A DNA stretch of 64,000 nt from Lawsonibacter asaccharolyticus. Its GTDB lineage: Bacteria > Bacillota > Clostridia > Oscillospirales > Oscillospiraceae. The notes under the pieces are model-generated. The model saw nothing but the letters and a program-made list of their open reading frames with translations. It searched no databases and had not been told where the DNA came from. Below are positions 1 through 64,000 of this stretch, piece after piece (within the stretch, counting starts at the first letter, position 1; each line of letters opens with the position of its first letter). The position numbers were made by a program, and so were the translations under genes. The stretch spans positions 1,240,001 through 1,304,000 of the forward strand of contig BFBT01000001.1 in NCBI GenBank assembly GCA_003112755.1, in the 5' to 3' direction.

Positions 1-606
1 GTCAGGGATTACCCGGAAGTCGCTGTCAGAGAAGCATTGCTGAATCTGCTGGTTCACCGTGACTATTCTTTTAGTGCCAGTGCTTTTATCAGTATTTATG
101 AGGATCGGATTGAGTTTGTATCTATCGGAGGGCTGATGCCAGGCATAGAGCTAGAGGATGTTATGGTTGGCATTTCTGTGTGCAGAAATCAGGATCTTGC
201 GAATGTATTTTACCGATTGCACTTAATTGAGGCGTATGGAACCGGAATGGGCAAAATTATGAAGGCATACGAAAGTATGCAGGTAAAGCCTGTGATTGAA
301 ACCACGAAAAATGCCTTTAAGATCATATTGCCTAATATTAACGCAAAATACGAAACAGAAAATGCAACTGTAAAAACGAAATCCGGCACACCGGTTACGG
401 TTCATACTGAAAAAGAGCTAAGTGACGAAGAAGAAAAAATATTGGAATATGCCAGAAAACATGGTGCAATTACAAGAAATGATGTGATAGGATTGCTTGA
501 AGTAAGCGCTTCTACTGCCGCCAGAGTGATCCGAAAAATGGTAAAAACTAACTTGTTAGAACAGAAAGGAAAAGCACGAAACACCCATTATACCATTGCA
601 GAATAA
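1..606 (+). CDS. C-terminal part of an AlbA/divergent-AAA type ATP-binding regulator (5' end outside window)
   Basis: The frame is open from base 1, so the N-terminus is missing. The visible part begins in the helicase-related HATPase_c_4 region: EALLNLLVHRDYS, then IYEDRIEF, GGLMPG, and the YGTGMGKI loop typical of these proteins. The last 65 residues form a winged helix (DEEEKILEYARKHGAITRNDV... SASTAARVIRKM). Family members usually pair an N-terminal AlbA_2 (Schlafen-like) domain with this part and act as DNA-binding regulators or defence-linked proteins; the N-terminal domain cannot be checked here. A related gene, broken by a frameshift, lies at 35887-37274. Confidence 0.75.
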   Translation, partial: VRDYPEVAVREALLNLLVHRDYSFSASAFISIYEDRIEFVSIGGLMPGIELEDVMVGISVCRNQDLANVFYRLHLIEAYGTGMGKIMKAYESMQVKPVIETTKNAFKIILPNINAKYETENATVKTKSGTPVTVHTEKELSDEEEKILEYARKHGAITRNDVIGLLEVSASTAARVIRKMVKTNLLEQKGKARNTHYTIAE

Positions 607-671
607 ATAATTAAGCCAGACAGCCGATCGGAGAAATCCAGTCGGCTGTTTTCAGTTAGGAGGGATGCCAT

Positions 672-989
672 ATTACACAAAATGAAGTCAATGCCGTTTT
701 TGACGAACAGGTACGGCTCTGTGCTGATACCTTGAAACGGAAAACCAAAGAATACACCGGGGATGACCCGGACCGGCTGGGTGCATTTAAGGCAGCGGCA
801 GCTTTACAGCATACAACGCCCCAGCGTGCCCTTGTCGGTATGCTGGCAAAGCATATTGTTTCTCTGTACGATATGTGCTTTGCCGAAGAAGTGGTTTATC
901 CGATGGACACATGGGACGAAAAGATCACAGACAGTCTTAACTATCTGTTCTTACTGAAAGCGATTGTAAAGGAGGGACATACCAATTAA
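672..989 (+). CDS. Small conserved ICE protein, possibly Nmad1-like; probable ATT start
   Basis: About 105 residues. The frame has no ATG/GTG near its 5' end, but an ATT at 672 lies 8 bases after the strong ribosome-binding site AGGAGG (658-663), giving a protein that starts (M)TQNEVNAVFDEQV. The next alternative, TTG at 732, would discard 20 well-formed residues and has no ribosome-binding site. Features include KTKEYTGDDPDRLGAF and MLAKHIVSLYDM. The family resembles small nucleotide-modification-associated proteins of phages and ICEs, but I recognise this weakly. Its stop overlaps the start of thyX, so the two are probably translationally coupled. A nucleotide-related role is suggested only by the following thyX and dut. 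Confidence 0.6.
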   Translation: MTQNEVNAVFDEQVRLCADTLKRKTKEYTGDDPDRLGAFKAAAALQHTTPQRALVGMLAKHIVSLYDMCFAEEVVYPMDTWDEKITDSLNYLFLLKAIVKEGHTN

Positions 990-1752
990 ACAGATTGAAG
1001 TAAAAATTTTGAACTGCCAGGCGGTAGCGGAAGCAGAAAAAAACATGGTCTTTGCGGCAAGGCTTACCCAGCAGGGACATAAGATTGCCTCAATGGACGA
1101 CCTGATGGAGCTCTACGAAAAATCATTCAGCGTTCAGACAGTAGCAGCTATGGGGGCGCTTCCCCATCCTACCATCCAGAAATTTGCGGTGATCACGGTA
1201 GCCATTGTCGGCGCCAGCAGGCGTTTTCTGGCACAGATCACCCGCCATCAGAACGAAGTAAAATTTATGAGTGCATCGCTGCAGTACAGCAACTATACGG
1301 GACAGGCGGATTTCGCTGTCCCGTATTCTATTATGACGGCTCCGGCTGTGGCACAGGAGCTGTACTTAAAAAGCTGTAATGAAAGCATGAAATGTTATGA
1401 AGCCCTGTGCACTGCCGGAAGCGGGCACGATGCGGCCGGATATGCCACGCCCCAGGGATTGCGGAATGTGCTGCTCATCAGCGCCACCCCTTATCAGTGG
1501 AAACATATCATCAGCCAGCGGGTATGCCGGAGAAATACAGATGAAACAAGGATCGTGCTGCTAAAGGTCTGGAAAGAACTTTATGAACTAAGCCCTGCTT
1601 TGTTTGCCCCATCACTGACCGGGCCTTTTTGTCAGATGGATCGATGTCTGGAAGGTAAAATGACCTGCGGACGAAAACTGCAGGCAGATATGACGCCGGA
1701 GGATATTTTAGAAAAAGACTATCCTGCTCTTTGGGAAGGAGGCTGCCGATGA
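985..1752 (+). CDS. thyX: Flavin-dependent thymidylate synthase; probable ATT start
   Basis: ThyX makes dTMP from dUMP with methylene-THF and FAD. The signature sits mid-protein as ITRHQNEVKFMSASLQYS, a variant of the RHR-x7-S motif with Gln in place of the third residue. The N-terminus IKQIEVKILNCQAV aligns best if translation starts at the ATT at 985, 8 bases after GGAGGG (971-976); this ATT overlaps the TAA stop of the preceding gene. A TTG at 1009 is the fallback start. Length (255 aa) is normal for ThyX. It is followed by dut with an ATGA overlap, forming a pyrimidine cassette that makes and protects thymidylate for element DNA. The Gln substitution should be noted before assuming normal activity. 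Confidence 0.85.
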   Translation: MKQIEVKILNCQAVAEAEKNMVFAARLTQQGHKIASMDDLMELYEKSFSVQTVAAMGALPHPTIQKFAVITVAIVGASRRFLAQITRHQNEVKFMSASLQYSNYTGQADFAVPYSIMTAPAVAQELYLKSCNESMKCYEALCTAGSGHDAAGYATPQGLRNVLLISATPYQWKHIISQRVCRRNTDETRIVLLKVWKELYELSPALFAPSLTGPFCQMDRCLEGKMTCGRKLQADMTPEDILEKDYPALWEGGCR

Positions 1753-2162
1753 AAATAAAACTGATCGATTTTGGCGTACCGGAGCACCAGCGTCCTTACC
1801 GTCCGCATGGCAATGATGCCGGAGCGGATGTTTATCTGCCCTATGACTGTACCTTACAGCCCGGAGAAATCGCCAAAATTCCTCTTGGTTTTGGACTGGA
1901 AATACCGGATGGATATGCGGGATATATCTTTCCCCGTACCAGCATGGCGGTAAAAGGTCTGGTCTGTGAACTGCCGCCTGTAGATTCCGGCTACCGTGGA
2001 GAGATCCATGCGATCATCAGCAATGTAAGCAATCAGGCACAGTCTCTTTTTAAGGGAGCCCGTATCGGGCAGCTTGTGATCACGCCGATCGTCATTGCGG
2101 ATTTTGTAACCGATCTGGGAACAGAACGAGGAACCAGCAGCTTTGGCAGTACCGGCGAATAG
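1749..2162 (+). CDS. dut: dUTP diphosphatase (trimeric dUTPase)
   Basis: Hydrolyses dUTP to dUMP and PPi, which keeps uracil out of DNA and supplies the ThyX substrate. All five trimeric dUTPase motifs are visible: DAGADVYLP (1), PRTSMA (2), VDSGYRGEI (3, with the catalytic Asp and Tyr), GARIGQLVI (4) and the glycine-rich RGTSSFGSTG at the C-terminus (5). The start is ATG 1749 in the ATGA overlap with the thyX stop; an in-frame TTG-type start 18 bases upstream is less likely. At 137 aa it is a complete cytosolic enzyme. Confidence 0.95.
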   Translation: MKIKLIDFGVPEHQRPYRPHGNDAGADVYLPYDCTLQPGEIAKIPLGFGLEIPDGYAGYIFPRTSMAVKGLVCELPPVDSGYRGEIHAIISNVSNQAQSLFKGARIGQLVITPIVIADFVTDLGTERGTSSFGSTGE

Positions 2163-2254
2163 AAAAAGGCTGTTTGGAGAACAGTTTTTGAATACTTATC
2201 GGTATAGGGAGCGGACATTTCGAGAACATTATAAAATATAATAAAGAAAGTCAC

Positions 2255-2282
2255 GAAAAAAGCGGCCATTACCGTGACCGCT
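2255..2282 (-). terminator. Rho-independent terminator of the XRE gene
   Basis: On the minus strand AGCGG...CCGCT forms a short stem directly after the XRE stop codon, followed by six T residues. Confidence 0.65.
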
Positions 2283-2596
2283 TACTTTCTGCTATTGAGT
2301 TCTTTCATAATACCGAGGATATATTGCATGGATTGAGGATCAAGCTGTCTTGCCTCTGCAATGAATTCCTTTAAGGTTTCCGGGTAGGTATTTCCTTCAT
2401 CAAAGAATTCCTGCGGTGTCACACCCAGATATTCGCAGATGTAGAAAAAAGACTGCATAGCGGGAAGTGACTTTTTATTCTCAATATTATTGATGTAGTT
2501 GTTTGCCTGACCTAACGATAAAGACATATCGCGTGCGGAAACTCCTTTCTGTGTCCGCAGCTTCGCTAATCGTTCCGGGACAAAATCTTCATACAT
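2282..2596 (-). CDS. XRE-family helix-turn-helix regulator
   Basis: The start is the ATG at 2596 (MYEDFVPERLAKLR), 7-8 bases after GGAGGTG; upstream in-frame codons lack a ribosome-binding site. Residues 8-65 form a Cro/CI helix-turn-helix (GVSARDMSLSLGQ ... YINNIENKK) with LPAMQSFFYICEYLGVTPQEFF, typical of small Firmicutes repressors. The C-terminal 30 residues are helical. It is transcribed divergently from the DUF1273 gene, whose promoter lies in the shared 149-base region, so it may repress that promoter and itself. Confidence 0.85.
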   Translation of the reverse strand: MYEDFVPERLAKLRTQKGVSARDMSLSLGQANNYINNIENKKSLPAMQSFFYICEYLGVTPQEFFDEGNTYPETLKEFIAEARQLDPQSMQYILGIMKELNSRK

Positions 2597-2673
2597 CGCC
2601 TTCACCTCCCATTCTGTAATAGATTGTACCTTACACCCCTTTATTATCCGCAAAAGGAAAAAGGGTATTATCG

Positions 2674-2702
2674 TTGACTTACTAAATTAAATCTATTACT
2701 AT
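2674..2702 (+). promoter_or_regulatory. Sigma-A type promoter for the DUF1273/topoisomerase operon
   Basis: TTGACT (2674-2679), a 17-base spacer and TACTAT (2697-2702), 44 bases before the DUF1273 start and divergent from the XRE gene. Confidence 0.65.
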
Positions 2703-2745
2703 ATGAAAAGTGAAGAATTTTACCTATCAGATGGAGGGATGACCG

Positions 2746-3255
2746 ATGAAAGGAAAAACTTGCTGTGTTACCGGACACAGGGATTTACCGCAGAATGAGA
2801 TCAACAAAATAAAAACAGCCTTGGCACATGAGATCGATGCTGCTGTTACAGATGGGTTCACCTGTTTTATGAGCGGTTTTGCAGATGGCGTAGACCAGTA
2901 TTTTGCGGAGCTGGTGCTGGAAAGAAAGCAGACCACCCCGGCACTGGAGCTGATCGCAGTGATCCCTTACCGCAAGCGTCTGGACAGCCTAAATAAGAAA
3001 ACAAGAACCCGTGAACTGCTGGAGGCTTGTGCGGATGTTGTTGTGATACAGGAAAAATATCTCCCAAGCGTCTACTCCCACAGAAACCGTTATATGGTAG
3101 AGCACTCCGACCGAGTGATTGCTGTATATGATGGGCGGGAAACCGGCGGTACGGCAAAGACGATCCGCTTCACCCACCGGATGAAAAAGGAACTGCGGGA
3201 AATCCCGGTTGGAGAGATCGTCCTGCCAGATCACTTGAAACCAAAAACAAAATAG
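2746..3255 (+). CDS. DUF1273 / YpsA-type SLOG-superfamily protein
   Basis: 169 aa. The N-terminus CCVTGHRDLP is the YpsA/DUF1273 signature, followed by FMSGFADGVDQYFAEL and VIPY, which match the Rossmann-like SLOG nucleotide-binding fold. The C-terminal half holds HRNRYMVEHSDRVIAVYDG and a glycine pair in GRETGGTAKT, the second conserved patch. SLOG proteins bind nucleotide-derived ligands; for the DUF1273 branch in ICEs the role is unknown. It has a GGAGGG ribosome-binding site, its own promoter, and a terminator right after it. Confidence 0.85.
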   Translation: MKGKTCCVTGHRDLPQNEINKIKTALAHEIDAAVTDGFTCFMSGFADGVDQYFAELVLERKQTTPALELIAVIPYRKRLDSLNKKTRTRELLEACADVVVIQEKYLPSVYSHRNRYMVEHSDRVIAVYDGRETGGTAKTIRFTHRMKKELREIPVGEIVLPDHLKPKTK

Positions 3256-3268
3256 ATACCTGTTGATG

Positions 3269-3293
3269 CGCTCACTTTGAAGTGGGCGTTTTT
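3269..3293 (+). terminator. Terminator after the DUF1273 gene
   Basis: CGCTCACTT / AAGTGGGCG stem with a two-base loop, followed by five T residues. Confidence 0.7.
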
Positions 3294-3320
3294 CTTTACC
3301 TATTTTTAGGAGGAATGCTT

Positions 3321-3446
3321 ATGGGGAACCTAATCTCACATTTCCTTACCTTTGCCGGAGGAATGGCTTCCGGCGTTATGCTGATGTGTCTTATGCAAAC
3401 CGGAAAACTTGCGGATAAAGAATTTGAAACTATGAAGGAGGAATAA
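3321..3446 (+). CDS. DUF3789-family 41-residue membrane peptide
   Basis: A short frame with a good ribosome-binding site (AGGAGG, 3309-3314) and ATG at 3321. It encodes one hydrophobic segment (HFLTFAGGMASGVMLMCLM) followed by a charged tail ending KEE. This size and layout match the DUF3789 peptides that sit before topoisomerase III in many ICEs. The last codons contain the AAGGAGG that serves as the ribosome-binding site of the topoisomerase gene three bases downstream, so the two are coupled. Confidence 0.75.
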   Translation: MGNLISHFLTFAGGMASGVMLMCLMQTGKLADKEFETMKEE

Positions 3447-3449
3447 AAA

Positions 3450-5558
3450 TTGAAACTTGTGATTGCAGAAAAGCCCTCTGTTGCTATGTCATTGGCAGCA
3501 GTATTAGGCGCAATGGAAAGAAAAGATGGTTATCTCGAAGGTTCCGGCTATCTGGTGAGCTGGTGCGTGGGACATCTTTTGGAACTGGCACAGCCGGAGG
3601 CTTACAAAGAACAGTACGCCAAATGGCGGTATGAGGATCTTCCGATCCTACCGGAAAACTGGAAATATGAAGTTCCAAAGGATAAGAAAACGCAGCTTGC
3701 TCTTTTGTGCCGGCTGATGAAGGACAAACGGGTTGATTCCGTGGTATGCGCTACGGATGCCGGGCGTGAAGGAGAACTGATCTTCCGTCTGGTCTATGAA
3801 TATGCCGGATGTAATAAGCCTATGGAACGCCTTTGGATTTCCAGTATGGAGGATGCGGCGATCAGGGAGGGCTTTGACCATCTCCGTCCCGGCAGTGATT
3901 ACGATAAGCTCTATGATGCGGCAGTATGCCGGGCAGGAGCCGACTGGCTGATTGGGATCAATGCCACCCGGCTTTTTTCTGTCCTGTATGGTGTCACACT
4001 AAATGTCGGCCGTGTTATGTCACCGACGCTGGCACTTTTGGTACAGCGTGAGTCGGACATTGAATCCTTCATCAGCAAGCCATTTTATGTGCCGGAAATC
4101 ACCTGTGGAGGTTTTTCTGCTTCCGGCGAAAAAATGACGGAACGATCCGAGGCTGAAAAAATCCGTATGGACTGTGACCACAACTCCGCTTTTGTGCGTT
4201 CTGTGGAAAAGCAGGTAAAAACCATACAGCCTCCCCGCCTTTATGACCTTACAACTCTGCAAAGGGAATGTAACCGTATTTATGGCTATACGGCTCAACA
4301 GACCCTTGATTATGTGCAATCTCTCTATGAAAAGAAGCTGGCAACCTATCCGAGAACGGACAGCCAGTATTTGACGAAGGACATGCAGGCAACCGCCGCT
4401 TCCTTGATCCTGTGGCTGCGTGACAATATGCCCTTCGGAAAAGGCTGCGCCGGCGAGCCGGACATTGACCGGGTAACAGACGACAGCAAAGTGACCGACC
4501 ACCATGCCATCATCCCAACTGTGGAGATTGCACGTACAGACCTGTCAGAGCTTCCTTCCGGGGAGCGGGATGTGCTTACCCTGCTTGCCGTCAGACTGCT
4601 TTGTGCCACAACGCAGGCAAACCGGTTTGAAGCGGTCACCGCTATATTGGACTGCCAGGGATATACTTTTACGGCAAAAGGAAAGACCATCTTACAGTCC
4701 GGCTGGAAAGAGGTGGAACGGATTCACCGTATGAGTATCAGGCAGAGTGAAACGGAACATAGAGAAAACGAAGATTCCGATCTCCCTGTGCTGCAGGAAG
4801 GACAGACTTTTGAAACTGTGTCAGCAAGTCTCCGTGAAGGGAAAACTTCACCGCCGAAACACTATACGGAGGACACACTGCTGTCCGCTATGGAGACGGC
4901 CGGTGCGGAAGATATGCCGGACGATGCCGAGCGTAAAGGATTGGGTACTCCGGCTACCCGTGCGGCAACACTGGAAAAGCTGGTTTCTTCCGGATTTGTA
5001 CAGAGAAAGAAAAAGCAGCTCATTCCTACGGAAAAAGGAAGGAACCTGATCGCAGTCCTGCCGGACAATATCAAATCTCCCATTTTAACTGCAGAGTGGG
5101 AATCCATGCTGAAGCAAGTGGAACATGGCGAACTGTCGGCAGCATCTTTTATGAATCAGATTACAGATATGAGCCGGACGCTGGTAAAAGAACATACCGC
5201 CCCGGAGGAACGTTTTGCAGATCTGTTCCCTTCTTCCAGAGGAACTGCATACGAAGCCGTGGGGGTATGTCCTCGTTGCGGAGCCCCGGTATATGAAGGA
5301 AAGAAAGGGTTTTTCTGCGACAACAGGGAATGTTCTTTTGCTCTTTGGAAAGATAACCGTTTCTTTTCCAGAAAGAAAAAGTCCATCACAAAGTCTGTGG
5401 CAGCGGCTCTTTTGAAAGAAGGCCGTATTTCTATGTCCGGGCTTTACAGTGAAAAAACAGGAAAGACCTATGATGCGGAAGTGATCCTGGATGATACCGG
5501 CGGTAAATATGTAAATTTCAAGCTGGAATTTCCCATAAAGAAAGGCAGGCGTAAATGA
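3450..5558 (+). CDS. topB: DNA topoisomerase III (type IA), ICE-encoded
   Basis: 702 aa, full length. The TOPRIM domain starts at the N-terminus (LVIAEKPSVA) and carries the acidic motif DAGREGEL near residue 103. The active-site tyrosine lies near residue 300 in TYPRTDSQYL. A Thr-Arg motif (LGTPATRAATLEKL) follows in the last third, then a C-terminal zinc finger (CPRCGAP ... CDNRECSFALWK). Type IA enzymes relax or decatenate single-stranded junctions; element-borne copies are thought to assist transfer or replication. The start is TTG at 3450, 6-7 bases after AAGGAGG. It overlaps the next gene by ATGA. Confidence 0.95.
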   Translation: MKLVIAEKPSVAMSLAAVLGAMERKDGYLEGSGYLVSWCVGHLLELAQPEAYKEQYAKWRYEDLPILPENWKYEVPKDKKTQLALLCRLMKDKRVDSVVCATDAGREGELIFRLVYEYAGCNKPMERLWISSMEDAAIREGFDHLRPGSDYDKLYDAAVCRAGADWLIGINATRLFSVLYGVTLNVGRVMSPTLALLVQRESDIESFISKPFYVPEITCGGFSASGEKMTERSEAEKIRMDCDHNSAFVRSVEKQVKTIQPPRLYDLTTLQRECNRIYGYTAQQTLDYVQSLYEKKLATYPRTDSQYLTKDMQATAASLILWLRDNMPFGKGCAGEPDIDRVTDDSKVTDHHAIIPTVEIARTDLSELPSGERDVLTLLAVRLLCATTQANRFEAVTAILDCQGYTFTAKGKTILQSGWKEVERIHRMSIRQSETEHRENEDSDLPVLQEGQTFETVSASLREGKTSPPKHYTEDTLLSAMETAGAEDMPDDAERKGLGTPATRAATLEKLVSSGFVQRKKKQLIPTEKGRNLIAVLPDNIKSPILTAEWESMLKQVEHGELSAASFMNQITDMSRTLVKEHTAPEERFADLFPSSRGTAYEAVGVCPRCGAPVYEGKKGFFCDNRECSFALWKDNRFFSRKKKSITKSVAAALLKEGRISMSGLYSEKTGKTYDAEVILDDTGGKYVNFKLEFPIKKGRRK

Positions 5559-5938
5559 GCGATCGAAAAACCTTTGAATATGGCGGTTATCACTTCACGC
5601 CCATACGAAAATTTTACAAAAAAGAAGGCGACTTTTTCGCCATATCGAAACGGCTGGCAAGTGACCCCAACTTAGGGCTGTGTACCTATCAAGATCGGCA
5701 AAAAGCACCTTATGATTACAAAGGCTTTTATACTGTCGCAACCGACAAAGAATGTGATGTTTTCCGCTGCGAAGAAAATGGCTTATTGTATGTGCCTGGA
5801 AAAAACGAACTTTTTATTTACCATGAACCGAAACAGAAAAAGCGGAACTCTATCGCCGATGCCCTTTCACAGCCCAGGAATGTTACTGATACAACCGGAA
5901 TTTCCAGTGACCGGCAAAGCAGTGCCCCGGAAAGGTAG
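5555..5938 (+). CDS. Conserved ICE protein of unknown function
   Basis: 127 aa, starting in the ATGA overlap with topB. Distinct features are KTFEYGGYHFTPIRKF at the start and a compact aromatic domain up to about residue 95 (DYKGFYTVATDKE, LYVPGKNELFIY), then a polar, probably disordered tail. It has no transmembrane segment or catalytic motif that I recognise. It resembles short proteins found next to topoisomerase III and Cys-rich VLP genes in Firmicutes ICEs. Confidence 0.75.
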   Translation: MSDRKTFEYGGYHFTPIRKFYKKEGDFFAISKRLASDPNLGLCTYQDRQKAPYDYKGFYTVATDKECDVFRCEENGLLYVPGKNELFIYHEPKQKKRNSIADALSQPRNVTDTTGISSDRQSSAPER

Positions 5939-5943
5939 GCGTT

Positions 5944-6312
5944 ATGGCAGAGAGAGAATTGAACCGCTCGGAGCGGACTGCGATCCGAAAGCTGGTTACG
6001 GAGCTTTGCGCTAACTATGACTCTCAGGATAAGATCTGCCTTCCTTTGGACAGTCCTTGCTATATGCTGAATAAATGGTGGACCGGCGCTTATTGCAGGT
6101 ACTTTGAAAAAGCGGTGCTACCGGTGGATGCAGCACTGGAATCAGCCATTACCGGCGAGGACACCTCCATGAGACAGAAAATATGCCCTGTGTGCGGAAA
6201 AGCATATCTTCCTACGACCAGCCAGGCATATTGTTCCGCTGCCTGCCGGATCTATGCAAGACGGAAATCCGAGCGGGAACGCAAACGCAGGCAGCGGCAA
6301 AACCAACCATGA
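5944..6312 (+). CDS. Cysteine-rich VLP domain protein
   Basis: 122 aa. The N-terminal half carries the family signature ELCANYDSQDKICLPLDSP and CYML, ending in KAVLPVD (the VLP motif). A second cysteine cluster (CPVCGKAYLPTTSQAYC ... CR) looks like a zinc ribbon, and the tail is very basic (RRKSERERKRRQRQ), suggesting nucleic-acid binding. It starts 5 bases after the preceding gene, so it is in the topB operon. Function is unknown. The LtrC-like gene expected next has been displaced to 9315 and truncated by the cargo and IS insertion. Confidence 0.85.
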   Translation: MAERELNRSERTAIRKLVTELCANYDSQDKICLPLDSPCYMLNKWWTGAYCRYFEKAVLPVDAALESAITGEDTSMRQKICPVCGKAYLPTTSQAYCSAACRIYARRKSERERKRRQRQNQP

Positions 6313-6314
6313 TA

Positions 6315-6427
6315 TGTCCGCAACTTAGCCTTAAAAGTCCTTAATTTTCAAGGGTTTTTCGCACCTGTTTTTAAGGGAGCTGTATAAGAATACTCCGGTT
6401 TTTTGAAATGAGGTTAAGTTGCGGACA
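6315..6427. repeat. 16-bp inverted repeats bounding a 113-bp segment (MITE-like)
   Basis: TGTCCGCAACTTAGCC at 6315-6330 is matched by the reverse complement at 6412-6427 with one mismatch. The interior is AT-rich with short internal repeats and no gene. It sits exactly between the ICE backbone and the CPBP/IS3 cargo. It may be a miniature inverted-repeat element or an old insertion scar; a very long hairpin is the alternative. Confidence 0.5.
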
Positions 6428-6651
6428 AAATGATAATTTCATGCTGAGAAGGTACCTGTCGCCAGAGGGTGTATGGTTGAGTTGAATGCTGATGATTTGA
6501 CCGTCTGCGTGATGATTGATGAAGATTTTGCCGTGCTGGAGTTGTACCCGGATTTTGACCAGTAAGCCTAAAGCTGTTCTTTGTAGGGGACAGAAAGCTA
6601 CTTATTCTACTATTTTTCAAGTAGAGTTTTACCAAAAAAGGATGTAGCTCC
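6428..6651 (+). other. Non-coding stretch with one possible 30-codon gene remnant
   Basis: No full gene is visible. The frame 6473-6565 (ATG to TAA) encodes a 30-residue acidic peptide beginning MVELNADDLTVCVM and ending in YPDFDQ. It looks like a real protein tail rather than random sequence, but it has no ribosome-binding site, so I read it as a remnant. Confidence 0.35.
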
Positions 6652-6680
6652 TTGACAAGATGATGTATAATGTACTATAT
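6652..6680 (+). promoter_or_regulatory. Probable promoter of the CPBP protease gene
   Basis: A perfect TTGACA at 6652-6657 is followed by TACTAT at 6673-6678 (15-base spacer) inside TGTACTATAT. The perfect TATAAT at 6666 is only 8 bases from the -35 and cannot be its partner. Confidence 0.45.
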
Positions 6681-6713
6681 GTAAATTAGAAAGCACCAAG
6701 GAGTTTTAGAAAT

Positions 6714-7505
6714 ATGAAAAAGCTAATAGAAGTATCATTAAAATCTATCATTTTCTTTGTTGGATGGGCAATTTGCGCATCAGTTATACCGATTCCTGAT
6801 ATTGACAATGCAGCGTTGTGGAGGTTTTTTGCAGAACTAATACCGTTTTTAGCGATTATTGTTATGACCGTCATTTTTTGGTTTGTAGATCATAAAAAAA
6901 CCAAGTTACATCTCACACAACGCCCCGTCTATAATAGTACATTAGGAGGGATAGTGGGACTAAGCTGGTTAGGTGTATCTGTTGGTATTTTGCTTTTTAC
7001 CGGGTCTGCGCGGATAGAAGATACTAATCATATTTCTATGCTTTGGCTCTGGATACTATCAGCCTTTATCAACACAATTATGCAGGAAATGTTGGTTCGT
7101 GGTTATCTATATCAGATGATAAAGAGAAACTACAATGTAGTTGCGGCAACTGTTGTGTCTACCATGCTGTTTACTTTTGCACATGGAGGTGCTTTTGAAG
7201 CGGGAATTCTCCCTATTTTGAATGTTTTGACAATGAGTTTGTTTATGACAGCAGTTTTGGAATATAAAAATTCTTTGATTGCCCCTATAATCATTCATTT
7301 TCTCTGGAATAGTGTAGGAGCGATTATTTTGGGGGGAGTATCACTTGCAGAGGACTATCCGCATTTGTTTAATATGACATTCGGTGGCAATCAACTGCTA
7401 TCTGGTGGAATTTATAAAATTGAAGGCAGTGTTGTAGTATTTGTTTTGAATGTGCTTATGATAATTGGATTTATTGTGGCAAAGAAAAAGAAGAATATTG
7501 CATAA
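6714..7505 (+). CDS. CPBP-family (CAAX-like) intramembrane protease
   Basis: 263 aa with about eight hydrophobic segments. The first CPBP motif reads QEMLVRGYLYQ, so the usual Glu-Glu-x3-Arg has Gln in the first position. The second motif is FTFAHGG and the third HFLWNSVG, which together supply the other expected residues. Bacterial CPBP proteins act in peptide processing, immunity or signalling. It has AAGGAG before ATG 6714 and its own promoter, and is AT-rich like a cargo gene. The IS3-family element is inserted 31 bases after its stop. The Glu-to-Gln change may reduce activity. Confidence 0.85.
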   Translation: MKKLIEVSLKSIIFFVGWAICASVIPIPDIDNAALWRFFAELIPFLAIIVMTVIFWFVDHKKTKLHLTQRPVYNSTLGGIVGLSWLGVSVGILLFTGSARIEDTNHISMLWLWILSAFINTIMQEMLVRGYLYQMIKRNYNVVAATVVSTMLFTFAHGGAFEAGILPILNVLTMSLFMTAVLEYKNSLIAPIIIHFLWNSVGAIILGGVSLAEDYPHLFNMTFGGNQLLSGGIYKIEGSVVVFVLNVLMIIGFIVAKKKKNIA

Positions 7506-7599
7506 GAAGGCATAAAGCAGCAAGCAGGAAATCTTTTGATATGCTCCCTTTATGAGAGACAGTGAAAAAACAAACTGTTATCATGAAGGGAGCAATTCT

Positions 7600-8298
7600 A
7601 TGTCACAAAAAGGTAAACTAAACACAGAAGAAAAAGTCGAGATTATCAAGAAGTACCAGCAAGGGGAAATAAGCTTAGTTCAGGCGGCCCGGGATGCAGG
7701 AGTTGGGACAACGACGATTTATAGATGGAGTGCACGATATGAGACAGAAGGGGCGGCTGGATTTTTACCATATCAGAAAAATCGTGTCTATCCGCCAGAA
7801 CTAAAGTTAAAGGCGGTGCTAGAATACTTATCCGGGGTGGGAAGTCTCGAAGAAATCAGCAAAAAATATAAGTTGCGAAATGATCGTCAACTCAGCAACT
7901 GGATAAAGGTGTATAATGCTCATGGAGATTTCAACTCTACAAAGTTTTCTGGAGGAGGAAGTTACATGAAGCAAGGACGAGAAACCACATTTGAGGAACG
8001 AGTTCAAATCGTCAGGGAATGTATCGCTATAGGGAAAAACTACGGAGAAATAGCCTTAAAATACCAGGTAAGCTACCAACAAGTTCGTACTTGGACACTT
8101 CGTTTTGAACAGATGGGAGAAGCAGGATTACAAGACCGGCGTGGACAGCGCAAGAAGGACCAAACTCCCCGTACCGAGCTGGAACAGGCACAAATTGAGA
8201 TTGAGCAGCTCAAACATAAACTGTATCTGGCGGAAATGGAGAATGCACTGTTAAAAAAATTGGACGAAGTAGAGAGGAGGGATGCCTTTCAGAAGTAA
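7600..8298 (+). CDS. IS3-family transposase OrfA (double helix-turn-helix)
   Basis: 232 aa from ATG 7600. Two similar DNA-binding halves are visible: KVEIIKKYQQGEISLVQAARDAG at the start and FEERVQIVRECIAIGKNYGEIA after residue 125. A leucine zipper-like coiled coil follows (ELEQAQIEIEQLKHKLYLAE). It recognises the IS ends and, after -1 frameshifting at 8253-8259, supplies the N-terminus of the OrfAB transposase. The coiled coil ends right at the slippage site, as in IS150/IS911. Confidence 0.9.
   Translation: MSQKGKLNTEEKVEIIKKYQQGEISLVQAARDAGVGTTTIYRWSARYETEGAAGFLPYQKNRVYPPELKLKAVLEYLSGVGSLEEISKKYKLRNDRQLSNWIKVYNAHGDFNSTKFSGGGSYMKQGRETTFEERVQIVRECIAIGKNYGEIALKYQVSYQQVRTWTLRFEQMGEAGLQDRRGQRKKDQTPRTELEQAQIEIEQLKHKLYLAEMENALLKKLDEVERRDAFQK
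8253..8259 (+). promoter_or_regulatory. Programmed -1 ribosomal frameshift heptamer
   Basis: A AAA AAA in the orfA reading frame; slipping back one base enters the orfB frame, which has no suitable start codon of its own here. Confidence 0.75.
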
Positions 8299-9185
8299 GA
8301 CAACGACATACTTATATAGCCATTCGAGAGTGTCACGAAGAACAAGGGGTTGCTGTTGAGACAGCCTGTGACCTTCTTCATGTATCCCGTTCTGCTTACT
8401 ACAAATGGGCTTCCGGAAAGCTAAGCCACAGAGTAAAGGAGAACGAACAGTTGGCCGACAAGATTGAGAAAATCCATTCAGAAAGTCCAGATAAAGGTTA
8501 CCGGAGATTGAATGACGATCTGCGTCATGACCATGGTATCTATGTCAATGACAAGAGGGTGCTACGCATCTGCCGAGCCAAAGATATAAGATCCACTGTG
8601 AAGTACAATAACCGCGGCTGCACAAGGCGGGCAAAGAACCCTCAGTATCTTGCTGAAAATCTGCTGAATCGCCAATTCTATGCGGAGAAGCCGAATGAGA
8701 AATGGCTTACTGATGTGACAGAGTTCAAATGGTATGATGGCATGGAAGTACATAAACTCTATCTAAGTGCCATTCTGGATCTTTGTGACCGGCGCATCGT
8801 ATCCTATGTGCTCAGTGAGCGCAATGATAATCCACTCGTTTACAAAACCTTTGACAAAGCTGTTAAGGCGAATCCAGATGCCCACCCGCTGTTCCACAGC
8901 GATAGAGGTTTCCAATACACAGGCAGAGCCTTCCACCACAAACTCGTACAGGCTGGAATGACTCAGAGTATGTCCCGTGTGGCTCACTGCATTGACAATG
9001 GACCTATGGAAGGATTCTGGGGCATTTTGAAACGGGAACGCTATTACGGCAAGCGTTTCACCAGCAAACAGGAACTCGTGCAAATGATTGAGTGCTACAT
9101 CCGTTATTACAACACCAGAAGAGTCCAGCGTAACTTGGGTGTACTGACGCCGATAGAAAAACACAAGTTGTGCCTTGCTGCATAA
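8259..9185 (+). CDS. IS3-family transposase OrfB (DDE integrase domain), made as OrfAB
   Basis: The frame is open from before the slippage site to TAA 9185; coordinates give the part read after slipping. An HTH_21-like N-terminal region (IEKIHSESPDKGYRRL) precedes the rve domain. The catalytic triad is visible: Asp in WLTDVTEFKW, Asp in LFHSDRGFQYTG, and Glu in DNGPMEGFWGILKRERY. The C-terminus YYNTRRVQRNLGVLTPIE is typical. No ATG lies in frame before about residue 70, so independent translation is unlikely. The element looks intact and may be active. Confidence 0.9.
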   Translation: MGRSREEGCLSEVRQRHTYIAIRECHEEQGVAVETACDLLHVSRSAYYKWASGKLSHRVKENEQLADKIEKIHSESPDKGYRRLNDDLRHDHGIYVNDKRVLRICRAKDIRSTVKYNNRGCTRRAKNPQYLAENLLNRQFYAEKPNEKWLTDVTEFKWYDGMEVHKLYLSAILDLCDRRIVSYVLSERNDNPLVYKTFDKAVKANPDAHPLFHSDRGFQYTGRAFHHKLVQAGMTQSMSRVAHCIDNGPMEGFWGILKRERYYGKRFTSKQELVQMIECYIRYYNTRRVQRNLGVLTPIEKHKLCLAA

Positions 9186-9314
9186 AAAGCGGCCAGCAAC
9201 ATTTAGCTGCTGGCCGGGAAAATTTTATATTTTTTCTCTGTCCTCTTGACGGGGAGCAGTTCATTTAGGTTTCCTGCTTTTTTTACCCCAGAACCGAAAG
9301 GAGGACAGAACACC

Positions 9315-9413
9315 ATGTCAACCAAAGCTGAACGATATGCACAAATGGCGGACAAGGTGGCAACACAGCTCACGGGGAGCTGGCAGGAATGGGCGGTTTC
9401 TCTCAATTATTAA
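9315..9413 (+). pseudogene. Truncated N-terminus of an LtrC/helicase-like ICE protein
   Basis: A strong ribosome-binding site (GAAAGGAGG) precedes ATG 9315. The 32-residue product starts MSTKAERYAQMADKV and runs to TGSWQEWA, the usual N-terminus of the very large LtrC/YodL-type DNA-processing proteins of ICEs. It ends a few codons later where the sequence changes character. A deletion or replacement has removed the rest of the gene, probably over 1,000 residues. Confidence 0.65.
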
Positions 9414-9487
9414 CAAAATCCCACTATACTTGGAGGGATGAATGAACTATAATGTAAGCAATAAATTAAATTTGATGGGATGGTGTA

Positions 9488-9826
9488 ATTATTTTAGATG
9501 GCAAAGATCAAATCTGCTATGGTGGCGATTTGAAAGTGATGTCAGACGATTTTGCTGATATTACCACATACTCAACTACCATTTATATCAATGGAAGTGA
9601 AAAAGAGACTTTGCTTTCTAATAGTGTTGAGGATTAGACAGGTGGGACAATAGATGTTTCTGGAAATATTGGAAAAATTTCCGGTGACATTTTCAGAGAT
9701 AGTGATGCTGATAAGTTGACTGATAATTTGTGATTTGAATTGAAAACTACCAATTTGAGCGGAGAAGAAAATACTTATCAAGTACAATTAGAAACAACTG
9801 AAATCACAAAGAAAATCAAAAATTAA
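9488..9826 (+). pseudogene. Decayed gene of unknown function with two in-frame stops
   Basis: One continuous frame encodes about 112 residues interrupted by TAG (9635-9637) and TGA (9731-9733). The conceptual protein is beta-rich and acidic (YGGDLKVMSDDFADITTYST, GGTIDVSGNIGKISGD, YQVQLETTEITKK), like a secreted or immunity-type domain. No start codon with a ribosome-binding site is visible, so the 5' end is lost too. I do not recognise the family. Confidence 0.5.
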
Positions 9827-9876
9827 CTTCTCAATTCCAGTAACACGAAGATTTAAAGTTGTGAGGAGGTCTTATA

Positions 9877-10053
9877 ATGAAACAGGAATGTGTGGAGATT
9901 ATAGGTGGCGGTTTGTTTTCTACAACCATAGAAATAGATGAGAATATAATGTTTGAGCCTTCACAATTAGACATAAATATAGTCGAAAAAAATAAAAAAC
10001 TTATACAATGTCTAAAAATAAAAAAAGAAGAAAAAAGAAGCGGGAAATCATAA
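9877..10053 (+). CDS. Small AT-rich hypothetical protein, 58 aa
   Basis: GAGGAGGT lies 6 bases before ATG 9877, a very good ribosome-binding site. The product begins MKQECVEIIGGGLF and ends in a lysine-rich tail (KIKKEEKRSGKS). It has no membrane segment or known motif. Base composition is as AT-rich as the decayed gene before it, so both may be remains of one small cargo module. Confidence 0.5.
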   Translation: MKQECVEIIGGGLFSTTIEIDENIMFEPSQLDINIVEKNKKLIQCLKIKKEEKRSGKS

Positions 10054-10112
10054 TAATCACAGTTTGTATAACCAATAGGTTAACCCCAAGTAAATATTCA
10101 CAGATTCACCAA

Positions 10113-10151
10113 GCAGAAAATCTGAAAAAGGTTTTCTGCTTTTCTTTTTCC
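10113..10151 (+). terminator. Terminator of the small AT-rich gene
   Basis: AGCAGAAAA ... TTTTCTGCT, a 9-bp stem, followed by a T-rich run. Confidence 0.75.
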
Positions 10152-10255
10152 TAAAACCGAAAGAACAAAATACTATTACAGCAAAAAATAATGCCGGATA
10201 TGAAAACTACTCGGCAAAAACAAGATTTTTAACAAAAACGATAGGAGGCGATTTT

Positions 10256-10888
10256 TTGAATATCAACACGATTACTGCAGAGGACCTTCGCCGTATGTCA
10301 GATAAGGAAGGACTGATTTTACAGGGCTGTGGAGGGGATCTGACAGAGTGGGTGGACGGGATTAATGAAATGCTGACACATGCAGGCATATTGAAAGATG
10401 GCTGTCAGTTTGAGAATGTGGCTGCTTTTCAGCACGGCGAACTGACCTGTTTGCTTTACCCGTTTGATGATGTGAAACTGGATATAGGAAAACTTGCCCT
10501 GTGGCGTTTACAGACCCATGAAGTCTATGGCGGCATATGGCTGTCGGACTTTGTGCCGAATTATTTAGGCGGATTTATAGAAACACCGGAAGCGTTGGCA
10601 GATAAACCGGATTGTCCACTGATCGGAGCAGATGGGAACATTTTTAATCTGCTGGGTATTGCTTCCCGTACTTTGCGGGAGCATGGTCTGAAAGAACAGG
10701 CAAAAGAGATGTCTGACCGGGTATTTGCTTCCGGCAGTTATGGAGAAGCGCTCTGTATCATTGGCGAATATGTCAACATCACAGATTCCGAACCGGAGCA
10801 TAAGAATTCTCTCCGTCAGCAGCTAAAAGCAACAAAACCGGCAGACCCGGTAAAAAAGCAACAAACTTCCAAACAACAGGAACGATAA
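10256..10888 (+). CDS. Conserved ICE protein of unknown function, 210 aa
   Basis: TTG start at 10256 after AGGAGG. The protein has a compact domain with WVDGINEML, LALWRLQTHEVYGGIWLSDF and the block DCPLIGADGNIFNLLGIASR, followed by a helical region that ends in GEYVN. The last 30 residues are polar and probably disordered. The DGNIFNLLGIASR block recurs in ICE proteins that I know only as hypothetical. It is the first of a run of four tightly packed genes ending in mobC. Confidence 0.75.
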   Translation: MNINTITAEDLRRMSDKEGLILQGCGGDLTEWVDGINEMLTHAGILKDGCQFENVAAFQHGELTCLLYPFDDVKLDIGKLALWRLQTHEVYGGIWLSDFVPNYLGGFIETPEALADKPDCPLIGADGNIFNLLGIASRTLREHGLKEQAKEMSDRVFASGSYGEALCIIGEYVNITDSEPEHKNSLRQQLKATKPADPVKKQQTSKQQER

Positions 10889-10901
10889 GGAGGGATGCGG
10901 A

Positions 10902-11822
10902 ATGGAAAAGAAACTGACCTATGGTGTATGGGCGGTACGAAGCAGCACTTCTATTTTCGGAGCGGCACAAAGCTGGTGCAAGGAAAATGGAAAACCGTTG
11001 GAATTTGATAGCAAAGCCGATGCTGAAAACTATGCAAAGAAAGCCAACGAGCATACGACAGCAAATGTCCGATACTATGTGAAAGAAAAAGAACCGGAGC
11101 CCGGTGCTGTTCGGAAAGGAACATCTCAACCGGAGCTGGATGCACGCAGCCATGAAGAAGTGATACCAAGAAATGATGCAGTGGAAAAACAAAATGAGAT
11201 TCCGGGCAGACAGATTCCTTCTCAAACAGATCCGCTGGTAGAAATCCGCTCTGCGGTCCATAGTAATTACGCGGGTATGGTCGCTATGCTGGGTGCGGAC
11301 AACCATGTGTATTTGGGGCGTGAGGAACGCTGCCATTACCAGGATATGCAGCCATCTTACTATGACAATCAGGACGGTTCCCTGTGTTTTGTCTGTGATC
11401 AGCCCGACATGTATTATTTTCTTTATGGAGAAGGCTGGGCGCATACCCAGACGGAAATGCTGGAACGAGGGCTTACCCTGCGCCAGTATGAAGAATTTGC
11501 GAGACTGCAAAATGGCGTCCTTGCACAGTTTACCACCCAAAGAGAAATCCTGTTTGCCGGACAGCCGTTTCAGGTGCCGGAAAGTTATCTTCGCAATGCG
11601 GAACTTTATGAGGAAGGCCAGACCGGCAACTACAATATGCTGGATGGCAGGCTGAACAACGAACCTCCTGTGCGCCCGGATCTGACAGATGGACAGACGG
11701 ATGAAGAAATCCGGGAGCTGGTGCCGGAAGCAAAGCCGTCCTTGATGGATCGTCTGAAATCGGACAAACCGGAGCATGAAGCAAAGCAGATGATCCCTCC
11801 TGTGCCGGAAAGGGAACGCTGA
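10902..11822 (+). CDS. Conserved ICE protein of unknown function, 306 aa
   Basis: AAGGAGGGATGCGGAATG places ATG 10902 well. The N-terminal 60 residues (YGVWAVRSSTSIFGAAQSW, then KADAENYAKKAN) look like a small alpha/beta domain. A disordered linker rich in Glu and Pro follows, then a second aromatic-rich domain (MVAMLGADNHVYLGREERC, YYFLYGEGWAHTQTEM). There are no membrane segments. Its TGA stop shares a base with the next start (TGATG), so the operon is coupled. Confidence 0.75.
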   Translation: MEKKLTYGVWAVRSSTSIFGAAQSWCKENGKPLEFDSKADAENYAKKANEHTTANVRYYVKEKEPEPGAVRKGTSQPELDARSHEEVIPRNDAVEKQNEIPGRQIPSQTDPLVEIRSAVHSNYAGMVAMLGADNHVYLGREERCHYQDMQPSYYDNQDGSLCFVCDQPDMYYFLYGEGWAHTQTEMLERGLTLRQYEEFARLQNGVLAQFTTQREILFAGQPFQVPESYLRNAELYEEGQTGNYNMLDGRLNNEPPVRPDLTDGQTDEEIRELVPEAKPSLMDRLKSDKPEHEAKQMIPPVPERER

Positions 11823-12520
11823 TGGCTGGGGTAAGATTTGAGGATGTAGATCTTCTGGGTGCTCTTTCCCGTATCGTAGATCTTCATACCCAACATTATA
11901 AAGATGACTTTGACCTGGATAAAGAACTGATCTCAAAACTGGCTGTGTCAGACCGTTCAGAGGATAAACAGCTTCTTTGGATGTCACGCCCCTGCGGAAC
12001 CTATACCCTGCGCGAACGGGAAGTTTATCTGGATGGAAGCCATGAAAACAAAGTGTGGCGGTTTTACCAGGAACAGACAAATGATCCCGTTTTGGCTTAT
12101 GCCATCTCTTTGAAAGAAGTCAGGGACGGAAAAATATTTGGCGATCTCTATCCGCTAAATTATAGAGAACATGTGGAACGGATAAAAAAGCTGACCTGTC
12201 CAATCGGAAATGTAGCCGTTGCATTTGAGGATGGAAATGTTATCACGATTCCCTATCAGGAACGGAGACAGCTTATGAACCGGCTTATGCCAGAGCATGG
12301 AGTCCCTAAAACAATGACTTATCTGCCGGAAAATGAGCCGGAGCTGATGATGATCCTAAAACGGGAACGCTTCAAACGCAGCTATCATGCGACAGCCGGA
12401 AATCTGGAGGAATATCTTGATAAGCTGGAAAAGACCACCCTGCGGGAAAAACTCAAAAGAGCAAAGACGGTGGTTTCAACACAGGAGGTCTCATCTCATA
12501 AAAGAGGGTTGGAACGATGA
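11822..12520 (+). CDS. Conserved ICE protein of unknown function, 232 aa
   Basis: It starts in a TGATG overlap and ends in an ATGA overlap with mobC, so expression is coupled in both directions. Visible features are RSEDKQLLWMSRPCGTYTLRE and YREHVERIKKLTCPIGNV, followed by a helical, basic C-terminus (LEEYLDKLEKTTLREKLK). Similar proteins precede mobC in many Firmicutes ICEs. A role in relaxosome assembly or regulation is a guess from position only. Confidence 0.75.
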   Translation: MAGVRFEDVDLLGALSRIVDLHTQHYKDDFDLDKELISKLAVSDRSEDKQLLWMSRPCGTYTLREREVYLDGSHENKVWRFYQEQTNDPVLAYAISLKEVRDGKIFGDLYPLNYREHVERIKKLTCPIGNVAVAFEDGNVITIPYQERRQLMNRLMPEHGVPKTMTYLPENEPELMMILKRERFKRSYHATAGNLEEYLDKLEKTTLREKLKRAKTVVSTQEVSSHKRGLER

Positions 12521-12861
12521 AGGGCGGGCATAACAAAAAATCCGTCCGCGTCGAATTTGTCATGTCCGAAGCGGAGGCCGAACTGGTAAAAGAACGCATG
12601 GCGGAACTTGGCATTACCAACCTGTCGGCATATCTGCGAAAGATGGCCGTAGACGGTTACATCATTCACCTTGATATGGGAGACATTCAAGAAATGATCC
12701 GGCTTCTCCGCATTTGTTCCAATAACTTAAACCAATATACCAGACGGGCCAATGAGACCGGCAGTATTTATGCCGCAGATATAGAGGACATCCGCACCCG
12801 TCTGGACAGCCTTTGGGATGGCATGGATAAACTGATCCGGGGATTTGCAAACATTTCATAA
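12517..12861 (+). CDS. mobC: MobC-type relaxosome accessory protein
   Basis: 114 aa. The N-terminal VRVEFVMSEAEAELVKERM is a ribbon-helix-helix-like start, followed by LGITNLSAYLRKMAVDG and the C-terminal NNLNQYTRRANETGSIYAAD helix characteristic of MobC. MobC binds near oriT and helps the relaxase to nick. In an intact ICE the relaxase gene follows CD1845; here a riboflavin cargo is inserted between, and the relaxase is truncated. Confidence 0.9.
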   Translation: MKGGHNKKSVRVEFVMSEAEAELVKERMAELGITNLSAYLRKMAVDGYIIHLDMGDIQEMIRLLRICSNNLNQYTRRANETGSIYAADIEDIRTRLDSLWDGMDKLIRGFANIS

Positions 12862-12946
12862 ACAGCCGGAAAGCCGTTGCTTTCTTTTTACCGTCACGGT
12901 AAAATTTTTATAAGGGCAGATGCCCTTCTGAAAGGAGGCAAAGCGC

Positions 12947-13237
12947 ATGCGTTTGATAGGTAAATTACTAGCACTTCCCTTTATGCTGGTTACGGGGATT
13001 CTTTATTTGGTATGTAAATTTTTAGTGGTTCTTTCCGGTGCGGTACTTGGGATTCTTTCCGGGATCATCTTTTTGGCAGCATTGGTGCTGTTCTTTGTCG
13101 CAGGATTTTTGCCGGGACTTGCCTGGCTTATGATTGCCTTTCTTATCAGTCCATACGGTCTGCCTCTGGCGGCTGCATGGCTGGTAGGGATCATTGGCGG
13201 GGCAAACAGTGCCTTAAGGGATTTTATATTTGGTTAA
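12947..13237 (+). CDS. CD1845-family small membrane protein
   Basis: 96 aa with about three hydrophobic segments (FMLVTGILYLVCKFLVVLSG, then ALVLFFVAGFLPGLAWLMIA, then LPLAAAWLVGIIGGAN). It has AAAGGAGG before ATG 12947. The size, topology and position after mobC match the CD1845 family of ICE proteins, whose function is unknown. A terminator follows at once. Confidence 0.8.
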   Translation: MRLIGKLLALPFMLVTGILYLVCKFLVVLSGAVLGILSGIIFLAALVLFFVAGFLPGLAWLMIAFLISPYGLPLAAAWLVGIIGGANSALRDFIFG

Positions 13238-13246
13238 GCAGATTTG

Positions 13247-13277
13247 GCGGGGCGCATAGGCAGCCCCGCTCTTTTTC
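13247..13277 (+). terminator. Terminator after the CD1845 gene
   Basis: GCGGGGC ... GCCCCGC stem with a nine-base loop, then TCTTTTTC. Confidence 0.8.
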
Positions 13278-13287
13278 TGCAATTATA

Positions 13288-13413
13288 ACTTCTCTGATTG
13301 GCGGGATTTTATTGAGAGATACAATCCCTGTTTATTATCATGCTGCCTCTTATGCCAGGGAAAAAGACGAACTGGATCAGCTTCAATGCTCATGTGTAAA
13401 AGTAACATGGTAA
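13288..13413 (+). pseudogene. Fragment of a DUF3849-like ICE protein
   Basis: A 41-codon open stretch without a start encodes TIPVYYHAASYAREKDELDQ, the N-terminal motif of DUF3849-type proteins, and then loses similarity before TAA 13413. It appears to be the end of a gene cut when the riboflavin cargo was inserted. Confidence 0.4.
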
Positions 13414-13483
13414 TTGAATTGATGGTAAGTCCCATTTCATAAAATGCAAGTTTCCGAAATATTTCCGAACTTTCTTCAACTCA

Positions 13484-13512
13484 TTGCCTCCTCAAGTAGT
13501 TGATGTTATAAT
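13484..13512 (+). promoter_or_regulatory. Promoter of the riboflavin operon
   Basis: TTGCCT (13484-13489), a 17-base spacer, then a perfect TATAAT (13507-13512), about 25 bases before the riboswitch. Confidence 0.7.
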
Positions 13513-13537
13513 TTCAGGGAAAACAACTGAATAAAAG

Positions 13538-13647
13538 TGTCTTCGGGGCAGGGTGAAATTCCCGATTGGCGGTAAAGTCCGCGAGCGTAAAACGCACGAT
13601 TTGGTGTAATTCCAAAACCAACAGTATAGTCTGGATGAAAGAAGATA
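13538..13647 (+). ncRNA. FMN riboswitch (RFN element)
   Basis: The conserved RFN core is present in order: TCTTCGGGGCAGGGTGAAAT, CCCGATTGGCGGTAAAGTCC, GGTGTAATTCCAAAACC, then ACAGTATAGTCTGGATGAAA closing with GAAGAT, which pairs back to the first stem. FMN binding normally stops expression. The target is ribU plus the riboflavin kinase fusion. A terminator-like hairpin lies between the aptamer and ribU, so control is probably by transcription attenuation. Confidence 0.95.
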
Positions 13648-13708
13648 TGGTTAGATTTCCGCAGATTTTGAGAGGGTTACTTTCTTTTCTGTGGCCTAAT
13701 TATAATGC

Positions 13709-13748
13709 TAACACCTGAAAGACATTTTTCTTTTGGGTGTTAATTTTT
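13709..13748 (+). terminator. Riboswitch-controlled terminator
   Basis: AACACCTGAAAG pairs with CTTTTGGGTGTT, followed by AATTTTTTA, just before ribU; this is the expression platform of the FMN riboswitch. Confidence 0.65.
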
Positions 13749-13768
13749 TACCACGGAGGAAAGCAATT

Positions 13769-14413
13769 ATGAGCAGTAAAACAAAAAGAATCACAGTTAT
13801 TGGTATGCTATGTGCGATCACTTATGTCACTATGGTTGTTGGCAGGATTCCTATTATTCTATTCTTAAAGTATGATCCATCCGATGTTATTGTAACTTTG
13901 GGCGGCTTTATTTGGGGGCCGATGACTTCCTGCATTGTATCTGTTATTGTAGCAACCCTTGAAATGATTACAGTAAGCGATACCGGAATATTAGGTTGTA
14001 TTATGAATATCGTACAAACACTATCTTTTGCGTGTACGGCATCTGTCATTTACAAAAAAAAGCACACTTTATCTGGTGCAGTGATTGGTCTGGCATCGGG
14101 ATGGCTAATAACGGTTATCGTTATGCTGTTGTGGAACTATTTGGTAACGCCGCTTTATATGGGGTATCCAAGAGAAGCAGTTGTAGAATTGTTACTTCCT
14201 GCCTTTCTTCCATTTAACTTATTGAAAGGTGGGTTAAATGCGTCCATTACATTTTTACTGTATAAGCCCATAGTTACCGCTTTGAGAAAAAGCGGATATG
14301 TTGCTACTTTGGAAAATGAAGCAAGACAAAAGCATACTGGTCTGCTTATGCTGGCAAGTTTTATTATAGTAACTTGTGTTTTGATTATCCTGTCAATGAA
14401 TGGGATTATATGA
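13769..14413 (+). CDS. ribU: Riboflavin ECF transporter substrate-binding subunit RibU
   Basis: 214 aa with five to six hydrophobic segments. The N-terminal half matches RibU: ITVIGMLCAITYVTMVVG, FLKYDPSDVIVTLGGFIWGP and ATLEMITVSDTGILG, where the KYDPSD loop is typical of RibU. It binds riboflavin and works with the shared ECF energising module encoded elsewhere. GGAGGA sits before ATG 13769. The upstream FMN riboswitch confirms the substrate. Its stop overlaps the start of the kinase fusion by ATGA. Confidence 0.95.
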   Translation: MSSKTKRITVIGMLCAITYVTMVVGRIPIILFLKYDPSDVIVTLGGFIWGPMTSCIVSVIVATLEMITVSDTGILGCIMNIVQTLSFACTASVIYKKKHTLSGAVIGLASGWLITVIVMLLWNYLVTPLYMGYPREAVVELLLPAFLPFNLLKGGLNASITFLLYKPIVTALRKSGYVATLENEARQKHTGLLMLASFIIVTCVLIILSMNGII

Positions 14414-15114
14414 GGATTGAAATGAAAGAAAAAATAAATGAGCCTATTTACACACTAACAGGGATCGTTATACATGGCCGAGGTATTGGAAAGCATGTGG
14501 GGACACCTACCGCAAACATAGAAATAGCAAAAAATACATTTTTGCCAAAGACAGGGGTGTATGTGGCAGATATTATTTTAAGTGACAAGATATATTATGG
14601 TGTTACCCATATTGGGACGCGCCCTACACTTGATAATGATAGCTTTGTTTCAATCGAAACACATATTTTTGATTTTGATAAGGACATATATGGGTGTACG
14701 ATAACTGTCAACCTATATAAGAAATTGAGGGAAGTCAGAAAATTTAATGAATTATCCTTGCTGTTTGAACAAATTGCGAATGACCGGACAATGGCACAAG
14801 AATTTTGGGGATTAAAGCAAACAAACCACACCTTATACATTGATGTTAACCGGCATTGTGTAATATTAGAGCAGCAGGAAGTTTATTTATCAACAAACGA
14901 ATTTGAAGTCCTTTATTTGTTACTGCAATCTCCTCAAACCACATTCACAAAAGAACAGATTTATGAACAGATTTGGCATGAACCCACAAATAACCATTTG
15001 CACGCAGTAGAAAACACGATTTTTCAAATACGAAAAAGGTTAAAACCATATTGCAAGGGACATGAGTATATAAAAACAGTAATTGGCTATGGTTATAAAT
15101 TTAATGATAATTAA
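14410..15114 (+). CDS. Riboflavin kinase fused to a PhoB/OmpR-type winged-helix DNA-binding domain
   Basis: 234 aa. Residues about 15-130 are a complete flavokinase domain of the RibF C-terminal type: GRGIGKHVGTPTANIEI (GxG loop and PTAN), GVYVAD, GVTHIGTRPT, and ETHIFDFDKDIYG with the catalytic Glu. The RibF FAD-synthetase domain is absent, so the product should be FMN only. Residues about 145-234 form a winged helix of the response-regulator type (LSTNEFEVLYLLLQS, AVENTIFQIRKRLKP, YIKTVIGYGYKF). The start in the ATGA overlap with ribU couples the two; ATG 14422 is an alternative. Archaeal RbkR and Bacillus RibR are functional parallels with other folds. It probably senses or traps flavin and regulates DNA, which is inference. 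Confidence 0.85.
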   Translation: MRIEMKEKINEPIYTLTGIVIHGRGIGKHVGTPTANIEIAKNTFLPKTGVYVADIILSDKIYYGVTHIGTRPTLDNDSFVSIETHIFDFDKDIYGCTITVNLYKKLREVRKFNELSLLFEQIANDRTMAQEFWGLKQTNHTLYIDVNRHCVILEQQEVYLSTNEFEVLYLLLQSPQTTFTKEQIYEQIWHEPTNNHLHAVENTIFQIRKRLKPYCKGHEYIKTVIGYGYKFNDN

Positions 15115-15195
15115 CAAGTCCAGCCGAGTTAACTAAAGTGCTACCACAATTTCTTTATATAGGGATGCAAATTCTAAGTTAAGGAGGTGACGAAA

Positions 15196-15651
15196 ATGGC
15201 AACCACAAGACTGATGCCTCTGCATGTAGGAAAAGGTCGGGACATCTCTACTGCGATTGCAGATATTATTGATTATGTAGAAAATCCGCAGAAAACCGAT
15301 TTTGGAAAATTCATTTATGGCTATGAGTGTGATACCCGGCTTGCTGATGCAGAGTTCCTTCTGTCCAAACGACAGTATGCAAATCTGACCGGCAGAAATC
15401 AGGGTGTGGATGATGTGATCGCCTACCATCTCCGTCAGGCATTTAAGCCCGGCGAAGTTACGCCGGAAGAAGCCAATCAGATCGGCAGGGAGCTGGCACT
15501 GAAGCTCACAAAAGGAAACCATGCCTTTGTCGTCTGCACCCATGTAGATAAGCATATAAGTAAGTTACGTAAGAAGTTGCGCTTTGAACCGGATCTTCCA
15601 AACTATATTGAGAGTGTCGCCGGGATCGGCTATAAATTTGAACATCTATAA
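15196..15651 (+). pseudogene. Relaxase N-terminus fused in frame to a response-regulator C-terminus
   Basis: AAGGAGGTGACGAAAATG gives an excellent start at 15196. The first 120 residues are an ICE relaxase (TTRLMPLHVGKGRDISTAI, YECDTRLADAEFLLSK, QAFKPGEVTPEEANQIGREL) up to HAFVVCTHVDKH, where the histidine triad should continue. From there the frame reads ISKLRKKLRFEPDLPNYIES and GIGYKF, the C-terminal winged helix of an OmpR-type regulator. The join keeps the frame, so a 151-residue hybrid could be made, but the relaxase lacks most of its histidines. A deletion between relaxase and a cargo regulator explains it. Confidence 0.85.
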
Positions 15652-15655
15652 CATG

Positions 15656-15695
15656 AGCCCACAAGGTGTTGTTTCCCCTTGTGGGCTTGCTTTTT
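15656..15695 (+). terminator. Terminator after the relaxase hybrid
   Basis: AGCCCACAAGG / CCTTGTGGGCT, an 11-bp stem, then TGCTTTTT. Confidence 0.85.
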
Positions 15696-16155
15696 GCAGC
15701 ATATATTCTAAGAGCGGAATATGTAGAAAATTGCGAATATAAAGAGTAAAAAGCGAATATCTGCGGACTGATAAAGGAAACATAACCGATATAATTTTCT
15801 CCCAAGGAGGTATCAAGCAGCCGATTCAGGTTCCTCCTTGATGGGAGGAAATGCCTATGCGTCTATGCAACACAGATCTGCAGATAAACTGCTTTACATT
15901 CAGTCACCTATACGTCGTAGTCCAGCTCGTATGGATTGCGGCGTTTTTGGTTTCGACAAAGTTTGAGCATTTTCGCTGTCAACCTCCCGGAAAAATTTCA
16001 TATTGCTGCTTTGGCGCGCCTGTTCTTTGTACGGGCGCGCTTTTTTGTACCCTTTTTTTAATCAGAAAGAGACTTAGACCTTATCGCTGCCGCAGCCCAC
16101 CCTCTGATTTCGATTTTTGCCATCAACTCAAACATCGAAATTGGAGGAAATTACT
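15696..16155 (+). other. Non-coding leader region before the element sigma factor
   Basis: I see no convincing gene. It contains a hairpin formed by CAAGGAGG (about 15804) and CCTCCTTG (about 15833), which could mask a ribosome-binding site, and the terminator at 16013-16046. The short open frames here have no normal codon use. Confidence 0.4.
16013..16046 (+). terminator. Terminator or attenuator upstream of the sigma factor gene
   Basis: GCGCGCC ... GGCGCGC stem with a long loop, followed by six T residues. Confidence 0.7.
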
Positions 16156-16578
16156 ATGAAGAAAATCAATCTTCGGGATTATTACCCGTATTATACACAG
16201 GACATGATCGTTGAGGTGCCGGATGAAGTTGCTTTGTTGCTTCGGGAGTATATGTTGCTGGAAGAAGCCTATCGGATTCGTACATACCGCTATAAAGCAT
16301 TTTACTCCCTGGATCGAGACGAAGGTATTGAGCGTGAGATATTGCAAAAGCCTCTTAACCCGGCAGAAATTTGGGAACAGCGTCAAATGACGGAGTTGAT
16401 TTATAAAGGTCTTTCCAAACTTACGGTAAAGCAGCGCCAACGGATCTATGCACACTTTTTTCTTGGCATGAGCAAAGCAGATATTGCCAAAGCGGAAGGA
16501 ACACACAAAAGCCGGATCACCCGTTCTATCGAAGCCGGATTGCGTAGTCTGGAAAAATATTTCAAAGAAATTTTATAA
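16156..16578 (+). CDS. ICE-encoded sigma-70-family factor (region 4 type)
   Basis: 140 aa from ATG 16156, 8 bases after TTGGAGG. The N-terminal half (YYPYYTQDMIVEVPDEV) is variable; the C-terminal half is a sigma region 4: LTVKQRQRIYAHFFLGMSKA then DIAKAEGTHKSRITRSIEAG. This short factor with its KINLRDYYPYYTQD start is standard in Tn1549-like ICEs, between the transfer genes and xis/int. It probably directs or modulates element transcription. Regions 2 and 3 are not visible. Confidence 0.85.
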   Translation: MKKINLRDYYPYYTQDMIVEVPDEVALLLREYMLLEEAYRIRTYRYKAFYSLDRDEGIEREILQKPLNPAEIWEQRQMTELIYKGLSKLTVKQRQRIYAHFFLGMSKADIAKAEGTHKSRITRSIEAGLRSLEKYFKEIL

Positions 16579-16820
16579 CAGACGGCAACTTTGCCCCTAA
16601 AAATGTACTGAATAGTAGAGGGACATATTCGGCGGGACAAGCTGGACGGGTGTGGTAAGGAAGCATATATCTCCTCCCACCCCAACTGCAATATCAATTT
16701 GTCTGCCATGCCCCTTGCTTGTTCCTTGACAACCGAATATACGCTGTTACAGGTACTTCATTCTGTGTTCCGAGCGGCAGATGGGGCGGCGCGGTGACAG
16801 GCGGCCTAAGGAGGTGATGA
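16579..16820 (+). other. Non-coding stretch between sigma factor and small ORF
   Basis: No gene is seen. A TTGACA (16726-16731) is present but lacks a clear -10 at the right distance. It ends in AAGGAGGTG, a strong ribosome-binding site for the next frame. Confidence 0.35.
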
Positions 16821-17114
16821 ATCCAGGCTGTCCGAGCGATAAACGCAACCTACGAAACCGGCTGTGGCAGGCCGGACGCGATAACGACGCAGATCATAAT
16901 GGTACTTCTTCACAGCTTCCTAAAGACTTGGGGAGAGTTCCTGCGGCGTTTGCTTGCTCTGGCAAAGCGGCGGCGTATGTGGGACTATGATGCGGTGACG
17001 CTATCCGCAGCCTGTAATAGCCCCGTCCTTATAACAGAAGGACTTGCCGGGGTGCGTGGCAAATACGGCAGCAAAATCGAAATCAGATATAATGGGCCGG
17101 ATTTATGTGTGTAA
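16821..17114 (+). CDS. Small hypothetical ICE protein; possible ATC start
   Basis: The frame opens immediately after a TGA at 16818-16820 with ATC at 16821, six bases after GGAGG (16810-16814). The product, up to 97 residues, begins (M)QAVRAINATYETGCGRPD and has a basic middle (LRRLLALAKRRRMWDYDA). An internal ATG at 16899 would give 71 residues but has a poor ribosome-binding site. I do not recognise the family. The unusual start resembles those at 672 and 985 in the same element. Confidence 0.4.
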   Translation: MQAVRAINATYETGCGRPDAITTQIIMVLLHSFLKTWGEFLRRLLALAKRRRMWDYDAVTLSAACNSPVLITEGLAGVRGKYGSKIEIRYNGPDLCV

Positions 17115-17290
17115 TAACCATAGATCCGACCTATTCATGTGGTTTTGATAAATCCACATAGAAATTTGAACTATGGATAAATCGTAAATTTTTTGATTAG
17201 CAGCAGACAAATGACTGATGACACGGTAGAATAATGATAGGAAGTCATATCCCGGGACATTGTCTTTGTCGGCTGCAGAAAGGAGGCAAA
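17115..17290 (+). other. AT-rich spacer before the excisionase gene
   Basis: It includes the short inverted repeat ATGTGG ... CCACAT (17138-17160), possibly a binding site for the excisionase or integrase. No gene is seen. Confidence 0.35.
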
Positions 17291-17497
17291 ATGAGTCAGA
17301 CAATGAACAGTGCACCTAAAAATGTTCCTGAACAACGAACTTACAAAGTAGAGGATATTGCCGTTATGTTAAACATTGGTCGTACATCTGCTTACAGTCT
17401 TGTAAAAGAGGGACATTTCAAAATTGTACGGGTTGGTAATGCCATACGAATTTCCAAAAAATCATTTGACGAATGGTTAGACGCACAGGCGTTCTAA
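17291..17497 (+). CDS. xis: Excisionase (MerR-like helix-turn-helix)
   Basis: 68 aa from ATG 17291 after AGGAGG. TYKVEDIAVMLNIGRTSAY and LVKEGHFKIVRVGNAIRIS followed by FDEWL form the HTH_17 excisionase pattern. Such proteins bend the attachment sites to favour excision by the neighbouring integrase, which starts 20 bases downstream in the same operon. Confidence 0.9.
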   Translation: MSQTMNSAPKNVPEQRTYKVEDIAVMLNIGRTSAYSLVKEGHFKIVRVGNAIRISKKSFDEWLDAQAF

Positions 17498-17517
17498 CTT
17501 AGAAAGGAAGATCGAAT

Positions 17518-18906
17518 ATGGCATCTATTATCAAACGTAAAAAATCTTATTCCGTTGTTTATAACTATATTGATGAAAATGGAGAAACAAAACAGAAATG
17601 GGAAACCTGGCATACCCATAAAGAAGCGCTGAAACGGAAAGCGGAGGTTGAAAACCAACAGAACAATGGTACATTCCTTCCTCCGAATAATCAGAAAGTT
17701 TCAGATTTTCTGTATGATTTTGTTTCCACGTATGGGGAGAAAAAATGGGGCGTGTCTATGTATGACAGTCAAACAGCCCTGATTGCCAACTATATCAATC
17801 CGATTATCGGAGATATGGAAGTGCAAGACATTACTACCCGCGTGGTGGATAAGTATATTCAAACGCTTCAAAGGACGCCTTCTGTTTCTCGGAAGAACCG
17901 GAAAGCACGGACGGAATTTGTCACAAACTCAACGATTGAGAAAATCATCAAACTTCTACGGTGTGCTTTTAAGCAAGCTGTTCGTTGGGAATTGATTGGA
18001 AAAAATCCTTTTGACAATGTAGTCCTTCCAAAGACCGAATATAAAAAGCGCGATATTTGGGATGCTGAAACGATTCGTCTTGCTTTGGATCAGTGTACCG
18101 ACAGTAAACTGTATATTGCCATGAACCTTGCTTTTGCGTGTTCTTTGCGCATGGGGGAAATTCTTGGACTAACCTGGAAAAATGTTCATATTGAGGATGA
18201 AAACATAGCAACTGACAATGCTTATATCTACATAGAAGCAGAACTGGCACGAGCGTCCAAACAGGCGATTGAGACGTTAGGAGAAAAAGACATTTACCAT
18301 ATCTTTACTCCGTTAATGCCGAATACCAGCACCCGGATAATCCTGAAAAAACCAAAGACAGATTCCAGTATCCGTAAGGTCTGGCTGCCTAAGACAGTTG
18401 CCTATATTCTTCGGGAATGGAAAAAATCGCAGGAAGAATTAAAAAGTTTTCTTGGTGATGAATATCAGGACTTCGATTTAGTGGTAGCACTGCCAAATGG
18501 CAGACCTTGTGAGAATCGGATTATTGAGAAAGAGTTTTCACTGTTGAAACAGAAAGCAGGGCTTCCAAACGTTGTATTTCACTCTTTGAGGCATTCCAGT
18601 ACGACTTACAAGCTGAAACTCAACCACGGCGATTTGAAAGCCACACAGGGCGATACAGGACATGCAGAAATAGATATGATTACGAAAGTCTATGCTCACA
18701 TTCTCGACGAGGATCGCAAGATCAACGCACAGAAATTCGAGAGCGCCTTTTATGCGGTCAACAGAGATTTAAGAAATGTGCAGCCACCGCAGGAACAGCC
18801 TCAGGCAGCAACATTAGACCTGGCCGCCTTAATCGACCAGCTTCAAAAATCTCCTGAACTAGCACAAACTCTGGCGGCGCTGATTGCAGGCCAAAAAGCG
18901 GTCTGA
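17518..18906 (+). CDS. int: Tyrosine recombinase (ICE integrase)
   Basis: 462 aa from ATG 17518 after AAAGGAAG. The N-terminal 60 residues form an AP2-like arm-binding domain (KKSYSVVYNYIDENGETKQ), followed by a SAM-like core-binding domain and the catalytic domain. Catalytic residues seen are Arg in ACSLRMGEILGL, His-x-x-Arg in FHSLRHSSTTYK, His in GDTGHAEIDM and the Tyr nucleophile in KVYAHI. The C-terminus has an extra helical tail. It faces the tRNA-Arg(CCT) 195 bases away, its likely target. The gene looks intact. Confidence 0.95.
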   Translation: MASIIKRKKSYSVVYNYIDENGETKQKWETWHTHKEALKRKAEVENQQNNGTFLPPNNQKVSDFLYDFVSTYGEKKWGVSMYDSQTALIANYINPIIGDMEVQDITTRVVDKYIQTLQRTPSVSRKNRKARTEFVTNSTIEKIIKLLRCAFKQAVRWELIGKNPFDNVVLPKTEYKKRDIWDAETIRLALDQCTDSKLYIAMNLAFACSLRMGEILGLTWKNVHIEDENIATDNAYIYIEAELARASKQAIETLGEKDIYHIFTPLMPNTSTRIILKKPKTDSSIRKVWLPKTVAYILREWKKSQEELKSFLGDEYQDFDLVVALPNGRPCENRIIEKEFSLLKQKAGLPNVVFHSLRHSSTTYKLKLNHGDLKATQGDTGHAEIDMITKVYAHILDEDRKINAQKFESAFYAVNRDLRNVQPPQEQPQAATLDLAALIDQLQKSPELAQTLAALIAGQKAV

Positions 18907-18914
18907 AATCTCAA

Positions 18915-18976
18915 ATTAGCAAGGAAGCTATTTTTATTAGCAAGGACATCGTTTCTGTTCGTTTCCAATTAGCAAA
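18915..18976 (+). repeat. Three direct repeats ATTAGCAA(G/A), likely integrase arm sites
   Basis: ATTAGCAAGG at 18915 and 18936 and ATTAGCAAA at 18968, between the integrase stop and the tRNA. Short direct repeats here are the expected arm-type binding sites of an AP2-arm integrase. Confidence 0.5.
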
Positions 18977-19052
18977 ATATAAGTTCCAACTCATAAACAT
19001 ACATTAACCTCCAATAAAAGGAAGATGGTTTTGTCTAAAGAGTACAGCTAAA

Positions 19053-19092
19053 TAAAAAAAGCTGTAAACCCTTGAAAACAAAGGCTTACAGC
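19053..19092 (-). terminator. Terminator of tRNA-Arg(CCT)
   Basis: On the minus strand GCTGTAAGCC ... GGTTTACAGC forms the stem and is followed by TTTTTTTATTT, just past the tRNA 3' end. Confidence 0.7.
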
Positions 19093-19100
19093 GTTGTTTG

Positions 19101-19175
19101 TGGCACCCCCGGCGGGAATCGAACCCACAATTTACCCTTAGGAGGGGTATGTTATATCCATTTAACTACGGAGGC
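19101..19175 (-). tRNA. tRNA-Arg (anticodon CCT), complete, CCA encoded
   Basis: A full cloverleaf can be drawn: acceptor GCCTCCG with CGGGGGT (G-U allowed), D arm GTTAAATGGATATAAC, anticodon stem TACCC/GGGTA around loop CTCCTAA, T arm GTGGGTTCGATTCCCGC, then G and CCA. The anticodon is CCT. It is AT-rich compared with the neighbouring tRNA halves, so it may be carried or restored by the element. Its 3' half faces the integrase, marking the attachment site. Confidence 0.9.
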
Positions 19176-19202
19176 ATTTATTAAAAAATATTAAGTTGTA
19201 TG

Positions 19203-19269
19203 CAAAATTTAGACTCGAACCATCTACCGCTTAGGAGGCGTGTGCTCTATCCAGCTGAGCTATATGGAC
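19203..19269 (-). pseudogene. Mosaic tRNA-Arg(CCT)-like sequence with unmatched acceptor stem
   Basis: The 5' half has a good D arm (GCTCAGCTGGATAGAGC) and the CCT anticodon loop; the 3' half has a T arm (GATGGTTCGAGTCTA) and ends ATTTTGC. The 5' acceptor GTCCATA cannot pair with ATTTTGC, and the anticodon stem pairs in only three of five positions. Its 3' stem strand GCGGT pairs perfectly with the ACCGC of the two halves upstream. That pattern fits two different tRNA halves joined at the anticodon loop. Confidence 0.7.
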
Positions 19270-19353
19270 GTGTCTGATATATGATTATAGCCCGATCAAA
19301 GTCGAACTGCAATCCCTTATTTAGTTTTTTTTGAGGTGGCCGTTGTAACGCAA

Positions 19354-19394
19354 CCTTAGGAGGCGGTCGCTCTATCCAGCTGAGCTACGCGGGC
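19354..19394 (-). repeat. 5' half of a tRNA-Arg(CCT) gene (attachment-site scar)
   Basis: It starts GCCCGCGTAGCTCAGCTGG and continues through D arm and anticodon loop to CCTAAGG, after which tRNA similarity stops. A weak T-arm-like piece lies about 45 bases further on (minus strand, around 19286-19310). Confidence 0.7.
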
Positions 19395-19469
19395 CTATGA
19401 AATTACCTGATTGAAATCGAACTCGGAATGGTACGCTTGTATCCCCGGAGTGGGGCGCTCTGTTCCCTA

Positions 19470-19509
19470 CTTAGGAGGCGGTCGCTCTATCCTACTGAGC
19501 TACGGGCGC
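19470..19509 (-). repeat. Second 5' half of a tRNA-Arg(CCT) gene (attachment-site scar)
   Basis: It starts GCGCCCGTAGCTCAGTAGG and ends at CCTAAG in the anticodon loop. It is GC-rich like the chromosome and is therefore the best candidate for the original chromosomal 5' half. Confidence 0.7.
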
Positions 19510-19839
19510 ATAAGAATCTACTTTATTTTAACGCAAGCTGCCCCTTCTGTCAACGCCGATCTTCCGCAAACACCACAAACGCCCGGTCCTTTCGGACCGG
19601 GCGTTTGTGGGAAGAAGGAGACAATACAAAAGGGGACCGGGCCCCGGCCTGCTGACTGGCAGGCATGTCCGGCGGCCTTCTGTACAGGGGTAGCGATGGA
19701 AACGGAGGTCAGCGGCCCCCTTTTGGGCCCCGGCCTCGGCTTTCCGCCTTGGACCTTTCAGCGGCCTCGCGCCGCCTCTCTGGAAAACCGTGCCGGCCCG
19801 GCCGGGCCGGCACGGAATGGATCAGAACTGGCTCTCAGA
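19510..19839. other. Intergenic region between tRNA array and aldehyde dehydrogenase gene
   Basis: No gene is seen. It contains a 17-bp perfect hairpin with a TTTC loop (19573-19610) without a clear T-run, and the palindromic terminator at 19788-19815. Confidence 0.5.
19788..19815 (-). terminator. 28-bp perfect palindrome, terminator of the aldehyde dehydrogenase gene
   Basis: CCGTGCCGGCCCGG and its exact reverse complement with no loop bases, followed on the minus strand by TTTTCC. Confidence 0.7.
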
Positions 19840-21276
19840 TCACTCCACGTCCATGTCCGGCTTGTTGAACTCGCCGAACAGCTCCTCGTTGCTGGGCATA
19901 TCCTCGGGCAGAGGACGGGCCACCCAGGTGGTGTTCATGTAGTGCTTCAGGCAGATGTTCTCGGACACGATGTTGCCGCCCCAGGTGCCGCACCCCATGG
20001 AAGACGTGGGAGGCATGCCGTTGGTGGAAGAACCGGAGTTGCCGCGGTTGTTGGGCTGGCGCACCATGATGCGGGACACGGGGGCGCACATGCCCAGACG
20101 ATGGATGTGGTCGTCGTCGAAGGAGTAGATGCCGCAGCTGTGGCCCTTGCCGCCCACGTTGAACATGGCCTGCATCATGGTCAGTGCGTTCTCAAACTCC
20201 CCGTAGTACTTGAACAGGGTCAGCAGAGTGGTCAGCTTCTCGCTGGAGAAGAAGTGCTCCTTGCCCACGTTCTCGATGCCGCCGCCGGTCACAGCGATGA
20301 ACTTCCGGTCAGCCGGGATCTCGAACCCAGCGGCCTCCGCCAGCTTCTGCGGGCTGATGGCCACGGTGTTGGGCAGACGGTGCCCAGCCTCGTCCCACAT
20401 GACGGCCTTCAGCTTCTCAGCCTCTTCCTCGTTGGCCAGGTAAGCGCCCTCCTTCACCAGGGCGGCTACGAACCCGTCGTACACGTCCTCGTGGATGATC
20501 AGGTTGCCGTCGCAGGAACAGCCGGAGCCGAAGTCGGAGCACTTGGAGATCCGGGTGTTCATGGCAGCCTCAGCCTGACGCTCGGGGGTGTTGCAGGTGT
20601 TGTCGATGATGACAGTCGCGTTGCCGGCGCCGGAGCCGTAGGCCGGCACGCCGGAGGAGTATGCGGACTTGACCATGGGACGACCGCCGGTGGCGATGAC
20701 CAGGTCGCAGCGCTTCATCAGCTCCTGGGTCAGGGTGATGCTGGGCTCCTCGATGCCCTGGATGATGTCGGCGGGAGCGCCCTCACGCACCAGGGTCTCA
20801 CGGATGATGTTGATGCACTTGTTGGTGGTCTTCTTCGCGCGCGGATGGGGGCTGCAGATGATGACGTCACGGGCCTTGATGGCGTAGATCACCTGGCCGG
20901 CAGGGGTCAGGCAGGGGTTGGTGGTGGGCACCAGAGACGCGATCACGCCCACAGGCTTGGCATACTTCACGATGCCCTTCTCAGGGATCTCCTCGATCAC
21001 GCCCACGCTCTTCTGACGCAGGCAGTCCCGCAGGATCAGCTTCAGCTTGTTCCGCTTGTTCCGCTTGGTCACCTTGTCGCCCAGGCCGGTCTCGTCCACC
21101 GCCTCGTCAGCCAGGTTCGCCCAAACCTTCATGTCGATCACAGAAGCGGCGACCGCCTGGCACAGCCGGTCCACACGCTCCTGGTCATAGGTGGCGATGA
21201 TCTCCGCCGCAGCGCGGGCCTTAGCGACCATCCCGTCCAGCATTTCGATCTGCTCAGGAGTGACTTCTTTCGCCAT
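19840..21276 (-). CDS. CoA-acylating aldehyde dehydrogenase, sulfoacetaldehyde/acetaldehyde dehydrogenase type
   Basis: 478 aa, full length for the acylating ALDH family that converts an aldehyde, CoA and NAD(P)+ to an acyl-CoA. The N-terminal Rossmann half shows KPVGVIASLVPTTNPC and SPHPRAKKTTN. The catalytic cysteine is most likely Cys253 or Cys255 in DFGSGCSCDGN, a variant motif I associate with sulfoacetaldehyde dehydrogenases (SauS-like) rather than AdhE. A glycine-rich patch TGGRPMVKSAYSSGVPA precedes it. It has a strong promoter and a divergent LysR gene that probably controls it. The substrate cannot be settled from sequence; no sulfonate transporter is nearby. Confidence 0.8.
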   Translation of the reverse strand: MAKEVTPEQIEMLDGMVAKARAAAEIIATYDQERVDRLCQAVAASVIDMKVWANLADEAVDETGLGDKVTKRNKRNKLKLILRDCLRQKSVGVIEEIPEKGIVKYAKPVGVIASLVPTTNPCLTPAGQVIYAIKARDVIICSPHPRAKKTTNKCINIIRETLVREGAPADIIQGIEEPSITLTQELMKRCDLVIATGGRPMVKSAYSSGVPAYGSGAGNATVIIDNTCNTPERQAEAAMNTRISKCSDFGSGCSCDGNLIIHEDVYDGFVAALVKEGAYLANEEEAEKLKAVMWDEAGHRLPNTVAISPQKLAEAAGFEIPADRKFIAVTGGGIENVGKEHFFSSEKLTTLLTLFKYYGEFENALTMMQAMFNVGGKGHSCGIYSFDDDHIHRLGMCAPVSRIMVRQPNNRGNSGSSTNGMPPTSSMGCGTWGGNIVSENICLKHYMNTTWVARPLPEDMPSNEELFGEFNKPDMDVE

Positions 21277-21338
21277 TGTAATGATCTCCTTTTCCTTATT
21301 ATTTGCCGGACCTCCGTCCAGCTTTCCTTACTGTCGCC

Positions 21339-21367
21339 ATTATACCACTTCTTCCTCTCCCGTCCAA
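21339..21367 (-). promoter_or_regulatory. Promoter of the aldehyde dehydrogenase gene
   Basis: Minus strand TTGGAC, 17 bases, TATAAT; 63 bases before the start codon. Confidence 0.75.
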
Positions 21368-21372
21368 TACTT

Positions 21373-21388
21373 CATTTCAATGAAAATG
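21373..21388. promoter_or_regulatory. Candidate LysR operator
   Basis: CATTTCAATGAAAATG holds a perfect TTTCA-A-TGAAA dyad directly upstream of the -35 of the aldehyde dehydrogenase promoter, a usual LysR position in a divergent pair. Confidence 0.45.
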
Positions 21389-21487
21389 ATAGAGGTATTT
21401 TATGAAAAACTTTTTCATTCTTTGGCCTTTTTTCTGTCATATGGATGATTTTTTCTCTCTTTTCCCCCGAAGGGACAATGGTTATGC

Positions 21488-21516
21488 TTGACACCGGCCC
21501 CGGAATAGAATATCTT
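21488..21516 (+). promoter_or_regulatory. Promoter of the LysR regulator gene
   Basis: TTGACA (21488-21493), 17 bases, TATCTT (21511-21516). Confidence 0.6.
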
Positions 21517-21608
21517 TATAATATGTCCTTAAATTAGACCCGGCACCAGGAATCGACTCCCTCAGGCTCGACTCCGGCTTCGCCAAACCATGCAGGGAGG
21601 TGGACTTC

Positions 21609-22499
21609 TTGACTTTGCTTCAGCTCCAATATTTTCAGGTCCTGGCCCGTGTCCTGCACTACACCAGGGCGGCGGAAGAGCTGCACATCTCCCAGCCCTC
21701 CCTCAGCTATTCCATCAGCGAGCTGGAAAAGGAACTGGGGGTCAAGCTGTTCGAGAAGGAGAACCGGAAGATCAGCCTGACCGCCTATGGGGAACAGTTT
21801 CTCCCCTATGTGCAGCGTTCCCTGGCCCTGCTGGACGAGGGGGCCGCTGTTCTGGAACAGATGGCGGGCAATCTGCCCCAAGTAGCCAAGCTGGGCTACT
21901 TCCACAGCATCTCCGCCTCCCTGATCCCTGCGCTGGTGGAGGGCTTCTACCGGGAGGAGGACAACCGGAGCATCCGCTTCCAGTTTACAGAGGGCCCTTC
22001 CTTTGATATCTTTAACCAGGTGAAGGCCGGGGAGCTGGATATGGCCTTCGGGATGCACCGGGATGACTGGGCCGAATCGGTCATCATCATGCGTCAGCCC
22101 CTGTATCTGGCGGTCCCCAGCGACCACCCCCTGGCTGCCCGCCACTCCGTCACCTTTGATGACTTTGCCCGGGAGCCCCAGGTGATGCTGGACAAGCCCA
22201 GCAGCCTGCGCACCCAGATGGACCGCATCTTCGCCCAGCGGGGCGCGGTGCCCAACGTGGTGTTCGAGGTGCGGGAGTGCAATGCCGCCCTCCAGTATGT
22301 GGCCCTGAAATTCGGGGTGTCAGTGCTTCCCCAGGTTCCAGCCATGGACACGGAGAAGGTGTCCATCATCCCCATCTCTGACCAGGACAAGGAGTTTGTC
22401 CGCACGGTCTATCTCTCCTGGTCCCGCTCCCGCCCCATGTCTCCCGCTGCCCAGAGGGTGCGGGACTATATCGTGGAGCACTACTCCATCCCGGAATGA
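21609..22499 (+). CDS. LysR-family transcriptional regulator
   Basis: 296 aa. The likely start is TTG 21609 (MTLLQLQYFQVLA), 9 bases after AGGGAGG; the GTG at 21600 touches the ribosome-binding site. The helix-turn-helix covers residues 15-55 (YTRAAEELHISQPSLSYSIS) and the rest is the type-2 periplasmic-fold ligand domain (MAFGMHRDDW, VMLDKPSSLRTQMD, VSVLPQVPAM). It is divergent from the acylating aldehyde dehydrogenase, so it probably activates that gene in response to the pathway substrate. Confidence 0.9.
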   Translation: MTLLQLQYFQVLARVLHYTRAAEELHISQPSLSYSISELEKELGVKLFEKENRKISLTAYGEQFLPYVQRSLALLDEGAAVLEQMAGNLPQVAKLGYFHSISASLIPALVEGFYREEDNRSIRFQFTEGPSFDIFNQVKAGELDMAFGMHRDDWAESVIIMRQPLYLAVPSDHPLAARHSVTFDDFAREPQVMLDKPSSLRTQMDRIFAQRGAVPNVVFEVRECNAALQYVALKFGVSVLPQVPAMDTEKVSIIPISDQDKEFVRTVYLSWSRSRPMSPAAQRVRDYIVEHYSIPE

Positions 22500-22508
22500 A
22501 CCGTTCCG

Positions 22509-22541
22509 CCGGAGGTCCGCCCGGACCTCCGGTGTTTTTTC
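22509..22541 (+). terminator. Terminator of the LysR gene
   Basis: CCGGAGGTCC-GCCC-GGACCTCCGG, then TGTTTTTT. Confidence 0.9.
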
Positions 22542-22589
22542 TCTCCCCGGCACACCGCGGAAAATTTCCGAAAAACCCCGATTTTTTCC

Positions 22590-22618
22590 TTTACAGCCGG
22601 GCCAAACTATGATATAGT
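22590..22618 (+). promoter_or_regulatory. Promoter of rpsO-pnp
   Basis: TTTACA (22590-22595), 17 bases, TATAGT (22613-22618); the transcript would have a leader of about 125 bases before rpsO, where S15 autoregulatory structure is often found. Confidence 0.65.
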
Positions 22619-22749
22619 ATCCCAGCATGGAATCATGCGTCATCCTGCCCATCCGCTTCGTTTCAGGGTACGGCCCGGACAAGAGCCCGGGGCTTCACCC
22701 ACCTGTTACGCAGCCCTTTGGGCAAATCATTGGAAAGGTGGAATCTCCC

Positions 22750-23016
22750 ATGATCCGCAAGGACGAAAAGACGGCCGTGATTGAGGCCAACCGCACCCAT
22801 CCCACGGACACCGGCTCCCCCGAGGTCCAGATCGCCATCCTCACTGCCCGTATCAACGAGCTCACCGAGCACCTGAAGGTCCACAAGCAGGACAACCACT
22901 CCCGCCGCGGCCTGCTGAAGATGGTCGGTAAGCGCCGCAAGATGCTGGACTATCTGATGGCCAAGGACATCGAGCGCTACCGCGCTATCATTGCCAAGCT
23001 GGGCATCCGTAAGTGA
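22750..23016 (+). CDS. rpsO: 30S ribosomal protein S15
   Basis: 88 aa, the normal S15 length, starting at ATG 22750 after AAGGTGG. S15 motifs are clear: [50 protein letters not shown] and [12 protein letters not shown]. It binds 16S rRNA helices 20-22 early in small-subunit assembly. It precedes pnp, the classic bacterial order, separated by a terminator-like hairpin and a long stem. Confidence 0.98.
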
Positions 23017-23029
23017 TTTGTTGAATAAG

Positions 23030-23057
23030 GGGTGGCGCGCCTGCGCCACCCTTTCTT
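23030..23057 (+). terminator. Hairpin after rpsO (terminator or partial attenuator)
   Basis: GGGTGGCGC-GCCT-GCGCCACCC followed by TTTCTT; it may separate rpsO from pnp expression or allow partial read-through. Confidence 0.75.
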
Positions 23058-23099
23058 CCCATCTGAGACCAACTTTTCCCGAGGGCAATGCCGCTTTTT

Positions 23100-23177
23100 T
23101 AGCAGTTGAATCCGGGCCTGAAGCGGGCGGGCGCCGGCATGAGGAGGGCCTTCCTTCAGACCCGGATTCAAGTGCTA
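23100..23177 (+). promoter_or_regulatory. Long hairpin in the pnp leader (possible RNase III target)
   Basis: A 24-base arm at 23100-23123 (TAGCAGTTGAATCCGG...) pairs with 23154-23177, with one mismatch and one G-U, around a 30-base loop. It lies 53 bases before the pnp start. In E. coli a similar long leader stem is cut by RNase III so that PNPase can repress its own mRNA. Confidence 0.7.
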
Positions 23178-23230
23178 AAGGGCTGGTATTCCACCTCCGG
23201 GACAAAAAACTTCAACAAAGGAGTGTAGAC

Positions 23231-25381
23231 ATGTCAACCATCATCAAGCACAAGGAATTCCCCAAGTTCAAGAGCTGGACCATGGACCTGTGCGGCCGTC
23301 CCCTGACCATCGAGGTGGGCAAGGTGGCCGAGCTGGCCAGCGCCTCCGCCATGGTCAAATATGGCGAGACCACCGTCATGGTGGCCGTCACCGTCTCCCC
23401 CCGCCCCCGGGACGGGGTGGACTTCTTCCCCCTGTCCGTGGACTTTGAGGAGAAGCTGTACGCCGTGGGCCGCATCCCCGGCTCCTTCATGCGCCGGGAG
23501 GGCCGTCCCTCTCTGCCCGCCGTGCTGGCCAGCCGCCTGATCGACCGGCCCATGCGCCCCCTGTTCCCCTACGACTTCCGCAACGACGTGTGCATCCAGT
23601 GCACCGTCATGAGCGTGGACTACGACTGCTCCCCCGAGGTGGCCGCCATGATCGGTGCCTCTGCCTGTGTGAGCTATTCCGAGATCCCCTTCGCCGGCCC
23701 CATCGGCTGCCTGGAGGTGGGCTATGTGGACGGTCAGATCGTCCTCAATCCCAATCAGGAGCAGCGCAAGACCTCCCGCATGGACGTGACTGTGGCCGCC
23801 ACCGCTGAGAAGGTGGTCATGATCGAGGCCGGGGCCGACGAGATCCCCGACGAGATCATGTACGCCGGCATCGTGAAGGCCCACGAGGAGATCAAGAAGC
23901 AGGTGGCCTTCATCAACCAGATCGTTGCCGAAATCGGCAAGCCCAAGATGGAGTATGAGCACGCTCAGTTCAACCAGGAGCTGTTCGACAAGATCGTGGC
24001 CGACTTCATGGACGAGGCCAAGGCCGCCATGGATACCGACGACAAGAATGTCCGGGAGACCCGCTGGAACTCCATGATCGACCACTGGCACGAGAAGTAT
24101 CTGGAGGAGTATCCGGATATGGACCAGTACCTGGAGGAGTTCACTTACAAATTCCAGAAGAAGATCGTCAAGGCATGGCTGCTGGAGGGCCACCGTGTGG
24201 ATGGCCGCGCCAAAAACGAGATCCGTCCCCTGGCCGCCGAGGTGGGCGTGCTGCCCCGGGTCCACGGCTCCGGCCTGTTCACCCGCGGTCAGACCCAGGT
24301 CCTGTCCGTGTGCACCCTGAACACCCTGGCCGCCTCCCAGAAGCTGGACACCATCTGGGAAGAGACCGAGAAGCGGTATATGCACCACTACAACTTCCCG
24401 CCCTATTCCGTGGGCGAAGCCAAGCCGCCCCGCTCCACCAACCGGCGGGAGTACGGTCACGGCGCTCTGGCCGAGCGGGCCCTGCTCCCCGTGCTGCCCA
24501 GCCAAGATGAGTTCCCCTATGCCATCCGCGTGGTCTCCGAGGTGCTCTCCTCCAACGGCTCCACCTCTCAGGGCTCCATCTGCGGCTCCACCCTGGCCCT
24601 CATGGACGCCGGCGTGCCCATCAAGGCCCCTGTCGCCGGCATCTCCTGCGGTTTGATCCAGGACGACGACGGCGGCTTCACCACCTTCATCGACATCCAG
24701 GGCGTGGAGGACTTTCACGGTGAGATGGACTTCAAGGTGGCAGGCACCAAGGCGGGCATCACCGCCATCCAGATGGACCTGAAGAACGACGGCCTGACCC
24801 ACGAGATCATCAAGGAAGCCCTGGACATCACCCGGGATGCCCGGTACGCCATTCTGGACGAGATCATGCTCCCCTGTATCGCCGCCCCCCGGCCCGAGGT
24901 GAGCAAGTATGCCCCCAAGATGATCACCATCAAAATCGACCCCGACAAGATCCGGGAGGTCATCGGCAAGGGCGGCTCCGTCATCCAGAAGATCACCGCC
25001 GAGTCCGGTGCTCAGGTGGACATCGAGGATGACGGCACCATCCACATCGCCTCCCCCAACGCCGAGGCCTGTGACGCCGCCAAGAAGATGATCGAGACCA
25101 TCGTCTTCGTCCCCGAGGTGGGCCAGTTGTATTACGGCAAGGTGGTCCGCATCCTCCAGTTCGGCGCTTTCGTGGAGCTGGCCCCCGGCAAGGACGGCAT
25201 GGTCCACATCTCCAAGCTGGCGGAGCGCCGGGTGGAGAAGGTAGAGGACGTGGTCAATATTGGCGACATGATCTGGGTCAAGGTCACCGATATCGATGAC
25301 AAGGGCCGGGTCAACCTGTCCTACAAGGACGCCCTGCGGGAGATCAAAGCCAAGCAGGCCGCCGGTGAGAGCGTGAAATAA
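23231..25381 (+). CDS. pnp: Polyribonucleotide nucleotidyltransferase (PNPase)
   Basis: 716 aa from ATG 23231 (MSTIIKHKEFPKF). A 3'-5' phosphorolytic exoribonuclease of the RNA degradosome. Domains in order: first RNase PH domain (VAELASASAMVKYGETTVMV), alpha-helical linker, second RNase PH domain (RSTNRREYGHGALAERALLP), KH domain with the GKGG loop (IREVIGKGGSVIQKI), and S1 domain (GQLYYGKVVRILQFGAFVEL). All are complete. Upstream in-frame extension into the leader is not supported because it crosses the long hairpin. Confidence 0.98.
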   Translation: MSTIIKHKEFPKFKSWTMDLCGRPLTIEVGKVAELASASAMVKYGETTVMVAVTVSPRPRDGVDFFPLSVDFEEKLYAVGRIPGSFMRREGRPSLPAVLASRLIDRPMRPLFPYDFRNDVCIQCTVMSVDYDCSPEVAAMIGASACVSYSEIPFAGPIGCLEVGYVDGQIVLNPNQEQRKTSRMDVTVAATAEKVVMIEAGADEIPDEIMYAGIVKAHEEIKKQVAFINQIVAEIGKPKMEYEHAQFNQELFDKIVADFMDEAKAAMDTDDKNVRETRWNSMIDHWHEKYLEEYPDMDQYLEEFTYKFQKKIVKAWLLEGHRVDGRAKNEIRPLAAEVGVLPRVHGSGLFTRGQTQVLSVCTLNTLAASQKLDTIWEETEKRYMHHYNFPPYSVGEAKPPRSTNRREYGHGALAERALLPVLPSQDEFPYAIRVVSEVLSSNGSTSQGSICGSTLALMDAGVPIKAPVAGISCGLIQDDDGGFTTFIDIQGVEDFHGEMDFKVAGTKAGITAIQMDLKNDGLTHEIIKEALDITRDARYAILDEIMLPCIAAPRPEVSKYAPKMITIKIDPDKIREVIGKGGSVIQKITAESGAQVDIEDDGTIHIASPNAEACDAAKKMIETIVFVPEVGQLYYGKVVRILQFGAFVELAPGKDGMVHISKLAERRVEKVEDVVNIGDMIWVKVTDIDDKGRVNLSYKDALREIKAKQAAGESVK

Positions 25382-25399
25382 CTATCCACACGTGAGTTT

Positions 25400-25432
25400 G
25401 GCGGCGGAGTGCGGGCACTCCGCCGCCTTTTT
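25400..25432 (+). terminator. Terminator of pnp
   Basis: GGCGGCGGAGTGC / GCACTCCGCCGCC stem followed by five T residues. Confidence 0.9.
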
Positions 25433-25449
25433 CTGATGGGGACAAAGCT

Positions 25450-26451
25450 ATGGGCTATTCTGTGTTAAGCAAATATCGCTCTGAGCTGATGGGGGCCGCC
25501 ATGCTCTGGGTGATGCTGTTCCATGCCGCCGATCTGACCTTCCCCATCCCCGGGCTGGACCTGTTTCGGGCGGCGGGCTTCGGCGGGGTGGACATCTTCA
25601 TCCTGCTCTCCGCCATGGGGCTGTCCCTCTCCCTGAGCCGCCTGGAGCAGGAATACGGTGCCTTTCTGGCACGCCGGGCCCGGCGCATCCTCCCCGCCTA
25701 TTTTGTGGTGATGGTTCCCTACACCCTCTTCCTCATTCTTCGGGGACAGGCCCCCCTCTCCGCCCTGGTGTGGAACTCCACCCTCCTCGCCTACTGGGTC
25801 CATGCCCCTGGGGCCTTCAACTGGTATGTGTCCGGCATCCTGCTCTTCTATGTCCTCGCCCCCTGGTGTTTCCGCCGGCTGCGCCGCTCCAGGCACCGGG
25901 TGCTGTGGACGGCAGGGGCCGGCGCCGCGGCGGTGGCTGTGTGCCACGTGCTGATCCAGGACGAGTACTGGCACTACCTGGACGTCTTTTACCGCTTCCC
26001 CATCTTTTTTCTGGGGCTGCTGGTGGGGCTCTATGTGTGGGAGGACCGCCGGCTGGGCAGGCGTGATCTGCTGTTCTGGACCCTGTGGCTGGCGGCCGGC
26101 CTGTGCTACCTGGCCGCGGCCCTGCCCCGGCTGGAGGTCCCCCACCTCCCCATGTGCCATCTGTTTCTGTTCACCACCGTCCCCATGTGCCTGGCGGGCT
26201 GCGCCTGCTTTGAACACCTGCCCCTGGGATGGCTGCGCCGGGGACTGCGGCTGGTGGGGGAGCACAGTCTGGAGATCTATCTGCTCAACGTCAGCCTCTT
26301 CTCCGAGACTGCTCTGCTGCGCAGCTGGCTCCCTCTGGGGACTGGCCCCTACTATTTCCTTGCCTTTTTCCTGAACATCCTTTTGGGCATCCTGCTCCAC
26401 CGGGGGGTGGAGGCCGGGATGCGCCGCATCCAGGCCCGCCGGGCCGATTGA
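25450..26451 (+). CDS. Acyltransferase-3 family membrane protein
   Basis: 333 aa with about ten hydrophobic segments. The N-terminus LMGAAMLWVMLFHAADL holds the family His (H-A-A), followed by GGVDIFILLSAMGLSLSLS and FLARRARRILPAYFVV, the conserved RRARRILP patch. These enzymes O-acylate polysaccharides or lipids at the membrane. It is followed after 20 bases by an ATP-grasp protein of a family that is often near sugar-transfer genes, so both may modify a cell-surface glycan. Confidence 0.88.
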   Translation: MGYSVLSKYRSELMGAAMLWVMLFHAADLTFPIPGLDLFRAAGFGGVDIFILLSAMGLSLSLSRLEQEYGAFLARRARRILPAYFVVMVPYTLFLILRGQAPLSALVWNSTLLAYWVHAPGAFNWYVSGILLFYVLAPWCFRRLRRSRHRVLWTAGAGAAAVAVCHVLIQDEYWHYLDVFYRFPIFFLGLLVGLYVWEDRRLGRRDLLFWTLWLAAGLCYLAAALPRLEVPHLPMCHLFLFTTVPMCLAGCACFEHLPLGWLRRGLRLVGEHSLEIYLLNVSLFSETALLRSWLPLGTGPYYFLAFFLNILLGILLHRGVEAGMRRIQARRAD

Positions 26452-26471
26452 TCCGCAAAGGAGGCCGCACT

Positions 26472-27425
26472 ATGGGAAAGATCAAACGTCTGCTGGACCG
26501 CTTCGACGAGATGGGCCGCTACCCCATCCAGGAGCTGGGCTACTCCCGCACATGGCTGATGTTCAGCTATCTGGGGGCCTTTCTGGTCCACCGCTGCACC
26601 ATCGCCGACTACTTCCTCTACCACTTCTATGAGCGCAACCGCCGGGGCCGGGCAGAATTCGTCACCCTGTACGACATGCGGGATATCCACCGCAAGAACC
26701 CCCAGACCGCCTTCGCCGACTTTGAGGAGAAGGACCGCTTTCTGGACCGGTTCCAGGCCTATGTGCACCGGGACTGGATCGGCCGGGTGTGCCGGAACAG
26801 CCGGGAGGAATTCGACGCCTTTGCGGACCGCCATCCCCGCTGCATCATCAAGCCCCGCACTGACTCCGGCGGCCACGGCGTGGAGCTGTGCACCATCACT
26901 CCAAACAACCGGGATCAGGTGTGGGAGCGGCTCACCTCCCAGGATATGATCGCCGAGGAGCTGCTGGAGCAGTGCCCGGAGATGGCCGCCCTCCACCCCA
27001 GCTCGGTGAATACAGTCCGGGCCCTCACCATCCGGGGAAAGCTTTGCTCCGCCGTCCTGCGCATGGGGGTGGGCGGCGGCTTTGTGGACAACGGCTGCTC
27101 CGGAGGCATTTTCGCCGGCCTGGACGTGGACACCGGCATCGTCACCACCCAGGGGGCCGATCTGATGGAGCACCGCTTCCTCCTCCACCCCACCACCGGC
27201 CTGACTATCCCCGGCTTTCAGGTCCCCCAGTGGGAACAGGTGCGCCGGACGGTGGAGGAGGCGGTGACCCTGGTCCCCAACGCCATCATCGTGGGCTGGG
27301 ACGTGGCCGTCACCGCCCAGGGTCCTGTGCTTATCGAGGGCAATGCCTATCCCAGCGTGCAGATCATGCAGACAGCCGGGATGCAGGGACTCAAGCGCCT
27401 GTGGAACAGCGCCCTGCGGGGCTGA
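26472..27425 (+). CDS. Sugar-transfer-associated ATP-grasp protein
   Basis: 317 aa from ATG 26472 after AAAGGAGG. ATP-grasp features include CIIKPRTDSGGHGVEL (nucleotide-binding strand and glycine loop), MIAEELLEQCPEMAALHPSS, VNTVRALTI, and the metal-binding VLIEGNAYPS near the C-terminus. This matches the ATPgrasp_ST family that joins a carboxylate to an amine in surface-glycan pathways. The precise substrate is unknown. Confidence 0.85.
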   Translation: MGKIKRLLDRFDEMGRYPIQELGYSRTWLMFSYLGAFLVHRCTIADYFLYHFYERNRRGRAEFVTLYDMRDIHRKNPQTAFADFEEKDRFLDRFQAYVHRDWIGRVCRNSREEFDAFADRHPRCIIKPRTDSGGHGVELCTITPNNRDQVWERLTSQDMIAEELLEQCPEMAALHPSSVNTVRALTIRGKLCSAVLRMGVGGGFVDNGCSGGIFAGLDVDTGIVTTQGADLMEHRFLLHPTTGLTIPGFQVPQWEQVRRTVEEAVTLVPNAIIVGWDVAVTAQGPVLIEGNAYPSVQIMQTAGMQGLKRLWNSALRG

Positions 27426-27438
27426 CCGCCTTCTGCCC

Positions 27439-27480
27439 GGGCGCGGAGGCCGAATTTTCGGCCCCCGCGCCCTTCTTTTC
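27439..27480 (+). terminator. Terminator of the ATP-grasp gene
   Basis: GGGCGCGG ... CCGCGCCC with an inner GGCCGAA/TTCGGCC stem, then TTCTTTTC. Confidence 0.85.
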
Positions 27481-27583
27481 GTCTTTTTTCTTGATTTTCC
27501 GACCATTCTGTTATAGACTGTCTAAGACTTGCCAGGATAGGTGGCTGCCTCCCCCGCAGTCAATCTTTTCGAAGGAGAGATCT

Positions 27584-28834
27584 ATGTACCGTTCCATTAC
27601 CCTGCCCAACGGGGCAAAGCTACTGACCGAATTCGTCCCCGGAGCCCGCACCGCGGCCCTGGGGTTCTTTGTGGGCACCGGCTCCCGCCACGAGCGCGCC
27701 GCGGAGAGCGGCGCGGCCCACTTTATTGAGCACATGTCCTTCAAGGGGACCCAGCGGAGGGACGCTGGCGCTCTGGCCCGGGAGACCGACGCCATCGGCG
27801 GGCAGATCAACGCCTATACCACTAAGGAGCTCACCTGTTACTATGCCCGGTGTCTGGACAGCCACCTGCACCGGGCCATCGACCTGCTCAGCGACATGCT
27901 GTTCCACTCCCGTTTTGCTCAGGGGGACGTAGAGCTGGAGCGCGGGGTCATTCTGGAGGAGATCGGGATGTATGAGGATACCCCGGAGGACCTGGCCGCG
28001 GAGCGGCTGGCCGCCGCGGTCTACCAGGGTTCCCCGTTGTCCCGCCCCATCCTGGGGAAAGCCTCCACCCTGAACAAGATGACAGGGGAGAGCCTTCGGG
28101 CCTATCAGGAGGCCCACTACCGCCCCGGCAATCTGGTCACCGCCCTCACCGGCAGCTTCACCCCCCAGGCCGTGGAGGAGCTGCGCGCCATCCTCTCTGA
28201 GCTGGAGCCCGGCCACGTCCCCAGCTGCAAGGGGGCCCGCTACCGCCCCGCCTTCACCGTCCGGCGAAAGCCCACAGAGCAGAACCACCTGATCCTGGCC
28301 TTCCCCGCCTTCAGCTATCTGGACCCCCGCCGTTACCAGCTGCTGCTGCTCAACTCCATCCTGGGGGGCGGCGTCTCCTCCCGGCTGTTTCAGGAGCTTC
28401 GGGAGAAGCGGGGGCTGTGCTACACCACTTACTCCTATGTAGCCGACCACGCCGACACCGGCCTGCTGGGGGTGTACACCGCCCTCAGCCCCGAGCTGGA
28501 GGGGGAGGCGCTGGATGCTGCCTGCGCCCTGCTCCGGGAGCTGGCGGAGCACGGCCCCACCCAGGAGGAGCTGGAGCGGGCCCGGGAGCAGGTCAAGGCC
28601 AGCGTGCTCATGGGGCTGGAATCCATTCAGGCCCGCATGAGCCACCTGGGCACCTCCCAGCTGCTCTATGGCTCTGTGCTGGAGCAGGACGACATCCTGG
28701 ATGCCTATGACGCGGTCACCGTCCCTCAGCTGCGGCAGATGGCGGAGCAGATCTTTGACTTCTCCCAGCTCTCTCTGTCCGCGGTGGGCCGGGTGCCCCC
28801 GGCGGAGGAGTACGCCCAGCTGCTTTCCCCCTGA
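27584..28834 (+). CDS. M16-family zinc metallopeptidase
   Basis: 416 aa, ATG 27584 after GAAGGAGAG. The inverted zinc motif is AAHFIEHMSFKGT (HxxEH), with the third ligand Glu in ERGVILEEIGMYED. The C-terminal half has the R/Y pair motif in SSRLFQELREKRGLCYTTYS. This is the processing-peptidase/PqqL-like single-chain form that cleaves short peptides. It is monocistronic, ending at a strong terminator shared with the opposite operon. No partner M16 subunit is adjacent. Confidence 0.93.
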   Translation: MYRSITLPNGAKLLTEFVPGARTAALGFFVGTGSRHERAAESGAAHFIEHMSFKGTQRRDAGALARETDAIGGQINAYTTKELTCYYARCLDSHLHRAIDLLSDMLFHSRFAQGDVELERGVILEEIGMYEDTPEDLAAERLAAAVYQGSPLSRPILGKASTLNKMTGESLRAYQEAHYRPGNLVTALTGSFTPQAVEELRAILSELEPGHVPSCKGARYRPAFTVRRKPTEQNHLILAFPAFSYLDPRRYQLLLLNSILGGGVSSRLFQELREKRGLCYTTYSYVADHADTGLLGVYTALSPELEGEALDAACALLRELAEHGPTQEELERAREQVKASVLMGLESIQARMSHLGTSQLLYGSVLEQDDILDAYDAVTVPQLRQMAEQIFDFSQLSLSAVGRVPPAEEYAQLLSP

Positions 28835-28861
28835 CTCTCCCTCCTAGTTCTGTGTCAGACC

Positions 28862-28900
28862 AAAGCCCGGGGCGGCACATCAGTGCCGCCCCGGGCTTTT
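28862..28900. terminator. Bidirectional terminator between convergent genes
   Basis: AAAGCCCGGGGCGGCA-CATCAG-TGCCGCCCCGGGCTTT, a perfect 16-bp stem with A- and T-rich flanks, between the M16 and CPBP genes. Confidence 0.9.
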
Positions 28901-28906
28901 ACGATT

Positions 28907-29782
28907 TTACCGGCTTTTCCGCCAGCTTCCCTTCCGCACCAGAAGGACAGCCGACAGGACCAGCATGGGCATCCCCGCCAGTATGCCGGTGACGGCAGGA
29001 CCCCAGATCTGGCGCACTGCCCCTTCCGCCCCCCGGAACAGCAGAGCGACCTGTGCGGCGGCGTTGATCGTCCCGTGGGCCAGCGCCGCCGGCCAGAGGG
29101 AACCGCTCCTCTCCGACAGCCAGGCCAGGAAAGTGCCTGCCGAGGTGGTAAAGAGGCACATCCCCAGAATCCCCAGCCATGGGAAGCCGGGATAGCTGGT
29201 GCCATAGTTGTGTCCCATAAGATTGATCGGTGTGTGCCACAAACCCCAAATCGCGCCCACCAGCAGGCAGGCAGGGAGGGTAGACATCCTCTGCCGCAGG
29301 GCCGGATAGAGAAACCCCCGCCAGCCGATCTCCTCTCCTATGGCAAAGAACAGATTGATCACCGGACCGTAGACCAGTACCCCCAGCAGCAGGGATACCA
29401 CCGTGCTCCTAGAGATCCCCGCCTGTTCCATCATTGGCGCCAAGGCTGGAAGCGTGCTGTCAAAATCCCGGGGATATACGCCAAAATAGAGCAGCGCACC
29501 CAGGACTGCGGCAGCCAGGGATAGGGCCCAGGCAGCCAGATACCACTTCCAGTTCCTTCTCAGGGCGGGCCGCAGGGAGAAAGACAGCACCGGTCTGCGC
29601 CTCCCCGCCAGCCACATCAGCCACACCGCCAAGGCAGGCGTCCACATCACCACCGTGTTGAGCAGCTGAGCAGTGACAGCGCCCGGGGGCATCATTCCAC
29701 ACATCAGCCAGATCCCCCACGCCGTCCCATAGGAGAGGAGCAGATATCCCCCCATCTCCCTGCCCCCGGGCCGATCGGTCAT
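28907..29782 (-). CDS. CPBP-family intramembrane glutamic protease
   Basis: 291 aa with eight predicted membrane segments. All three CPBP motifs are intact: GEEIGWRGFLYP (EExxxR), WGLWHTPIN (FxxxH equivalent) and AHGTINA (HxxxN). It is the last gene of the five-gene merR operon; its start overlaps the YbjQ stop by four bases (ATGA). Because the operon begins with a membrane-anchored MerR regulator, this protease is a candidate to process that regulator or a related membrane substrate, which is inference from context. Confidence 0.88.
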   Translation of the reverse strand: MTDRPGGREMGGYLLLSYGTAWGIWLMCGMMPPGAVTAQLLNTVVMWTPALAVWLMWLAGRRRPVLSFSLRPALRRNWKWYLAAWALSLAAAVLGALLYFGVYPRDFDSTLPALAPMMEQAGISRSTVVSLLLGVLVYGPVINLFFAIGEEIGWRGFLYPALRQRMSTLPACLLVGAIWGLWHTPINLMGHNYGTSYPGFPWLGILGMCLFTTSAGTFLAWLSERSGSLWPAALAHGTINAAAQVALLFRGAEGAVRQIWGPAVTGILAGMPMLVLSAVLLVRKGSWRKSR

Positions 29783-30090
29783 TTATACTTCACCGCCGTG
29801 CCGTAGGCAATGACCTCAGCTGCCCCCTGCATCACAGAGGAGGAGCCGTAGCGCACGTTGATGACCGCGTCGGCCCCCAGGGCCTCCGCCTCATCCACCA
29901 TCCGCTTCACCGCGATCTGCCGGGCCTCGTTGAGCATCTCCGTATAGCCGGTGATCTCGCCGCCCACCAGCGTCTTCATACCCGCCATGAAGTCCTTTCC
30001 AAAATTCTTGGACTGCACCACAGTCCCCTTCACCATGCCCAGTGCCTCGATCTCTTTTCCAGGGATATATTCAATATTTACGAGCAGCAT
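29779..30090 (-). CDS. YbjQ/UPF0145-family protein
   Basis: 103 aa from ATG 30090 (MLLVNIEYIPGKEIEALG), placed 8 bases after GGAGGAG. Family hallmarks are VKGTVVQSKNFGKDF, GGEITGYTEMLNEARQIA and ALGADAVINVRYGSS. UPF0145 proteins form pentamers and have been suggested to bind metals; function is unproven. The start lies inside the coding end of the upstream membrane-protein gene (20-base overlap). Confidence 0.9.
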   Translation of the reverse strand: MLLVNIEYIPGKEIEALGMVKGTVVQSKNFGKDFMAGMKTLVGGEITGYTEMLNEARQIAVKRMVDEAEALGADAVINVRYGSSSVMQGAAEVIAYGTAVKYK

Positions 30091-30343
30091 CCAGCTCTCC
30101 TCCTTCAATTTCTTTCATTCGTTGCTTCAGCACGATCCACACGGCTGGGATGGTCACCAGGTCGCCCACTGCCAGGATCAACAGGAGCAGCCGCAGCCAG
30201 TCCAGCCCCTCCAGTCCGGCCAGCTGGGATCTGCCCCACAGCAGGAGCAGTGCCATGGCCAGCTGGACCAGGGCAAAAAAGGCCGCGCCCTTCCTGGCGT
30301 CCTTCTTCTGGGCGCGCTGGCCCGGGTCAATATTTTTTGGCAT
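30071..30343 (-). CDS. Small two-segment membrane protein, second paralogue
   Basis: 90 aa. Two hydrophobic segments (AAFFALVQLAMALLLLWG and LLLLILAVGDLVTIPAVWIV) are followed by a charged tail LKQRMKEIEGGELDAARKY. The tail aligns with the C-termini of the previous gene and of the MerR protein, so the three are related. Its ATG overlaps the upstream gene by 17 bases. No known family is recognised. Topology suggests the tail faces the cytoplasm. Confidence 0.75.
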   Translation of the reverse strand: MPKNIDPGQRAQKKDARKGAAFFALVQLAMALLLLWGRSQLAGLEGLDWLRLLLLILAVGDLVTIPAVWIVLKQRMKEIEGGELDAARKY

Positions 30344-30587
30344 CCTCTTCCTCCCCTCTTTTAATTTCCCTCAGCCGCTGGATCAGGGCGGCCAGCACTC
30401 CTCCCACCACCGCCAGCCCCACCACGCCGTACAGGGCCATGACGCCCACCGCGATGGTATCCGCCCCGCCTGCGCTGAGGAAGGCCCACAGCATGGTGCC
30501 TACCAGGATGAACACCACCAAAATGGTGCCCAGCGCCGCCAGGACCGGGGCCAGCCGGCTGGGTTTTCGGTCAGTATTGCTTCGCAT
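30327..30587 (-). CDS. Small two-segment membrane protein, first paralogue
   Basis: 86 aa. Two hydrophobic segments (LGTILVVFILVGTMLWAFL and VGVMALYGVVGLAVVGGVLA) and the tail LIQRLREIKRGEEEDAKKY, nearly the same as the MerR protein C-terminus (MIQRFREIEKGEAEDAKQY). It is therefore a free-standing copy of the regulator's membrane domain, and could form mixed oligomers with it. Its ATG overlaps the end of merR by 17 bases, so translation is coupled. Confidence 0.78.
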   Translation of the reverse strand: MRSNTDRKPSRLAPVLAALGTILVVFILVGTMLWAFLSAGGADTIAVGVMALYGVVGLAVVGGVLAALIQRLREIKRGEEEDAKKY

Positions 30588-31224
30588 CCTCCGCCTCTCC
30601 TTTCTCGATCTCCCGAAATCGCTGGATCATAGCCAGCAGGACCCCCAGGATCACCACGCCCGGGATAGCCACCAGCACCACCAGCAGGGGCAGCGGGGGC
30701 GCATCCTCCGCATCGATGGAGAAGCCCCACAGCATCAGGGCGATCAGCCCCCCCATCAGGAACACGGTGAGCAGCGTCACCACCACCGGGGCCACATATC
30801 GGATCCTGCGGGTGTCTCCCTGCTGGCGGTCCAGAAAGGTAGCCCCCTCCTGCTCCATCTGTTCCATCTCCCGGAGCAGTCCCCCCGCGTCCAGACTGTC
30901 CAACCGGACCTCCCGGTCCTTCAGCGCCTGACAGAACTGGACCGCCTGGTCCAGATTCTTCCGCTCCCGCTCCAGCGTGACCAGATGCCGGCGCATCCCG
31001 TCCCCCAGGGTCCGGCTGCCCGTCTGCATCTGCCGGATCTCCTCCAGGGGGACTCCCAGCTTTCTCAGCAGCTTGATCTGCCGCAGGAGCTCCACCTCCG
31101 GCTCACCGTACTCCCGATAGCCGTTCTGGCTGTTCCGTCCCGGCTTCAGCAGCCCCTGCTCCTCATAGAAGCGGATGTTCTTCTTTGTGATGCCCACCAG
31201 GGCCTCGACTTCGTTGATCTTCAT
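30571..31224 (-). CDS. MerR-family regulator with a C-terminal two-segment membrane anchor
   Basis: 217 aa from ATG 31224. Residues 1-70 are a MerR DNA-binding domain (MKINEVEALVGITKKNIRFY, NGYREYGEPEVELLRQIKLL). A coiled-coil dimerisation helix follows (RHLVTLERERKNLDQAVQFC). Residues about 150-200 hold two membrane segments (VVVTLLTVFLMGGLIALMLW and LLVVLVAIPGVVILGVLLAM) and the conserved tail. Tethering a MerR protein to the membrane is unusual. It heads an operon of two membrane paralogues, YbjQ and a CPBP protease. The promoter has a MerR-like dyad between -35 and -10, so autoregulation is likely. Confidence 0.88.
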   Translation of the reverse strand: MKINEVEALVGITKKNIRFYEEQGLLKPGRNSQNGYREYGEPEVELLRQIKLLRKLGVPLEEIRQMQTGSRTLGDGMRRHLVTLERERKNLDQAVQFCQALKDREVRLDSLDAGGLLREMEQMEQEGATFLDRQQGDTRRIRYVAPVVVTLLTVFLMGGLIALMLWGFSIDAEDAPPLPLLVVLVAIPGVVILGVLLAMIQRFREIEKGEAEDAKQY

Positions 31225-31250
31225 CGGTATCCCCCTCGCTCTGTGGTTAG

Positions 31251-31279
31251 GTTATACCCTCCAGCGAGGGGAAGGTCAA
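31251..31279 (-). promoter_or_regulatory. merR operon promoter with dyad in the spacer
   Basis: Minus strand TTGACC, 17 bases, TATAAC. The spacer contains CCCTC-GCTG-GAGGG, a likely MerR operator; MerR promoters usually have 19-base spacers, so this 17-base one may be repressed rather than activated. Confidence 0.65.
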
Positions 31280-31294
31280 GCATTTTCCGTCATT

Positions 31295-32089
31295 TCATAA
31301 AGATTTTTTCTCTCTCTGCCGCCAGATCCACCGTGCCAGCACGGCCAGGGCCACAGCCCAAACCAGCGCCACCAGCTCCACCCCCGCCAGGGGCATATGG
31401 GCCGCGGCCAGGATGGCACAGGCGTCCACCCCCGCGTGGAGGGCGATGGCCGCGGGGAAGAGCCACAGGGACGCCCGGCGCTCCACAGCCCGCCAGACCA
31501 GCACCGACAGGGAGATGTGGATGGCAACGGCCACGATCCGCTCCAGCCCGCCCCACAGATAGGTGTGGGGCGGCGCGGCCACCGCAGCCGCCAGCGCCTG
31601 GGCCGCCGCGTCATCCAGCTGGCCCATGTGCTGCTCCAGCGTGCCTGTGTTCAGCCAGAAGGAGAGCAGCAGGTTGCTGACGTTGGTCAGCCCCACCAGC
31701 AGTACCGCCTCCATGCCGCCGTGGCCCGCCCCGTAGATCAGGGCGTCCTGGGGCGTGCCCCCCTTCCCGCTCCGCCTCAGCAGCTGAAAGGCGGCAAATC
31801 TCCCCGTCTCCTCAAACAGCCCCGCCATCAGGCCCCCATACAGTGCGTAGAGTCCCAGATCGCCCGTAATGACCCCGCCCGCAGGGCCGCCTAGGATGAG
31901 CTGGTGGGCTCTCTGCTCCAGCACCAGGGCAAATACCAGAAACACCGCCGCCCCCAGAAGAAAGGCCCGCCAGCGCCCGCCTCTTCGGCGGAAAAACAGC
32001 CCCAGTCCCAGGGGCAGGCCAAAGGCGATCAGCAGGGAGGCCGTCATGCAGGCCATGGCGGCCCCGGGCATCGTTCCGTATCCTTCCAT
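31295..32089 (-). CDS. YhfC-family intramembrane metalloprotease homologue
   Basis: 264 aa from ATG 32089, six bases after GGAGGG; a longer upstream frame crosses a terminator and is rejected. It has about seven membrane segments and the motifs GLFEETGRFAAF, GAGHGGMEAVLL and ALHAGVDACA, which together give the EE/H/H set of the YhfC (DUF2324) branch of the PrsW/CPBP-like proteases. The substrate is unknown. It lies just upstream of the merR operon on the same strand, but the merR promoter separates them. Confidence 0.85.
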   Translation of the reverse strand: MEGYGTMPGAAMACMTASLLIAFGLPLGLGLFFRRRGGRWRAFLLGAAVFLVFALVLEQRAHQLILGGPAGGVITGDLGLYALYGGLMAGLFEETGRFAAFQLLRRSGKGGTPQDALIYGAGHGGMEAVLLVGLTNVSNLLLSFWLNTGTLEQHMGQLDDAAAQALAAAVAAPPHTYLWGGLERIVAVAIHISLSVLVWRAVERRASLWLFPAAIALHAGVDACAILAAAHMPLAGVELVALVWAVALAVLARWIWRQREKKSL

Positions 32090-32186
32090 TTTTATCCCTC
32101 CTTTTTCGACCGGCCCCGGCGTTTTGTCCCGGCCGGCTTTCGGGCCCACCCTACCCCTTTCCCCCGGTAGAAAGTCAAGGGTTTCT

Positions 32187-32220
32187 GCAAAAAAAGTTTC
32201 CTTCCCCCTGGTGGAAACTT
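32187..32220 (-). terminator. Terminator of trmO
   Basis: Minus strand AAGTTTCC ... GGAAACTT stem followed by a T-run, in the 297-base gap between trmO and the YhfC gene; the rest of the gap shows no gene. Confidence 0.6.
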
Positions 32221-32386
32221 GTGTTTCTGCCGGTTTTACCCCTGTTTTTCCCAAAAACGGGTGCCCCGGCGCGCTCTGCATTGAGATGCGGGCCCGGAGA
32301 GAAAAACAGCGGACGCCTGTCATGCGCCCGCCGTTCTCTATCCGGAACCTCGGCCCTGTACGCGCCGCGGTCCTTCCTGTTCTCTG

Positions 32387-33073
32387 TCAGCCCTTCTCTT
32401 TTACTTCCACCACCGTCAGCCGCTCTCCCCGCACCTGGAAACGGATCTCCCAGCCGGCGAACTCCATGCCGTAGATCCGCTCCGGGTCCCTCTGATAGGA
32501 GGGCCGGGGGTCCTGGGCCAGCACGCCCGCCGCCGCCTGCCGCCGGTCCTCCGGCAGCAGGGACAGCCACCGTTCCGGGAACTCCACTTCCAGCAGCCGG
32601 TCCGACCCGGGTGCAAAGCCCCCTGTGGCCTCCGGCCGGCAGTCCCCATAGGGGAGGTAGGGCTTGATGTCAAAGATGGGGGTCCCGTCCATCAGGTCCG
32701 CCCCCGCCACGTGGAGCACCGGGCCCTGGGGGGTATGGGGCTCCACCCGCTCCAGGCGGACGGAGGACAGCCCGACAGCGTTGGGCCGGAAGGGAGAGCG
32801 GGTGGCAAAGACCCCCATGCGGGTATTGCCTCCCAGCCGGGGCGGCCGCACCGTGGGGGACCAGTCCTCCCGCACCGCCTGGGAGAACTGCCAGATCAGC
32901 CAGATGTGAGAAAACCCCTCCAGCCCCCGCACCGCCTCCGGGCTGCGGAAGTCCGGCTCAAAGACCACTCTGGCCTTCAGCGCCTCCACCAGCCCGCTCT
33001 GGCGGGGTATCCCGAACTTGGACGGGAAATCACTGTGGATGCGGGCAATGATTTTCATAGGCACAGTCTCCAT
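32387..33073 (-). CDS. trmO: tRNA (t6A37)-methyltransferase TrmO
   Basis: 228 aa from ATG 33073, seven bases after AGGAGGAG. TrmO adds a methyl group from SAM to t6A37 of some ANN-decoding tRNAs. Motifs are FPSKFGIPRQSGL, GFSHIWLIWQF, NTRMGVFATRSPFRPNAVGL and GADLMDGTPIFDIKPYLPY, the last two lining the SAM and catalytic site. A C-terminal 60-residue extension follows. Single-gene unit. Confidence 0.92.
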   Translation of the reverse strand: METVPMKIIARIHSDFPSKFGIPRQSGLVEALKARVVFEPDFRSPEAVRGLEGFSHIWLIWQFSQAVREDWSPTVRPPRLGGNTRMGVFATRSPFRPNAVGLSSVRLERVEPHTPQGPVLHVAGADLMDGTPIFDIKPYLPYGDCRPEATGGFAPGSDRLLEVEFPERWLSLLPEDRRQAAAGVLAQDPRPSYQRDPERIYGMEFAGWEIRFQVRGERLTVVEVKEKG

Positions 33074-33164
33074 GGGCTCTCCTCCTGACAGGCATCTGTT
33101 TCGGGCCCCTGGGCCCCTGCTGCCCCTATTATAGCGGAGGGCAGGCCCACTGTCCATGCCCCTG

Positions 33165-34070
33165 TCACTCTTGTGGCAGGACATTTCGTTTCAGGCTGGT
33201 ATAGGCCATCAAGATATAGAACAGGTAGATCAGGCAGCACAGCCCCAGCGCCAAGGCGGTGATGGCTGCGGGGTGATAGATCCCCGTCATGGTTCCCGGC
33301 TCCACCGCGCCGCCCAGGTTCAGGAGAAAGGGAACTGCAATGAGCGCCGGCGGAAGGGCAGGCATGGCGTAATAGATGGCAAACTGGCACCCCAGCGCCC
33401 GCCGCATCTCACGCCGGTCCATACCCAGCTTCCGCAGCAGGGCGAGCTGTCCCCGGTAGCGGTCTGTCTCGCTGAGCTGCTGGACTGTCAGGATGGTAGC
33501 GGCGGTCATGGTGAGGACCAGCGCCAGATAGTACAGGGGAAACACCACCATGGCGGACATGGAGGCCGCTTCTGTCTCCTGATCCGCCTTGGAGTAGAGG
33601 GTGTCGTAGAGGCCCTCGGCCGCGTCATAGCGGTCCCGGATGGCACAGAGCCCCGCAAACTGTTCCCCACTCACCGGTTCCTCTGTCATGGCGGCTATGG
33701 CGCCGTGGCTGACTGGACAGTTCCGGGCCAGCTCGTCGGGCACCACCAGCACAAAGCCGTGTCCATTGGCATCCCACAGATTCTGATTCAGCGGGCCTGT
33801 CTCTATCCCCGCCAGCTCCAGTGTCTGGCCGGAGATCCGGATGGGCTGCCGGTAGTCCGCCAGGGACGGTCCCAGATAGTCCTGGCAGTGGATCAGATAC
33901 TCCCCAGTTTCCAGAGTCACTGCGGGCCACCCCTTCATGGCCCGGAGGGCGGCATAGTCGCTGAATGCCATCAGCATGTCCCGGCTGGAAAACTTGTGGT
34001 AGCTGGCGTGGTCCGCCAGATAGTCGGTGACCTGGGTGTCCTCCCCCTGATAGACCGCGTACCGCCGCAC
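33165..34070 (-). pseudogene. C-terminal part of an FtsX/BceB-type ABC transporter permease
   Basis: The frame runs without a start into the end of the truncated IS element at about 34070. The remaining 300 residues include the last three membrane segments of an FtsX-like permease (VVFPLYYLALVLTMTAATIL, the LLRKLGMDRREMRRALGCQF loop, and ALALGLCCLIYLFYILMAY). The N-terminal segment and the partner ATPase are missing. IS insertion with deletion explains the break. No promoter remains. Confidence 0.85.
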
Positions 34071-34831
34071 CGCTTCATACTGCGGCTCCTGCCGGAACTG
34101 CCTCAGCGATCCCCCCTTTCCAACTCCTTCACTTTTTTTCGCAGATACAGCTCCATTTTCAGCAATTCATTCTCCTGTTTCAACCGGGCGTTCTCAATCC
34201 GCAAGGCCTCATCCCGGCTCCGGGGTGTCTGATTCGCCAGCCGGTGGCCGCGACGATCTTCCAGTCCTGCTGCCCCAAACTCCCGGTACTTTTTCACCCA
34301 GCTCCGCAGCGTTGCCTTCTCCACCTGATACGCCTGTGCCACATCCCCAAGCTGCTGCCCGCCATCCAGACAGGACAGCACCGCCTGCAGCCGTTCCTCC
34401 ACCGTATGTTCTTTTCTCATGACAGAACCCCCCGTCTCTTTTTTGGAGTTTCTTTCATGATACGCCTTTACCCAGTCTAATACCAGGTTCCCAGAGCGAA
34501 GCCGATACTTTTCCGCAATGGCCATGCTGCTGCCCTGGCCGGACAGGTATGCCTCCACTACTTTGCGCTTGAAGTCCTCATCGTACCGCCGCTTTGACTG
34601 GTTTCCATTCTCCTCTAACGCCGAGATCCCCTCTGAGCGGTACCGGCTGATCCAGCTCTCCATGGTTGAGTGCCCCACTCCGGCCCGCCGTGCCGCTTCC
34701 CGCATCCGCAGCCGCCCCGAAAGGCATTCTTCCACCAGTGAGACCTTTTCCTCAAGCCCAAGCTCTTTTCGTTTCCCCATCTATGCTCCCTCCCTTGTTA
34801 TTTCCTTGTCTGTCTTATTGGGAGCATACCA
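34071..34831 (-). mobile_element. Truncated IS3-family element (left end and orfA only)
   Basis: On the minus strand the left end reads TGGTATGCTCCCAATAAGAC and matches the layout of the complete element at 7537-9263: TGCTCCC, AGACAG, a GGGAGCA copy, then ATG. orfA and its A-AAA-AAA slippage site (34133-34139) are intact. About 20 residues of orfB remain before the sequence changes to the permease gene. The right end is lost. Confidence 0.75.
34103..34780 (-). CDS. IS3-family OrfA (double helix-turn-helix) of a truncated IS
   Basis: 225 aa. Two DNA-binding halves (EKVSLVEECLSGRLRMREAA and VEERLQAVLSCLDGGQQL) and a coiled coil (RIENARLKQENELLKMELYL) match the OrfA of the complete element in layout but not closely in sequence; it is GC-rich. 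Slipping at the A7 site would now fuse it to the permease remnant. Without orfB it cannot transpose but may still bind related IS ends. Confidence 0.85.
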   Translation of the reverse strand: MGKRKELGLEEKVSLVEECLSGRLRMREAARRAGVGHSTMESWISRYRSEGISALEENGNQSKRRYDEDFKRKVVEAYLSGQGSSMAIAEKYRLRSGNLVLDWVKAYHERNSKKETGGSVMRKEHTVEERLQAVLSCLDGGQQLGDVAQAYQVEKATLRSWVKKYREFGAAGLEDRRGHRLANQTPRSRDEALRIENARLKQENELLKMELYLRKKVKELERGDR

Positions 34832-34924
34832 AGTTGGTCTGAAGTGATATGGGAAAATACAACTTGGCAAGCAGGGCAACGTGGTACCACTTTGCTAATT
34901 TTGCGGATTTTCCTCCAGAAAAAT

Positions 34925-35491
34925 CTACGCAAAAGTGCTTGTCAATGCGAACACCCCTGAAACCCGTCGAACAATATCTGCGATATTGGCTGCACGATTT
35001 TTCAATCGCTTTAGAAAAAGAACTTCGCCCCAAACTGAGACGAAGTCCTTAAAGTTTTTCAGGAGCTTTGCCAATACGAGTGGATCATCTTCGCTGTTAA
35101 CGCTGTAATAGATATCCTTCGGAAGAGTATCTTTCAATTCTGCGGTGTATTTCTCAACCGCTTCCATAGCTTCCTTAACCTTTTTGGCAAGATCTTCGCT
35201 TTCAGGCAAATTCAGCAGCCAATCATATCGAGCTTCTTCAGGCAGATAGAAACCGCATTTTTCGATAGCGATTTCGTGGATCGGACGTTCCATACGAGTA
35301 CCCTTGATAGAATCAAACTCTGCCTTGATTGCAGGTTCGAACTTGCTATATTTTACATCTGCAAATCGCAGGAAAATCAGGCCGAGAATAGGCTCGGCAT
35401 ATTCAGTGGATTTCAAGCCTGAATTAGCACGCAGCTGATCGGCAGTCGTCCACAATGTATCTTTTAAGTTTTTCAACTGTTTGTTAGTCAT
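34925..35491 (-). pseudogene. Truncated type I restriction-modification methyltransferase HsdM
   Basis: From ATG 35491 (MTNKQLKNLKDTLWTTADQL) the first 145 residues are the HsdM N-terminal helical domain (SGLKSTEYAEPILGLIFLRF, GFYLPEEARYDWLL). After LLKNF the sequence departs from HsdM, and the SAM-binding motifs (the Gly-rich loop and NPPF) are absent. No hsdS or hsdR follows. It starts 6 bases inside the end of the XRE gene. Confidence 0.85.
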
Positions 35492-35702
35492 TTGTATTCT
35501 CCTCTGGCACATATTGCATTAAATCGCCATAATCACAGTTCAATACATCACAAATCCTGCCGAGAATTGCGAGATTGACCGACTCATCTCTGCGAAGTTT
35601 TGTCATCGTATTTGGTGCAATATCTGCCGCTTTTCGTAAATCTGCTTTGCTCATTTTCTTATCTACAAGCAGTTTCCACATTCGGTTATATGAAATAGCC
35701 AT
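35484..35702 (-). CDS. XRE-family regulator (type I R-M associated)
   Basis: 72 aa from ATG 35702 (MAISYNRMWKLLVDKKM); a longer form lacks a ribosome-binding site. The HTH is KADLRKAADIAPNTMTKLRR, then DESVNLAILGRICDVLNCDY. Small Cro-like proteins of this kind often precede hsdM and control R-M expression. Here it is probably orphaned. Confidence 0.85.
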   Translation of the reverse strand: MAISYNRMWKLLVDKKMSKADLRKAADIAPNTMTKLRRDESVNLAILGRICDVLNCDYGDLMQYVPEENTND

Positions 35703-35829
35703 GCTTCTACCTCCTGTTTCGTCTTTCACGCTTACTGTGTATAATAATAGCAAAGTTTGTCGAAATTTTCAAGACACATTCGCAACTATATGCGATATCT
35801 GATTTCTTTTTTCGAAATCCACAGTAAAG

Positions 35830-35863
35830 AAAAACTCCGTCATTCTACAACAGAACAACGGAG
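35830..35863 (-). terminator. Terminator of the AlbA-type gene
   Basis: Minus strand CTCCGT ... ACGGAG stem followed by TTTTTC. Confidence 0.55.
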
Positions 35864-35886
35864 ATTTCAAAATAATATATTTTCTT

Positions 35887-37274
35887 TTACTCTTTTACAA
35901 TCCAACTGCCAGTTTTCTTTGAACCAACTCTCTCCAATCGTCCTAATTCAGACAACTCTTTGATCATTCTCTGAACAGTGCTTCTTGACAAAGAGACTCG
36001 TTCAATAATTTCTTTTTGCGTAATTGTTGGATCATTGCGCAGCATATCAAGGAGCATTTTCTGATTATCAGTTAAAGCTTCATTTAATGCCTCATTTAAA
36101 GCTTCATTACTTGATGCTTTAAAATTCAGATTTGGAAGCTTTACAGTAAATTCCACTCGATTGGATCGGAAGGTCGGTTCCAAACCCGGTTGATAATTTG
36201 CGGCATTTTCATATGTAGTAAGGATCTTACTTAATCCACTGCCTTGACGTTCCATATATCCAAGGCGGGCAAAAATATCTGCAAGGATAGGATTTCTTCT
36301 GGTTGAAGGAATATCATCAATGTCACGCTCCTGAATCTGTGTGCCATCAGGCATTCCACCCGGAGAATAGATTACAAGGCGGTCGTCGAACATATCCACA
36401 TGAACTTCACTACCATTAATCAGATAATCCCTATGAATCAACGCATTGACCAAAGCTTCGAAAACACTTCGCTCGCAATAATCCGGCATTTCAATTTTGG
36501 AATCAGGTGTTTTCTTCCAAAGGGTTTTCATGTTACGTTTTACAAAGCTCATACCTTCATTCAGAAGAATGATAAGACTGCCACTATACTCGGCACTGTC
36601 CAAAGCATCAACCTGTCCGCCACTTTTATCTAACCCATTCCATCTTGTACAGAAAAGACGAGACCAGCGAATGGGCGCATCATCAGCAAGCAAAGCACCT
36701 GCATTGGTAAGGTGTCCCTGTGCATCTCGGATACCGAAAGACTCAAAACTTTTCTCCGTCATGCTGTTGCCAGTCCAGGATTTATAGCGTTCTCTCAGCT
36801 TACTGAAAGAAAAGTCCTCAAGTTGTACGGTGACATCAACGAATCATAAGAAGATTTTCTGCCACGCATAACCAAGCGTTTCAGTTCAGTCGCATCAGCA
36901 ACAACACTTTCATTGCCAATACGAATGTAAGCTTCTGTCACTCCATCGCCAGTATAATAGTAAGGTGTTTCTGCTCCTGCCGGTACATGAAGCAACAAAA
37001 GTTCTTTTTCATTTTCGGTTTTATGAAGCTTCATTGTAACTTCTGGGAATGGTGAAATTTTTTCTTTGATTTTCTGGCTAATAAATTCAGAATCGGATTT
37101 AATATCTTCCAATCCAACAATTTCTTCACCATCTGTAATACCAAAAATTAAAGTTCCGCCCGCTGTATTCGCAAAGGCACTGACACTTTTAAGCCAACTT
37201 TTCACTTTCTTATGTTCAACTGCCTGCTTTTTATCATATTCTGTTGCTTCTCCAAGAAGATCTGTTATCTTCAT
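35887..37274 (-). pseudogene. AlbA_2/divergent-AAA ATP-binding regulator, split by a frameshift
   Basis: From ATG 37274 the first 150 residues form an AlbA_2 domain (EHKKVKSWLKSVSAFANTAG, GTLIFGITDGEEIVGLEDI) and end at a TGA. A second frame continues at once with NSMTEKSFESFGIRDAQGH, the HATPase_c_4 region (FEALVNALIHRDYLINGSEV, ERQGSGLSKILTTYENA) and a winged helix. Losing one base near 36818-36821 accounts for the break: restoring it gives an uninterrupted DFSFSKLRERYKSW. A tract of NEALNEAL repeats lies before the winged helix. It starts in an ATGA overlap with the XRE gene. Confidence 0.85.
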
Positions 37275-37735
37275 GCGCAGTCCTCCCTTCGTGTTATATT
37301 GGACATTTCCGCAACATTTTTATAATAATAACTTGGGATAACCCCTATATGCTCCGCAAATGCCTTCTGAGACATTCCCACAGCCATGCGAATGTCCTTA
37401 TACGGAGTAGCAAGAAAGACCGCAAAATCGTCGTACAGGACTTCTGCATTTACCTCCAACACAGACGCAAGACTATTGGTTACATCATAAGGGATAGGGT
37501 GTTTATTCTGTTCATACATCAGAATGGTAGCAGGAACAACCTCAATTCGCTCTGCAATCTGTCTGGTAGTTAATGATTTCCTCTGACGATAATATTTCAA
37601 ATTTTCGCCGGGAAGATTACTCTTAGGCTTTTCTTCAAACGGCAAAGTCACATGGAGCAGTAGCCTGCCTTGATAGAATTGACACAACGATGTGTGATTG
37701 AAAATATCATTGCAAATACGATATGATATTGACAT
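37271..37735 (-). CDS. XRE-type helix-turn-helix regulator upstream of the AlbA gene
   Basis: About 154 aa. The N-terminal 45 residues are not recognised. Residues 47-105 form an HTH (LTTRQIAERIEVVPATILMY), and a second HTH-like patch follows (MAVGMSQKAFAEHIGVIPSY). The start is uncertain: ATG 37735 sits directly on a GGAG and the upstream region is AT-rich. The ATGA overlap shows it forms an operon with the AlbA gene. Such pairs can be regulatory or toxin-antitoxin-like. Confidence 0.65.
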   Translation of the reverse strand: MSISYRICNDIFNHTSLCQFYQGRLLLHVTLPFEEKPKSNLPGENLKYYRQRKSLTTRQIAERIEVVPATILMYEQNKHPIPYDVTNSLASVLEVNAEVLYDDFAVFLATPYKDIRMAVGMSQKAFAEHIGVIPSYYYKNVAEMSNITRREDCA

Positions 37736-37741
37736 CTCCAA

Positions 37742-37964
37742 CTTGTATGCTCTAAACTATTTATGTCTTTGTCTTTCACGATGAAGACCTCCCTGTTATC
37801 GTAGTTGTGTGGTCGGCAAACCACTTCTACCTTATCAGGGAGTTTTTTCTTTTTCTACTCTTCTCCTCGCTTTAAGCTACTTTTTACCACCGGCATAGCC
37901 GGGGGGGGTGTCTTTGGTACCTCCAAAACAAATCCGAGCAAGCTTTGTATTGCTTACTCCGATT
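37742..37964. other. Intergenic junction between debris region and island
   Basis: No gene is seen; it is T-rich with a GGGGGGG run, ending at the tRNA-Thr half. Confidence 0.5.
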
Positions 37965-38009
37965 TGGAGCTACTACCCAGATTTGAACTGGGGACCTCAT
38001 CCTTACCAA
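37965..38009 (-). repeat. Left tRNA-Thr(GGT) 3' half (attachment site)
   Basis: Minus strand begins at the anticodon loop TTGGTAAGG, continues GATGAGGTC and the T arm CCCAGTTCAAATCTGGG, and ends in TAGTAGCTCCA. No matching 5' half is adjacent, so it is not a full tRNA. Confidence 0.75.
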
Positions 38010-38121
38010 CGCCGGTTTGATATTTTTTCTAAGCTTTTTCGTTCTTTTTTAACATCTTTCTCTTGAATCAATACACTTTCTTTCACTCTTTTGCCGTACT
38101 GGTTCCGTATATTCCATCGCC

Positions 38122-38146
38122 GTCTGTGGCTTTTCCTGTGGTCAAA
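38122..38146 (+). repeat. Left copy of 25-nt arm-type repeat
   Basis: Begins GTCTGTGGCTTTTCC and ends TGTGGTCAAA; 23 of 25 bases match 54099-54123. It is 113 bases inside the left tRNA half. Confidence 0.6.
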
Positions 38147-38189
38147 ACCGCTTTCTACCGGATTGAACTATCCGATGGAAAGCGGTTTT
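38144..38189. terminator. Bidirectional hairpin terminator
   Basis: AAAACCGCTTTCTACCGGAT pairs with ATCCGATGGAAAGCGGTTTT (18 of 20) around TGAACT, with A- and T-tracts at the ends. The surrounding 38010-38332 shows no gene. Confidence 0.75.
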
Positions 38190-38332
38190 CTTGTTTGCAT
38201 TTTACCTCTGAACGGAGAATAAAGCAACTCTTTCACCGTTGTCAATCGCTGTCACAAATTACCACGCCATAATCAAAGATAAAACACATGCTCCTGGGGC
38301 AAGCCGCCGAAAGCATGGACGCTTGCGGCGGC

Positions 38333-39226
38333 TTAATGCGTAATGCCGTAAAAATAGTCTTCAAAATATTGCAGCGGTTCGGAAGGCGTTGCAGTTTCCC
38401 TTGTAATCATAGCGGTCTTTGTACGATAGGCGGGGCGGATAGGAATACAGCACAGATCGGGGGTCTTATAGGCCTTTGCCACCCCGGATGAGAGAAAGGT
38501 AACCCCCATATCAGCACGAATCATGGAAATCAAGCTATCCATATTGGGGCAGGTACATATGATATTAGGATGGACTCCACACTGTTTGAAGATATCATCC
38601 ATTTCAGCCCGAATGCTGGTGGTCTTTTCCAGGGCAATAATGGGAACTACGGACAGGTCCTGCACCTCTACGGTCTTTTGTCCACCAAAATCCCTTTTGA
38701 GGGACGCCATCATCATGATGCTGTCTTCCAAAAAAAAACGGACATTAAGACGTGAATCCAGTTGATTGCCGGGTAAAATGTGAATATTTGTAATTGCCGC
38801 ATCCAATTCCCGATCCAGAACCCGGTTGATCAGCTCAGAACTCCAAGCCACCTGAAGGTCAATATGGATATTGGGATAGACCTTATGGAAAGAACTGATG
38901 TACTCGGTTATATTGAGGTGGGAAAGGGTGCTAAGCAGGCCCACCGACAGCGTCCCCCCTACCTCCCGGCGGCGCAGCGCCATTGTGCGCTGGAGTTCCT
39001 CCACCCGATCCAGGACCTCCCGGGCACCCCGAACAAACTCCTCCCCAGTTTCCGTGAGAGTAACCTTGCGGGTGGTGCGCCTAAATAGCTTAAGCCCAAG
39101 TTCCTCCTCCAGCACGTTGATCTGCTGGGAGAGGGCGGGCTGGGTGATATAGAGCCGATCGGCGGCCTTGGAGAAATTGGAGGTGCTGGCAAGCTGGAGC
39201 ACATAGCGAAGCTGTGTAAGTTCCAT
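38333..39226 (-). CDS. LysR-family regulator of the EPSPS-like/TAXI-TRAP cluster
   Basis: 297 aa. The N-terminus MELTQLRYVLQLASTSNFSK and AADRLYITQPALSQQINVLE is the LysR helix-turn-helix; the ligand domain follows (VGLLSTLSHLNITEYISSFH, LDAAITNIHI, IRAEMDDIFKQCGVHPNII). It is divergent from the EPSP-synthase-like gene across 148 bases that hold a strong promoter and an AT-rich dyad region, so it most likely controls that operon in response to its substrate. Confidence 0.92.
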   Translation of the reverse strand: MELTQLRYVLQLASTSNFSKAADRLYITQPALSQQINVLEEELGLKLFRRTTRKVTLTETGEEFVRGAREVLDRVEELQRTMALRRREVGGTLSVGLLSTLSHLNITEYISSFHKVYPNIHIDLQVAWSSELINRVLDRELDAAITNIHILPGNQLDSRLNVRFFLEDSIMMMASLKRDFGGQKTVEVQDLSVVPIIALEKTTSIRAEMDDIFKQCGVHPNIICTCPNMDSLISMIRADMGVTFLSSGVAKAYKTPDLCCIPIRPAYRTKTAMITRETATPSEPLQYFEDYFYGITH

Positions 39227-39280
39227 GGTACGGCCCTCCTTTTATAAGTTCAGATTATAAATAGCATTATATCTAATTAT

Positions 39281-39309
39281 TTCACAAAATGCAAGGGGTC
39301 TGCTATACT
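39281..39309 (+). promoter_or_regulatory. Promoter of the EPSPS-like/TAXI-TRAP operon
   Basis: TTCACA (39281-39286), 17 bases, TATACT (39304-39309) with an extended TG one base before the -10. Confidence 0.7.
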
Positions 39310-39374
39310 TACCTCATCAATTGGTAGACCTCTCGGCCGAGGCGGGACTTAAAAATTAAAGGAGAACTGGTATC

Positions 39375-40685
39375 ATGTTTTATCTGGTAAATCCCACTTC
39401 CCGGCTCAACGGCGTCGTAGACGTACCCGGCTCGAAAAGTCAGACCGCTCGCGGACTTGTCCTGGGCACCATCGCAAAGGGCACCAGCCATATCCTCCAC
39501 CCCATGCTGAACCTCGACAACTACGATATTGCCGAGTGCTGCCGCCGTCTGGGCGCCCAAGTGGACACCTCCAATGACGAGGAGTGGGTCGTCACCAGCC
39601 CTGGTCTGGAAGGGCTACATATCCCCGGCGCGGTGCTGGATGTGGGCAACTCGGGCACCGGGTTCTATTTCATTACCACCCTGGCAGCCATGCTCAGCGG
39701 CAAAAGCATCATCACTGGCGATTACCAGATCTGCTACCGGCCCATCTCCCCTCTGCTCAACGCACTCCGGGAGATGGGCGGCAAAGCGGTGTCCACCCGG
39801 GACAACGAATTGGCTCCACTGCTGATTGAGGGGCCTGTGGAGGGAGGCCATACGGTCCACCTCAACGGAAAGAACGTCCAGTGGGGCATTGGCCTGATGG
39901 TCTGCTGCCCGGCATTAAAGGATACGACCACCATTGTTTATGACACCACTCTGGGTGAGCGGCCCTATGCCAACCTGACCATGGACTGGATGAAAGCCGC
40001 CGGCGTCTATCTGGAGAACCACAACTACGAGAAGTTCGTCATCCCCGGCAACCAGTCCTACCATCCCTTCACCAAGCGCACCTCCCGCGACTGGTGCTCC
40101 GCCAGCTATCCTATGGTGGCCACCGCGATCATGAAAGAAAAGTGCAGCATCAAGTTGCCAGATATGGACATCAACGACTTCATGGGCGAGCGCCACTATG
40201 TGGACTGGATCAACGAAATGGGCGGTCATGTGGAAGTGTTGGACGGCGGCAAAGAAGGCATCATTGTGGAGGGCGGCCATGACCTTCACGGCATTGAAAT
40301 CGACTGCGGCGACACCCCCGATGCCGTACCCGCCCTGGCGGTTCTGGGGTGCTATGCCCAGGGCAAAATGAAACTCTATAACATTGCCGCCAGCCGCATG
40401 AAGGAGACTGACCGCTCCAAGACCATCGCTCAGGAACTGCGGAAGATGGGCGCACATATCGACGAGGAGGAGGACAGCCTGACGATTTATCACTCCCCTC
40501 TCCACGGCGCCACTATTGATGGGCACAACGACCATCGTATCGTTATGGCCACCACTTGCGCTGCCCTGGGAGCCGAGGGCCCCAGCTTCATCGATTCAGT
40601 TGACCACGTTGGGGTATCCTTCCCCCGTTTCTACGAAGAGATGAAAGGTATCGGCGCTGACATAATTCGTCTAGCCGAAAAATAA
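39375..40685 (+). CDS. Divergent EPSP-synthase (AroA)-family enolpyruvyl transferase
   Basis: 436 aa from ATG 39375. The two-domain AroA fold is supported by VPGSKSQTARG (Lys21, Ser22, Arg26 kept), GNSGTGFYF, YRPISPLL, IAASRMKETDRSK and NDHRIVMATTCAALG. Several residues that bind shikimate-3-phosphate or PEP in E. coli EPSPS look changed: Arg in the GNxGTxxR motif is Tyr98, the SSQ triad reads NVQ, the Ser before the KPY motif reads Glu, and the C-terminal Lys411 position is Val (VGVSFP). It is therefore more likely a paralogue acting on another hydroxylated carboxylate than the shikimate enzyme. It leads an operon with a TAXI-type importer. Confidence 0.85.
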   Translation: MFYLVNPTSRLNGVVDVPGSKSQTARGLVLGTIAKGTSHILHPMLNLDNYDIAECCRRLGAQVDTSNDEEWVVTSPGLEGLHIPGAVLDVGNSGTGFYFITTLAAMLSGKSIITGDYQICYRPISPLLNALREMGGKAVSTRDNELAPLLIEGPVEGGHTVHLNGKNVQWGIGLMVCCPALKDTTTIVYDTTLGERPYANLTMDWMKAAGVYLENHNYEKFVIPGNQSYHPFTKRTSRDWCSASYPMVATAIMKEKCSIKLPDMDINDFMGERHYVDWINEMGGHVEVLDGGKEGIIVEGGHDLHGIEIDCGDTPDAVPALAVLGCYAQGKMKLYNIAASRMKETDRSKTIAQELRKMGAHIDEEEDSLTIYHSPLHGATIDGHNDHRIVMATTCAALGAEGPSFIDSVDHVGVSFPRFYEEMKGIGADIIRLAEK

Positions 40686-40754
40686 TTCCAATGACACACA
40701 TTAGAAAAACTGTTAAAATCAACCCATACATACACAAATCAGGAGGTCAAAACT

Positions 40755-41777
40755 ATGAAAAAACTAATTAGTCTCTTGCTTGCCGCCTCTATCTCGTTCT
40801 GCCTCGCGGCCTGTGGTAATTCCGCCTCTTTACCGAACAATTCCGAAGCAGGTCCCGGCAACGATTCCCAGGGCGACGTAAAGCGTATTACCATCGGAAC
40901 CGCCGGTACCTCCGGCGCGCTCTACCCCATGGGTGTGGCGATGGCCGAGACCATCACTAACCATGTGAACGGCATCACCGCCACCGGCGAGTCCACCGCC
41001 GCCTCCATCGAGAACCTGCGCAACCTCCATGACGGGAAAATGGCCATGGGCATCTCCATGAGCGAGATCTGCGCCTACGCCTATCACGGGCAGGCCGACT
41101 ACGAGGGCAGCGATTACTCCGATATCCGTGCGATGTTCTCCACCATCAACAACTACCTGCAGGTCTTCACCCTCAAGGACAGTGGCATTACCTCCGTTGA
41201 GGACCTAAAGGGCAAAACTGTAAGTATGGGCTCCGCCGGCAGCGGCGGCGAGATGGCCGGACGCATGCTCCTGGGAGTCTATGGTCTGGATTACAACTCG
41301 GTCAACGCCCAGTTCATGGGTGAGTCTGACGGTGCCACCGCCCTAAAGGATGGAAAGATCGATGCCATGATCGCCACCCACCCTCTGAACTCTGCCGCCC
41401 TCACTGAGCTTACTACCTCCTGCGACGCAGTGCTCCTGTCCATCGACAACGACGCATTCTATGAGACGTATCCTGCCTACTCCAAGGTCACTATCCCTGC
41501 CGGCACATATCCCAACAACGACACCGACGTGGTAATCCCGGGCAACAAAGTCATCATGTGTACCTCTCTCAACAGCGGCCTTACAGATGACGAGGTCTAC
41601 GAGATCACCAAGGCCATCTGGGAGAACCGTGACGAGTGGGCTTCCAGCGCCAAGAGCGTGGAGACGCAGGCGATCTTTGACGATGTGCTCGCATGCATCG
41701 ATCTGCCCCTGCATCCCGGTTCCATCCGTTACCTGGAGGAGAAGGGTGTGACCATCCCCGATGCCCTGAAAGGCTGA
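40755..41777 (+). CDS. TAXI-family TRAP transporter solute-binding lipoprotein
   Basis: 340 aa with AGGAGG before ATG 40755. A lipoprotein signal (KKLISLLLAASISFCLAAC) gives a lipobox ending at Cys20. After a disordered linker the TAXI fold begins with ITIGTAGTSGALYPMGVAMA, and MAMGISMSEICAYAYHG and GSAGSGGEMAGRMLLG are also characteristic. It captures a carboxylate ligand outside the membrane and hands it to the fused permease that follows. Ligands of TAXI proteins are mostly unknown; glutamate is one reported example. Confidence 0.93.
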   Translation: MKKLISLLLAASISFCLAACGNSASLPNNSEAGPGNDSQGDVKRITIGTAGTSGALYPMGVAMAETITNHVNGITATGESTAASIENLRNLHDGKMAMGISMSEICAYAYHGQADYEGSDYSDIRAMFSTINNYLQVFTLKDSGITSVEDLKGKTVSMGSAGSGGEMAGRMLLGVYGLDYNSVNAQFMGESDGATALKDGKIDAMIATHPLNSAALTELTTSCDAVLLSIDNDAFYETYPAYSKVTIPAGTYPNNDTDVVIPGNKVIMCTSLNSGLTDDEVYEITKAIWENRDEWASSAKSVETQAIFDDVLACIDLPLHPGSIRYLEEKGVTIPDALKG

Positions 41778-41841
41778 ACTTGACACCGAGGGGGCGGACG
41801 CCTGCCGTCCGTCCCCTCTCTTCTTCAAATGAGGTGACGAT

Positions 41842-43743
41842 ATGAATGAGAATCTTCAATCCAAAGGTTCAAAGGCGCTGAATCTAATCTTGTCTATTGT
41901 CTGCTTTATTGTGGCTCTGTTCCACATCTTCATCGCCTGGGACACCTCCATCAGCCTGGTGCAGCAACGGGTGTTCCACGTCTTTGCTATGGTTTTGATC
42001 TACTTTCTTATGCAGACTCAGCAGGCTGCCGCAGGTAGGAAGGTCACAAAGTTCCTCCACGGCGCGTTCTCCCTGGCCACCGTTGTGGTTGGCGGCTACT
42101 TCCTGACCAATACCACCCTCGCTGCCCTCTCAAAGCGTGGCATCAGCGGTCCGACTGATCTGGACATTATTATGGGCGTGCTGCTTATTTTGGCTGTTAT
42201 GATGCTGGCATGGCGGACGGTGGGCTGGGCGCTGACCATTCTGAGCGCTATCTTCATCGCTTACGCCATAGCCGGCCCCTATATGCCGGAGATTATTGCT
42301 CACCGTGGCTATGACATCCCGTACATTACAAATTATGTTGCCTGGACCAGCGAATCTATCTTCGGCACCTGCGTGAGCGCCTGTGTGTCCTTTGTGGCAC
42401 TGTATATCATCTTTGGCGAACTGCTGGACGTATTCGGGGCAGGCCAGTTTTTCATTGACATCGCTTATGCCCTCACCGGCCGGATGAAGGGCGGTCCAGC
42501 CGAAGCCTCGGTGGTATCCAGCGCCTTGATGGGCTCCATCAATGGTTCTGCCGTGGCCAATGTGGTCACAACTGGCACATTTACCATCCCCCTGATGAAA
42601 AAGGTAGGCTACCGACCGGAATTTGCCGGCGCAGTGGAGGCAGTGGCCTCCACCGGAGGACAGCTTCTGCCGCCAGTCATGGGGGCCGCTGCCTTCGTTA
42701 TGGCGGACCTGACTGGCATTCCCTACTCGACCATCATCATCGCGGCCATTGTCCCCGGTATCCTCTACTATCTGAGCCTCGGCGTCTCAGTATACCTGGA
42801 AGCAGACAAGCAGGGTTTACAGGCGGAGAGCGCGGATAAGCTGCCGCAGGTGAAAAAGGTACTCAAGGAGGGCTGGTATTATGCCCTGCCCATCATCGTG
42901 TTAATCGTGGCGCTGCTGGGCTTCGGCCTTTCCGCCAACTTCGCTGCGCTGTTCAGCATTGCAGTGCTGCTGGTCATCGGCTTTGTCAAGGAGTGGCTCA
43001 CAAATAAGCGTCTTCCTTTTAAAGAGGTATTTAACGCCTTGGTGAAAGCCTCCAAGACCACCGTGTCCGTGACTGTCGCCTGTGCCTGCGCCGGTATTGT
43101 GATCGGAATCGTGTCTATGACCGGCATTGGCATCAAGTTCACCAGCATTGTGTTCAAGCTCTCCGGCGGGCACCTTGTACTCATGCTTCTGCTGGTCATG
43201 TTGGCCTGCATCATCATGGGTATGGGTCTGCCCAGCACGGCGGCATATATCATCGCCGCTACTGTAGGTGTACCCAGCCTGACTGCTGCCGGCATCCCGG
43301 AGTTGGCCGCCAACCTCTTTGTGTTCTATTTCGCCATCATGTCCTTCATCACCCCGCCGGTGGCGGTAGCCGCCTATGCGGCGGCAGGCCTTGCCGACTC
43401 CAGCACCAGTAAAACGGGGTGGCTTGCCTTCATGCTGGGCCTGCCCGGCTTTATCATTCCATTCGTCTATGTTTATAACCCTGCCCTGTTAATCGTGGAC
43501 ACCCCGGTATTAGACACTGTCTGGATCGTAATTCTGGCTACCTTTGCAGTGGTGCTGATGTCCATGGCGGTAATCGGCTGGTTCAAGGGGAAGCTGAATC
43601 CGGTGTTCCGCCTCGCCATGGCCGTTGCGGCTGTCCTGATGTTCGTCCCTGGCATCATTTTTGATGTGATAGGTCTGGGTCTTGGCATCGTGATCATCGG
43701 CTTCCTCGTCGTCACACGGCGGAAAGCTCCCAGTGCGGTATGA
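41842..43743 (+). CDS. TRAP transporter fused permease (DctQM type, TAXI-associated)
   Basis: 633 aa, the usual length for the fused 4TM+12TM form. The first four segments make the DctQ part (LILSIVCFIVALFHIFIAWD onwards); the rest is the DctM elevator domain with PAEASVVSSALMGSINGSAV, STGGQLLPPVMGAAAFVMAD and MGMGLPSTAAYIIAATVGVP, the two family loops. It uses an ion gradient to import the TAXI ligand. It ends in an ATGA overlap with the DUF6198 gene. Confidence 0.95.
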   Translation: MNENLQSKGSKALNLILSIVCFIVALFHIFIAWDTSISLVQQRVFHVFAMVLIYFLMQTQQAAAGRKVTKFLHGAFSLATVVVGGYFLTNTTLAALSKRGISGPTDLDIIMGVLLILAVMMLAWRTVGWALTILSAIFIAYAIAGPYMPEIIAHRGYDIPYITNYVAWTSESIFGTCVSACVSFVALYIIFGELLDVFGAGQFFIDIAYALTGRMKGGPAEASVVSSALMGSINGSAVANVVTTGTFTIPLMKKVGYRPEFAGAVEAVASTGGQLLPPVMGAAAFVMADLTGIPYSTIIIAAIVPGILYYLSLGVSVYLEADKQGLQAESADKLPQVKKVLKEGWYYALPIIVLIVALLGFGLSANFAALFSIAVLLVIGFVKEWLTNKRLPFKEVFNALVKASKTTVSVTVACACAGIVIGIVSMTGIGIKFTSIVFKLSGGHLVLMLLLVMLACIIMGMGLPSTAAYIIAATVGVPSLTAAGIPELAANLFVFYFAIMSFITPPVAVAAYAAAGLADSSTSKTGWLAFMLGLPGFIIPFVYVYNPALLIVDTPVLDTVWIVILATFAVVLMSMAVIGWFKGKLNPVFRLAMAVAAVLMFVPGIIFDVIGLGLGIVIIGFLVVTRRKAPSAV

Positions 43744-44474
43744 GGGCGGCGATTCACCCCCGGCAGAGTTTAAAAACGCATAACCGGCTAACACGAGTTA
43801 TCTGTTATGTCCTCGGGATGCTGATTCTGGCGATTGGCCTGACACTTACCGCTGAGACCCGTCTGGGAGCTTCTGCCCTGACGGCCATCCCTTTTGTGGT
43901 ATCCCTCCGGTTCCCCATCTCCTTTGCAAATGCCACCTTGGGCCTTTTTTTGATCTATGTAGCGGTGCAGCTCGTTGTCACGCGGGATCGGCGGACGCTC
44001 GTCCTCACCCTGCTCCAGCTCCCCCTGAGCGTCCTTTTTACCGGAGTCATGCACATAGCCCAGGACGCCATTGAAGTTGAGGCTTTCCCCCTTCCCGCCA
44101 GGTTGGGATTTCTGGCCCTGGCCATCGTCTTTACCGGGATAGGGGCGGCAATGACCCTGAAAATGAAGCTGATCCCCAACCCAGGCGATGGCTTTGTCCA
44201 GACACTTGCGGAAAAAACCGGCAAGCCCCTCGGTACGATGAAAAATATTGTGGACATCGTCAGCGTCTGCACCGCTGCGCTGCTGTCCTTGCTCTGTATG
44301 GGCAAGCTCGAGGGTGTGGGGATTGGGAGCGTCATGGCCATGCTCGGCGTGGGACGGGTCATTGCGTTGTACAACAATCTTACAAAAAATATTCAGTTGG
44401 AGCCACAGCCGCAAGAAACCGAAGAAAGCGAGGAAAGACAGCATAAAGCAAAATATAGCCGGGCTGATATCTAA
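43740..44474 (+). CDS. DUF6198 / YczE-YitT-like membrane protein
   Basis: 244 aa with five hydrophobic segments. The start overlaps the TR permease stop. Features are LGASALTAIPFVVSLRFPIS, GIGAAMTLKMKLIPNPGDGF and VQTLAEKTGKPLG, the signature of YczE/YyaS/YitT-like proteins. The C-terminus is charged. Function is unknown; co-transcription with TAXI-TRAP suggests a role in import or export of the same compound. Confidence 0.8.
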   Translation: MRAAIHPRQSLKTHNRLTRVICYVLGMLILAIGLTLTAETRLGASALTAIPFVVSLRFPISFANATLGLFLIYVAVQLVVTRDRRTLVLTLLQLPLSVLFTGVMHIAQDAIEVEAFPLPARLGFLALAIVFTGIGAAMTLKMKLIPNPGDGFVQTLAEKTGKPLGTMKNIVDIVSVCTAALLSLLCMGKLEGVGIGSVMAMLGVGRVIALYNNLTKNIQLEPQPQETEESEERQHKAKYSRADI

Positions 44475-44502
44475 AGGATTCTCCTTTGCACTGTGCCTGA
44501 GC

Positions 44503-46851
44503 ATGGCACTTGCGCTGACAAGCAACATCGCGTACGCCGCCAGTGGCACAGTCGTCTTCCAAGAATTCCCGGCAATCGAGGATATAATCGCAGCCAATGG
44601 CATTGATGAGACCTACGGCCCTAATACCAAAGAGGGTTACATCAAAAACAAGTTCCTTGGATACTATCAGACCACTGTGCAGGTCGAGGGGAAAATCGCA
44701 CCGCTTTACTCCTATACGCCGGAGTCTTGTATCATCAGCAATCCGGTTGTCCTGGCAGTTCTGGACGAGGGCGATGACGTTGCCGCATTTTTCAAGACAA
44801 ATTCCAAGGATGCGGACAAGAACGGCTTCGGTATCCTCGCCTTAACCGCGCCTGATGGCGGCTGGGATCAGGACGCTCCCGCTTTGATTGCCGCCGTCAC
44901 CGCATTGATTAGCCCCGCAAAGGAGGTCTACAATTATTATTTCACCAGCATCAGGACTCTCGTAGGTTATGGGAAAGGCGCCGCCGCAGTCATGACCTAT
45001 CTGGACAATGACAAGAAGGCCTCCGCATACGGCTGCGCGGCTGTATATGCACCCAAGTTATACATACAGTGAGGAGCACGCTAACAGTGAATATGTCTGC
45101 CCGCTGAAGCTGGTGAGCGGCAGCTATAACGAGCAGCAAAAGTCCTTTGTCGAGTTCTTTAAGAGGAACAGCGTGGATAAGAACATCACTGTGATTGAGA
45201 ACACCGAGGATGGTAAAGCCCTTCCTCTGGAGCTGATTGGCGCCTACCGGAGCGACGGGGTTACCGTTCAAGAGGCTTTGCTCGCCTGCGATGAATCCGA
45301 CCTGAATTACCGCGGGCTTTCCCTGCGGACCGTTATGGCTGATGGCATTCTGAGCTACTATTACGTTTACATCCCGGAGGCTGTGCGAAATTCCACTGAA
45401 AAGGTTCCTGTGGTCTTGGCCATGAGCCGGAAAAGTGCCCGTTATACCGACTATGTCTACAGCTCAGGGTGAATCAATGTTGCTGATGATGAAAACATCA
45501 TCGTAGCGTTTCCTTTGACATTACCGGACATAAGTGTGAATGTAAACGGCGTATACACCGCCCTTGCTTGGGTGCGATGGGATGACACAAACTTCATCCA
45601 GAGCTATGTTGTGCCTGATATCCTGTTGAAAGACAACGCAGATCCATCTCGAATTTATGCCTTTGGACATTCCAGCGGGTGCTGTATGGCCATCGCTCAG
45701 GCTATCAGCAGCGGCGACAACGGAGACCCCTTTGCCGCGGTGAGCGGGACTGGCGGCTAGCTGGGCTACTGGGAACCTCTGGGCTTCGCTACGGAAGATG
45801 AGGCCTATGATACAAAGGGTGACAACGGCGACGGTGTTTACACCATGTATGAAAAGAACGACCGTTTCGATGACACGCTTCAAATTCCCACACAGATTTT
45901 CTATGGCGAAGAAGATGCGGTAATGGCTTGGGCTATGAGGACGCCTAATGCTCAACCCGGTCGCCCCGACTTTGTGAATCCCGGCGTCTTCCGTATGTTC
46001 CAGTTTTACAGGGAGTATTACGCCCTTGGCGAAAGCATGAATGAGATGATGCAAAAGGGCATCTCCTATCGGGATGGAGATTTCAGTACCCACGTCTTCA
46101 ATAACGAGGACAATGTGCCCATTCTGTGCTATGAGATTGTGAAAGGGGTCGGCCATATCCAGAATGAAGCGGAAGTGCGCAGGGCCTACGCATACTTTAA
46201 GGGGTTCCAGATGGACAGTGAGGACAATATCTCTTACACCGGCGTCTCGATGATACCGGCATAACCGAGGAACTGTTGGCCCTTGACTCCTACGGATGGT
46301 TTGCCGACGGGAAGAAGTGGGATTCCTACAAAGATATTGCCGCGTCCGACTGGTTCCAAGCGGGTGTGAAATATGTCAGCGAAAACAATTTGATGTCTGG
46401 CGTTTCTGATACCGGTTTTGCTCCCAACACTGCGATCAGCCACGCTGATACCGTACTGAGTCTTTGGCATCTGGCAGGTGAGCCGAGTGCCTGCTGTGCG
46501 CTTCCCTATGAGAATGTAGAATCAGATGCCTATAGATCGGCCATCCTTTGGGCTGTTAAGATGGACATTATCGGCGAGGGTGGAAGCACTAGTTTTGACT
46601 ATGACGGCACTGTCACCCGTGAAGAGTTTGCCCTTATGCTCTATAAGTGCGCCGGGTCTCCGGAGACCAAGGGCACACTGAATGCGTTCCCCGCAAAAGA
46701 GAAGGTCAGCGACAGCTCCCAGAAAGCACTGCAATGGGCCGTCGGAAAAGGAATCATCCTCGGCAAAAGTGACCGCTTCCTTGATCCTGCCAGTATGATC
46801 TCCCGCGCTGAAACGGCAACTATACTGGAGCGTTATTGTAAGATCAAATAA
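44503..46851 (+). pseudogene. Secreted esterase with C-terminal SLH domains, broken by frameshifts and stops
   Basis: The start ATG 44503 is doubtful because the signal peptide (FSFALCLSMALALTSNIAYA) extends upstream of it. The conceptual protein holds an alpha/beta-hydrolase of the PHB-depolymerase/LpqC type with the nucleophile elbow YAFGHSSGCC and a likely His in KGVGHIQNEAEV. Three S-layer-homology modules follow (KDIAASDWFQAGVKYVSENN, then AYRSAILWAVKMDIIGEGG). Breaks: a frameshift near 45060, TGA 45470-45472, TAG 45758-45760, and a frameshift near 46264. It would have been anchored to the cell wall and acted on external esters. Confidence 0.75.
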
Positions 46852-46902
46852 CAACTGACGAGGAAAATATTTCCCCCAAAACTGCTACACCATATCAAGG
46901 AA

Positions 46903-46940
46903 AAGGCCACCAGCGGTTCGTCTGAACTGCTGGTGGCCTT
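46903..46940. terminator. Hairpin after the esterase gene
   Basis: AAGGCCACCAGCGGTTC-GTCT-GAACTGCTGGTGGCCTT, a 17-bp stem with one G-U; no strong T-run follows. Confidence 0.6.
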
Positions 46941-46993
46941 GCCTTATTCAGAATCACATTGGCGTTGGATACCGCATGATAAAGGTGGAATGA

Positions 46994-47194
46994 GTAGAAA
47001 GCGCAACTATCTTCCTCTTCCCTTCCCTGTACACATATCCTAAGGAAGCCTTCCCTAAGCGCGCTACCGCCCCCAGCTATGAGGTGGTGTTCGACGGTCT
47101 ACCCATGACACACTCGGTGATCCAGCTGCGCCTGACCGATGTCCAGAAGTTTGACAGCGGTGCCGTGTGGCTTCGGTATTCTATTGCCCAATAA
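46994..47194 (+). pseudogene. C-terminal remnant of an unrecognised protein
   Basis: An open stretch without a start encodes about 66 residues ending SYEVVFDGLPMTHSVIQLRL and YSIAQ. The reading frame has protein-like composition, but the upstream part is missing. Beyond it, up to 47298, nothing is seen. Confidence 0.4.
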
Positions 47195-47298
47195 CATCCT
47201 CAAATTCTGACGGGGAATAAAAGAAGAAAGGCCTTCAGCCATTTACAGATGCCCTATGCTCCGCTATACTGAGAGCTGAAAGAGCGGGAGGTGCGGCG

Positions 47299-47697
47299 AT
47301 GACGGGCAGGCGAATCTGCGCCGGGTACTATCGGCGGTATGACAGGAGGGTAGTCTATGTGGTCTCGCTGGCCACCGATGCTGACACTGGCGAGGAAACA
47401 GCGGTCTGGACTGCCTACCCATTCGTGGATGTCCCAAAGTACTATACCTCCAGCAAAAAATCCTTCTGCGCTTTCGTGGAAGTGAACGGTAAGTGGAAAG
47501 TCAAGTATAAGCGGTTGATCAACATGAAGATATCGGGAGAGGCCGTAGAGCGGCTGGAAGAGGAGGGCTTCCGTGGGCCGGTTCGTAAACGGCAACGACC
47601 ACCGCTGGATGAAGCATACAACTCCCGAAAGTATCAGCAGGCCGATACCTATTACACATACGCAAAAGATCTCTGTGAGCACTACAACTTCGACTGA
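47299..47697 (+). CDS. DUF1653-like small protein
   Basis: 132 aa. The first 70 residues resemble DUF1653 (GYYRRYDRRVVYVVSLATDA, DTGEETAVW), a small beta-rich fold in Firmicutes element and housekeeping proteins. A basic linker and a helical tail follow. GGGAGGTGCGGCG lies before ATG 47299. The start of the mobilisation half of the island. Confidence 0.5.
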   Translation: MTGRRICAGYYRRYDRRVVYVVSLATDADTGEETAVWTAYPFVDVPKYYTSSKKSFCAFVEVNGKWKVKYKRLINMKISGEAVERLEEEGFRGPVRKRQRPPLDEAYNSRKYQQADTYYTYAKDLCEHYNFD

Positions 47698-47715
47698 AAC
47701 AAATATTGCCTCTGC

Positions 47716-48006
47716 TTGAAGAAAAGAAGATTCGTTGCCATCACCAGGAGTGGCTTCGCCAAACTGAAAGAGGACCTGCAGTTTCTGGATAACACCCTGA
47801 AAACCGTGCTGTCGGAGTACCAGGACTACTTCCGGGAGTGGTTCATAGATGGCCTGTCCATCCGCAAATATGCCGAGAACCATCAGTCGAACCGGGGCAG
47901 TGTGGATTATCTGCAAAAGAAATTCTTTTCTGCTCTGGCCTGCCTGCTGAAAGAACGGGACGAGGCGGAGGGAATATGCCAACTGCGGAAACCAGTACAA
48001 AAGTGA
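47716..48006 (+). CDS. Sigma/RinA-like small regulator, possibly degenerate
   Basis: 96 aa from TTG 47716, with no clear ribosome-binding site; the same frame is open back to the preceding TGA, so it may be a 3' part of a larger gene. FREWFIDGLSIRKYAENHQS and GSVDYLQKKFFSALACLL form an HTH resembling sigma region 4 or phage RinA-type activators. A terminator follows directly. Confidence 0.5.
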   Translation: MKKRRFVAITRSGFAKLKEDLQFLDNTLKTVLSEYQDYFREWFIDGLSIRKYAENHQSNRGSVDYLQKKFFSALACLLKERDEAEGICQLRKPVQK

Positions 48007-48021
48007 ATTACTGTAACCTCA

Positions 48022-48058
48022 AACGGAGCATCTGCGACAAAGCAGGCGCTCCGTTTTT
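48022..48058 (+). terminator. Terminator after the small regulator
   Basis: AACGGAGC ... GCTCCGTT stem followed by a T-run. The following 48059-48340 shows no gene. Confidence 0.65.
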
Positions 48059-48340
48059 TCTGTCAAGAGTGTGTCAAAGGGATATGATCTCCCCAATACA
48101 TAGTGGAAAGGAACATCAGACGGCATCCGAAAATTATATCAAAACTATGTCATCTGCAAATGTTATCGGCAAGAGAAGTAGAGGGGTATTCGTGTGGAAT
48201 TGCAGAGGCTGCGTTCAGCAGACAAATCAAAATCGGGGTATTCCGTTTTCGTTAGGCCCCAAAATTTAGTCGGATGTCTTACAAAATTTGAGTTTCAAGG
48301 GACACACAGTACGGAAAAATTTTGACAGGAGATTGTAACG

Positions 48341-48619
48341 GTGAAAGAATCCAGTTACAAAAGCTACGACGAACTGCCGCTGTTTCTCAGCACCAAGAAG
48401 GGCTCCCGTCGAAGCCCAGCGGAGCGGGTTCGGTGGGAAGAGGAGGCACAGCGGAATGGATAAGTTTTTGCCCTCGGGGGAAACGAAGGATATGGAGCTT
48501 GTGCCGACGAGATGCACGAACCGGACTTCTCGGTGTTGCGCATCGGCAATAGAATGGTGGTACCAAAGGAACGATTCATCCAGTGGGTGAAAGAACACAC
48601 AGGGGGTGGAGCAGCATAA
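48341..48619 (+). pseudogene. Decayed excisionase gene
   Basis: It starts GTG with KESSYKSYDELPLFLS and later continues in another frame as FSVLRIGNRMVVPKERFIQW and VKEHTGGG, both very close to the intact excisionase at 60936-61145 (KVSEYKSYEDLPLFLN, FPSLRIGSRIVVPKESFIQW). Frameshifts have destroyed the HTH in between. Confidence 0.75.
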
Positions 48620-48768
48620 AGGCAGGGGTCGCAGGCCACCCCTGCGGGAGCCACTTCTGCCTGCAGTGCGGGCAGTTACGAGGGCTTTTACGGTGTCCTG
48701 AAATAGGGTCAAAAACAGAGAAGTGCTATCACTTCTGCGGTCGTTATCCCCAAAAACTTACTCCCACA

Positions 48769-49434
48769 ATGAAAAATCAGGGGTCATGCCCCGGAAAGAA
48801 GCCTATTTTAAGCAAGAAAGAGAAATTTGCCCTGTACCTGACGCCGGAGAAAAAAGCGGTGCTGGAACGCCGCTACCGGGAGGATGGGAGCCGCAGTCTC
48901 ACCGCCTTCATCGAACGAGCCGTCGACTTCTATCTGGACTACCTCAGCGCCAACAACGCCGGACTCTTTCTCCCGGCCTCCATCAAATCCTATGTGGACG
49001 GCCAGCTGGGACAGTTGGAGAATCGGATGTCCTCTCTGCTGTACAAGCAGGCAGTGGAGCAGGACATGGTAGCTGGCATCCTGGCGGACGTCTATCAATT
49101 CAGCGAGGATGACCTCCGGCGACGTCGAGCGGAGAGTATCAGCAACGTGAAGAAAACCAATGGCCGCATCTCCCTGGACCAACGGGTGCGGAAAGCCTGG
49201 GAGGAGGGGATGAGTGGCAGGACTGATCGTCAAGAGTTCCTACTACAAGTGCGGCGGGAACGCCACCCTCAGCGGCTACCTGCGCTACATCGCCACCCGG
49301 CCCCGTGCGGAGCGGCTGGGCTACGACAGCGCCAAGGCGTGGCGGGATCTCCTCCGGGCTCACCGCAACGACATCGCCGCGGCGATCAACATCCCGCCCA
49401 ACGATTTCCGGTGGTACGCCGCCTTCCACGATGA
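48769..49434 (+). CDS. MobC-like plasmid mobilisation protein (start and end uncertain)
   Basis: Residues about 15-145 are convincing: KKEKFALYLTPEKKAVLERR, then a helical DNA-binding region (SLTAFIERAVDFYLDYLSAN), and VKKTNGRISLDQRVRKAWEE. The best family-like start is ATG 48786 (MPRKEA) in another frame, so a one-base shift near 48800 is possible; ATG 48769 has no ribosome-binding site. The natural end is probably near 49213, where the relaxase starts; the rest of this frame overlaps the relaxase and is arginine- and proline-rich like a shadow. Confidence 0.5.
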   Translation: MKNQGSCPGKKPILSKKEKFALYLTPEKKAVLERRYREDGSRSLTAFIERAVDFYLDYLSANNAGLFLPASIKSYVDGQLGQLENRMSSLLYKQAVEQDMVAGILADVYQFSEDDLRRRRAESISNVKKTNGRISLDQRVRKAWEEGMSGRTDRQEFLLQVRRERHPQRLPALHRHPAPCGAAGLRQRQGVAGSPPGSPQRHRRGDQHPAQRFPVVRRLPR

Positions 49435-50778
49435 GGGTGACCATTCCCATGTCCACATGATGGCGTGGTCGGCAAAGCCGGGACAGGCGTACTTGTCCAA
49501 AGAGGGAATCCGGCAGATCAAGTCCGAGCTCGCCAATGATATTTTTAAGCAGGAACTGCTGCGCCTCTACGAACAGAAGTCTGTATCCCGCGACGAACTG
49601 GTACACGAGGCCCGGAAAGCTATGCTGGAGTTGGTGCAGGTGATGAAAGCGGGTATCTGTGACCACCCGGATGCGGAACAGCTCATGCTGGAACTGGCGA
49701 TGCAGCTGAGCGGTCAGGGGCAAGAAGTCCTATGGATATCTCCCAAAGTCACAGAAGAAACTGGTGGATCGGATCGTGGATGAGATGGAACGGCTCCCCA
49801 GTGTGCGGGACTGCTACGACCAGTGGATGGTCCTCCAGGGCAAAGTGGATGGATACTATCACGATAAGCCCAGAGAACGAAAAAGGTTGTTACAAGAGAA
49901 AGTATTCAGGCAGATCAAAAACGCCGTCATCAAGGAGGCGGAGAACATCCGGCAGAGCAATTTGTTCTTCGAGGACAAGGGGGTAGAACAGACGGCTGAG
50001 CCGAAGGAATTTCAAAACGCTTCCTATGACTACGAGGCCCTGCGGGATGCGATTCGGGATGAGAGCATGACCCTAGAGGAGCGCGGCGACGCTGTCGATG
50101 AAATGAACCAGCTGGTCAAAAACGGTGACAAGCACGCGCAGTACCTCATGGGAAAGCTGTGGCGGGACGGTCCGCTGCTGACACCGGGCTGGGTGAATGC
50201 CCGATACTGGTTTCAAAAGTCGGCGGAGCAGGGACACACCTATGCGCAGTACGCTCTGGGTAAGCTTCTGCTCTCTGATGATCCCGAGGCGCATGATGTG
50301 GAGGATGGTATTCGTTGGCTGAGGCGGGCCGCCGAAAGCGGAAACCAATATGCTGGGCAAGCTGTATCTCATGGGCCAGGGCGTGGAGTACGATAAGAAA
50401 CTGGGGATGTATTGGCTAAGTCAATCTGCCGCACAGGGCAACGTCTATGCGAAAGCCCTTCTCCAACGCCAGGACAGCGGCAGACCGCCCCATGTGTTCC
50501 TGGCTGTCACCCGTCTGTTCCACCACATGAGCAGGATCTTTCAGGAACGATCCCTACCTCAGTCCGGAACAGGGCCGCAGGTGGACAGTAAGCTCCGGCA
50601 GAGGATCAAAGAGAAGAAGATCGCTATGGGACACAGGCCGGATAACCATAAAGAGGGGCAGAACCAGGGTGGCATGGTTATGGGCGGAATGCGAGTCGCC
50701 TCCCTCAAAAATCACGGGGCAATAAACAATATGAACGTCTTCGGAATCCTTCAGGATCGCCAGATGATAAATCTTTGA
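49214..50778 (+). pseudogene. MobP-type relaxase with Sel1-like repeats, two frameshifts
   Basis: GTG 49214 after GGAGGAGG. The N-terminal relaxase domain shows SGYLRYIATRPRAERLGYDS and the histidine triad HDEGDHSHVHMMAWS. A frameshift near 49725 separates it from DRIVDEMERLPSVRDCYDQW, and a second near 50346 splits the C-terminal Sel1-like (TPR-type) repeats (ARYWFQKSAEQGHTYAQYAL, GKLYLMGQGVEYDKKLGMYW). The two breaks mean no functional product, unless they are sequencing errors. Confidence 0.8.
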
Positions 50779-50843
50779 TAACTCTGCGCATCTGCCGTGG
50801 CTATTTTCTGTTTCTGTGGTATTGTGTGTTGCTGACAAGGAGG
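50772..50843 (+). promoter_or_regulatory. 72-nt leader shared with the integrase gene at 63429
   Basis: It begins TCTTTGATAACTCTG and contains CGTGGCTATTTT and TTGTGTTGCTGA, ending in AGGAGG. The same blocks occur at the same spacing at 63348-63419. Confidence 0.55.
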
Positions 50844-50852
50844 TGGCACACC

Positions 50853-51173
50853 ATGCAAGAGACGCTGGAAGACCTATACTACGGGAACATCACGCCATAC
50901 GACCGCCAGATCTGTTCCAGCACATCCCTAAGGAACGCAATGGATCAGTCTCACAAGTACGAAGAACAGCTGACCAAACTGCTGGAGGGCGAAGCCCACA
51001 GCCTGCTGCTGCGGCTCATCAATGCAGAGAACGAGATCGGCAGTACGCTGGCTCTGGAGAATTTTATCCTGGGCTTCCGTCTGGGAACGAGACTGATCCT
51101 GGAGGCGCTGGACGAGGACGACAGCAGTCTGGTGGAGCTGTTCCTCGGAGACGACCGAAGGGAGGAACAATGA
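50853..51173 (+). CDS. DUF6809-family protein
   Basis: 106 aa from ATG 50853 after AAGGAGG. It begins ETLEDLYYGNITPYDRQICS and has a C-terminal helix FILGFRLGTRLILEALDEDD, the pattern of the DUF6809 family in Firmicutes mobile elements. Function is unknown. It overlaps the next gene by ATGA. Confidence 0.75.
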   Translation: MQETLEDLYYGNITPYDRQICSSTSLRNAMDQSHKYEEQLTKLLEGEAHSLLLRLINAENEIGSTLALENFILGFRLGTRLILEALDEDDSSLVELFLGDDRREEQ

Positions 51174-51379
51174 TGACCACCAACCAACTGCCCCTCCGCC
51201 AGTGCCGCTACTGCGGCAGTGACGACCTTGGGCTGGGCTGGCAGCACGGTGAAGGGATCGTCACCTTCAAGAAGCACGGCATCTTGGGCAATCGGATGCG
51301 CTGCCTGATCTGCCGCCGCTGCGGCGCGGTGCTGTCCCAATGGGTGGCAGAGCCTCACAGGTTCCCGCCCATCCGGTAG
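51170..51379 (+). CDS. Small zinc-ribbon protein
   Basis: 69 aa. Two CxxC pairs (CRYC and CLICRRC) in CRYCGSDDLGLGWQHG and RMRCLICRRCGAVLSQW form a likely zinc ribbon. It may bind nucleic acid. The ATGA overlap with the DUF6809 gene ties the two together. Confidence 0.7.
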   Translation: MMTTNQLPLRQCRYCGSDDLGLGWQHGEGIVTFKKHGILGNRMRCLICRRCGAVLSQWVAEPHRFPPIR

Positions 51380-51392
51380 CCACCGCAAGTCC

Positions 51393-51415
51393 TGCGACGC
51401 AAATCAAAGATAAAA
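51393..51415 (+). repeat. Recurrent motif TGCGACGCAAATCAAAGATA upstream of the integrase
   Basis: Copies close to this occur at 59781-59802 and 63288-63310, the latter also before an integrase gene. Confidence 0.5.
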
Positions 51416-51434
51416 ACGCCTGGAGGTGAAAATT

Positions 51435-52638
51435 GTGGCAAAACGAAGACCGTCCGGTGACGGCATGGTCCGCAAGCGGGAGGACGGCTGCCGGGAGGGC
51501 CGCATCGTGTTGGGCCACAAGGAGAACGGCGAACCCATCTTCCGATACATCTACGCCGACACCCAAAAAGAACTGACTACCAAACTCCGGCAGAACATCA
51601 CAGCCTATCAGGGTGTAGATCTGACGGAGGAGTGCAGGATGACACTCTCGGAGTGGCTGGATCGGTGGCTGGAACAGATGGCCTCCGTCCTCCGGCCCAG
51701 CACGCTGAAACACTACCGCAGTGACATGGAGCACCATGTCAAACTGTATCTGGGCCAAAAAAAGCTCACCCAGACACCACTTCTGATTTAAAAAAACTGT
51801 ATGACGATCTCAAAAAGCAGGGCCGGGTCCATCCCCGCCCCGGTCAAAGCTGTGGGTTGTCCACCACCACCGTCCACGGCATCCACACCACCCTGCACCA
51901 TGCGCTGAAGTCTGTGGTAGACCAACGTCTGCTGCCTCACAATCCCGCTGACCATGTGGAACCGCCCAAGGTGGCCCACAAATCCATGACCATTCTCAAC
52001 GAAGAACAACTGGACACCTTTCTGGCGGCGGTGGAGCAGGCCCCCATCTGGAAAGACTTCTTCTACACCGAACTGACCACCGGCCTGCGGCTGGGCGAGA
52101 TCTGCGGACTCATGTGGTCTGACTTCGATCCCAGGAAAGGAACCTTGAATGTAAGCCGGACTCTCCACAAGGAGAAGGGCGGGCGGCTGGTGACGGGCGA
52201 CACCAAGACCTGCGCCGAAACCAGAAAAATCGTCCTGCCACCTACTACATCGGAGTTGTTGTCAAATCGTAAGAAGCACTCCTATTCTGTATGGATCTTT
52301 CCCAACCCGCTCAAACCCGAAGCACCCATGAACCCCAGCACTGCTTATCATCAACTGAAAAAATCCTTGCGGAAAACGATCTACCTGGCCTTCGATTCCA
52401 TGATCTCAGGTACACTTTTGCCACCCACGCGCTGGCCAACGGAGTGGACGCCAAGACCCTGTCTGGCATCCTGGGCCACACCAAAGCCAGCTTCACGGCG
52501 GACACCTATACCCACACTACCACCGATATGCACCGGAAAGCCGCCGAAATCGTAGGCGGCTCCCTAACGGACTACCTGGGAGAGGAGATGGCTCCATGGC
52601 AAAGCGCAGAACCCGCGGCGACGGCAGTCTCCATCTGA
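51435..52638 (+). pseudogene. Tyrosine recombinase, inactivated by two frameshifts
   Basis: GTG 51435 after GGAGGTG. The arm-binding domain (VRKREDGCREGRIVLG) and SAM-like domain are in the first frame. After a shift near 51775 the second frame has GIHTTLHHALKSVVDQRLL, LTTGLRLGEICGLMWSDF. A shift near 52368, in an A-run, leads to a third frame with LRFHDLRYTFATHALANGVD, GHTKASFTADTYTHTTTDMH. All catalytic residues survive but no single product is possible. It overlaps the start of the intact integrase by 43 bases. Confidence 0.9.
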
Positions 52639-54026
52639 GGAAAGACGGACGCTGGGAGGGCCGGTATATAGTGGGCTACGATGACATGGGCCTGCCGGTG
52701 ACCAAAAATGTCCTCGCCAAAACCAAGCCGGAATGCGCGGCAAAACTGGTACAGCTCCGGGAGACGCTGAAAGAATCTGCGCCAGATCAGCCTAAGCCCG
52801 GAATCTTGTTGGCGGACTGGCTGGACCTCTGGTATCAAGGGTACAAGAAACCGAACCTCCGCCCCAACACCCAAATGTCCTACGAGCGACGGATTTACCA
52901 ATACATAACCCCTGCTCTGGGACAAATCCAGCTGGACAAGCTGACCACCGCTGACATCCAGGAATTCTATGTATCCCTTAAAAAGAGCGGCCGGCTGATT
53001 CGAGCCGACCTCTATGGCGAAGGACTTTCATATCAGACTGTCCGGGGTATCCACACCACCCTCCACGCTGCCCTGGATAAGGCCGTGGAAGAAAATCTGA
53101 TGTTCCGAAATCCTTCAGACGAATGTAAGCTTCCCTCTGCCAAACCCAGAGAAATGAAGGTCCTGATGCCGGAGGAAATTCAGCGGTTACTGATCCAAGC
53201 CAGAGAGGATGGCTGCTATGAGCTTCTGCTCTTAGAGTTATCCACTGGCCTGCGCCGGGGCGAGATCTGCGCCCTCCAGTGGAATGACCTGAATCTCAAA
53301 ACCGGGGCGCTCCAAGTGGAACGGCAGGTCCACCGGGTGCGAGGGAAACTGGTGGTATCTCCGCCCAAAACCAATGCAGGCCGGAGGACGGTGCTCCTCC
53401 CTCCCCCAGTTCTGAATGTACTCAAATCCTACCGGACCACTTCAACCTCCCGTTGGATGTTCCCCTCGCCAGTCAAGGAGGACTCACCCATGGACCCCGC
53501 GGCAGTGCGAAAGCGGCTGTCCACTGTGCTGAAACGGGCCGGCTGCAAGAGACTTCGATTCCACGATCTGCGGCATACTTTCGCCACCGCTTCCCTGGAG
53601 CACGGCATGGATGCGAAGACTCTTTCGACCATCATCGGCCATGTGTCCAGCAGCACCACGCTGAACATCTATGCCCATGTGACCGATGAGATGCAGAGGA
53701 CTGCCGCAGCCAAGATCGACCGTGGGATCGTCAAAAGCGAGGCCGCCCAAGAGGTTGACACGGCGCCAAGAAACCCTCCGCCCTCCATCTTCCAGCCCTA
53801 CAAAGGCCAGCGCCGCAAGCCGGGCACCGGCTGTGTCAGCCAGATCAATGACCACCTCTGGGAGGGCCGATACTCCCCCGTCATCAATGGAAAGCGCATG
53901 GCCCGGAATGTCTACACGAAAACGGAAACCGAGTGTGAGAAAAAGCTGGCAGAACTGATCCGGGAAATGAAGGCAGAGATCGCCGCCGGAAAAAAACAGA
54001 CAAAGCAGGAAAGTGCGGCAAGTTGA
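52596..54026 (+). CDS. int: Tyrosine recombinase with arm-binding domains at both ends
   Basis: 476 aa from ATG 52596. N-terminal arm domain DGSLHLRKDGRWEGRYIVGY, SAM-like core domain, catalytic domain with Arg in STGLRRGEICALQW, His-x-x-Arg in FHDLRHTFATASLE, His in IIGHVSSSTTL and Tyr in NIYAHVTDEM. After residue 395 a second arm-type domain is visible (TGCVSQINDHLWEGRYSPVI, NVYTKTETECEKKLAELI), which matches the N-terminal one in its WEGRY, NV-KT and KL positions. It is the only intact recombinase of the island and faces the right tRNA-Thr half, its probable target. Confidence 0.92.
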   Translation: MAKRRTRGDGSLHLRKDGRWEGRYIVGYDDMGLPVTKNVLAKTKPECAAKLVQLRETLKESAPDQPKPGILLADWLDLWYQGYKKPNLRPNTQMSYERRIYQYITPALGQIQLDKLTTADIQEFYVSLKKSGRLIRADLYGEGLSYQTVRGIHTTLHAALDKAVEENLMFRNPSDECKLPSAKPREMKVLMPEEIQRLLIQAREDGCYELLLLELSTGLRRGEICALQWNDLNLKTGALQVERQVHRVRGKLVVSPPKTNAGRRTVLLPPPVLNVLKSYRTTSTSRWMFPSPVKEDSPMDPAAVRKRLSTVLKRAGCKRLRFHDLRHTFATASLEHGMDAKTLSTIIGHVSSSTTLNIYAHVTDEMQRTAAAKIDRGIVKSEAAQEVDTAPRNPPPSIFQPYKGQRRKPGTGCVSQINDHLWEGRYSPVINGKRMARNVYTKTETECEKKLAELIREMKAEIAAGKKQTKQESAAS

Positions 54027-54052
54027 CCGGGAGAACCTGCCGTATTGCGCAA

Positions 54053-54092
54053 ACGGGCCTCCAAGGGCAAAGCGCCCTCGGAGGCCTGTCTT
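54053..54092 (+). terminator. Terminator of the integrase gene
   Basis: GGGCCTCCAAGGGC-AAA-GCGCCCTCGGAGGCC, then TGTCTTTTT. Confidence 0.8.
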
Positions 54093-54098
54093 TTTCCT

Positions 54099-54123
54099 GT
54101 CTGTGGCTTGTTCTGTGGTCAAA
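54099..54123 (+). repeat. Right copy of 25-nt arm-type repeat
   Basis: Begins GTCTGTGGCTTGTTC and ends TGTGGTCAAA; matches 38122-38146 at 23 of 25 bases. It is 84 bases inside the right tRNA half. Confidence 0.6.
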
Positions 54124-54207
54124 GGCGAAAGCCGAAATTCAAACTACCAAAAATAGTTGCAAAAACAAATAAAACAACCGCTTTTCGCCAAAAAATCAGT
54201 TGTTTTG

Positions 54208-54252
54208 TGGGGCTGCTATCCGGATTTGAACCGGAGACCTCATCCTTACCAA
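54208..54252 (-). repeat. Right tRNA-Thr(GGT) 3' half (attachment site)
   Basis: Minus strand TTGGTAAGGATGAGGTC, T arm TCCGGTTCAAATCCGGA and end TAGCAGCCCCA. It differs from the left copy by six transitions, and both T stems stay paired. Confidence 0.75.
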
Positions 54253-54412
54253 CTGATTGGGCCGGTGAGGTTTTTTGCTTCCCGGGCCTTTCGTGCCCTT
54301 TTCCGTCCAACATACCATACTCTTTGACTCTCTTGTCTCCATTGTTTCCGCCCGCTCGTTTCCCCGTGTGGGTCACGGTGTGGGTCAAGCGGATACCTCG
54401 GCGTCAAAGAAC
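54253..54412. other. Spacer beyond the right island end
   Basis: No gene is seen. It contains GTGTGGGTCA twice (around 54365 and 54376). Confidence 0.4.
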
Positions 54413-54610
54413 TCACATAGGTCGAGTCGCGATATTCCGCTTCGCCGTCTCTCTTTCATAATTGATGCGCGTGATCTCCTCAATGCACACCTTTTGCATC
54501 TCGCTGTTCTCAGGCCATGAGACGTCGAATTTTCGGCATCTGAAAAAACGATTCGATACCACACGATCCTCTTCCGTTTCGTGCGTAAAATGCCACTTTT
54601 CATTGTCCAA
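54413..54610 (-). CDS. Short hypothetical protein, 65 aa
   Basis: TTG start at 54610 without a strong ribosome-binding site. The product starts MDNEKWHFTHETEEDRVVSN and ends with a helical, charged stretch (EMQKVCIEEITRINYERE). Composition looks protein-like, but it may be a remnant. The following 54611-54845 shows no gene. Confidence 0.3.
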   Translation of the reverse strand: MDNEKWHFTHETEEDRVVSNRFFRCRKFDVSWPENSEMQKVCIEEITRINYERETAKRNIATRPM

Positions 54611-54845
54611 TGATGGTGCGGAGCCACATACGCCTCGTCTCTTGATCAGTATACCATACTAGCAGAATTTTTACAACGGGCGACCAAAAGTCTCTCCCAT
54701 CGTTCAGCTATCGTTCCCGGACATTTTCCCGCTCAGGAATTGGTACGCAATAAGCAAGGAATACAGCGCTTCAAATTAGGACAACAGGAATCCAAAGTTA
54801 AAATCAGAAAAAACAGTTGTATTCAGATCATCCCACTTAGTCAAT

Positions 54846-55355
54846 CTATCTGTGCATATCTAATGCTACCTCCACAAAACAATCATACGGGCCGTCTACT
54901 ACGATTTCTTTTTGGCCCCTTGCAAGAACTTCCCTGCAACCCAAATGAAATATTGGAAAATCGGGATGCCCACTCTCCGCAGAAACATCAAGCACGGCTT
55001 TCTCTGTTACAGGGAATACGATCCTGCCAATGTTGGCCCAATAGATGGCCCCTGTGCACATGCAGCACGGTTCACACGAGGTATATAGGCTGCATTTCCA
55101 CAGAAATTCCTCTGAGAACTTTTGGGAAGCCCTACTCGCCAGTACAGACTCGGCATGGGCGGTATTGTCACCATTTTTATATACCAGCGTGTCCTGCTCC
55201 ATCAGAACATCGCCGTTTTCATCGGCCAGCAACGCGGCAAACGGAGCATCTCCCTGAGCTTTTAGTGCTGCGGCCATTTGGATGCACATTTTCAGCAGTT
55301 CTTCATTTCTCTCCGCCGTTATGTTCTGAAATACAAATCCTGTTCCTGTTTTCAT
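54846..55355 (-). CDS. Nucleoside deaminase (CMP/dCMP-type cytidine/guanine deaminase family)
   Basis: 169 aa from ATG 55355, eight bases after AAGGAG. The zinc site is complete: NTAHAESVLASR (HAE) and SCEPCCMCTGAIYWANIGR (PCxxC). Residues 25-60 match the tRNA-adenosine/guanine deaminase branch (MAAALKAQGDAPFAALLADE). Substrate cannot be fixed; guanine or a nucleoside is likely. It is monocistronic and lies next to, not within, the two-component operon. Confidence 0.88.
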   Translation of the reverse strand: MKTGTGFVFQNITAERNEELLKMCIQMAAALKAQGDAPFAALLADENGDVLMEQDTLVYKNGDNTAHAESVLASRASQKFSEEFLWKCSLYTSCEPCCMCTGAIYWANIGRIVFPVTEKAVLDVSAESGHPDFPIFHLGCREVLARGQKEIVVDGPYDCFVEVALDMHR

Positions 55356-55378
55356 AAAGCACACTCCTTCTACTTACC

Positions 55379-56527
55379 TTACTGCGGCAGCATGATACGG
55401 ATCGTCGTTCCTTTGGGAGAGCTGGAAACAATCCTAATCTGTCCGCCATGCAGTTCTATGATCGCCTTTGTCAACGCCAGACCCAAGCCGCAGCCGCCCA
55501 TTTGACGGGAACGGGACTTGTCAACGCGGAAAAACGGGTCAAAGACCTGCTTCTGATCTTCTGCCGGGATGCCACGGCCGCTGTCTGAGATCGTAACAAT
55601 AATCTGCCCTTTCTCTACATTTGACTGAGCGCTGACCCGCCCGCCGGTATGATTATATTTGATGCTGTTCTCGATGACATTATAGATCGCACGGTACAGC
55701 AGGGCGTCATTCCCTACAAGTTCCCCTTCGCTGGGGTGCTGGACCATTTTCACCCCATTTTTCTGTGCAACCTCCTCTAAATCACAAAGGATTTCTTCAA
55801 GCAGCGCGGGAAGGGATATTTGATCTGATTTTTGTACGGTTTCCAGACGGGCCATTTGCAGCAGTTCCTCGACCAAATGGGACAGCCGCTCCGTCTGCGC
55901 CGCCAGGATCTCAAGGCTTTCCGCGCAGTCTCCGGGAAGTTCCTTACTTTTCCGATCCAGCAGATCCAACCGCGCCTGAATGACTGCAAGCGGCGTCCGC
56001 AACTCATGGGCGGCATTGGCGGAAAACCGCTTCTGCGTTTCAAATGACTTCCCCAGACGGGAGAGCATCGCATTGAAAGACTTTGCTAAATGGGCTACCT
56101 CGTCCTCTGTTCCGGGTACTTCAACCGGCTGGGCAAGATTCTGCGCCTGGATCGTCTCCATTTGCCCGGCTATTTTCCGTAAGGGCGATAATGCCTTCCC
56201 TGTCAGCCAATAGGTCATGACGCCGGACAGCAAAACGACCAGCAGCATGGCGGCGGCGCTCTCCATCCGAAGCGTGGAGCGGCTGTTGCTGAAATGCTGT
56301 GGTATCTGCATCTGCTCCGGTACGGCAGCTCCTCCAGAGATCTGCGCCGCGTCCCCGGTGTTGGGCTGGAGCTGGATGACCTGGATTTCCAGATCGTCCA
56401 ATTCGGCGCCGGCCGAGTGGTTGAACACCAGGGTCAAGATCAGGCAGGCCGCGGCCAGGATCGCTGCGGAGGTCAGCGCCAGCCTCCATTGCAGCGTCAG
56501 GCCGTGCCGTTTGAACTTGTACTTCAC
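55379..56527 (-). CDS. Sensor histidine kinase (HAMP-containing)
   Basis: 382 aa, GTG start at 56527 overlapping the response-regulator stop. Membrane segments at residues 12-35 and about 90-110 enclose a short external loop of about 55 residues. A HAMP domain follows (GKALSPLRKIAGQMETIQAQ), then the H box SANAAHELRTPLAVIQ, N box NVIENSIKYNHTGG, G1 DSGRGIPAED, F region FDPFFRVDKSR and G2 GGCGLGLALTKAII. It phosphorylates the OmpR-type regulator encoded just upstream; the redox operon is divergent, so redox stress may be the signal. Confidence 0.95.
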   Translation of the reverse strand: MKYKFKRHGLTLQWRLALTSAAILAAACLILTLVFNHSAGAELDDLEIQVIQLQPNTGDAAQISGGAAVPEQMQIPQHFSNSRSTLRMESAAAMLLVVLLSGVMTYWLTGKALSPLRKIAGQMETIQAQNLAQPVEVPGTEDEVAHLAKSFNAMLSRLGKSFETQKRFSANAAHELRTPLAVIQARLDLLDRKSKELPGDCAESLEILAAQTERLSHLVEELLQMARLETVQKSDQISLPALLEEILCDLEEVAQKNGVKMVQHPSEGELVGNDALLYRAIYNVIENSIKYNHTGGRVSAQSNVEKGQIIVTISDSGRGIPAEDQKQVFDPFFRVDKSRSRQMGGCGLGLALTKAIIELHGGQIRIVSSSPKGTTIRIMLPQ

Positions 56528-57213
56528 CGGCTCCCGTCCTCCTTTCCTACGGCCAATGTGTACCCCTGGCCGACCTTATTCTGGATCGGATCATACCCCA
56601 GGACCGACCGGAGTTTTTTGCGGAGTGCTGAGATGTGGACACGGACCGCATTGCTGAAGCTGTTCACACTTCCATCCCATAGGTGCTCCATCAATTCCTC
56701 CGCGCTCACCACACGTCCCTGATGGAGCAGAAGATATTCCAGCAGCCCCGCCTCCTTGCGGGGCAGGTTGAGGACCCGGCCGTCCGCTGTTGCCGTGCGG
56801 GAAACCGTATCAAAGGAAATACCCCCGCAGGATAAGACCGTGTCCTCCTGTACGAAACGGCGGCGGGTCAGGCTGCGGATTCGGGCCTCCAATTCTGCGA
56901 AATGAAATGGCTTTGTCAGGTAGTCATTGGCTCCAAAGTCCAGTCCGTCCACTTTGTCCTGAAGCTCGGTTCTGGCGGACAGGATCAGAATTTTCACCTC
57001 GGCATTTTCCATACGCAGGCGGCGCAGAACCTCCATCCCATCCATGACAGGAAGATTCAGATCCAGTAAAATCAGATCATAGGACTCCACTGTAGCCAGT
57101 TCCAGCGCTGTCCCGCCGTCCCCGCAGGCGTCCACTTCATAACCATCCGACCGCAGGACCTGTGCCATTGTCCGGCACAGGTCCTGTTCATCCTCCACGA
57201 TCAGAAGCCGCAT
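56524..57213 (-). CDS. OmpR-family response regulator
   Basis: 229 aa from ATG 57213 (MRLLIVEDEQ); upstream in-frame codons lack a ribosome-binding site. The receiver has the acidic pair in VEDEQD, the phospho-acceptor Asp in LILLDLNLPVMDG, Thr/Ser in ILSARTE and Lys in YLTKPFHFAEL. The winged helix follows (NLPRKEAGLLEYLLLHQGRV, AVRVHISALRKKLRSVLGYD). It probably binds the inverted-repeat region between itself and the TlpA-like gene. Confidence 0.95.
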   Translation of the reverse strand: MRLLIVEDEQDLCRTMAQVLRSDGYEVDACGDGGTALELATVESYDLILLDLNLPVMDGMEVLRRLRMENAEVKILILSARTELQDKVDGLDFGANDYLTKPFHFAELEARIRSLTRRRFVQEDTVLSCGGISFDTVSRTATADGRVLNLPRKEAGLLEYLLLHQGRVVSAEELMEHLWDGSVNSFSNAVRVHISALRKKLRSVLGYDPIQNKVGQGYTLAVGKEDGSR

Positions 57214-57283
57214 ACATCCCCGCCTCCATTCGATCTTCAATCAACAGATAGTTTGATTATAGCACAGGAGCGATAAACTTTGT

Positions 57284-57337
57284 GTTAACTGGCTGTTCCA
57301 GCTCGAAAATATATTTCAACGGGCCGGTTGAGTTAAC
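57284..57337. promoter_or_regulatory. Inverted GTTAAC sites in the divergent promoter region
   Basis: CTTTGTGTTAACTGGC and GCCGGTTGAGTTAACAAAG are roughly inverted copies whose GTTAAC cores (57284-57289, 57332-57337) are 48 bases apart. They lie between the regulator and the TlpA-like gene, a fitting place for response-regulator binding. Confidence 0.5.
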
Positions 57338-57415
57338 AAAGACTTTATCCCCCGTGTGCTATCCTGCACAATGATGGAGCGCCATCCGTCTAAAAAATCG
57401 AAGGAGATCATGGAT

Positions 57416-58600
57416 ATGCACAAGAACAACCATTACGGCAATCGAGAGGGCCGCAGAATTTTCCGAAAGCCTGCCGCAGCTTTGGCAGCCGCGGCGCTGC
57501 TCGTTTCCCTTGCGGCTTGCTCCGGCGGAGAACAGGCTTCCTCGCCGTCTGCCTCGCCGGAAGGCTCCGCAAGCATGGGGGAGATGACCCTGGGCGGGAA
57601 TAGGGTCACCATCCCGACGGACGAGGTGATTTTGAAGCCGTCCGAAATGGGGATGTACCCGGAGAAGGAGCATTCATTCCCTTACCTTGGCATGGATGTC
57701 GTGCTGCCGGACAGTCTGGTGGAAAAAATGCAAGCCTGCGATGTGGTCCAGTTCAGCGAGGAGGAAGTGGATGCCAATGGATCGCTCTCCTACGCGCTTC
57801 TCTCCTGGAGCGCATTGAGCCAGGAGCAAAAGGACGCGGAGACGCCCCTGGCCGGAGACGGGATCGAACAATGGAAACGCGGATTGACGCACACAGGCGC
57901 GCTTGGCGTGTACCGCTCCGGTCTGGAGGAGCAGTTGAACGCCCTGACCGGATGCGACCAGCACCAGAAATTGGGCGAAAGCGCGGACGGTGCGTACAGC
58001 TACTATCTCAGCTCAAACTCCAAGGGAGATGCGGGGCTGGAGGCAGAACTTGAGAATATCGAGGTCACATTGAAAGATATGGTAAACATGGAGGAGGGCC
58101 TGTCCTTTTTCAGCGCCTTGCCGCAGAGCATCAGCGGGAGCGTAGGGGAATTTTCCACTACGGATATTCAGGGAACAGCGGTTGACCAGACAATCTTCCA
58201 GGAGCATACGCTCACTCTGGTCAATGTGTTTACGACCTGGTGCAGCCCCTGCGTGGAAGAAATCCCCGAGTTGGAGAAGCTGCGGGCGGATATGGCCGAG
58301 CAGGGTGTTGGCGTGATCGGCATCGTTATGGACACCCGGAACGAGGCCGGGGAGCAGGACAGCGAAGCGTTGCAAAAGGCGCAGATCCTGGCGGAACGGT
58401 CTGGCGCCCAGTTCCCGTTCCTCATTCCTGACGAGACGGCGCTTCATGGCCTGCTGGATAGCATCGACACAGTTCCGCAGACCTTCTTTGTGGACCGGCA
58501 GGGAAATATCGTGGGCGAAACCTATCTGGGCGGCCACACCTATGACGAATGGAAGGCCATTGTGGAGCAGGAACTGGGCCGCCTGGGAGGAGATGCGTAA
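57416..58600 (+). CDS. TlpA-like thioredoxin-fold lipoprotein
   Basis: 394 aa from ATG 57416, nine bases after AAGGAG. A lipoprotein signal ([17 protein letters not shown]) anchors it outside the membrane. About 220 residues of unknown domain precede a C-terminal TlpA/ResA-like thioredoxin fold with the redox motif [13 protein letters not shown] and the cis-proline region [16 protein letters not shown]. It likely reduces or oxidises extracytoplasmic thiols with electrons delivered by the membrane proteins that follow. Its stop overlaps the next start (TAATG). Confidence 0.9.
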
Positions 58601-58752
58601 TGGAGCGCCGCAGGATCGACCCGCGCTGGTTCGGTGCCGGGGCCGCTGTTCTGGGGATCGCGTTCATGGCTTATGGGATCTGCCGCGGAGAGATGGCCGT
58701 GGTTTTCTCCAAAGCGGTAAAAGTTTGTCTGGAGTGTATCGGAATTGGCTAA
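58600..58752 (+). CDS. CD1871A-family CxxC membrane peptide
   Basis: 50 aa with one membrane segment ([20 protein letters not shown]) and a C-terminal CLECIGIG. The size, the position between a thioredoxin-fold protein and a membrane 4Fe-4S protein, and the CxxC motif match the CD1871A family. It overlaps both neighbours, so expression is strictly coupled. It may pass reducing power between its partners. Confidence 0.88.
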
Positions 58753-59581
58753 GAAAAAAATAAGCGACTGGCCCAGACATGGTGTACAGGCGGTATGGGC
58801 CTTTTTATCAAACAGCTATTTAGCCGGCTTCCTGCAAGGCAAAATCTATCAGGGAAAGTTGAAAAATCTCTGTGTTCCCGGCTTGAATTGCTATTCCTGC
58901 CCCGGGGCGCTGGGAGCCTGTCCCATCGGCGCGCTCCAGGCTGTCATTGGGAGCTGGAACTTTAAGCTGGCTTTTTATGTATCCGGATTTCTCATTTTTG
59001 TGGGGGCTCTGGTCGGCCGGCTGGTCTGCGGCTGGCTGTGTCCCTTTGGATTGATCCAGGACCTGTTGCATAAGATCCCGTTCTTCAAAAAAATCTCGAC
59101 TTTCCGGGGGGATAAACTTCTCCGTAAATTGAAGTATGTGATCCTGGTGGTCTTCGTGATCCTGCTGCCCATGTTCCTGGTCGATCTGCTGGGACAGGGC
59201 GCCCCATACTTCTGCAAGCTGATCTGCCCTGTGGGGACGCTGGAGGGCGGCATCCCTCTGGTTCTGCTGAACTCATCCATGCACAGCGCGCTGGGCTGGC
59301 TCTATGCCTGGAAGAATGTGCTTTTAGTAGCCACCATCCTTTTGTCCATCCTGATTTACCGGCCATTCTGCAAGTACATCTGCCCGCTGGGCGCGATTTA
59401 TTCCCTGTTTAATCGCATTTCAATTTTCCGGTATCGGGTGGATGAACATAAGTGCATCCACTGCGGCGCCTGCGCCAAAGTCTGCAAGATGCACGTGGAC
59501 CCGGTGAAGAACGCAAACGACCCCGAGTGCATTCGCTGCGGGAAATGTAAACAGGTCTGCCCTGTCCATGCTATTAAATAG
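58745..59581 (+). CDS. Membrane 4Fe-4S protein (NapH/CD1871-type)
   Basis: 278 aa, TTG start at 58745, eight bases inside the previous gene. Cysteine-rich motifs in the membrane part ([51 protein letters not shown]) alternate with five or six membrane segments. The C-terminus has two ferredoxin-type 4Fe-4S sites ([20 protein letters not shown] and [17 protein letters not shown]). It should carry electrons across or along the membrane to the TlpA-like protein. The partner quinone or cytochrome is not encoded here. Confidence 0.92.
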
Positions 59582-59943
59582 AAAAGATTTGAGGTACACA
59601 GCAGAAATTGTGCTGGGTGCAGCTTTCATAATAATTTTTCTCTCGGATGAATAACTTGCTGACTCCTGTCTTTTTGCAGAAAAGTGAACTACAAAAGCTG
59701 CTGACCCAAGTCAGACCGGACATAGTCACACTTACTGTTCTCAAATCTCGTACTAAATTGATGTGTATAATCTCAAATCTTGCGCCGCAAAACAAAATAA
59801 AAGGCCATAGTTCATTTTGCTGCGATTGACGCCGTCGAACATTTGTTCCGCAATCGAGATAGGCGAAAGCCAAAACTCGCAGCTTTCCGGTGAGGTCCAC
59901 ACCCCGGTGGGACCTCAGACATTCATGGGCCTCGTAGGGCACA
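59582..59943. other. Junction between redox operon and mobilisation module
   Basis: No gene is seen. It contains a copy of the recurrent motif TGCGCCGCAAAACAAAATAA (59781-59802), and the hairpin TGAGGTCC ... GGACCTCA (59893-59920). Confidence 0.45.
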
Positions 59944-60051
59944 ATGACCACCCTGTATGAAGGGAACTTCCATGAAGGTCTTCAGTATTTGGCGCTGTGC
60001 CGGCAGCGCGGGTGTGTACCTTTCCGTCGAGAGCGGAAAGGACATGAATGA
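59944..60051 (+). CDS. Possible 35-codon leader peptide before the sigma factor
   Basis: ATG 59944 to TGA 60051; the stop overlaps the sigma ATG (ATGA). The product begins MTTLYEGNFHEGLQYLALC and is basic at its end. The ribosome-binding site is weak. Coupling to the sigma factor is the main argument for it being translated. Confidence 0.3.
   Translation: MTTLYEGNFHEGLQYLALCRQRGCVPFRRERKGHE
60019..60041 (+). promoter_or_regulatory. Hairpin masking the sigma-factor ribosome-binding site
   Basis: CCTTTCC-GTCGAGAGC-GGAAAGG; the 3' arm GGAAAGG is the probable Shine-Dalgarno of the gene at 60048. Confidence 0.5.
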
Positions 60052-60437
60052 ACGACACAGTCGTTGTGAACTACAATGGGGAGCCAGTATCAGTGCCAAA
60101 GGAGGTCGCAGACTTCCTGGAACAGGATCGGAAACGGCAGCAGGTGCAGGATAAGCAGGACAAAAGGCATCTGAGTAGAAGTAAGTTTGAAACGGTGCTG
60201 TTCTGTTCGGAATGTGTCAGGCGTCCCGTGGAAGATGAAGCGCTCCGGAACCTCCGGCTTGAAAATCTGCGGAAAGCCGTCAAGGATCTGGGTGAACAAA
60301 GCCGTGAACTCATCGACCTTCGATATGGCAGGGAACTGACCATGGAGGAGATCGGCAAGGTCTACGGCATCTCAAAAACAGCGGTATCAAAGCGGTTGAA
60401 AACGCTCCACGAAAAGCTGAGGAGCTCTGTCACATGA
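60048..60437 (+). CDS. Sigma-70-family region-4 factor of the second mobilisation module
   Basis: 129 aa from ATG 60048. The C-terminal half is a sigma region 4 (LGEQSRELIDLRYGRELTME, EIGKVYGISKTAVSKRLKTL). The N-terminal half is variable and polar, with a Cys pair (FCSEC). Its start may be repressed by the hairpin at 60019-60041 and relieved by translation of the small upstream frame. The following 60438-60586 shows no gene. Confidence 0.85.
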   Translation: MNDTVVVNYNGEPVSVPKEVADFLEQDRKRQQVQDKQDKRHLSRSKFETVLFCSECVRRPVEDEALRNLRLENLRKAVKDLGEQSRELIDLRYGRELTMEEIGKVYGISKTAVSKRLKTLHEKLRSSVT

Positions 60438-60586
60438 CAGGGCCCCTCAACTTTTTTTATTTTTCTGGTTTACAAATCCGCTGTGAGTCTCCTTATCAGT
60501 AGAGGGTAAATTCTCAATGTCTGAAATCTGGTTGATGGCCGCAGCCAGAGTACCCCAACAAAATCATAAAAAGGAGTGGATCGATC

Positions 60587-60949
60587 ATGGATCAGTTTCA
60601 GATGGATCATCAGGCTTTGTATCATCTCTTAAAAATCAAGTGCGAGCGGGAAACGTTGGATGATATCCTCCAAGGGATGCGTACGCTTCTGGCGGATGAA
60701 GCGATGCCAACAGCGGAGCAGGTCCGCGCATTTCTTCAGGCCCCGGATGGCGATACAGCCCTTGACCCCCAGCAGCAGATGGTGGCAATGGATCAGATGC
60801 TTCAGTGCATGGAGGTGAACTTTCGTACCTGCTGTGATCTGCTGCGGTATCAGCAGATGAAGAAGGCAGGCGCGGTCCGCGACATGGATGAGTTCCTGGA
60901 TGTGCTCTATCCCGGGAATACGGAGGAGGAACAGGATGAAAGTGTCTGA
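60587..60949 (+). CDS. Small hypothetical element protein, 120 aa
   Basis: AAGGAG before ATG 60587. It is almost entirely helical (HQALYHLLKIKCERETLDDI, LQCMEVNFRTCCDLLRYQQM) and acidic at its end, with no known motif. Its last 14 bases overlap the excisionase start, so the two are coupled. Similar short proteins precede excisionases in Firmicutes mobilisable elements. Confidence 0.65.
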   Translation: MDQFQMDHQALYHLLKIKCERETLDDILQGMRTLLADEAMPTAEQVRAFLQAPDGDTALDPQQQMVAMDQMLQCMEVNFRTCCDLLRYQQMKKAGAVRDMDEFLDVLYPGNTEEEQDESV

Positions 60950-61145
60950 GTACAAGTCCTACGAGGACCTGCCTCTGTTTCTCAATGCGGAAACGGTGTC
61001 AAAGGTCCTGGGCATCGCGCCATCGTCCGCCTACGAGCTTCTGCATGAAAAGGATTTTCCTTCCCTGCGGATCGGCAGCCGTATCGTGGTGCCCAAGGAA
61101 TCGTTCATCCAATGGGTGAACGAACACACAGGGGGTGGAACATGA
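60936..61145 (+). CDS. xis: Excisionase (helix-turn-helix)
   Basis: 69 aa, ATG 60936 after GGAGGA. KVSEYKSYEDLPLFLNAETV, SKVLGIAPSSAYELLHEKD and LRIGSRIVVPKESFIQWVNE make a complete MerR-like excisionase. It is the intact counterpart of the pseudogene at 48341-48619. It overlaps the next gene by ATGA. Confidence 0.9.
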   Translation: MKVSEYKSYEDLPLFLNAETVSKVLGIAPSSAYELLHEKDFPSLRIGSRIVVPKESFIQWVNEHTGGGT

Positions 61146-61504
61146 AGTACAACGACCACGGAAATTTTTTCTCTCTGCCCAATAAGATCTTCCTCCTGGG
61201 ACTGCGTCCCGGTGAGCTGGCGGTGTACAGTTACCTGCGCCGGTGCGAGGATCGGGCAACGCACCAGTGCTGGCCCAGCTACAAGACCATCGGGAAAGCG
61301 GTGGGCATGAGCGAGAACACAGTGCGCAAGTACACCCTGCGGCTGGAGGAGCGGGGACCGCTCTCCACCGAGTCCACCGAAGTGGTGACAGCTACCGGGC
61401 AGAAACGAAACGGAAATCTGCGCTACACCCTCCGGCCCGTTCAGGAGTGGATCGCAGCGCGTCAGAGAGCTGCGGCGATGCAGGGCAATCGTGGCAGCCT
61501 GTGA
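61142..61504 (+). CDS. Winged-helix replication/regulatory protein (HTH_36 type)
   Basis: 120 aa. FFSLPNKIFLLGLRPGELAV and AVYSYLRRCEDRATHQCWPS are the start of an HTH_36 domain, followed by the recognition region IGKAVGMSENTVRKYTLRLE. Proteins of this type begin many small replication initiators and mobilisable-element regulators. The usual C-terminal replication domain is absent, so a regulator is more likely. Confidence 0.8.
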   Translation: MKYNDHGNFFSLPNKIFLLGLRPGELAVYSYLRRCEDRATHQCWPSYKTIGKAVGMSENTVRKYTLRLEERGPLSTESTEVVTATGQKRNGNLRYTLRPVQEWIAARQRAAAMQGNRGSL

Positions 61505-61835
61505 GCCGCTGTGTGCGGCTTATCAGGGATCTGGGGGATGAGGTACCTTCCCCCCATACGAAGCCTGAAATCCCGCTTTGGAAAGCAAATTGTAATAAGG
61601 ACCACAGGGGGTGTCGGAGGCCGATGCCCACCTTTGGGTGGGGCAAGTATAGCGTCCGGCTATACGTCGGCCGCACTCGCCGGGGCAGAGCCCCGGCACC
61701 CCTCGTCGACACAAGCTCCGTATCATTCCCCCTGCCGCCAGCGGCAGGGCCCACTCATTACGCTGTGTCTCCTCTCCAAACGAGACCCGCTGCGCTGGGC
61801 TCTCGTTTGGGCACGGGAGAACCGAAAGGAGAAAC
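61505..61835. other. Structured non-coding region upstream of mobC, possible oriT
   Basis: No gene is seen. It carries several short hairpins (GTATAGC ... GGCTATAC near 61649, GGGGCAGAGCCCC near 61682) and the left arm of a 27-nt inverted repeat (61702-61728). The position between xis/HTH and mobC-relaxase is where an origin of transfer is expected. Confidence 0.5.
61702..61728 (+). repeat. Left arm of 27-nt inverted repeat flanking mobC
   Basis: Begins CTCGTCGACACAAG and ends CTCCGTATCATTC; 23 of 27 bases match the reverse complement of 62233-62259. Confidence 0.65.
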
Positions 61836-62144
61836 ATGCAGAAGAAAAAAACAGCCATCATCACCGCAAGGATGACACCGCAAACAAAGGCAGAGATCCA
61901 ACACCGGGCCAAACAAGCCGGGATGACAATCACCGATTACCTGGTCACCTGCGCCCTGGGCAAGGAGATCATCCAGGTACACGGTCTGGACGAGATCCTG
62001 TCTGAACTGAAAGCCCAGGGCAGAAATCTGAACCAGCTCACCACGCTGGCTAACATGGGCCGCATCCAGTTCCTCCGCAGCAACGAACTCATCGACCGGT
62101 ACGCTGATCTCTATCAACGGATGACCGGTATCGCCAGGGGGTAG
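61836..62144 (+). CDS. mobC: MobC-type relaxosome protein
   Basis: 102 aa, ATG 61836 after AAAGGAG. KKKTAIITARMTPQTKAEIQ, AGMTITDYLVTCALGKEI and the SELKAQGRNLNQLTTLANMG helix identify MobC. It helps the relaxase open DNA at oriT. The relaxase follows after 115 bases that contain the right arm of the inverted repeat. Confidence 0.9.
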   Translation: MQKKKTAIITARMTPQTKAEIQHRAKQAGMTITDYLVTCALGKEIIQVHGLDEILSELKAQGRNLNQLTTLANMGRIQFLRSNELIDRYADLYQRMTGIARG

Positions 62145-62232
62145 TAATGGGGCCCCCACAGAGGGCTATGCCCTTTGTGGGGAGAGGAGACGCCCCGGAA
62201 TGAATGAGCCTTCAGCCCTTCAGGCTGGAGGC

Positions 62233-62259
62233 GAATGATACGGAGGAGGTGTTGACGAG
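62233..62259 (-). repeat. Right arm of 27-nt inverted repeat flanking mobC
   Basis: On the plus strand GAATGATACGGAGG then AGGTGTTGACGAG; it ends directly before the relaxase ATG at 62260 and includes its ribosome-binding site GGAGGAGG. Confidence 0.65.
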
Positions 62260-63258
62260 ATGGCAACCTTCACAGCCGTACGGAACAAGAAGCAAACAGC
62301 GGGAACGACGGCAGGCGTGATGAAGTATGTGGTCCAGGGGAAGAAAACAATGCTGGGCGACCGATGGATGGTCACCGGACACAACTGCGTGGCCCAGTCC
62401 TCCTACCTGGAGATGGTCACCACCAAGCGCCGCTTCCAAAAGACGGACGGGCGGCAGTTCTACCACTTCGTCCAGTCCTTCTCTGCCAAGGATGATCTGA
62501 CGCCCCAGGAGGTCAACGCCATCGGGATCGAGTTCGCACAGAAGCAGTTCCCGGACTATGAGGTCCTGGTGGCCACCCACATGGACACCAACCACCTGCA
62601 CAACCATCTGGTGGTCAACAGTGTGAGCTGTGCGGACGGCAGAAAACTCCACCAAAATGCCGCTGACCTTCAGCGGCACCGGCAGGTGAATGATGAGATC
62701 TGTATGGCCCACGGACTGAGCGTGCTGGAGCCGCCGAAGAAGTACACCCGGAAACGGCAGATGCGGCCTGGGGAGTATCAGGCGGGGCTCCGTGGTGACA
62801 GTTGGAAGCTGGATCTGATCCAGGCGATCAATGAACCGCTGGAGTACGCAGACGACCGGGAGAGTTTTATCGGGAACATGGAGTACGAGGGTTACGAAGT
62901 CAGCTGGGTGCCGACGCGGAAGCACATCACCTTCACCTGTCCCAACGGCAGGAAGTGCAGGGACAGCAGTCTGCACGATGAGACTTTCCTGAAAGAAAAT
63001 CTGGAGAAGCTGTTCGCCTACCGCCAGGCCACAGGCTTCTGCCCCGGCACTCTGGAGCCGGATGAGGGATGGATGGGAGAACTGGCTGCCGGGCTGGTGT
63101 AGCTGGGCAGGGCGCTGGAGAGAGAAGCGGACTTTCCGCAGATTCCCACACCTCCGGTCTGGACGGACAGCAAGCTGCGCCGCCGGGAAGCGTTGAAGAA
63201 GCTGGCCATGGGAGAGAAGCTGAGCCACGACAGCGACCAGCAGCAGACCATGGAGTGA
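62260..63258 (+). pseudogene. Relaxase interrupted by an in-frame TAG
   Basis: The N-terminal 280 residues contain the nuclease motifs: the three-histidine motif ATHMDTNHLHNHLVVNSV and YHFVQSFSAKDDLTPQEVNA. A TAG at 63100-63102 ends the frame, but the same frame continues to 63258 with the coherent LGRALEREADFPQIPTPPVW and LRRREALKKLAMGEKLSHDS. A single C-to-T change of CAG (Gln) explains it. The nuclease core is upstream of the stop, so a truncated relaxase might still work. Confidence 0.8.
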
Positions 63259-63287
63259 CCGAAGAGGAGAGTAGTCCCCTCAAAGGT

Positions 63288-63310
63288 TGCGCCGCAAAAC
63301 AAAGATAAAA
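63288..63310 (+). repeat. Recurrent motif TGCGCCGCAAAACAAAGATA upstream of the integrase
   Basis: Almost the same as 51393-51415 and 59781-59802, and again before an integrase gene. Confidence 0.5.
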
Positions 63311-63347
63311 CCCTTTTCAAAATCTGGCGATTTGATACTATATGAGT

Positions 63348-63419
63348 TCTTTGATAACTCTGGTCAAACAGCGTGGCTATTTTACAAAAGATGTAGTATG
63401 TTGTGTTGCTGATAGGAGG
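63348..63419 (+). promoter_or_regulatory. 72-nt leader shared with the DUF6809 gene at 50853
   Basis: TCTTTGATAACTCTG, CGTGGCTATTTT and TTGTGTTGCTGA occur at the same spacing as in 50772-50843, ending in AGGAGG before the integrase start. Confidence 0.55.
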
Positions 63420-63428
63420 CGATCTATA

Positions 63429-64000
63429 TGCCAAAGAAACGAGCCAACGGCGAGGGAAATATCCGCAAGCGCAAAGACGGCCGCTGGGAGGGACGGTACA
63501 CCGCCGGATACGATCCCAAGACCGGTAAGCGGATCATCAAGAATGTGTTGGGCAAGACCCAGGCAGAGGTCCGGGAAAAGCTGATAACCGCTATGGCTGA
63601 GTGTCAGGGGTTGGACGTCAGCCGGGAAGCCGATGAACACTGGGTGGCCACCTGGCTGAAAATGTGGTACGAGCTCTATGCCAAGCCCAACATCCGTACC
63701 GCCACCGCAAACCGCTACCAGCTCATCATAGACACCTATACTGTTCCCCGCATCGGGAATATCAAGTTAAAGAAGCTGACCACCCGACACCTGCAAAAGC
63801 TCTACAAGGAGTTATTAGAAAGCGGCAGAATCCACATTGGAAAGAACCAGAGCAAAGGACTCAGCACCACCACCGTCCACAGCGTCCACCTGATGCTCCA
63901 CGCCGTCCTGGACCGGGCGGTGAAGGAACGGCTCATTCCCCGGAACCCCTGTAAATACTGCGTGGTGCCCAAGCCCCGGAAGCTGGATATGAAGGTCCTG
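63429..64000 (+). CDS. int: Tyrosine recombinase, N-terminal part (cut by window end)
   Basis: ATG 63429 after AGGAGG; the frame is open to base 64000 (190 codons). The arm-binding domain (GEGNIRKRKDGRWEGRYTAG) and the SAM-like domain (AKPNIRTATANRYQLIIDTY, STTTVHSVHLMLHAVLDRAV) are present and similar to the integrases at 51435 and 52596. The catalytic domain lies outside the window. Confidence 0.92.

Follow-up and report, generated by a model that had tools for sequence, protein, structure and literature searches.

A putative flavin-responsive regulator made of a riboflavin kinase-type domain and a PhoB-type winged helix, encoded with ribU behind an FMN riboswitch

The window analysed here is a stretch of 64,000 nucleotides from Lawsonibacter asaccharolyticus, and on its forward strand lies a ribU operon whose second gene joins a flavokinase-type domain to a winged helix. 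A scan placed a sigma-70 type promoter at 13484..13512 (TTGCCT and TATAAT 17 nt apart, a TG ahead of the -10 box, 10 of 12 positions matching), the TTGC of which is conserved across loci. It is followed by an FMN riboswitch aptamer (RFN element, RF00050; 13535..13650) scoring 113.4 bits against a gathering threshold of 66.2 (E 1.2e-25), and by a likely intrinsic terminator at 13709..13748, a hairpin (13709-13742) and then a T run, which is the sole terminator-like site within 13240-15250 and the probable expression platform of the riboswitch. The 214-aa product of ribU (13769..14413) is the S component of an ECF riboflavin transporter (PF12822; match to the solved RibU 5kc0, E 3.3e-18), and the ribU stop codon is overlapped by the start codon of a gene for a 234-aa fusion protein (14410..15114).

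Residues 14-132 of this protein (14449..14805) match the flavokinase family PF01687 with 131 bits against a Pfam cut-off of 19.6, and we propose this domain as a flavin sensor; residues 156-231 (14875..15102) are a PhoB/OmpR-type winged helix (PF00486), with the recognition helix HAVENTIFQIRKR at residues 198-210 (15001..15039). Alignment to 5a88 places a PTAN motif at residues 33-36 (14506..14517), equates T34 and N36 with T208 and N210 of the Corynebacterium ammoniagenes FAD synthetase, and makes E83 (14656..14658) the equivalent of the catalytic base E268. Neither an FMN adenylyltransferase domain nor a receiver (REC) domain is among the Pfam matches of the fusion, and the NCBIfam RibF models align with nothing but their own C-terminal part, below cut-off. 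The predicted structure of the whole protein (pTM 0.58) leaves the relative orientation of the kinase domain and the winged helix uncertain. An earlier note on this DNA had read an RFN element, ribU and a flavokinase joined to a PhoB-like winged helix from the letters alone, and the domain and RNA models confirm that reading. Among solved structures, the flavokinase domain is best matched by the C-terminal part of PDB 3op1, deposited as “Macrolide-efflux protein SP_1110”, an entry that looks like a misnamed RibF.

The earlier note had also recommended a profile search for the same architecture, and the fusion proved to be recurrent. A protein search returned 328 homologues at E ≤1e-10, both domains being present in 114 of the 120 listed (identity 99% to 53% over the aligned part), and a second search with diverged seeds yielded further homologues. 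A sequencing error that joined two genes, which the note had allowed for, is rejected, as the fusion recurs in independent records, in those 114 listed homologues and at ten loci. At all ten (the window, L009, L010, L011, L067, L068, L069, L070, L100 and L130) the order is riboswitch, ribU frame, fusion; these loci are partly dependent, the window and L010 sharing more than 5 kb at 97.5% and L067, L068 and L130 having the same upstream gene. Two fusion-free loci scanned alongside, L056 and L129, gave no riboswitch. The PF01687 scores of the diverged members at L069, L070 and L100 are 44.9, 92.2 and 120.6 bits. Named records among the listed homologues read either “riboflavin kinase” or “winged helix-turn-helix domain-containing protein”, so that annotation hides the link between the two domains. 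Among the homologues are also chimeras (P0070, P0096), in which an FAD-synthetase/RibF front, or a receiver domain, is joined to the back half of the fusion.

Record titles place the family in Lachnospiraceae and related gut bacteria, where its spread is sporadic. A whole-genome search of the window's family at E 1e-40 found the fusion in 5 of its 400 genomes. Beyond that family it was seen in one more genome (G1103) among 398 of the phylum; in a 391-genome sample of the class, among the places listed, it was seen in the window's own genome alone. At E 1e-30 there were matches in 112 of the 391 class genomes and 43 of the 398 phylum genomes, but among those listed only the window's own and that of G1103 reach the winged-helix end, the remainder aligning chiefly to the kinase part, as RibF does. 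Genomes sampled around diverged members held the fusion in 1 of 13 (G1103), 1 of 1 (G068) and 1 of 20 (G339), each already known. Viral contigs gave 51 pattern stretches, with no fusion relative confirmed by profile and no operator-plus-riboswitch pattern, and among the best 20 of 35 matching phage records none covers 80% of the fusion protein. The 20 listed of 158 matching plasmid records include at least one close full-length match (H1, at L130) and two, H9 and H20, with more than 80% coverage at about 25% identity, the first of which carries a response regulator annotation. A faecal “Bacteriophage sp.” scaffold (L129, 5905-6249) carries a 114-aa winged-helix frame with the same recognition helix (HAVENTIFQIRK), a remnant with no kinase domain, on a stretch with no riboswitch.

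Residue counts and the tree draw on homologues with ids up to P0172 plus three locus proteins. Thirteen truncated or chimeric homologues were removed by hand (P0064, P0074, P0076, P0092, P0095, P0099, P0112, P0127, P0129, P0130, P0145, P0166 and P0179), rows outside 205-262 aa were dropped, which excludes forms of 376-406 aa, and so was any row that shared 93% identity or more with one already retained, taking 109 rows to 80. In these 80 cleaned, non-redundant members W189, H198, N202, Q206 and R208 are identical throughout, and A199 and T203 are kept in 75 and 78; the recognition-helix contact residues are identical even at 31-39% overall protein identity. By alignment, Q206, A199, N202 and I225 stand where we take PhoB Arg201, Thr194, Val197 and Arg219 to be. 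In PhoB, Arg201, Thr194 and Val197 are described as contacting bases, and Arg219 as contacting bases between the half-sites (PMC3973317). The earlier note had considered homologues that all lack the contact residues; what these 80 members have is five positions without a single exception. A winged helix that is vestigial as the general case was likewise rejected, given the invariant contact residues and the conserved repeat described next.

At 13451..13469 on the forward strand, just ahead of the promoter, lies a candidate operator, a direct repeat of the 7-bp motif TTCCGAA with a 4-bp spacer and a period of 11 bp (in full, TTTCCGAA-ATA-TTTCCGAA). The earlier note overlooked this repeat. It occurs in nine of the ten loci, each time 14 nt ahead of the -35 TTGC, and forms an island of identity in a MAFFT alignment of the ten upstream regions. 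With seven loci aligned on the -35 box (the window, L009, L011, L067, L130, L069 and L100, the site having been picked by pattern and L070 left out), 15 of 18 repeat columns are identical, against 0 of 47 columns upstream. The 14-nt distance holds even where the protein has diverged, in L069 (39% identity to the window protein) and L100 (53%).

The pattern TTCCGAANNNNTTCCGAA occurs exactly once per genome in five of the six fusion genomes, always at the ribU-fusion operon, and with one mismatch allowed it is again found solely there. Two mismatches give 27 places in these five genomes, five of which belong to the module itself, compared with 10 for a reversed control, most of the excess being located in G031. 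Of 400 family genomes, 23 matched: four of the five with the fusion, each time about 90 nt ahead of an RFN element, and 19 of the 395 others. The reversed control matched 5 of the 400 and is thus rarer than TTCCGAANNNNTTCCGAA in non-fusion genomes, so that the 19 matches exceed chance; at none of these (L137-L155) does the fetched stretch contain a same-strand RFN motif, by a simple motif that misses some riboswitches, and with just 100 nt of DNA beyond the repeat at L148 and an RFN motif on the opposite strand at L141. The six fusion genomes together hold 14 FMN riboswitches. All six that are linked to a fusion have the 11-bp direct repeat (five of the TTCCGAA type, one of a CTCCG type); the other eight RFN leaders have no TTCCGAA pair, L162 having a single copy.

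PhoP, of the OmpR/PhoB family, is described as requiring direct repeats of 7 bp spaced by exactly 4 bp (PMC4832192), and the conserved repeat upstream of the fusion operon matches that 7+4 layout, making it a candidate site. Its centre lies about 60 bp ahead of the likely start site, as estimated from the -10 box, and clear of the -35 box, from which we infer an activator-like position with no promoter overlap. The TTCCGAA direct repeat is probably the operator of the fusion protein.

The tenth locus, L070, is the sole one of the ten with a differing repeat, CTCCGTTTTTCCTCCGGT (CTCCG), in which the 11-bp period is kept; the repeat stands 14 nt from TTGC in a register placed by eye. Its recognition helix differs as well (HQVENVVSQLRK): A199 is replaced by Q, T203 by V and F205 by S, and P0170 has Q, I and S at these positions. 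It is suggestive that operator and recognition helix covary here, at one locus and with the repeat register set by eye.

The kinase-type domain has a less uniform record. Before cleaning, 95 of 119 rows had PTAN together with E83, and two more had PTVN with E83. After cleaning, T34, N36 and E83 are all intact in 72 of 80, the window protein included. In the other eight, catalytic residues are altered through at least seven changes on the tree, an approximate and undirected count from a quick tree with long branches (L070, L069, P0168). The altered members are L069 (PAAG), L070 (PAAG, and E to D), L100 (E to G), P0138 (PTAG), P0054, P0118 and P0150 (PTAD) and P0113 (E to D); the drastic alterations alone come to four rows and three changes. 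All eight keep the five winged-helix contact residues. In the C. ammoniagenes FAD synthetase, changing T208, N210 or E268 to Ala or Asp is reported to abolish FMN formation, E268D giving traces of FAD (PMC2573891), and the Asp variants in our set may be weak rather than dead, since N210D in E. coli is reported to leave about a tenth of the activity (PMC11047187). R107 and D125, the equivalents of R292 and D310, which form a salt bridge over the flavin pocket, are each kept in 79 of 80. In L069 the GxxPT motif of the flavin pocket is lost too, so this member may no longer bind flavin and may sense nothing, or something else.

With residues needed for catalysis altered in eight of 80, drastically in four, catalysis is not the conserved role; the DNA-contact positions are invariant across the same set, and regulation therefore looks like the shared function. 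The 72 members that keep all three residues indicate that kinase activity is usually under selection too, and the window member and most others are probably still able to make FMN. The earlier proposal that flavin phosphorylation is linked to gene control, with FMN as the end product, is not supported in that form for a family in which these eight have altered residues.

One branch of the family counts against a regulatory reading. Long forms of 376-406 aa (P0008-P0013, P0015-P0041, P0057, P0061 and P0078) make up 36 of the 120 listed homologues. In five of them (P0008, P0013, P0057 and P0078 by reading, P0015 by Pfam) the wing is missing after QIRK and an unrelated tail stands instead, and in these five the kinase domain is intact. 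The tail, of about 190 aa, has no match above the Pfam cut-offs and none among the plasmids. In this branch the DNA-binding part seems to have been damaged, and it may be the kinase that is retained.

The genome of the window has a full RibF (304 aa, with FAD synthetase and flavokinase domains) and one more RFN element, ahead of a gene that reads like a ribU. RibH was not found in five of the six fusion genomes, one of which, G068, is just 85% complete, and the RibH-less genomes are probably those of riboflavin auxotrophs dependent on uptake. With a full RibF and no RibH found, FMN synthesis need not depend on the fusion protein, and riboflavin uptake matters. According to a 2026 preprint, 49% of Lachnospiraceae are predicted auxotrophs and extra ribU paralogues occur, each of which, in two strains, is preceded by an FMN riboswitch (PMC12934955); the word “winged” is absent from that preprint.

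The module appears to move as a unit. In four of nine comparisons (L009, L067, L068 and L130) the DNA held in common with the window starts at 13451 and ends at 15105, and the surroundings differ between loci. In the window it has mobilization genes on either side, for a NikA-like protein (12517-12861) and a truncated relaxase (15187-15651), and farther on there is a tyrosine integrase (17518-18906) beside tRNA-Arg(CCT) at 19101-19175, suggesting an integrated mobile element. That the module is carried by a mobile element had been claimed before, and the different contexts across loci, with mobilization genes adjoining here, agree with it. Several smaller features were seen in the same region. 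An HTH_17 protein and the integrase together span 17234-18906, adjoining the tRNA gene, and 7552-9185 holds transposase ORFs that carry rve domains and read as IS3-like. A 154-aa frame at 15187-15651 has the start of a MobA/VirD2-type relaxase (PF03432) in frame with the C-terminal 47 residues of an OmpR-type winged helix; its counterpart in L010 is 472 aa long, and by comparison this truncated relaxase is a deletion scar beside the module. At L130 (5350-9301), and also at L067 and L068, the module is preceded by a gene of the nitroreductase family; in L130 there is also a divergently oriented HxlR regulator, and the region is flanked by two stand-alone winged-helix proteins containing MGKFLILSV.

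Taken as a whole, these observations are best explained, and we think likely so, by a one-component regulator with a kinase-derived flavin sensor and a TTCCGAA operator. The winged helix would bind the repeat at 13451-13469 as a head-to-tail dimer, just upstream of its own promoter, and the bound protein would control the ribU-fusion operon, initiation there being adjusted by whatever fills the kinase fold. The N-terminal domain, descended from riboflavin kinase, would mainly sense riboflavin or FMN (with ATP or ADP), and transcripts once started would be screened by the FMN riboswitch. We thus propose two flavin controls in series on one operon, a protein at the promoter and an FMN riboswitch in the leader. 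A shortage of flavin would lead to activation of ribU, and flavin filling the kinase fold to release; in several lineages the catalytic residues are altered and the regulatory role would remain. The comparisons support the domains, the operator-like repeat, the single target at high stringency and the repeated alteration of catalytic residues; from these we infer DNA binding, the ligand and the sign of regulation. As to the sign, we lean towards activation under flavin shortage because the site is centred at about -60, clear of the -35 box. The fuller picture, fairly probable in our view, is of a family of transcription factors in which a riboflavin kinase became a flavin sensor, with a dedicated 7+4 operator in series with an FMN riboswitch on one transcript, travelling as a 1.66-kb cassette, phosphorylation having been abandoned in several lineages and L070 having acquired a new operator along with a new recognition helix.

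Other readings use parts of the same evidence. The winged helix could autoregulate and the kinase-type domain make FMN or aid dimerization, so that control would follow from protein amount. The 72 intact active sites suit this, as does the overlap of start and stop codons, which suggests translational coupling with ribU and so makes autoregulation by amount possible. We nevertheless consider it unlikely, with catalytic residues repeatedly altered while the kinase fold stays fused and its pocket salt bridge is kept, and with a full RibF in the same genome. Alternatively, the protein could be a monofunctional riboflavin kinase whose task is to retain imported riboflavin by turning it into FMN, its winged helix a passenger picked up when the gene recombined with that of a response regulator. 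PTAN and E83 are intact in the window protein, the wing but not the kinase is lost in the long forms, and winged-helix genes are seen joined to other genes (the frame at 15187-15651; P0096). Against a passenger stand recognition-helix contacts that stay identical at low overall identity, a conserved operator-like repeat and altered active sites alongside an intact winged helix, all of which make this account improbable.

Action on the riboswitch RNA rather than on DNA has a model in the flavokinase RibR, whose reported target is the rib leader (PMC12542839), and an RFN element is present at all ten fusion loci. The C-terminal part is nevertheless a PhoB-type DNA-binding fold, and the DNA repeat that fits it is not transcribed, being located upstream of the promoter; we give RNA action very little probability. 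The repeat could also be the end of a mobile cassette, a recombinase site rather than an operator, since the DNA common to L009, L067, L068 and L130 begins exactly at 13451. Yet its 14-nt distance to the -35 box is fixed in the nine pattern loci, diverged ones included, the module contains no recombinase gene, and no TTCCGAA or TTCGGAA occurs within 15091-15400 at the right edge, which leaves a cassette end just as hard to credit as RNA action.

A regulator of the kind proposed here has relatives in principle. NnaR of actinobacteria resembles the fusion in joining an enzyme-derived domain to an OmpR-type DNA-binding domain; its Streptomyces protein is described as having no HemD activity, and Mycobacterium smegmatis as having another HemD paralogue (PMC6277429). 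It differs in its HemD-like (uroporphyrinogen-III synthase) fold and its nitrate/nitrite genes, the fusion N-terminus being PF01687, and the description used does not mention a riboswitch (PMC6277429). NrtR and BtAraR, as described, likewise set an inactive or impaired enzyme domain on a winged helix as a ligand sensor, but have a Nudix fold, other ligands and other targets (PMC4666351). The bifunctional RibF has a homologous kinase domain; in the fusion the FAD synthetase domain is absent, a winged helix is added and some members have no catalytic residues. PhoB/PhoP response regulators share the DNA-binding fold and the 7+4 direct-repeat site, which in the fusion is a candidate, and differ in their receiver domain, replaced here by the kinase fold. 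In archaea, RbkR joins a CTP-dependent riboflavin kinase to another helix-turn-helix. It regulates riboflavin genes (PMC10746257), as we propose for the fusion, but the only kinase-type Pfam match of the fusion is to the ATP-type PF01687, with a PhoB-type winged helix besides. RibR of Bacillus subtilis is a monofunctional flavokinase and takes part in regulation at an FMN riboswitch; it is described as RNA-binding, with no mention of a PhoB-type winged helix in the description available (PMC12542839).

The fusion would work like NnaR and NrtR/AraR without belonging to either family, and it is neither an RbkR nor a response regulator. The earlier claim of a “third independent way” of joining flavin phosphorylation to gene control stands for the architecture, but as a principle it has precedents in NnaR and NrtR/AraR. 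Among the papers listed from the open-access full-text literature, none was seen to describe a protein that joins a flavokinase to an OmpR/PhoB winged helix.

Control of riboflavin genes in bacteria is known mainly through the FMN riboswitch. If the reading as a flavin-sensing regulator is true, one operon would read flavin twice, by a protein at initiation and by an RNA at termination, and the two readings may be of different forms, riboflavin and FMN. The family would then be a natural series of an enzyme becoming a sensor, its catalytic residues lost several times and its DNA-contact residues kept.
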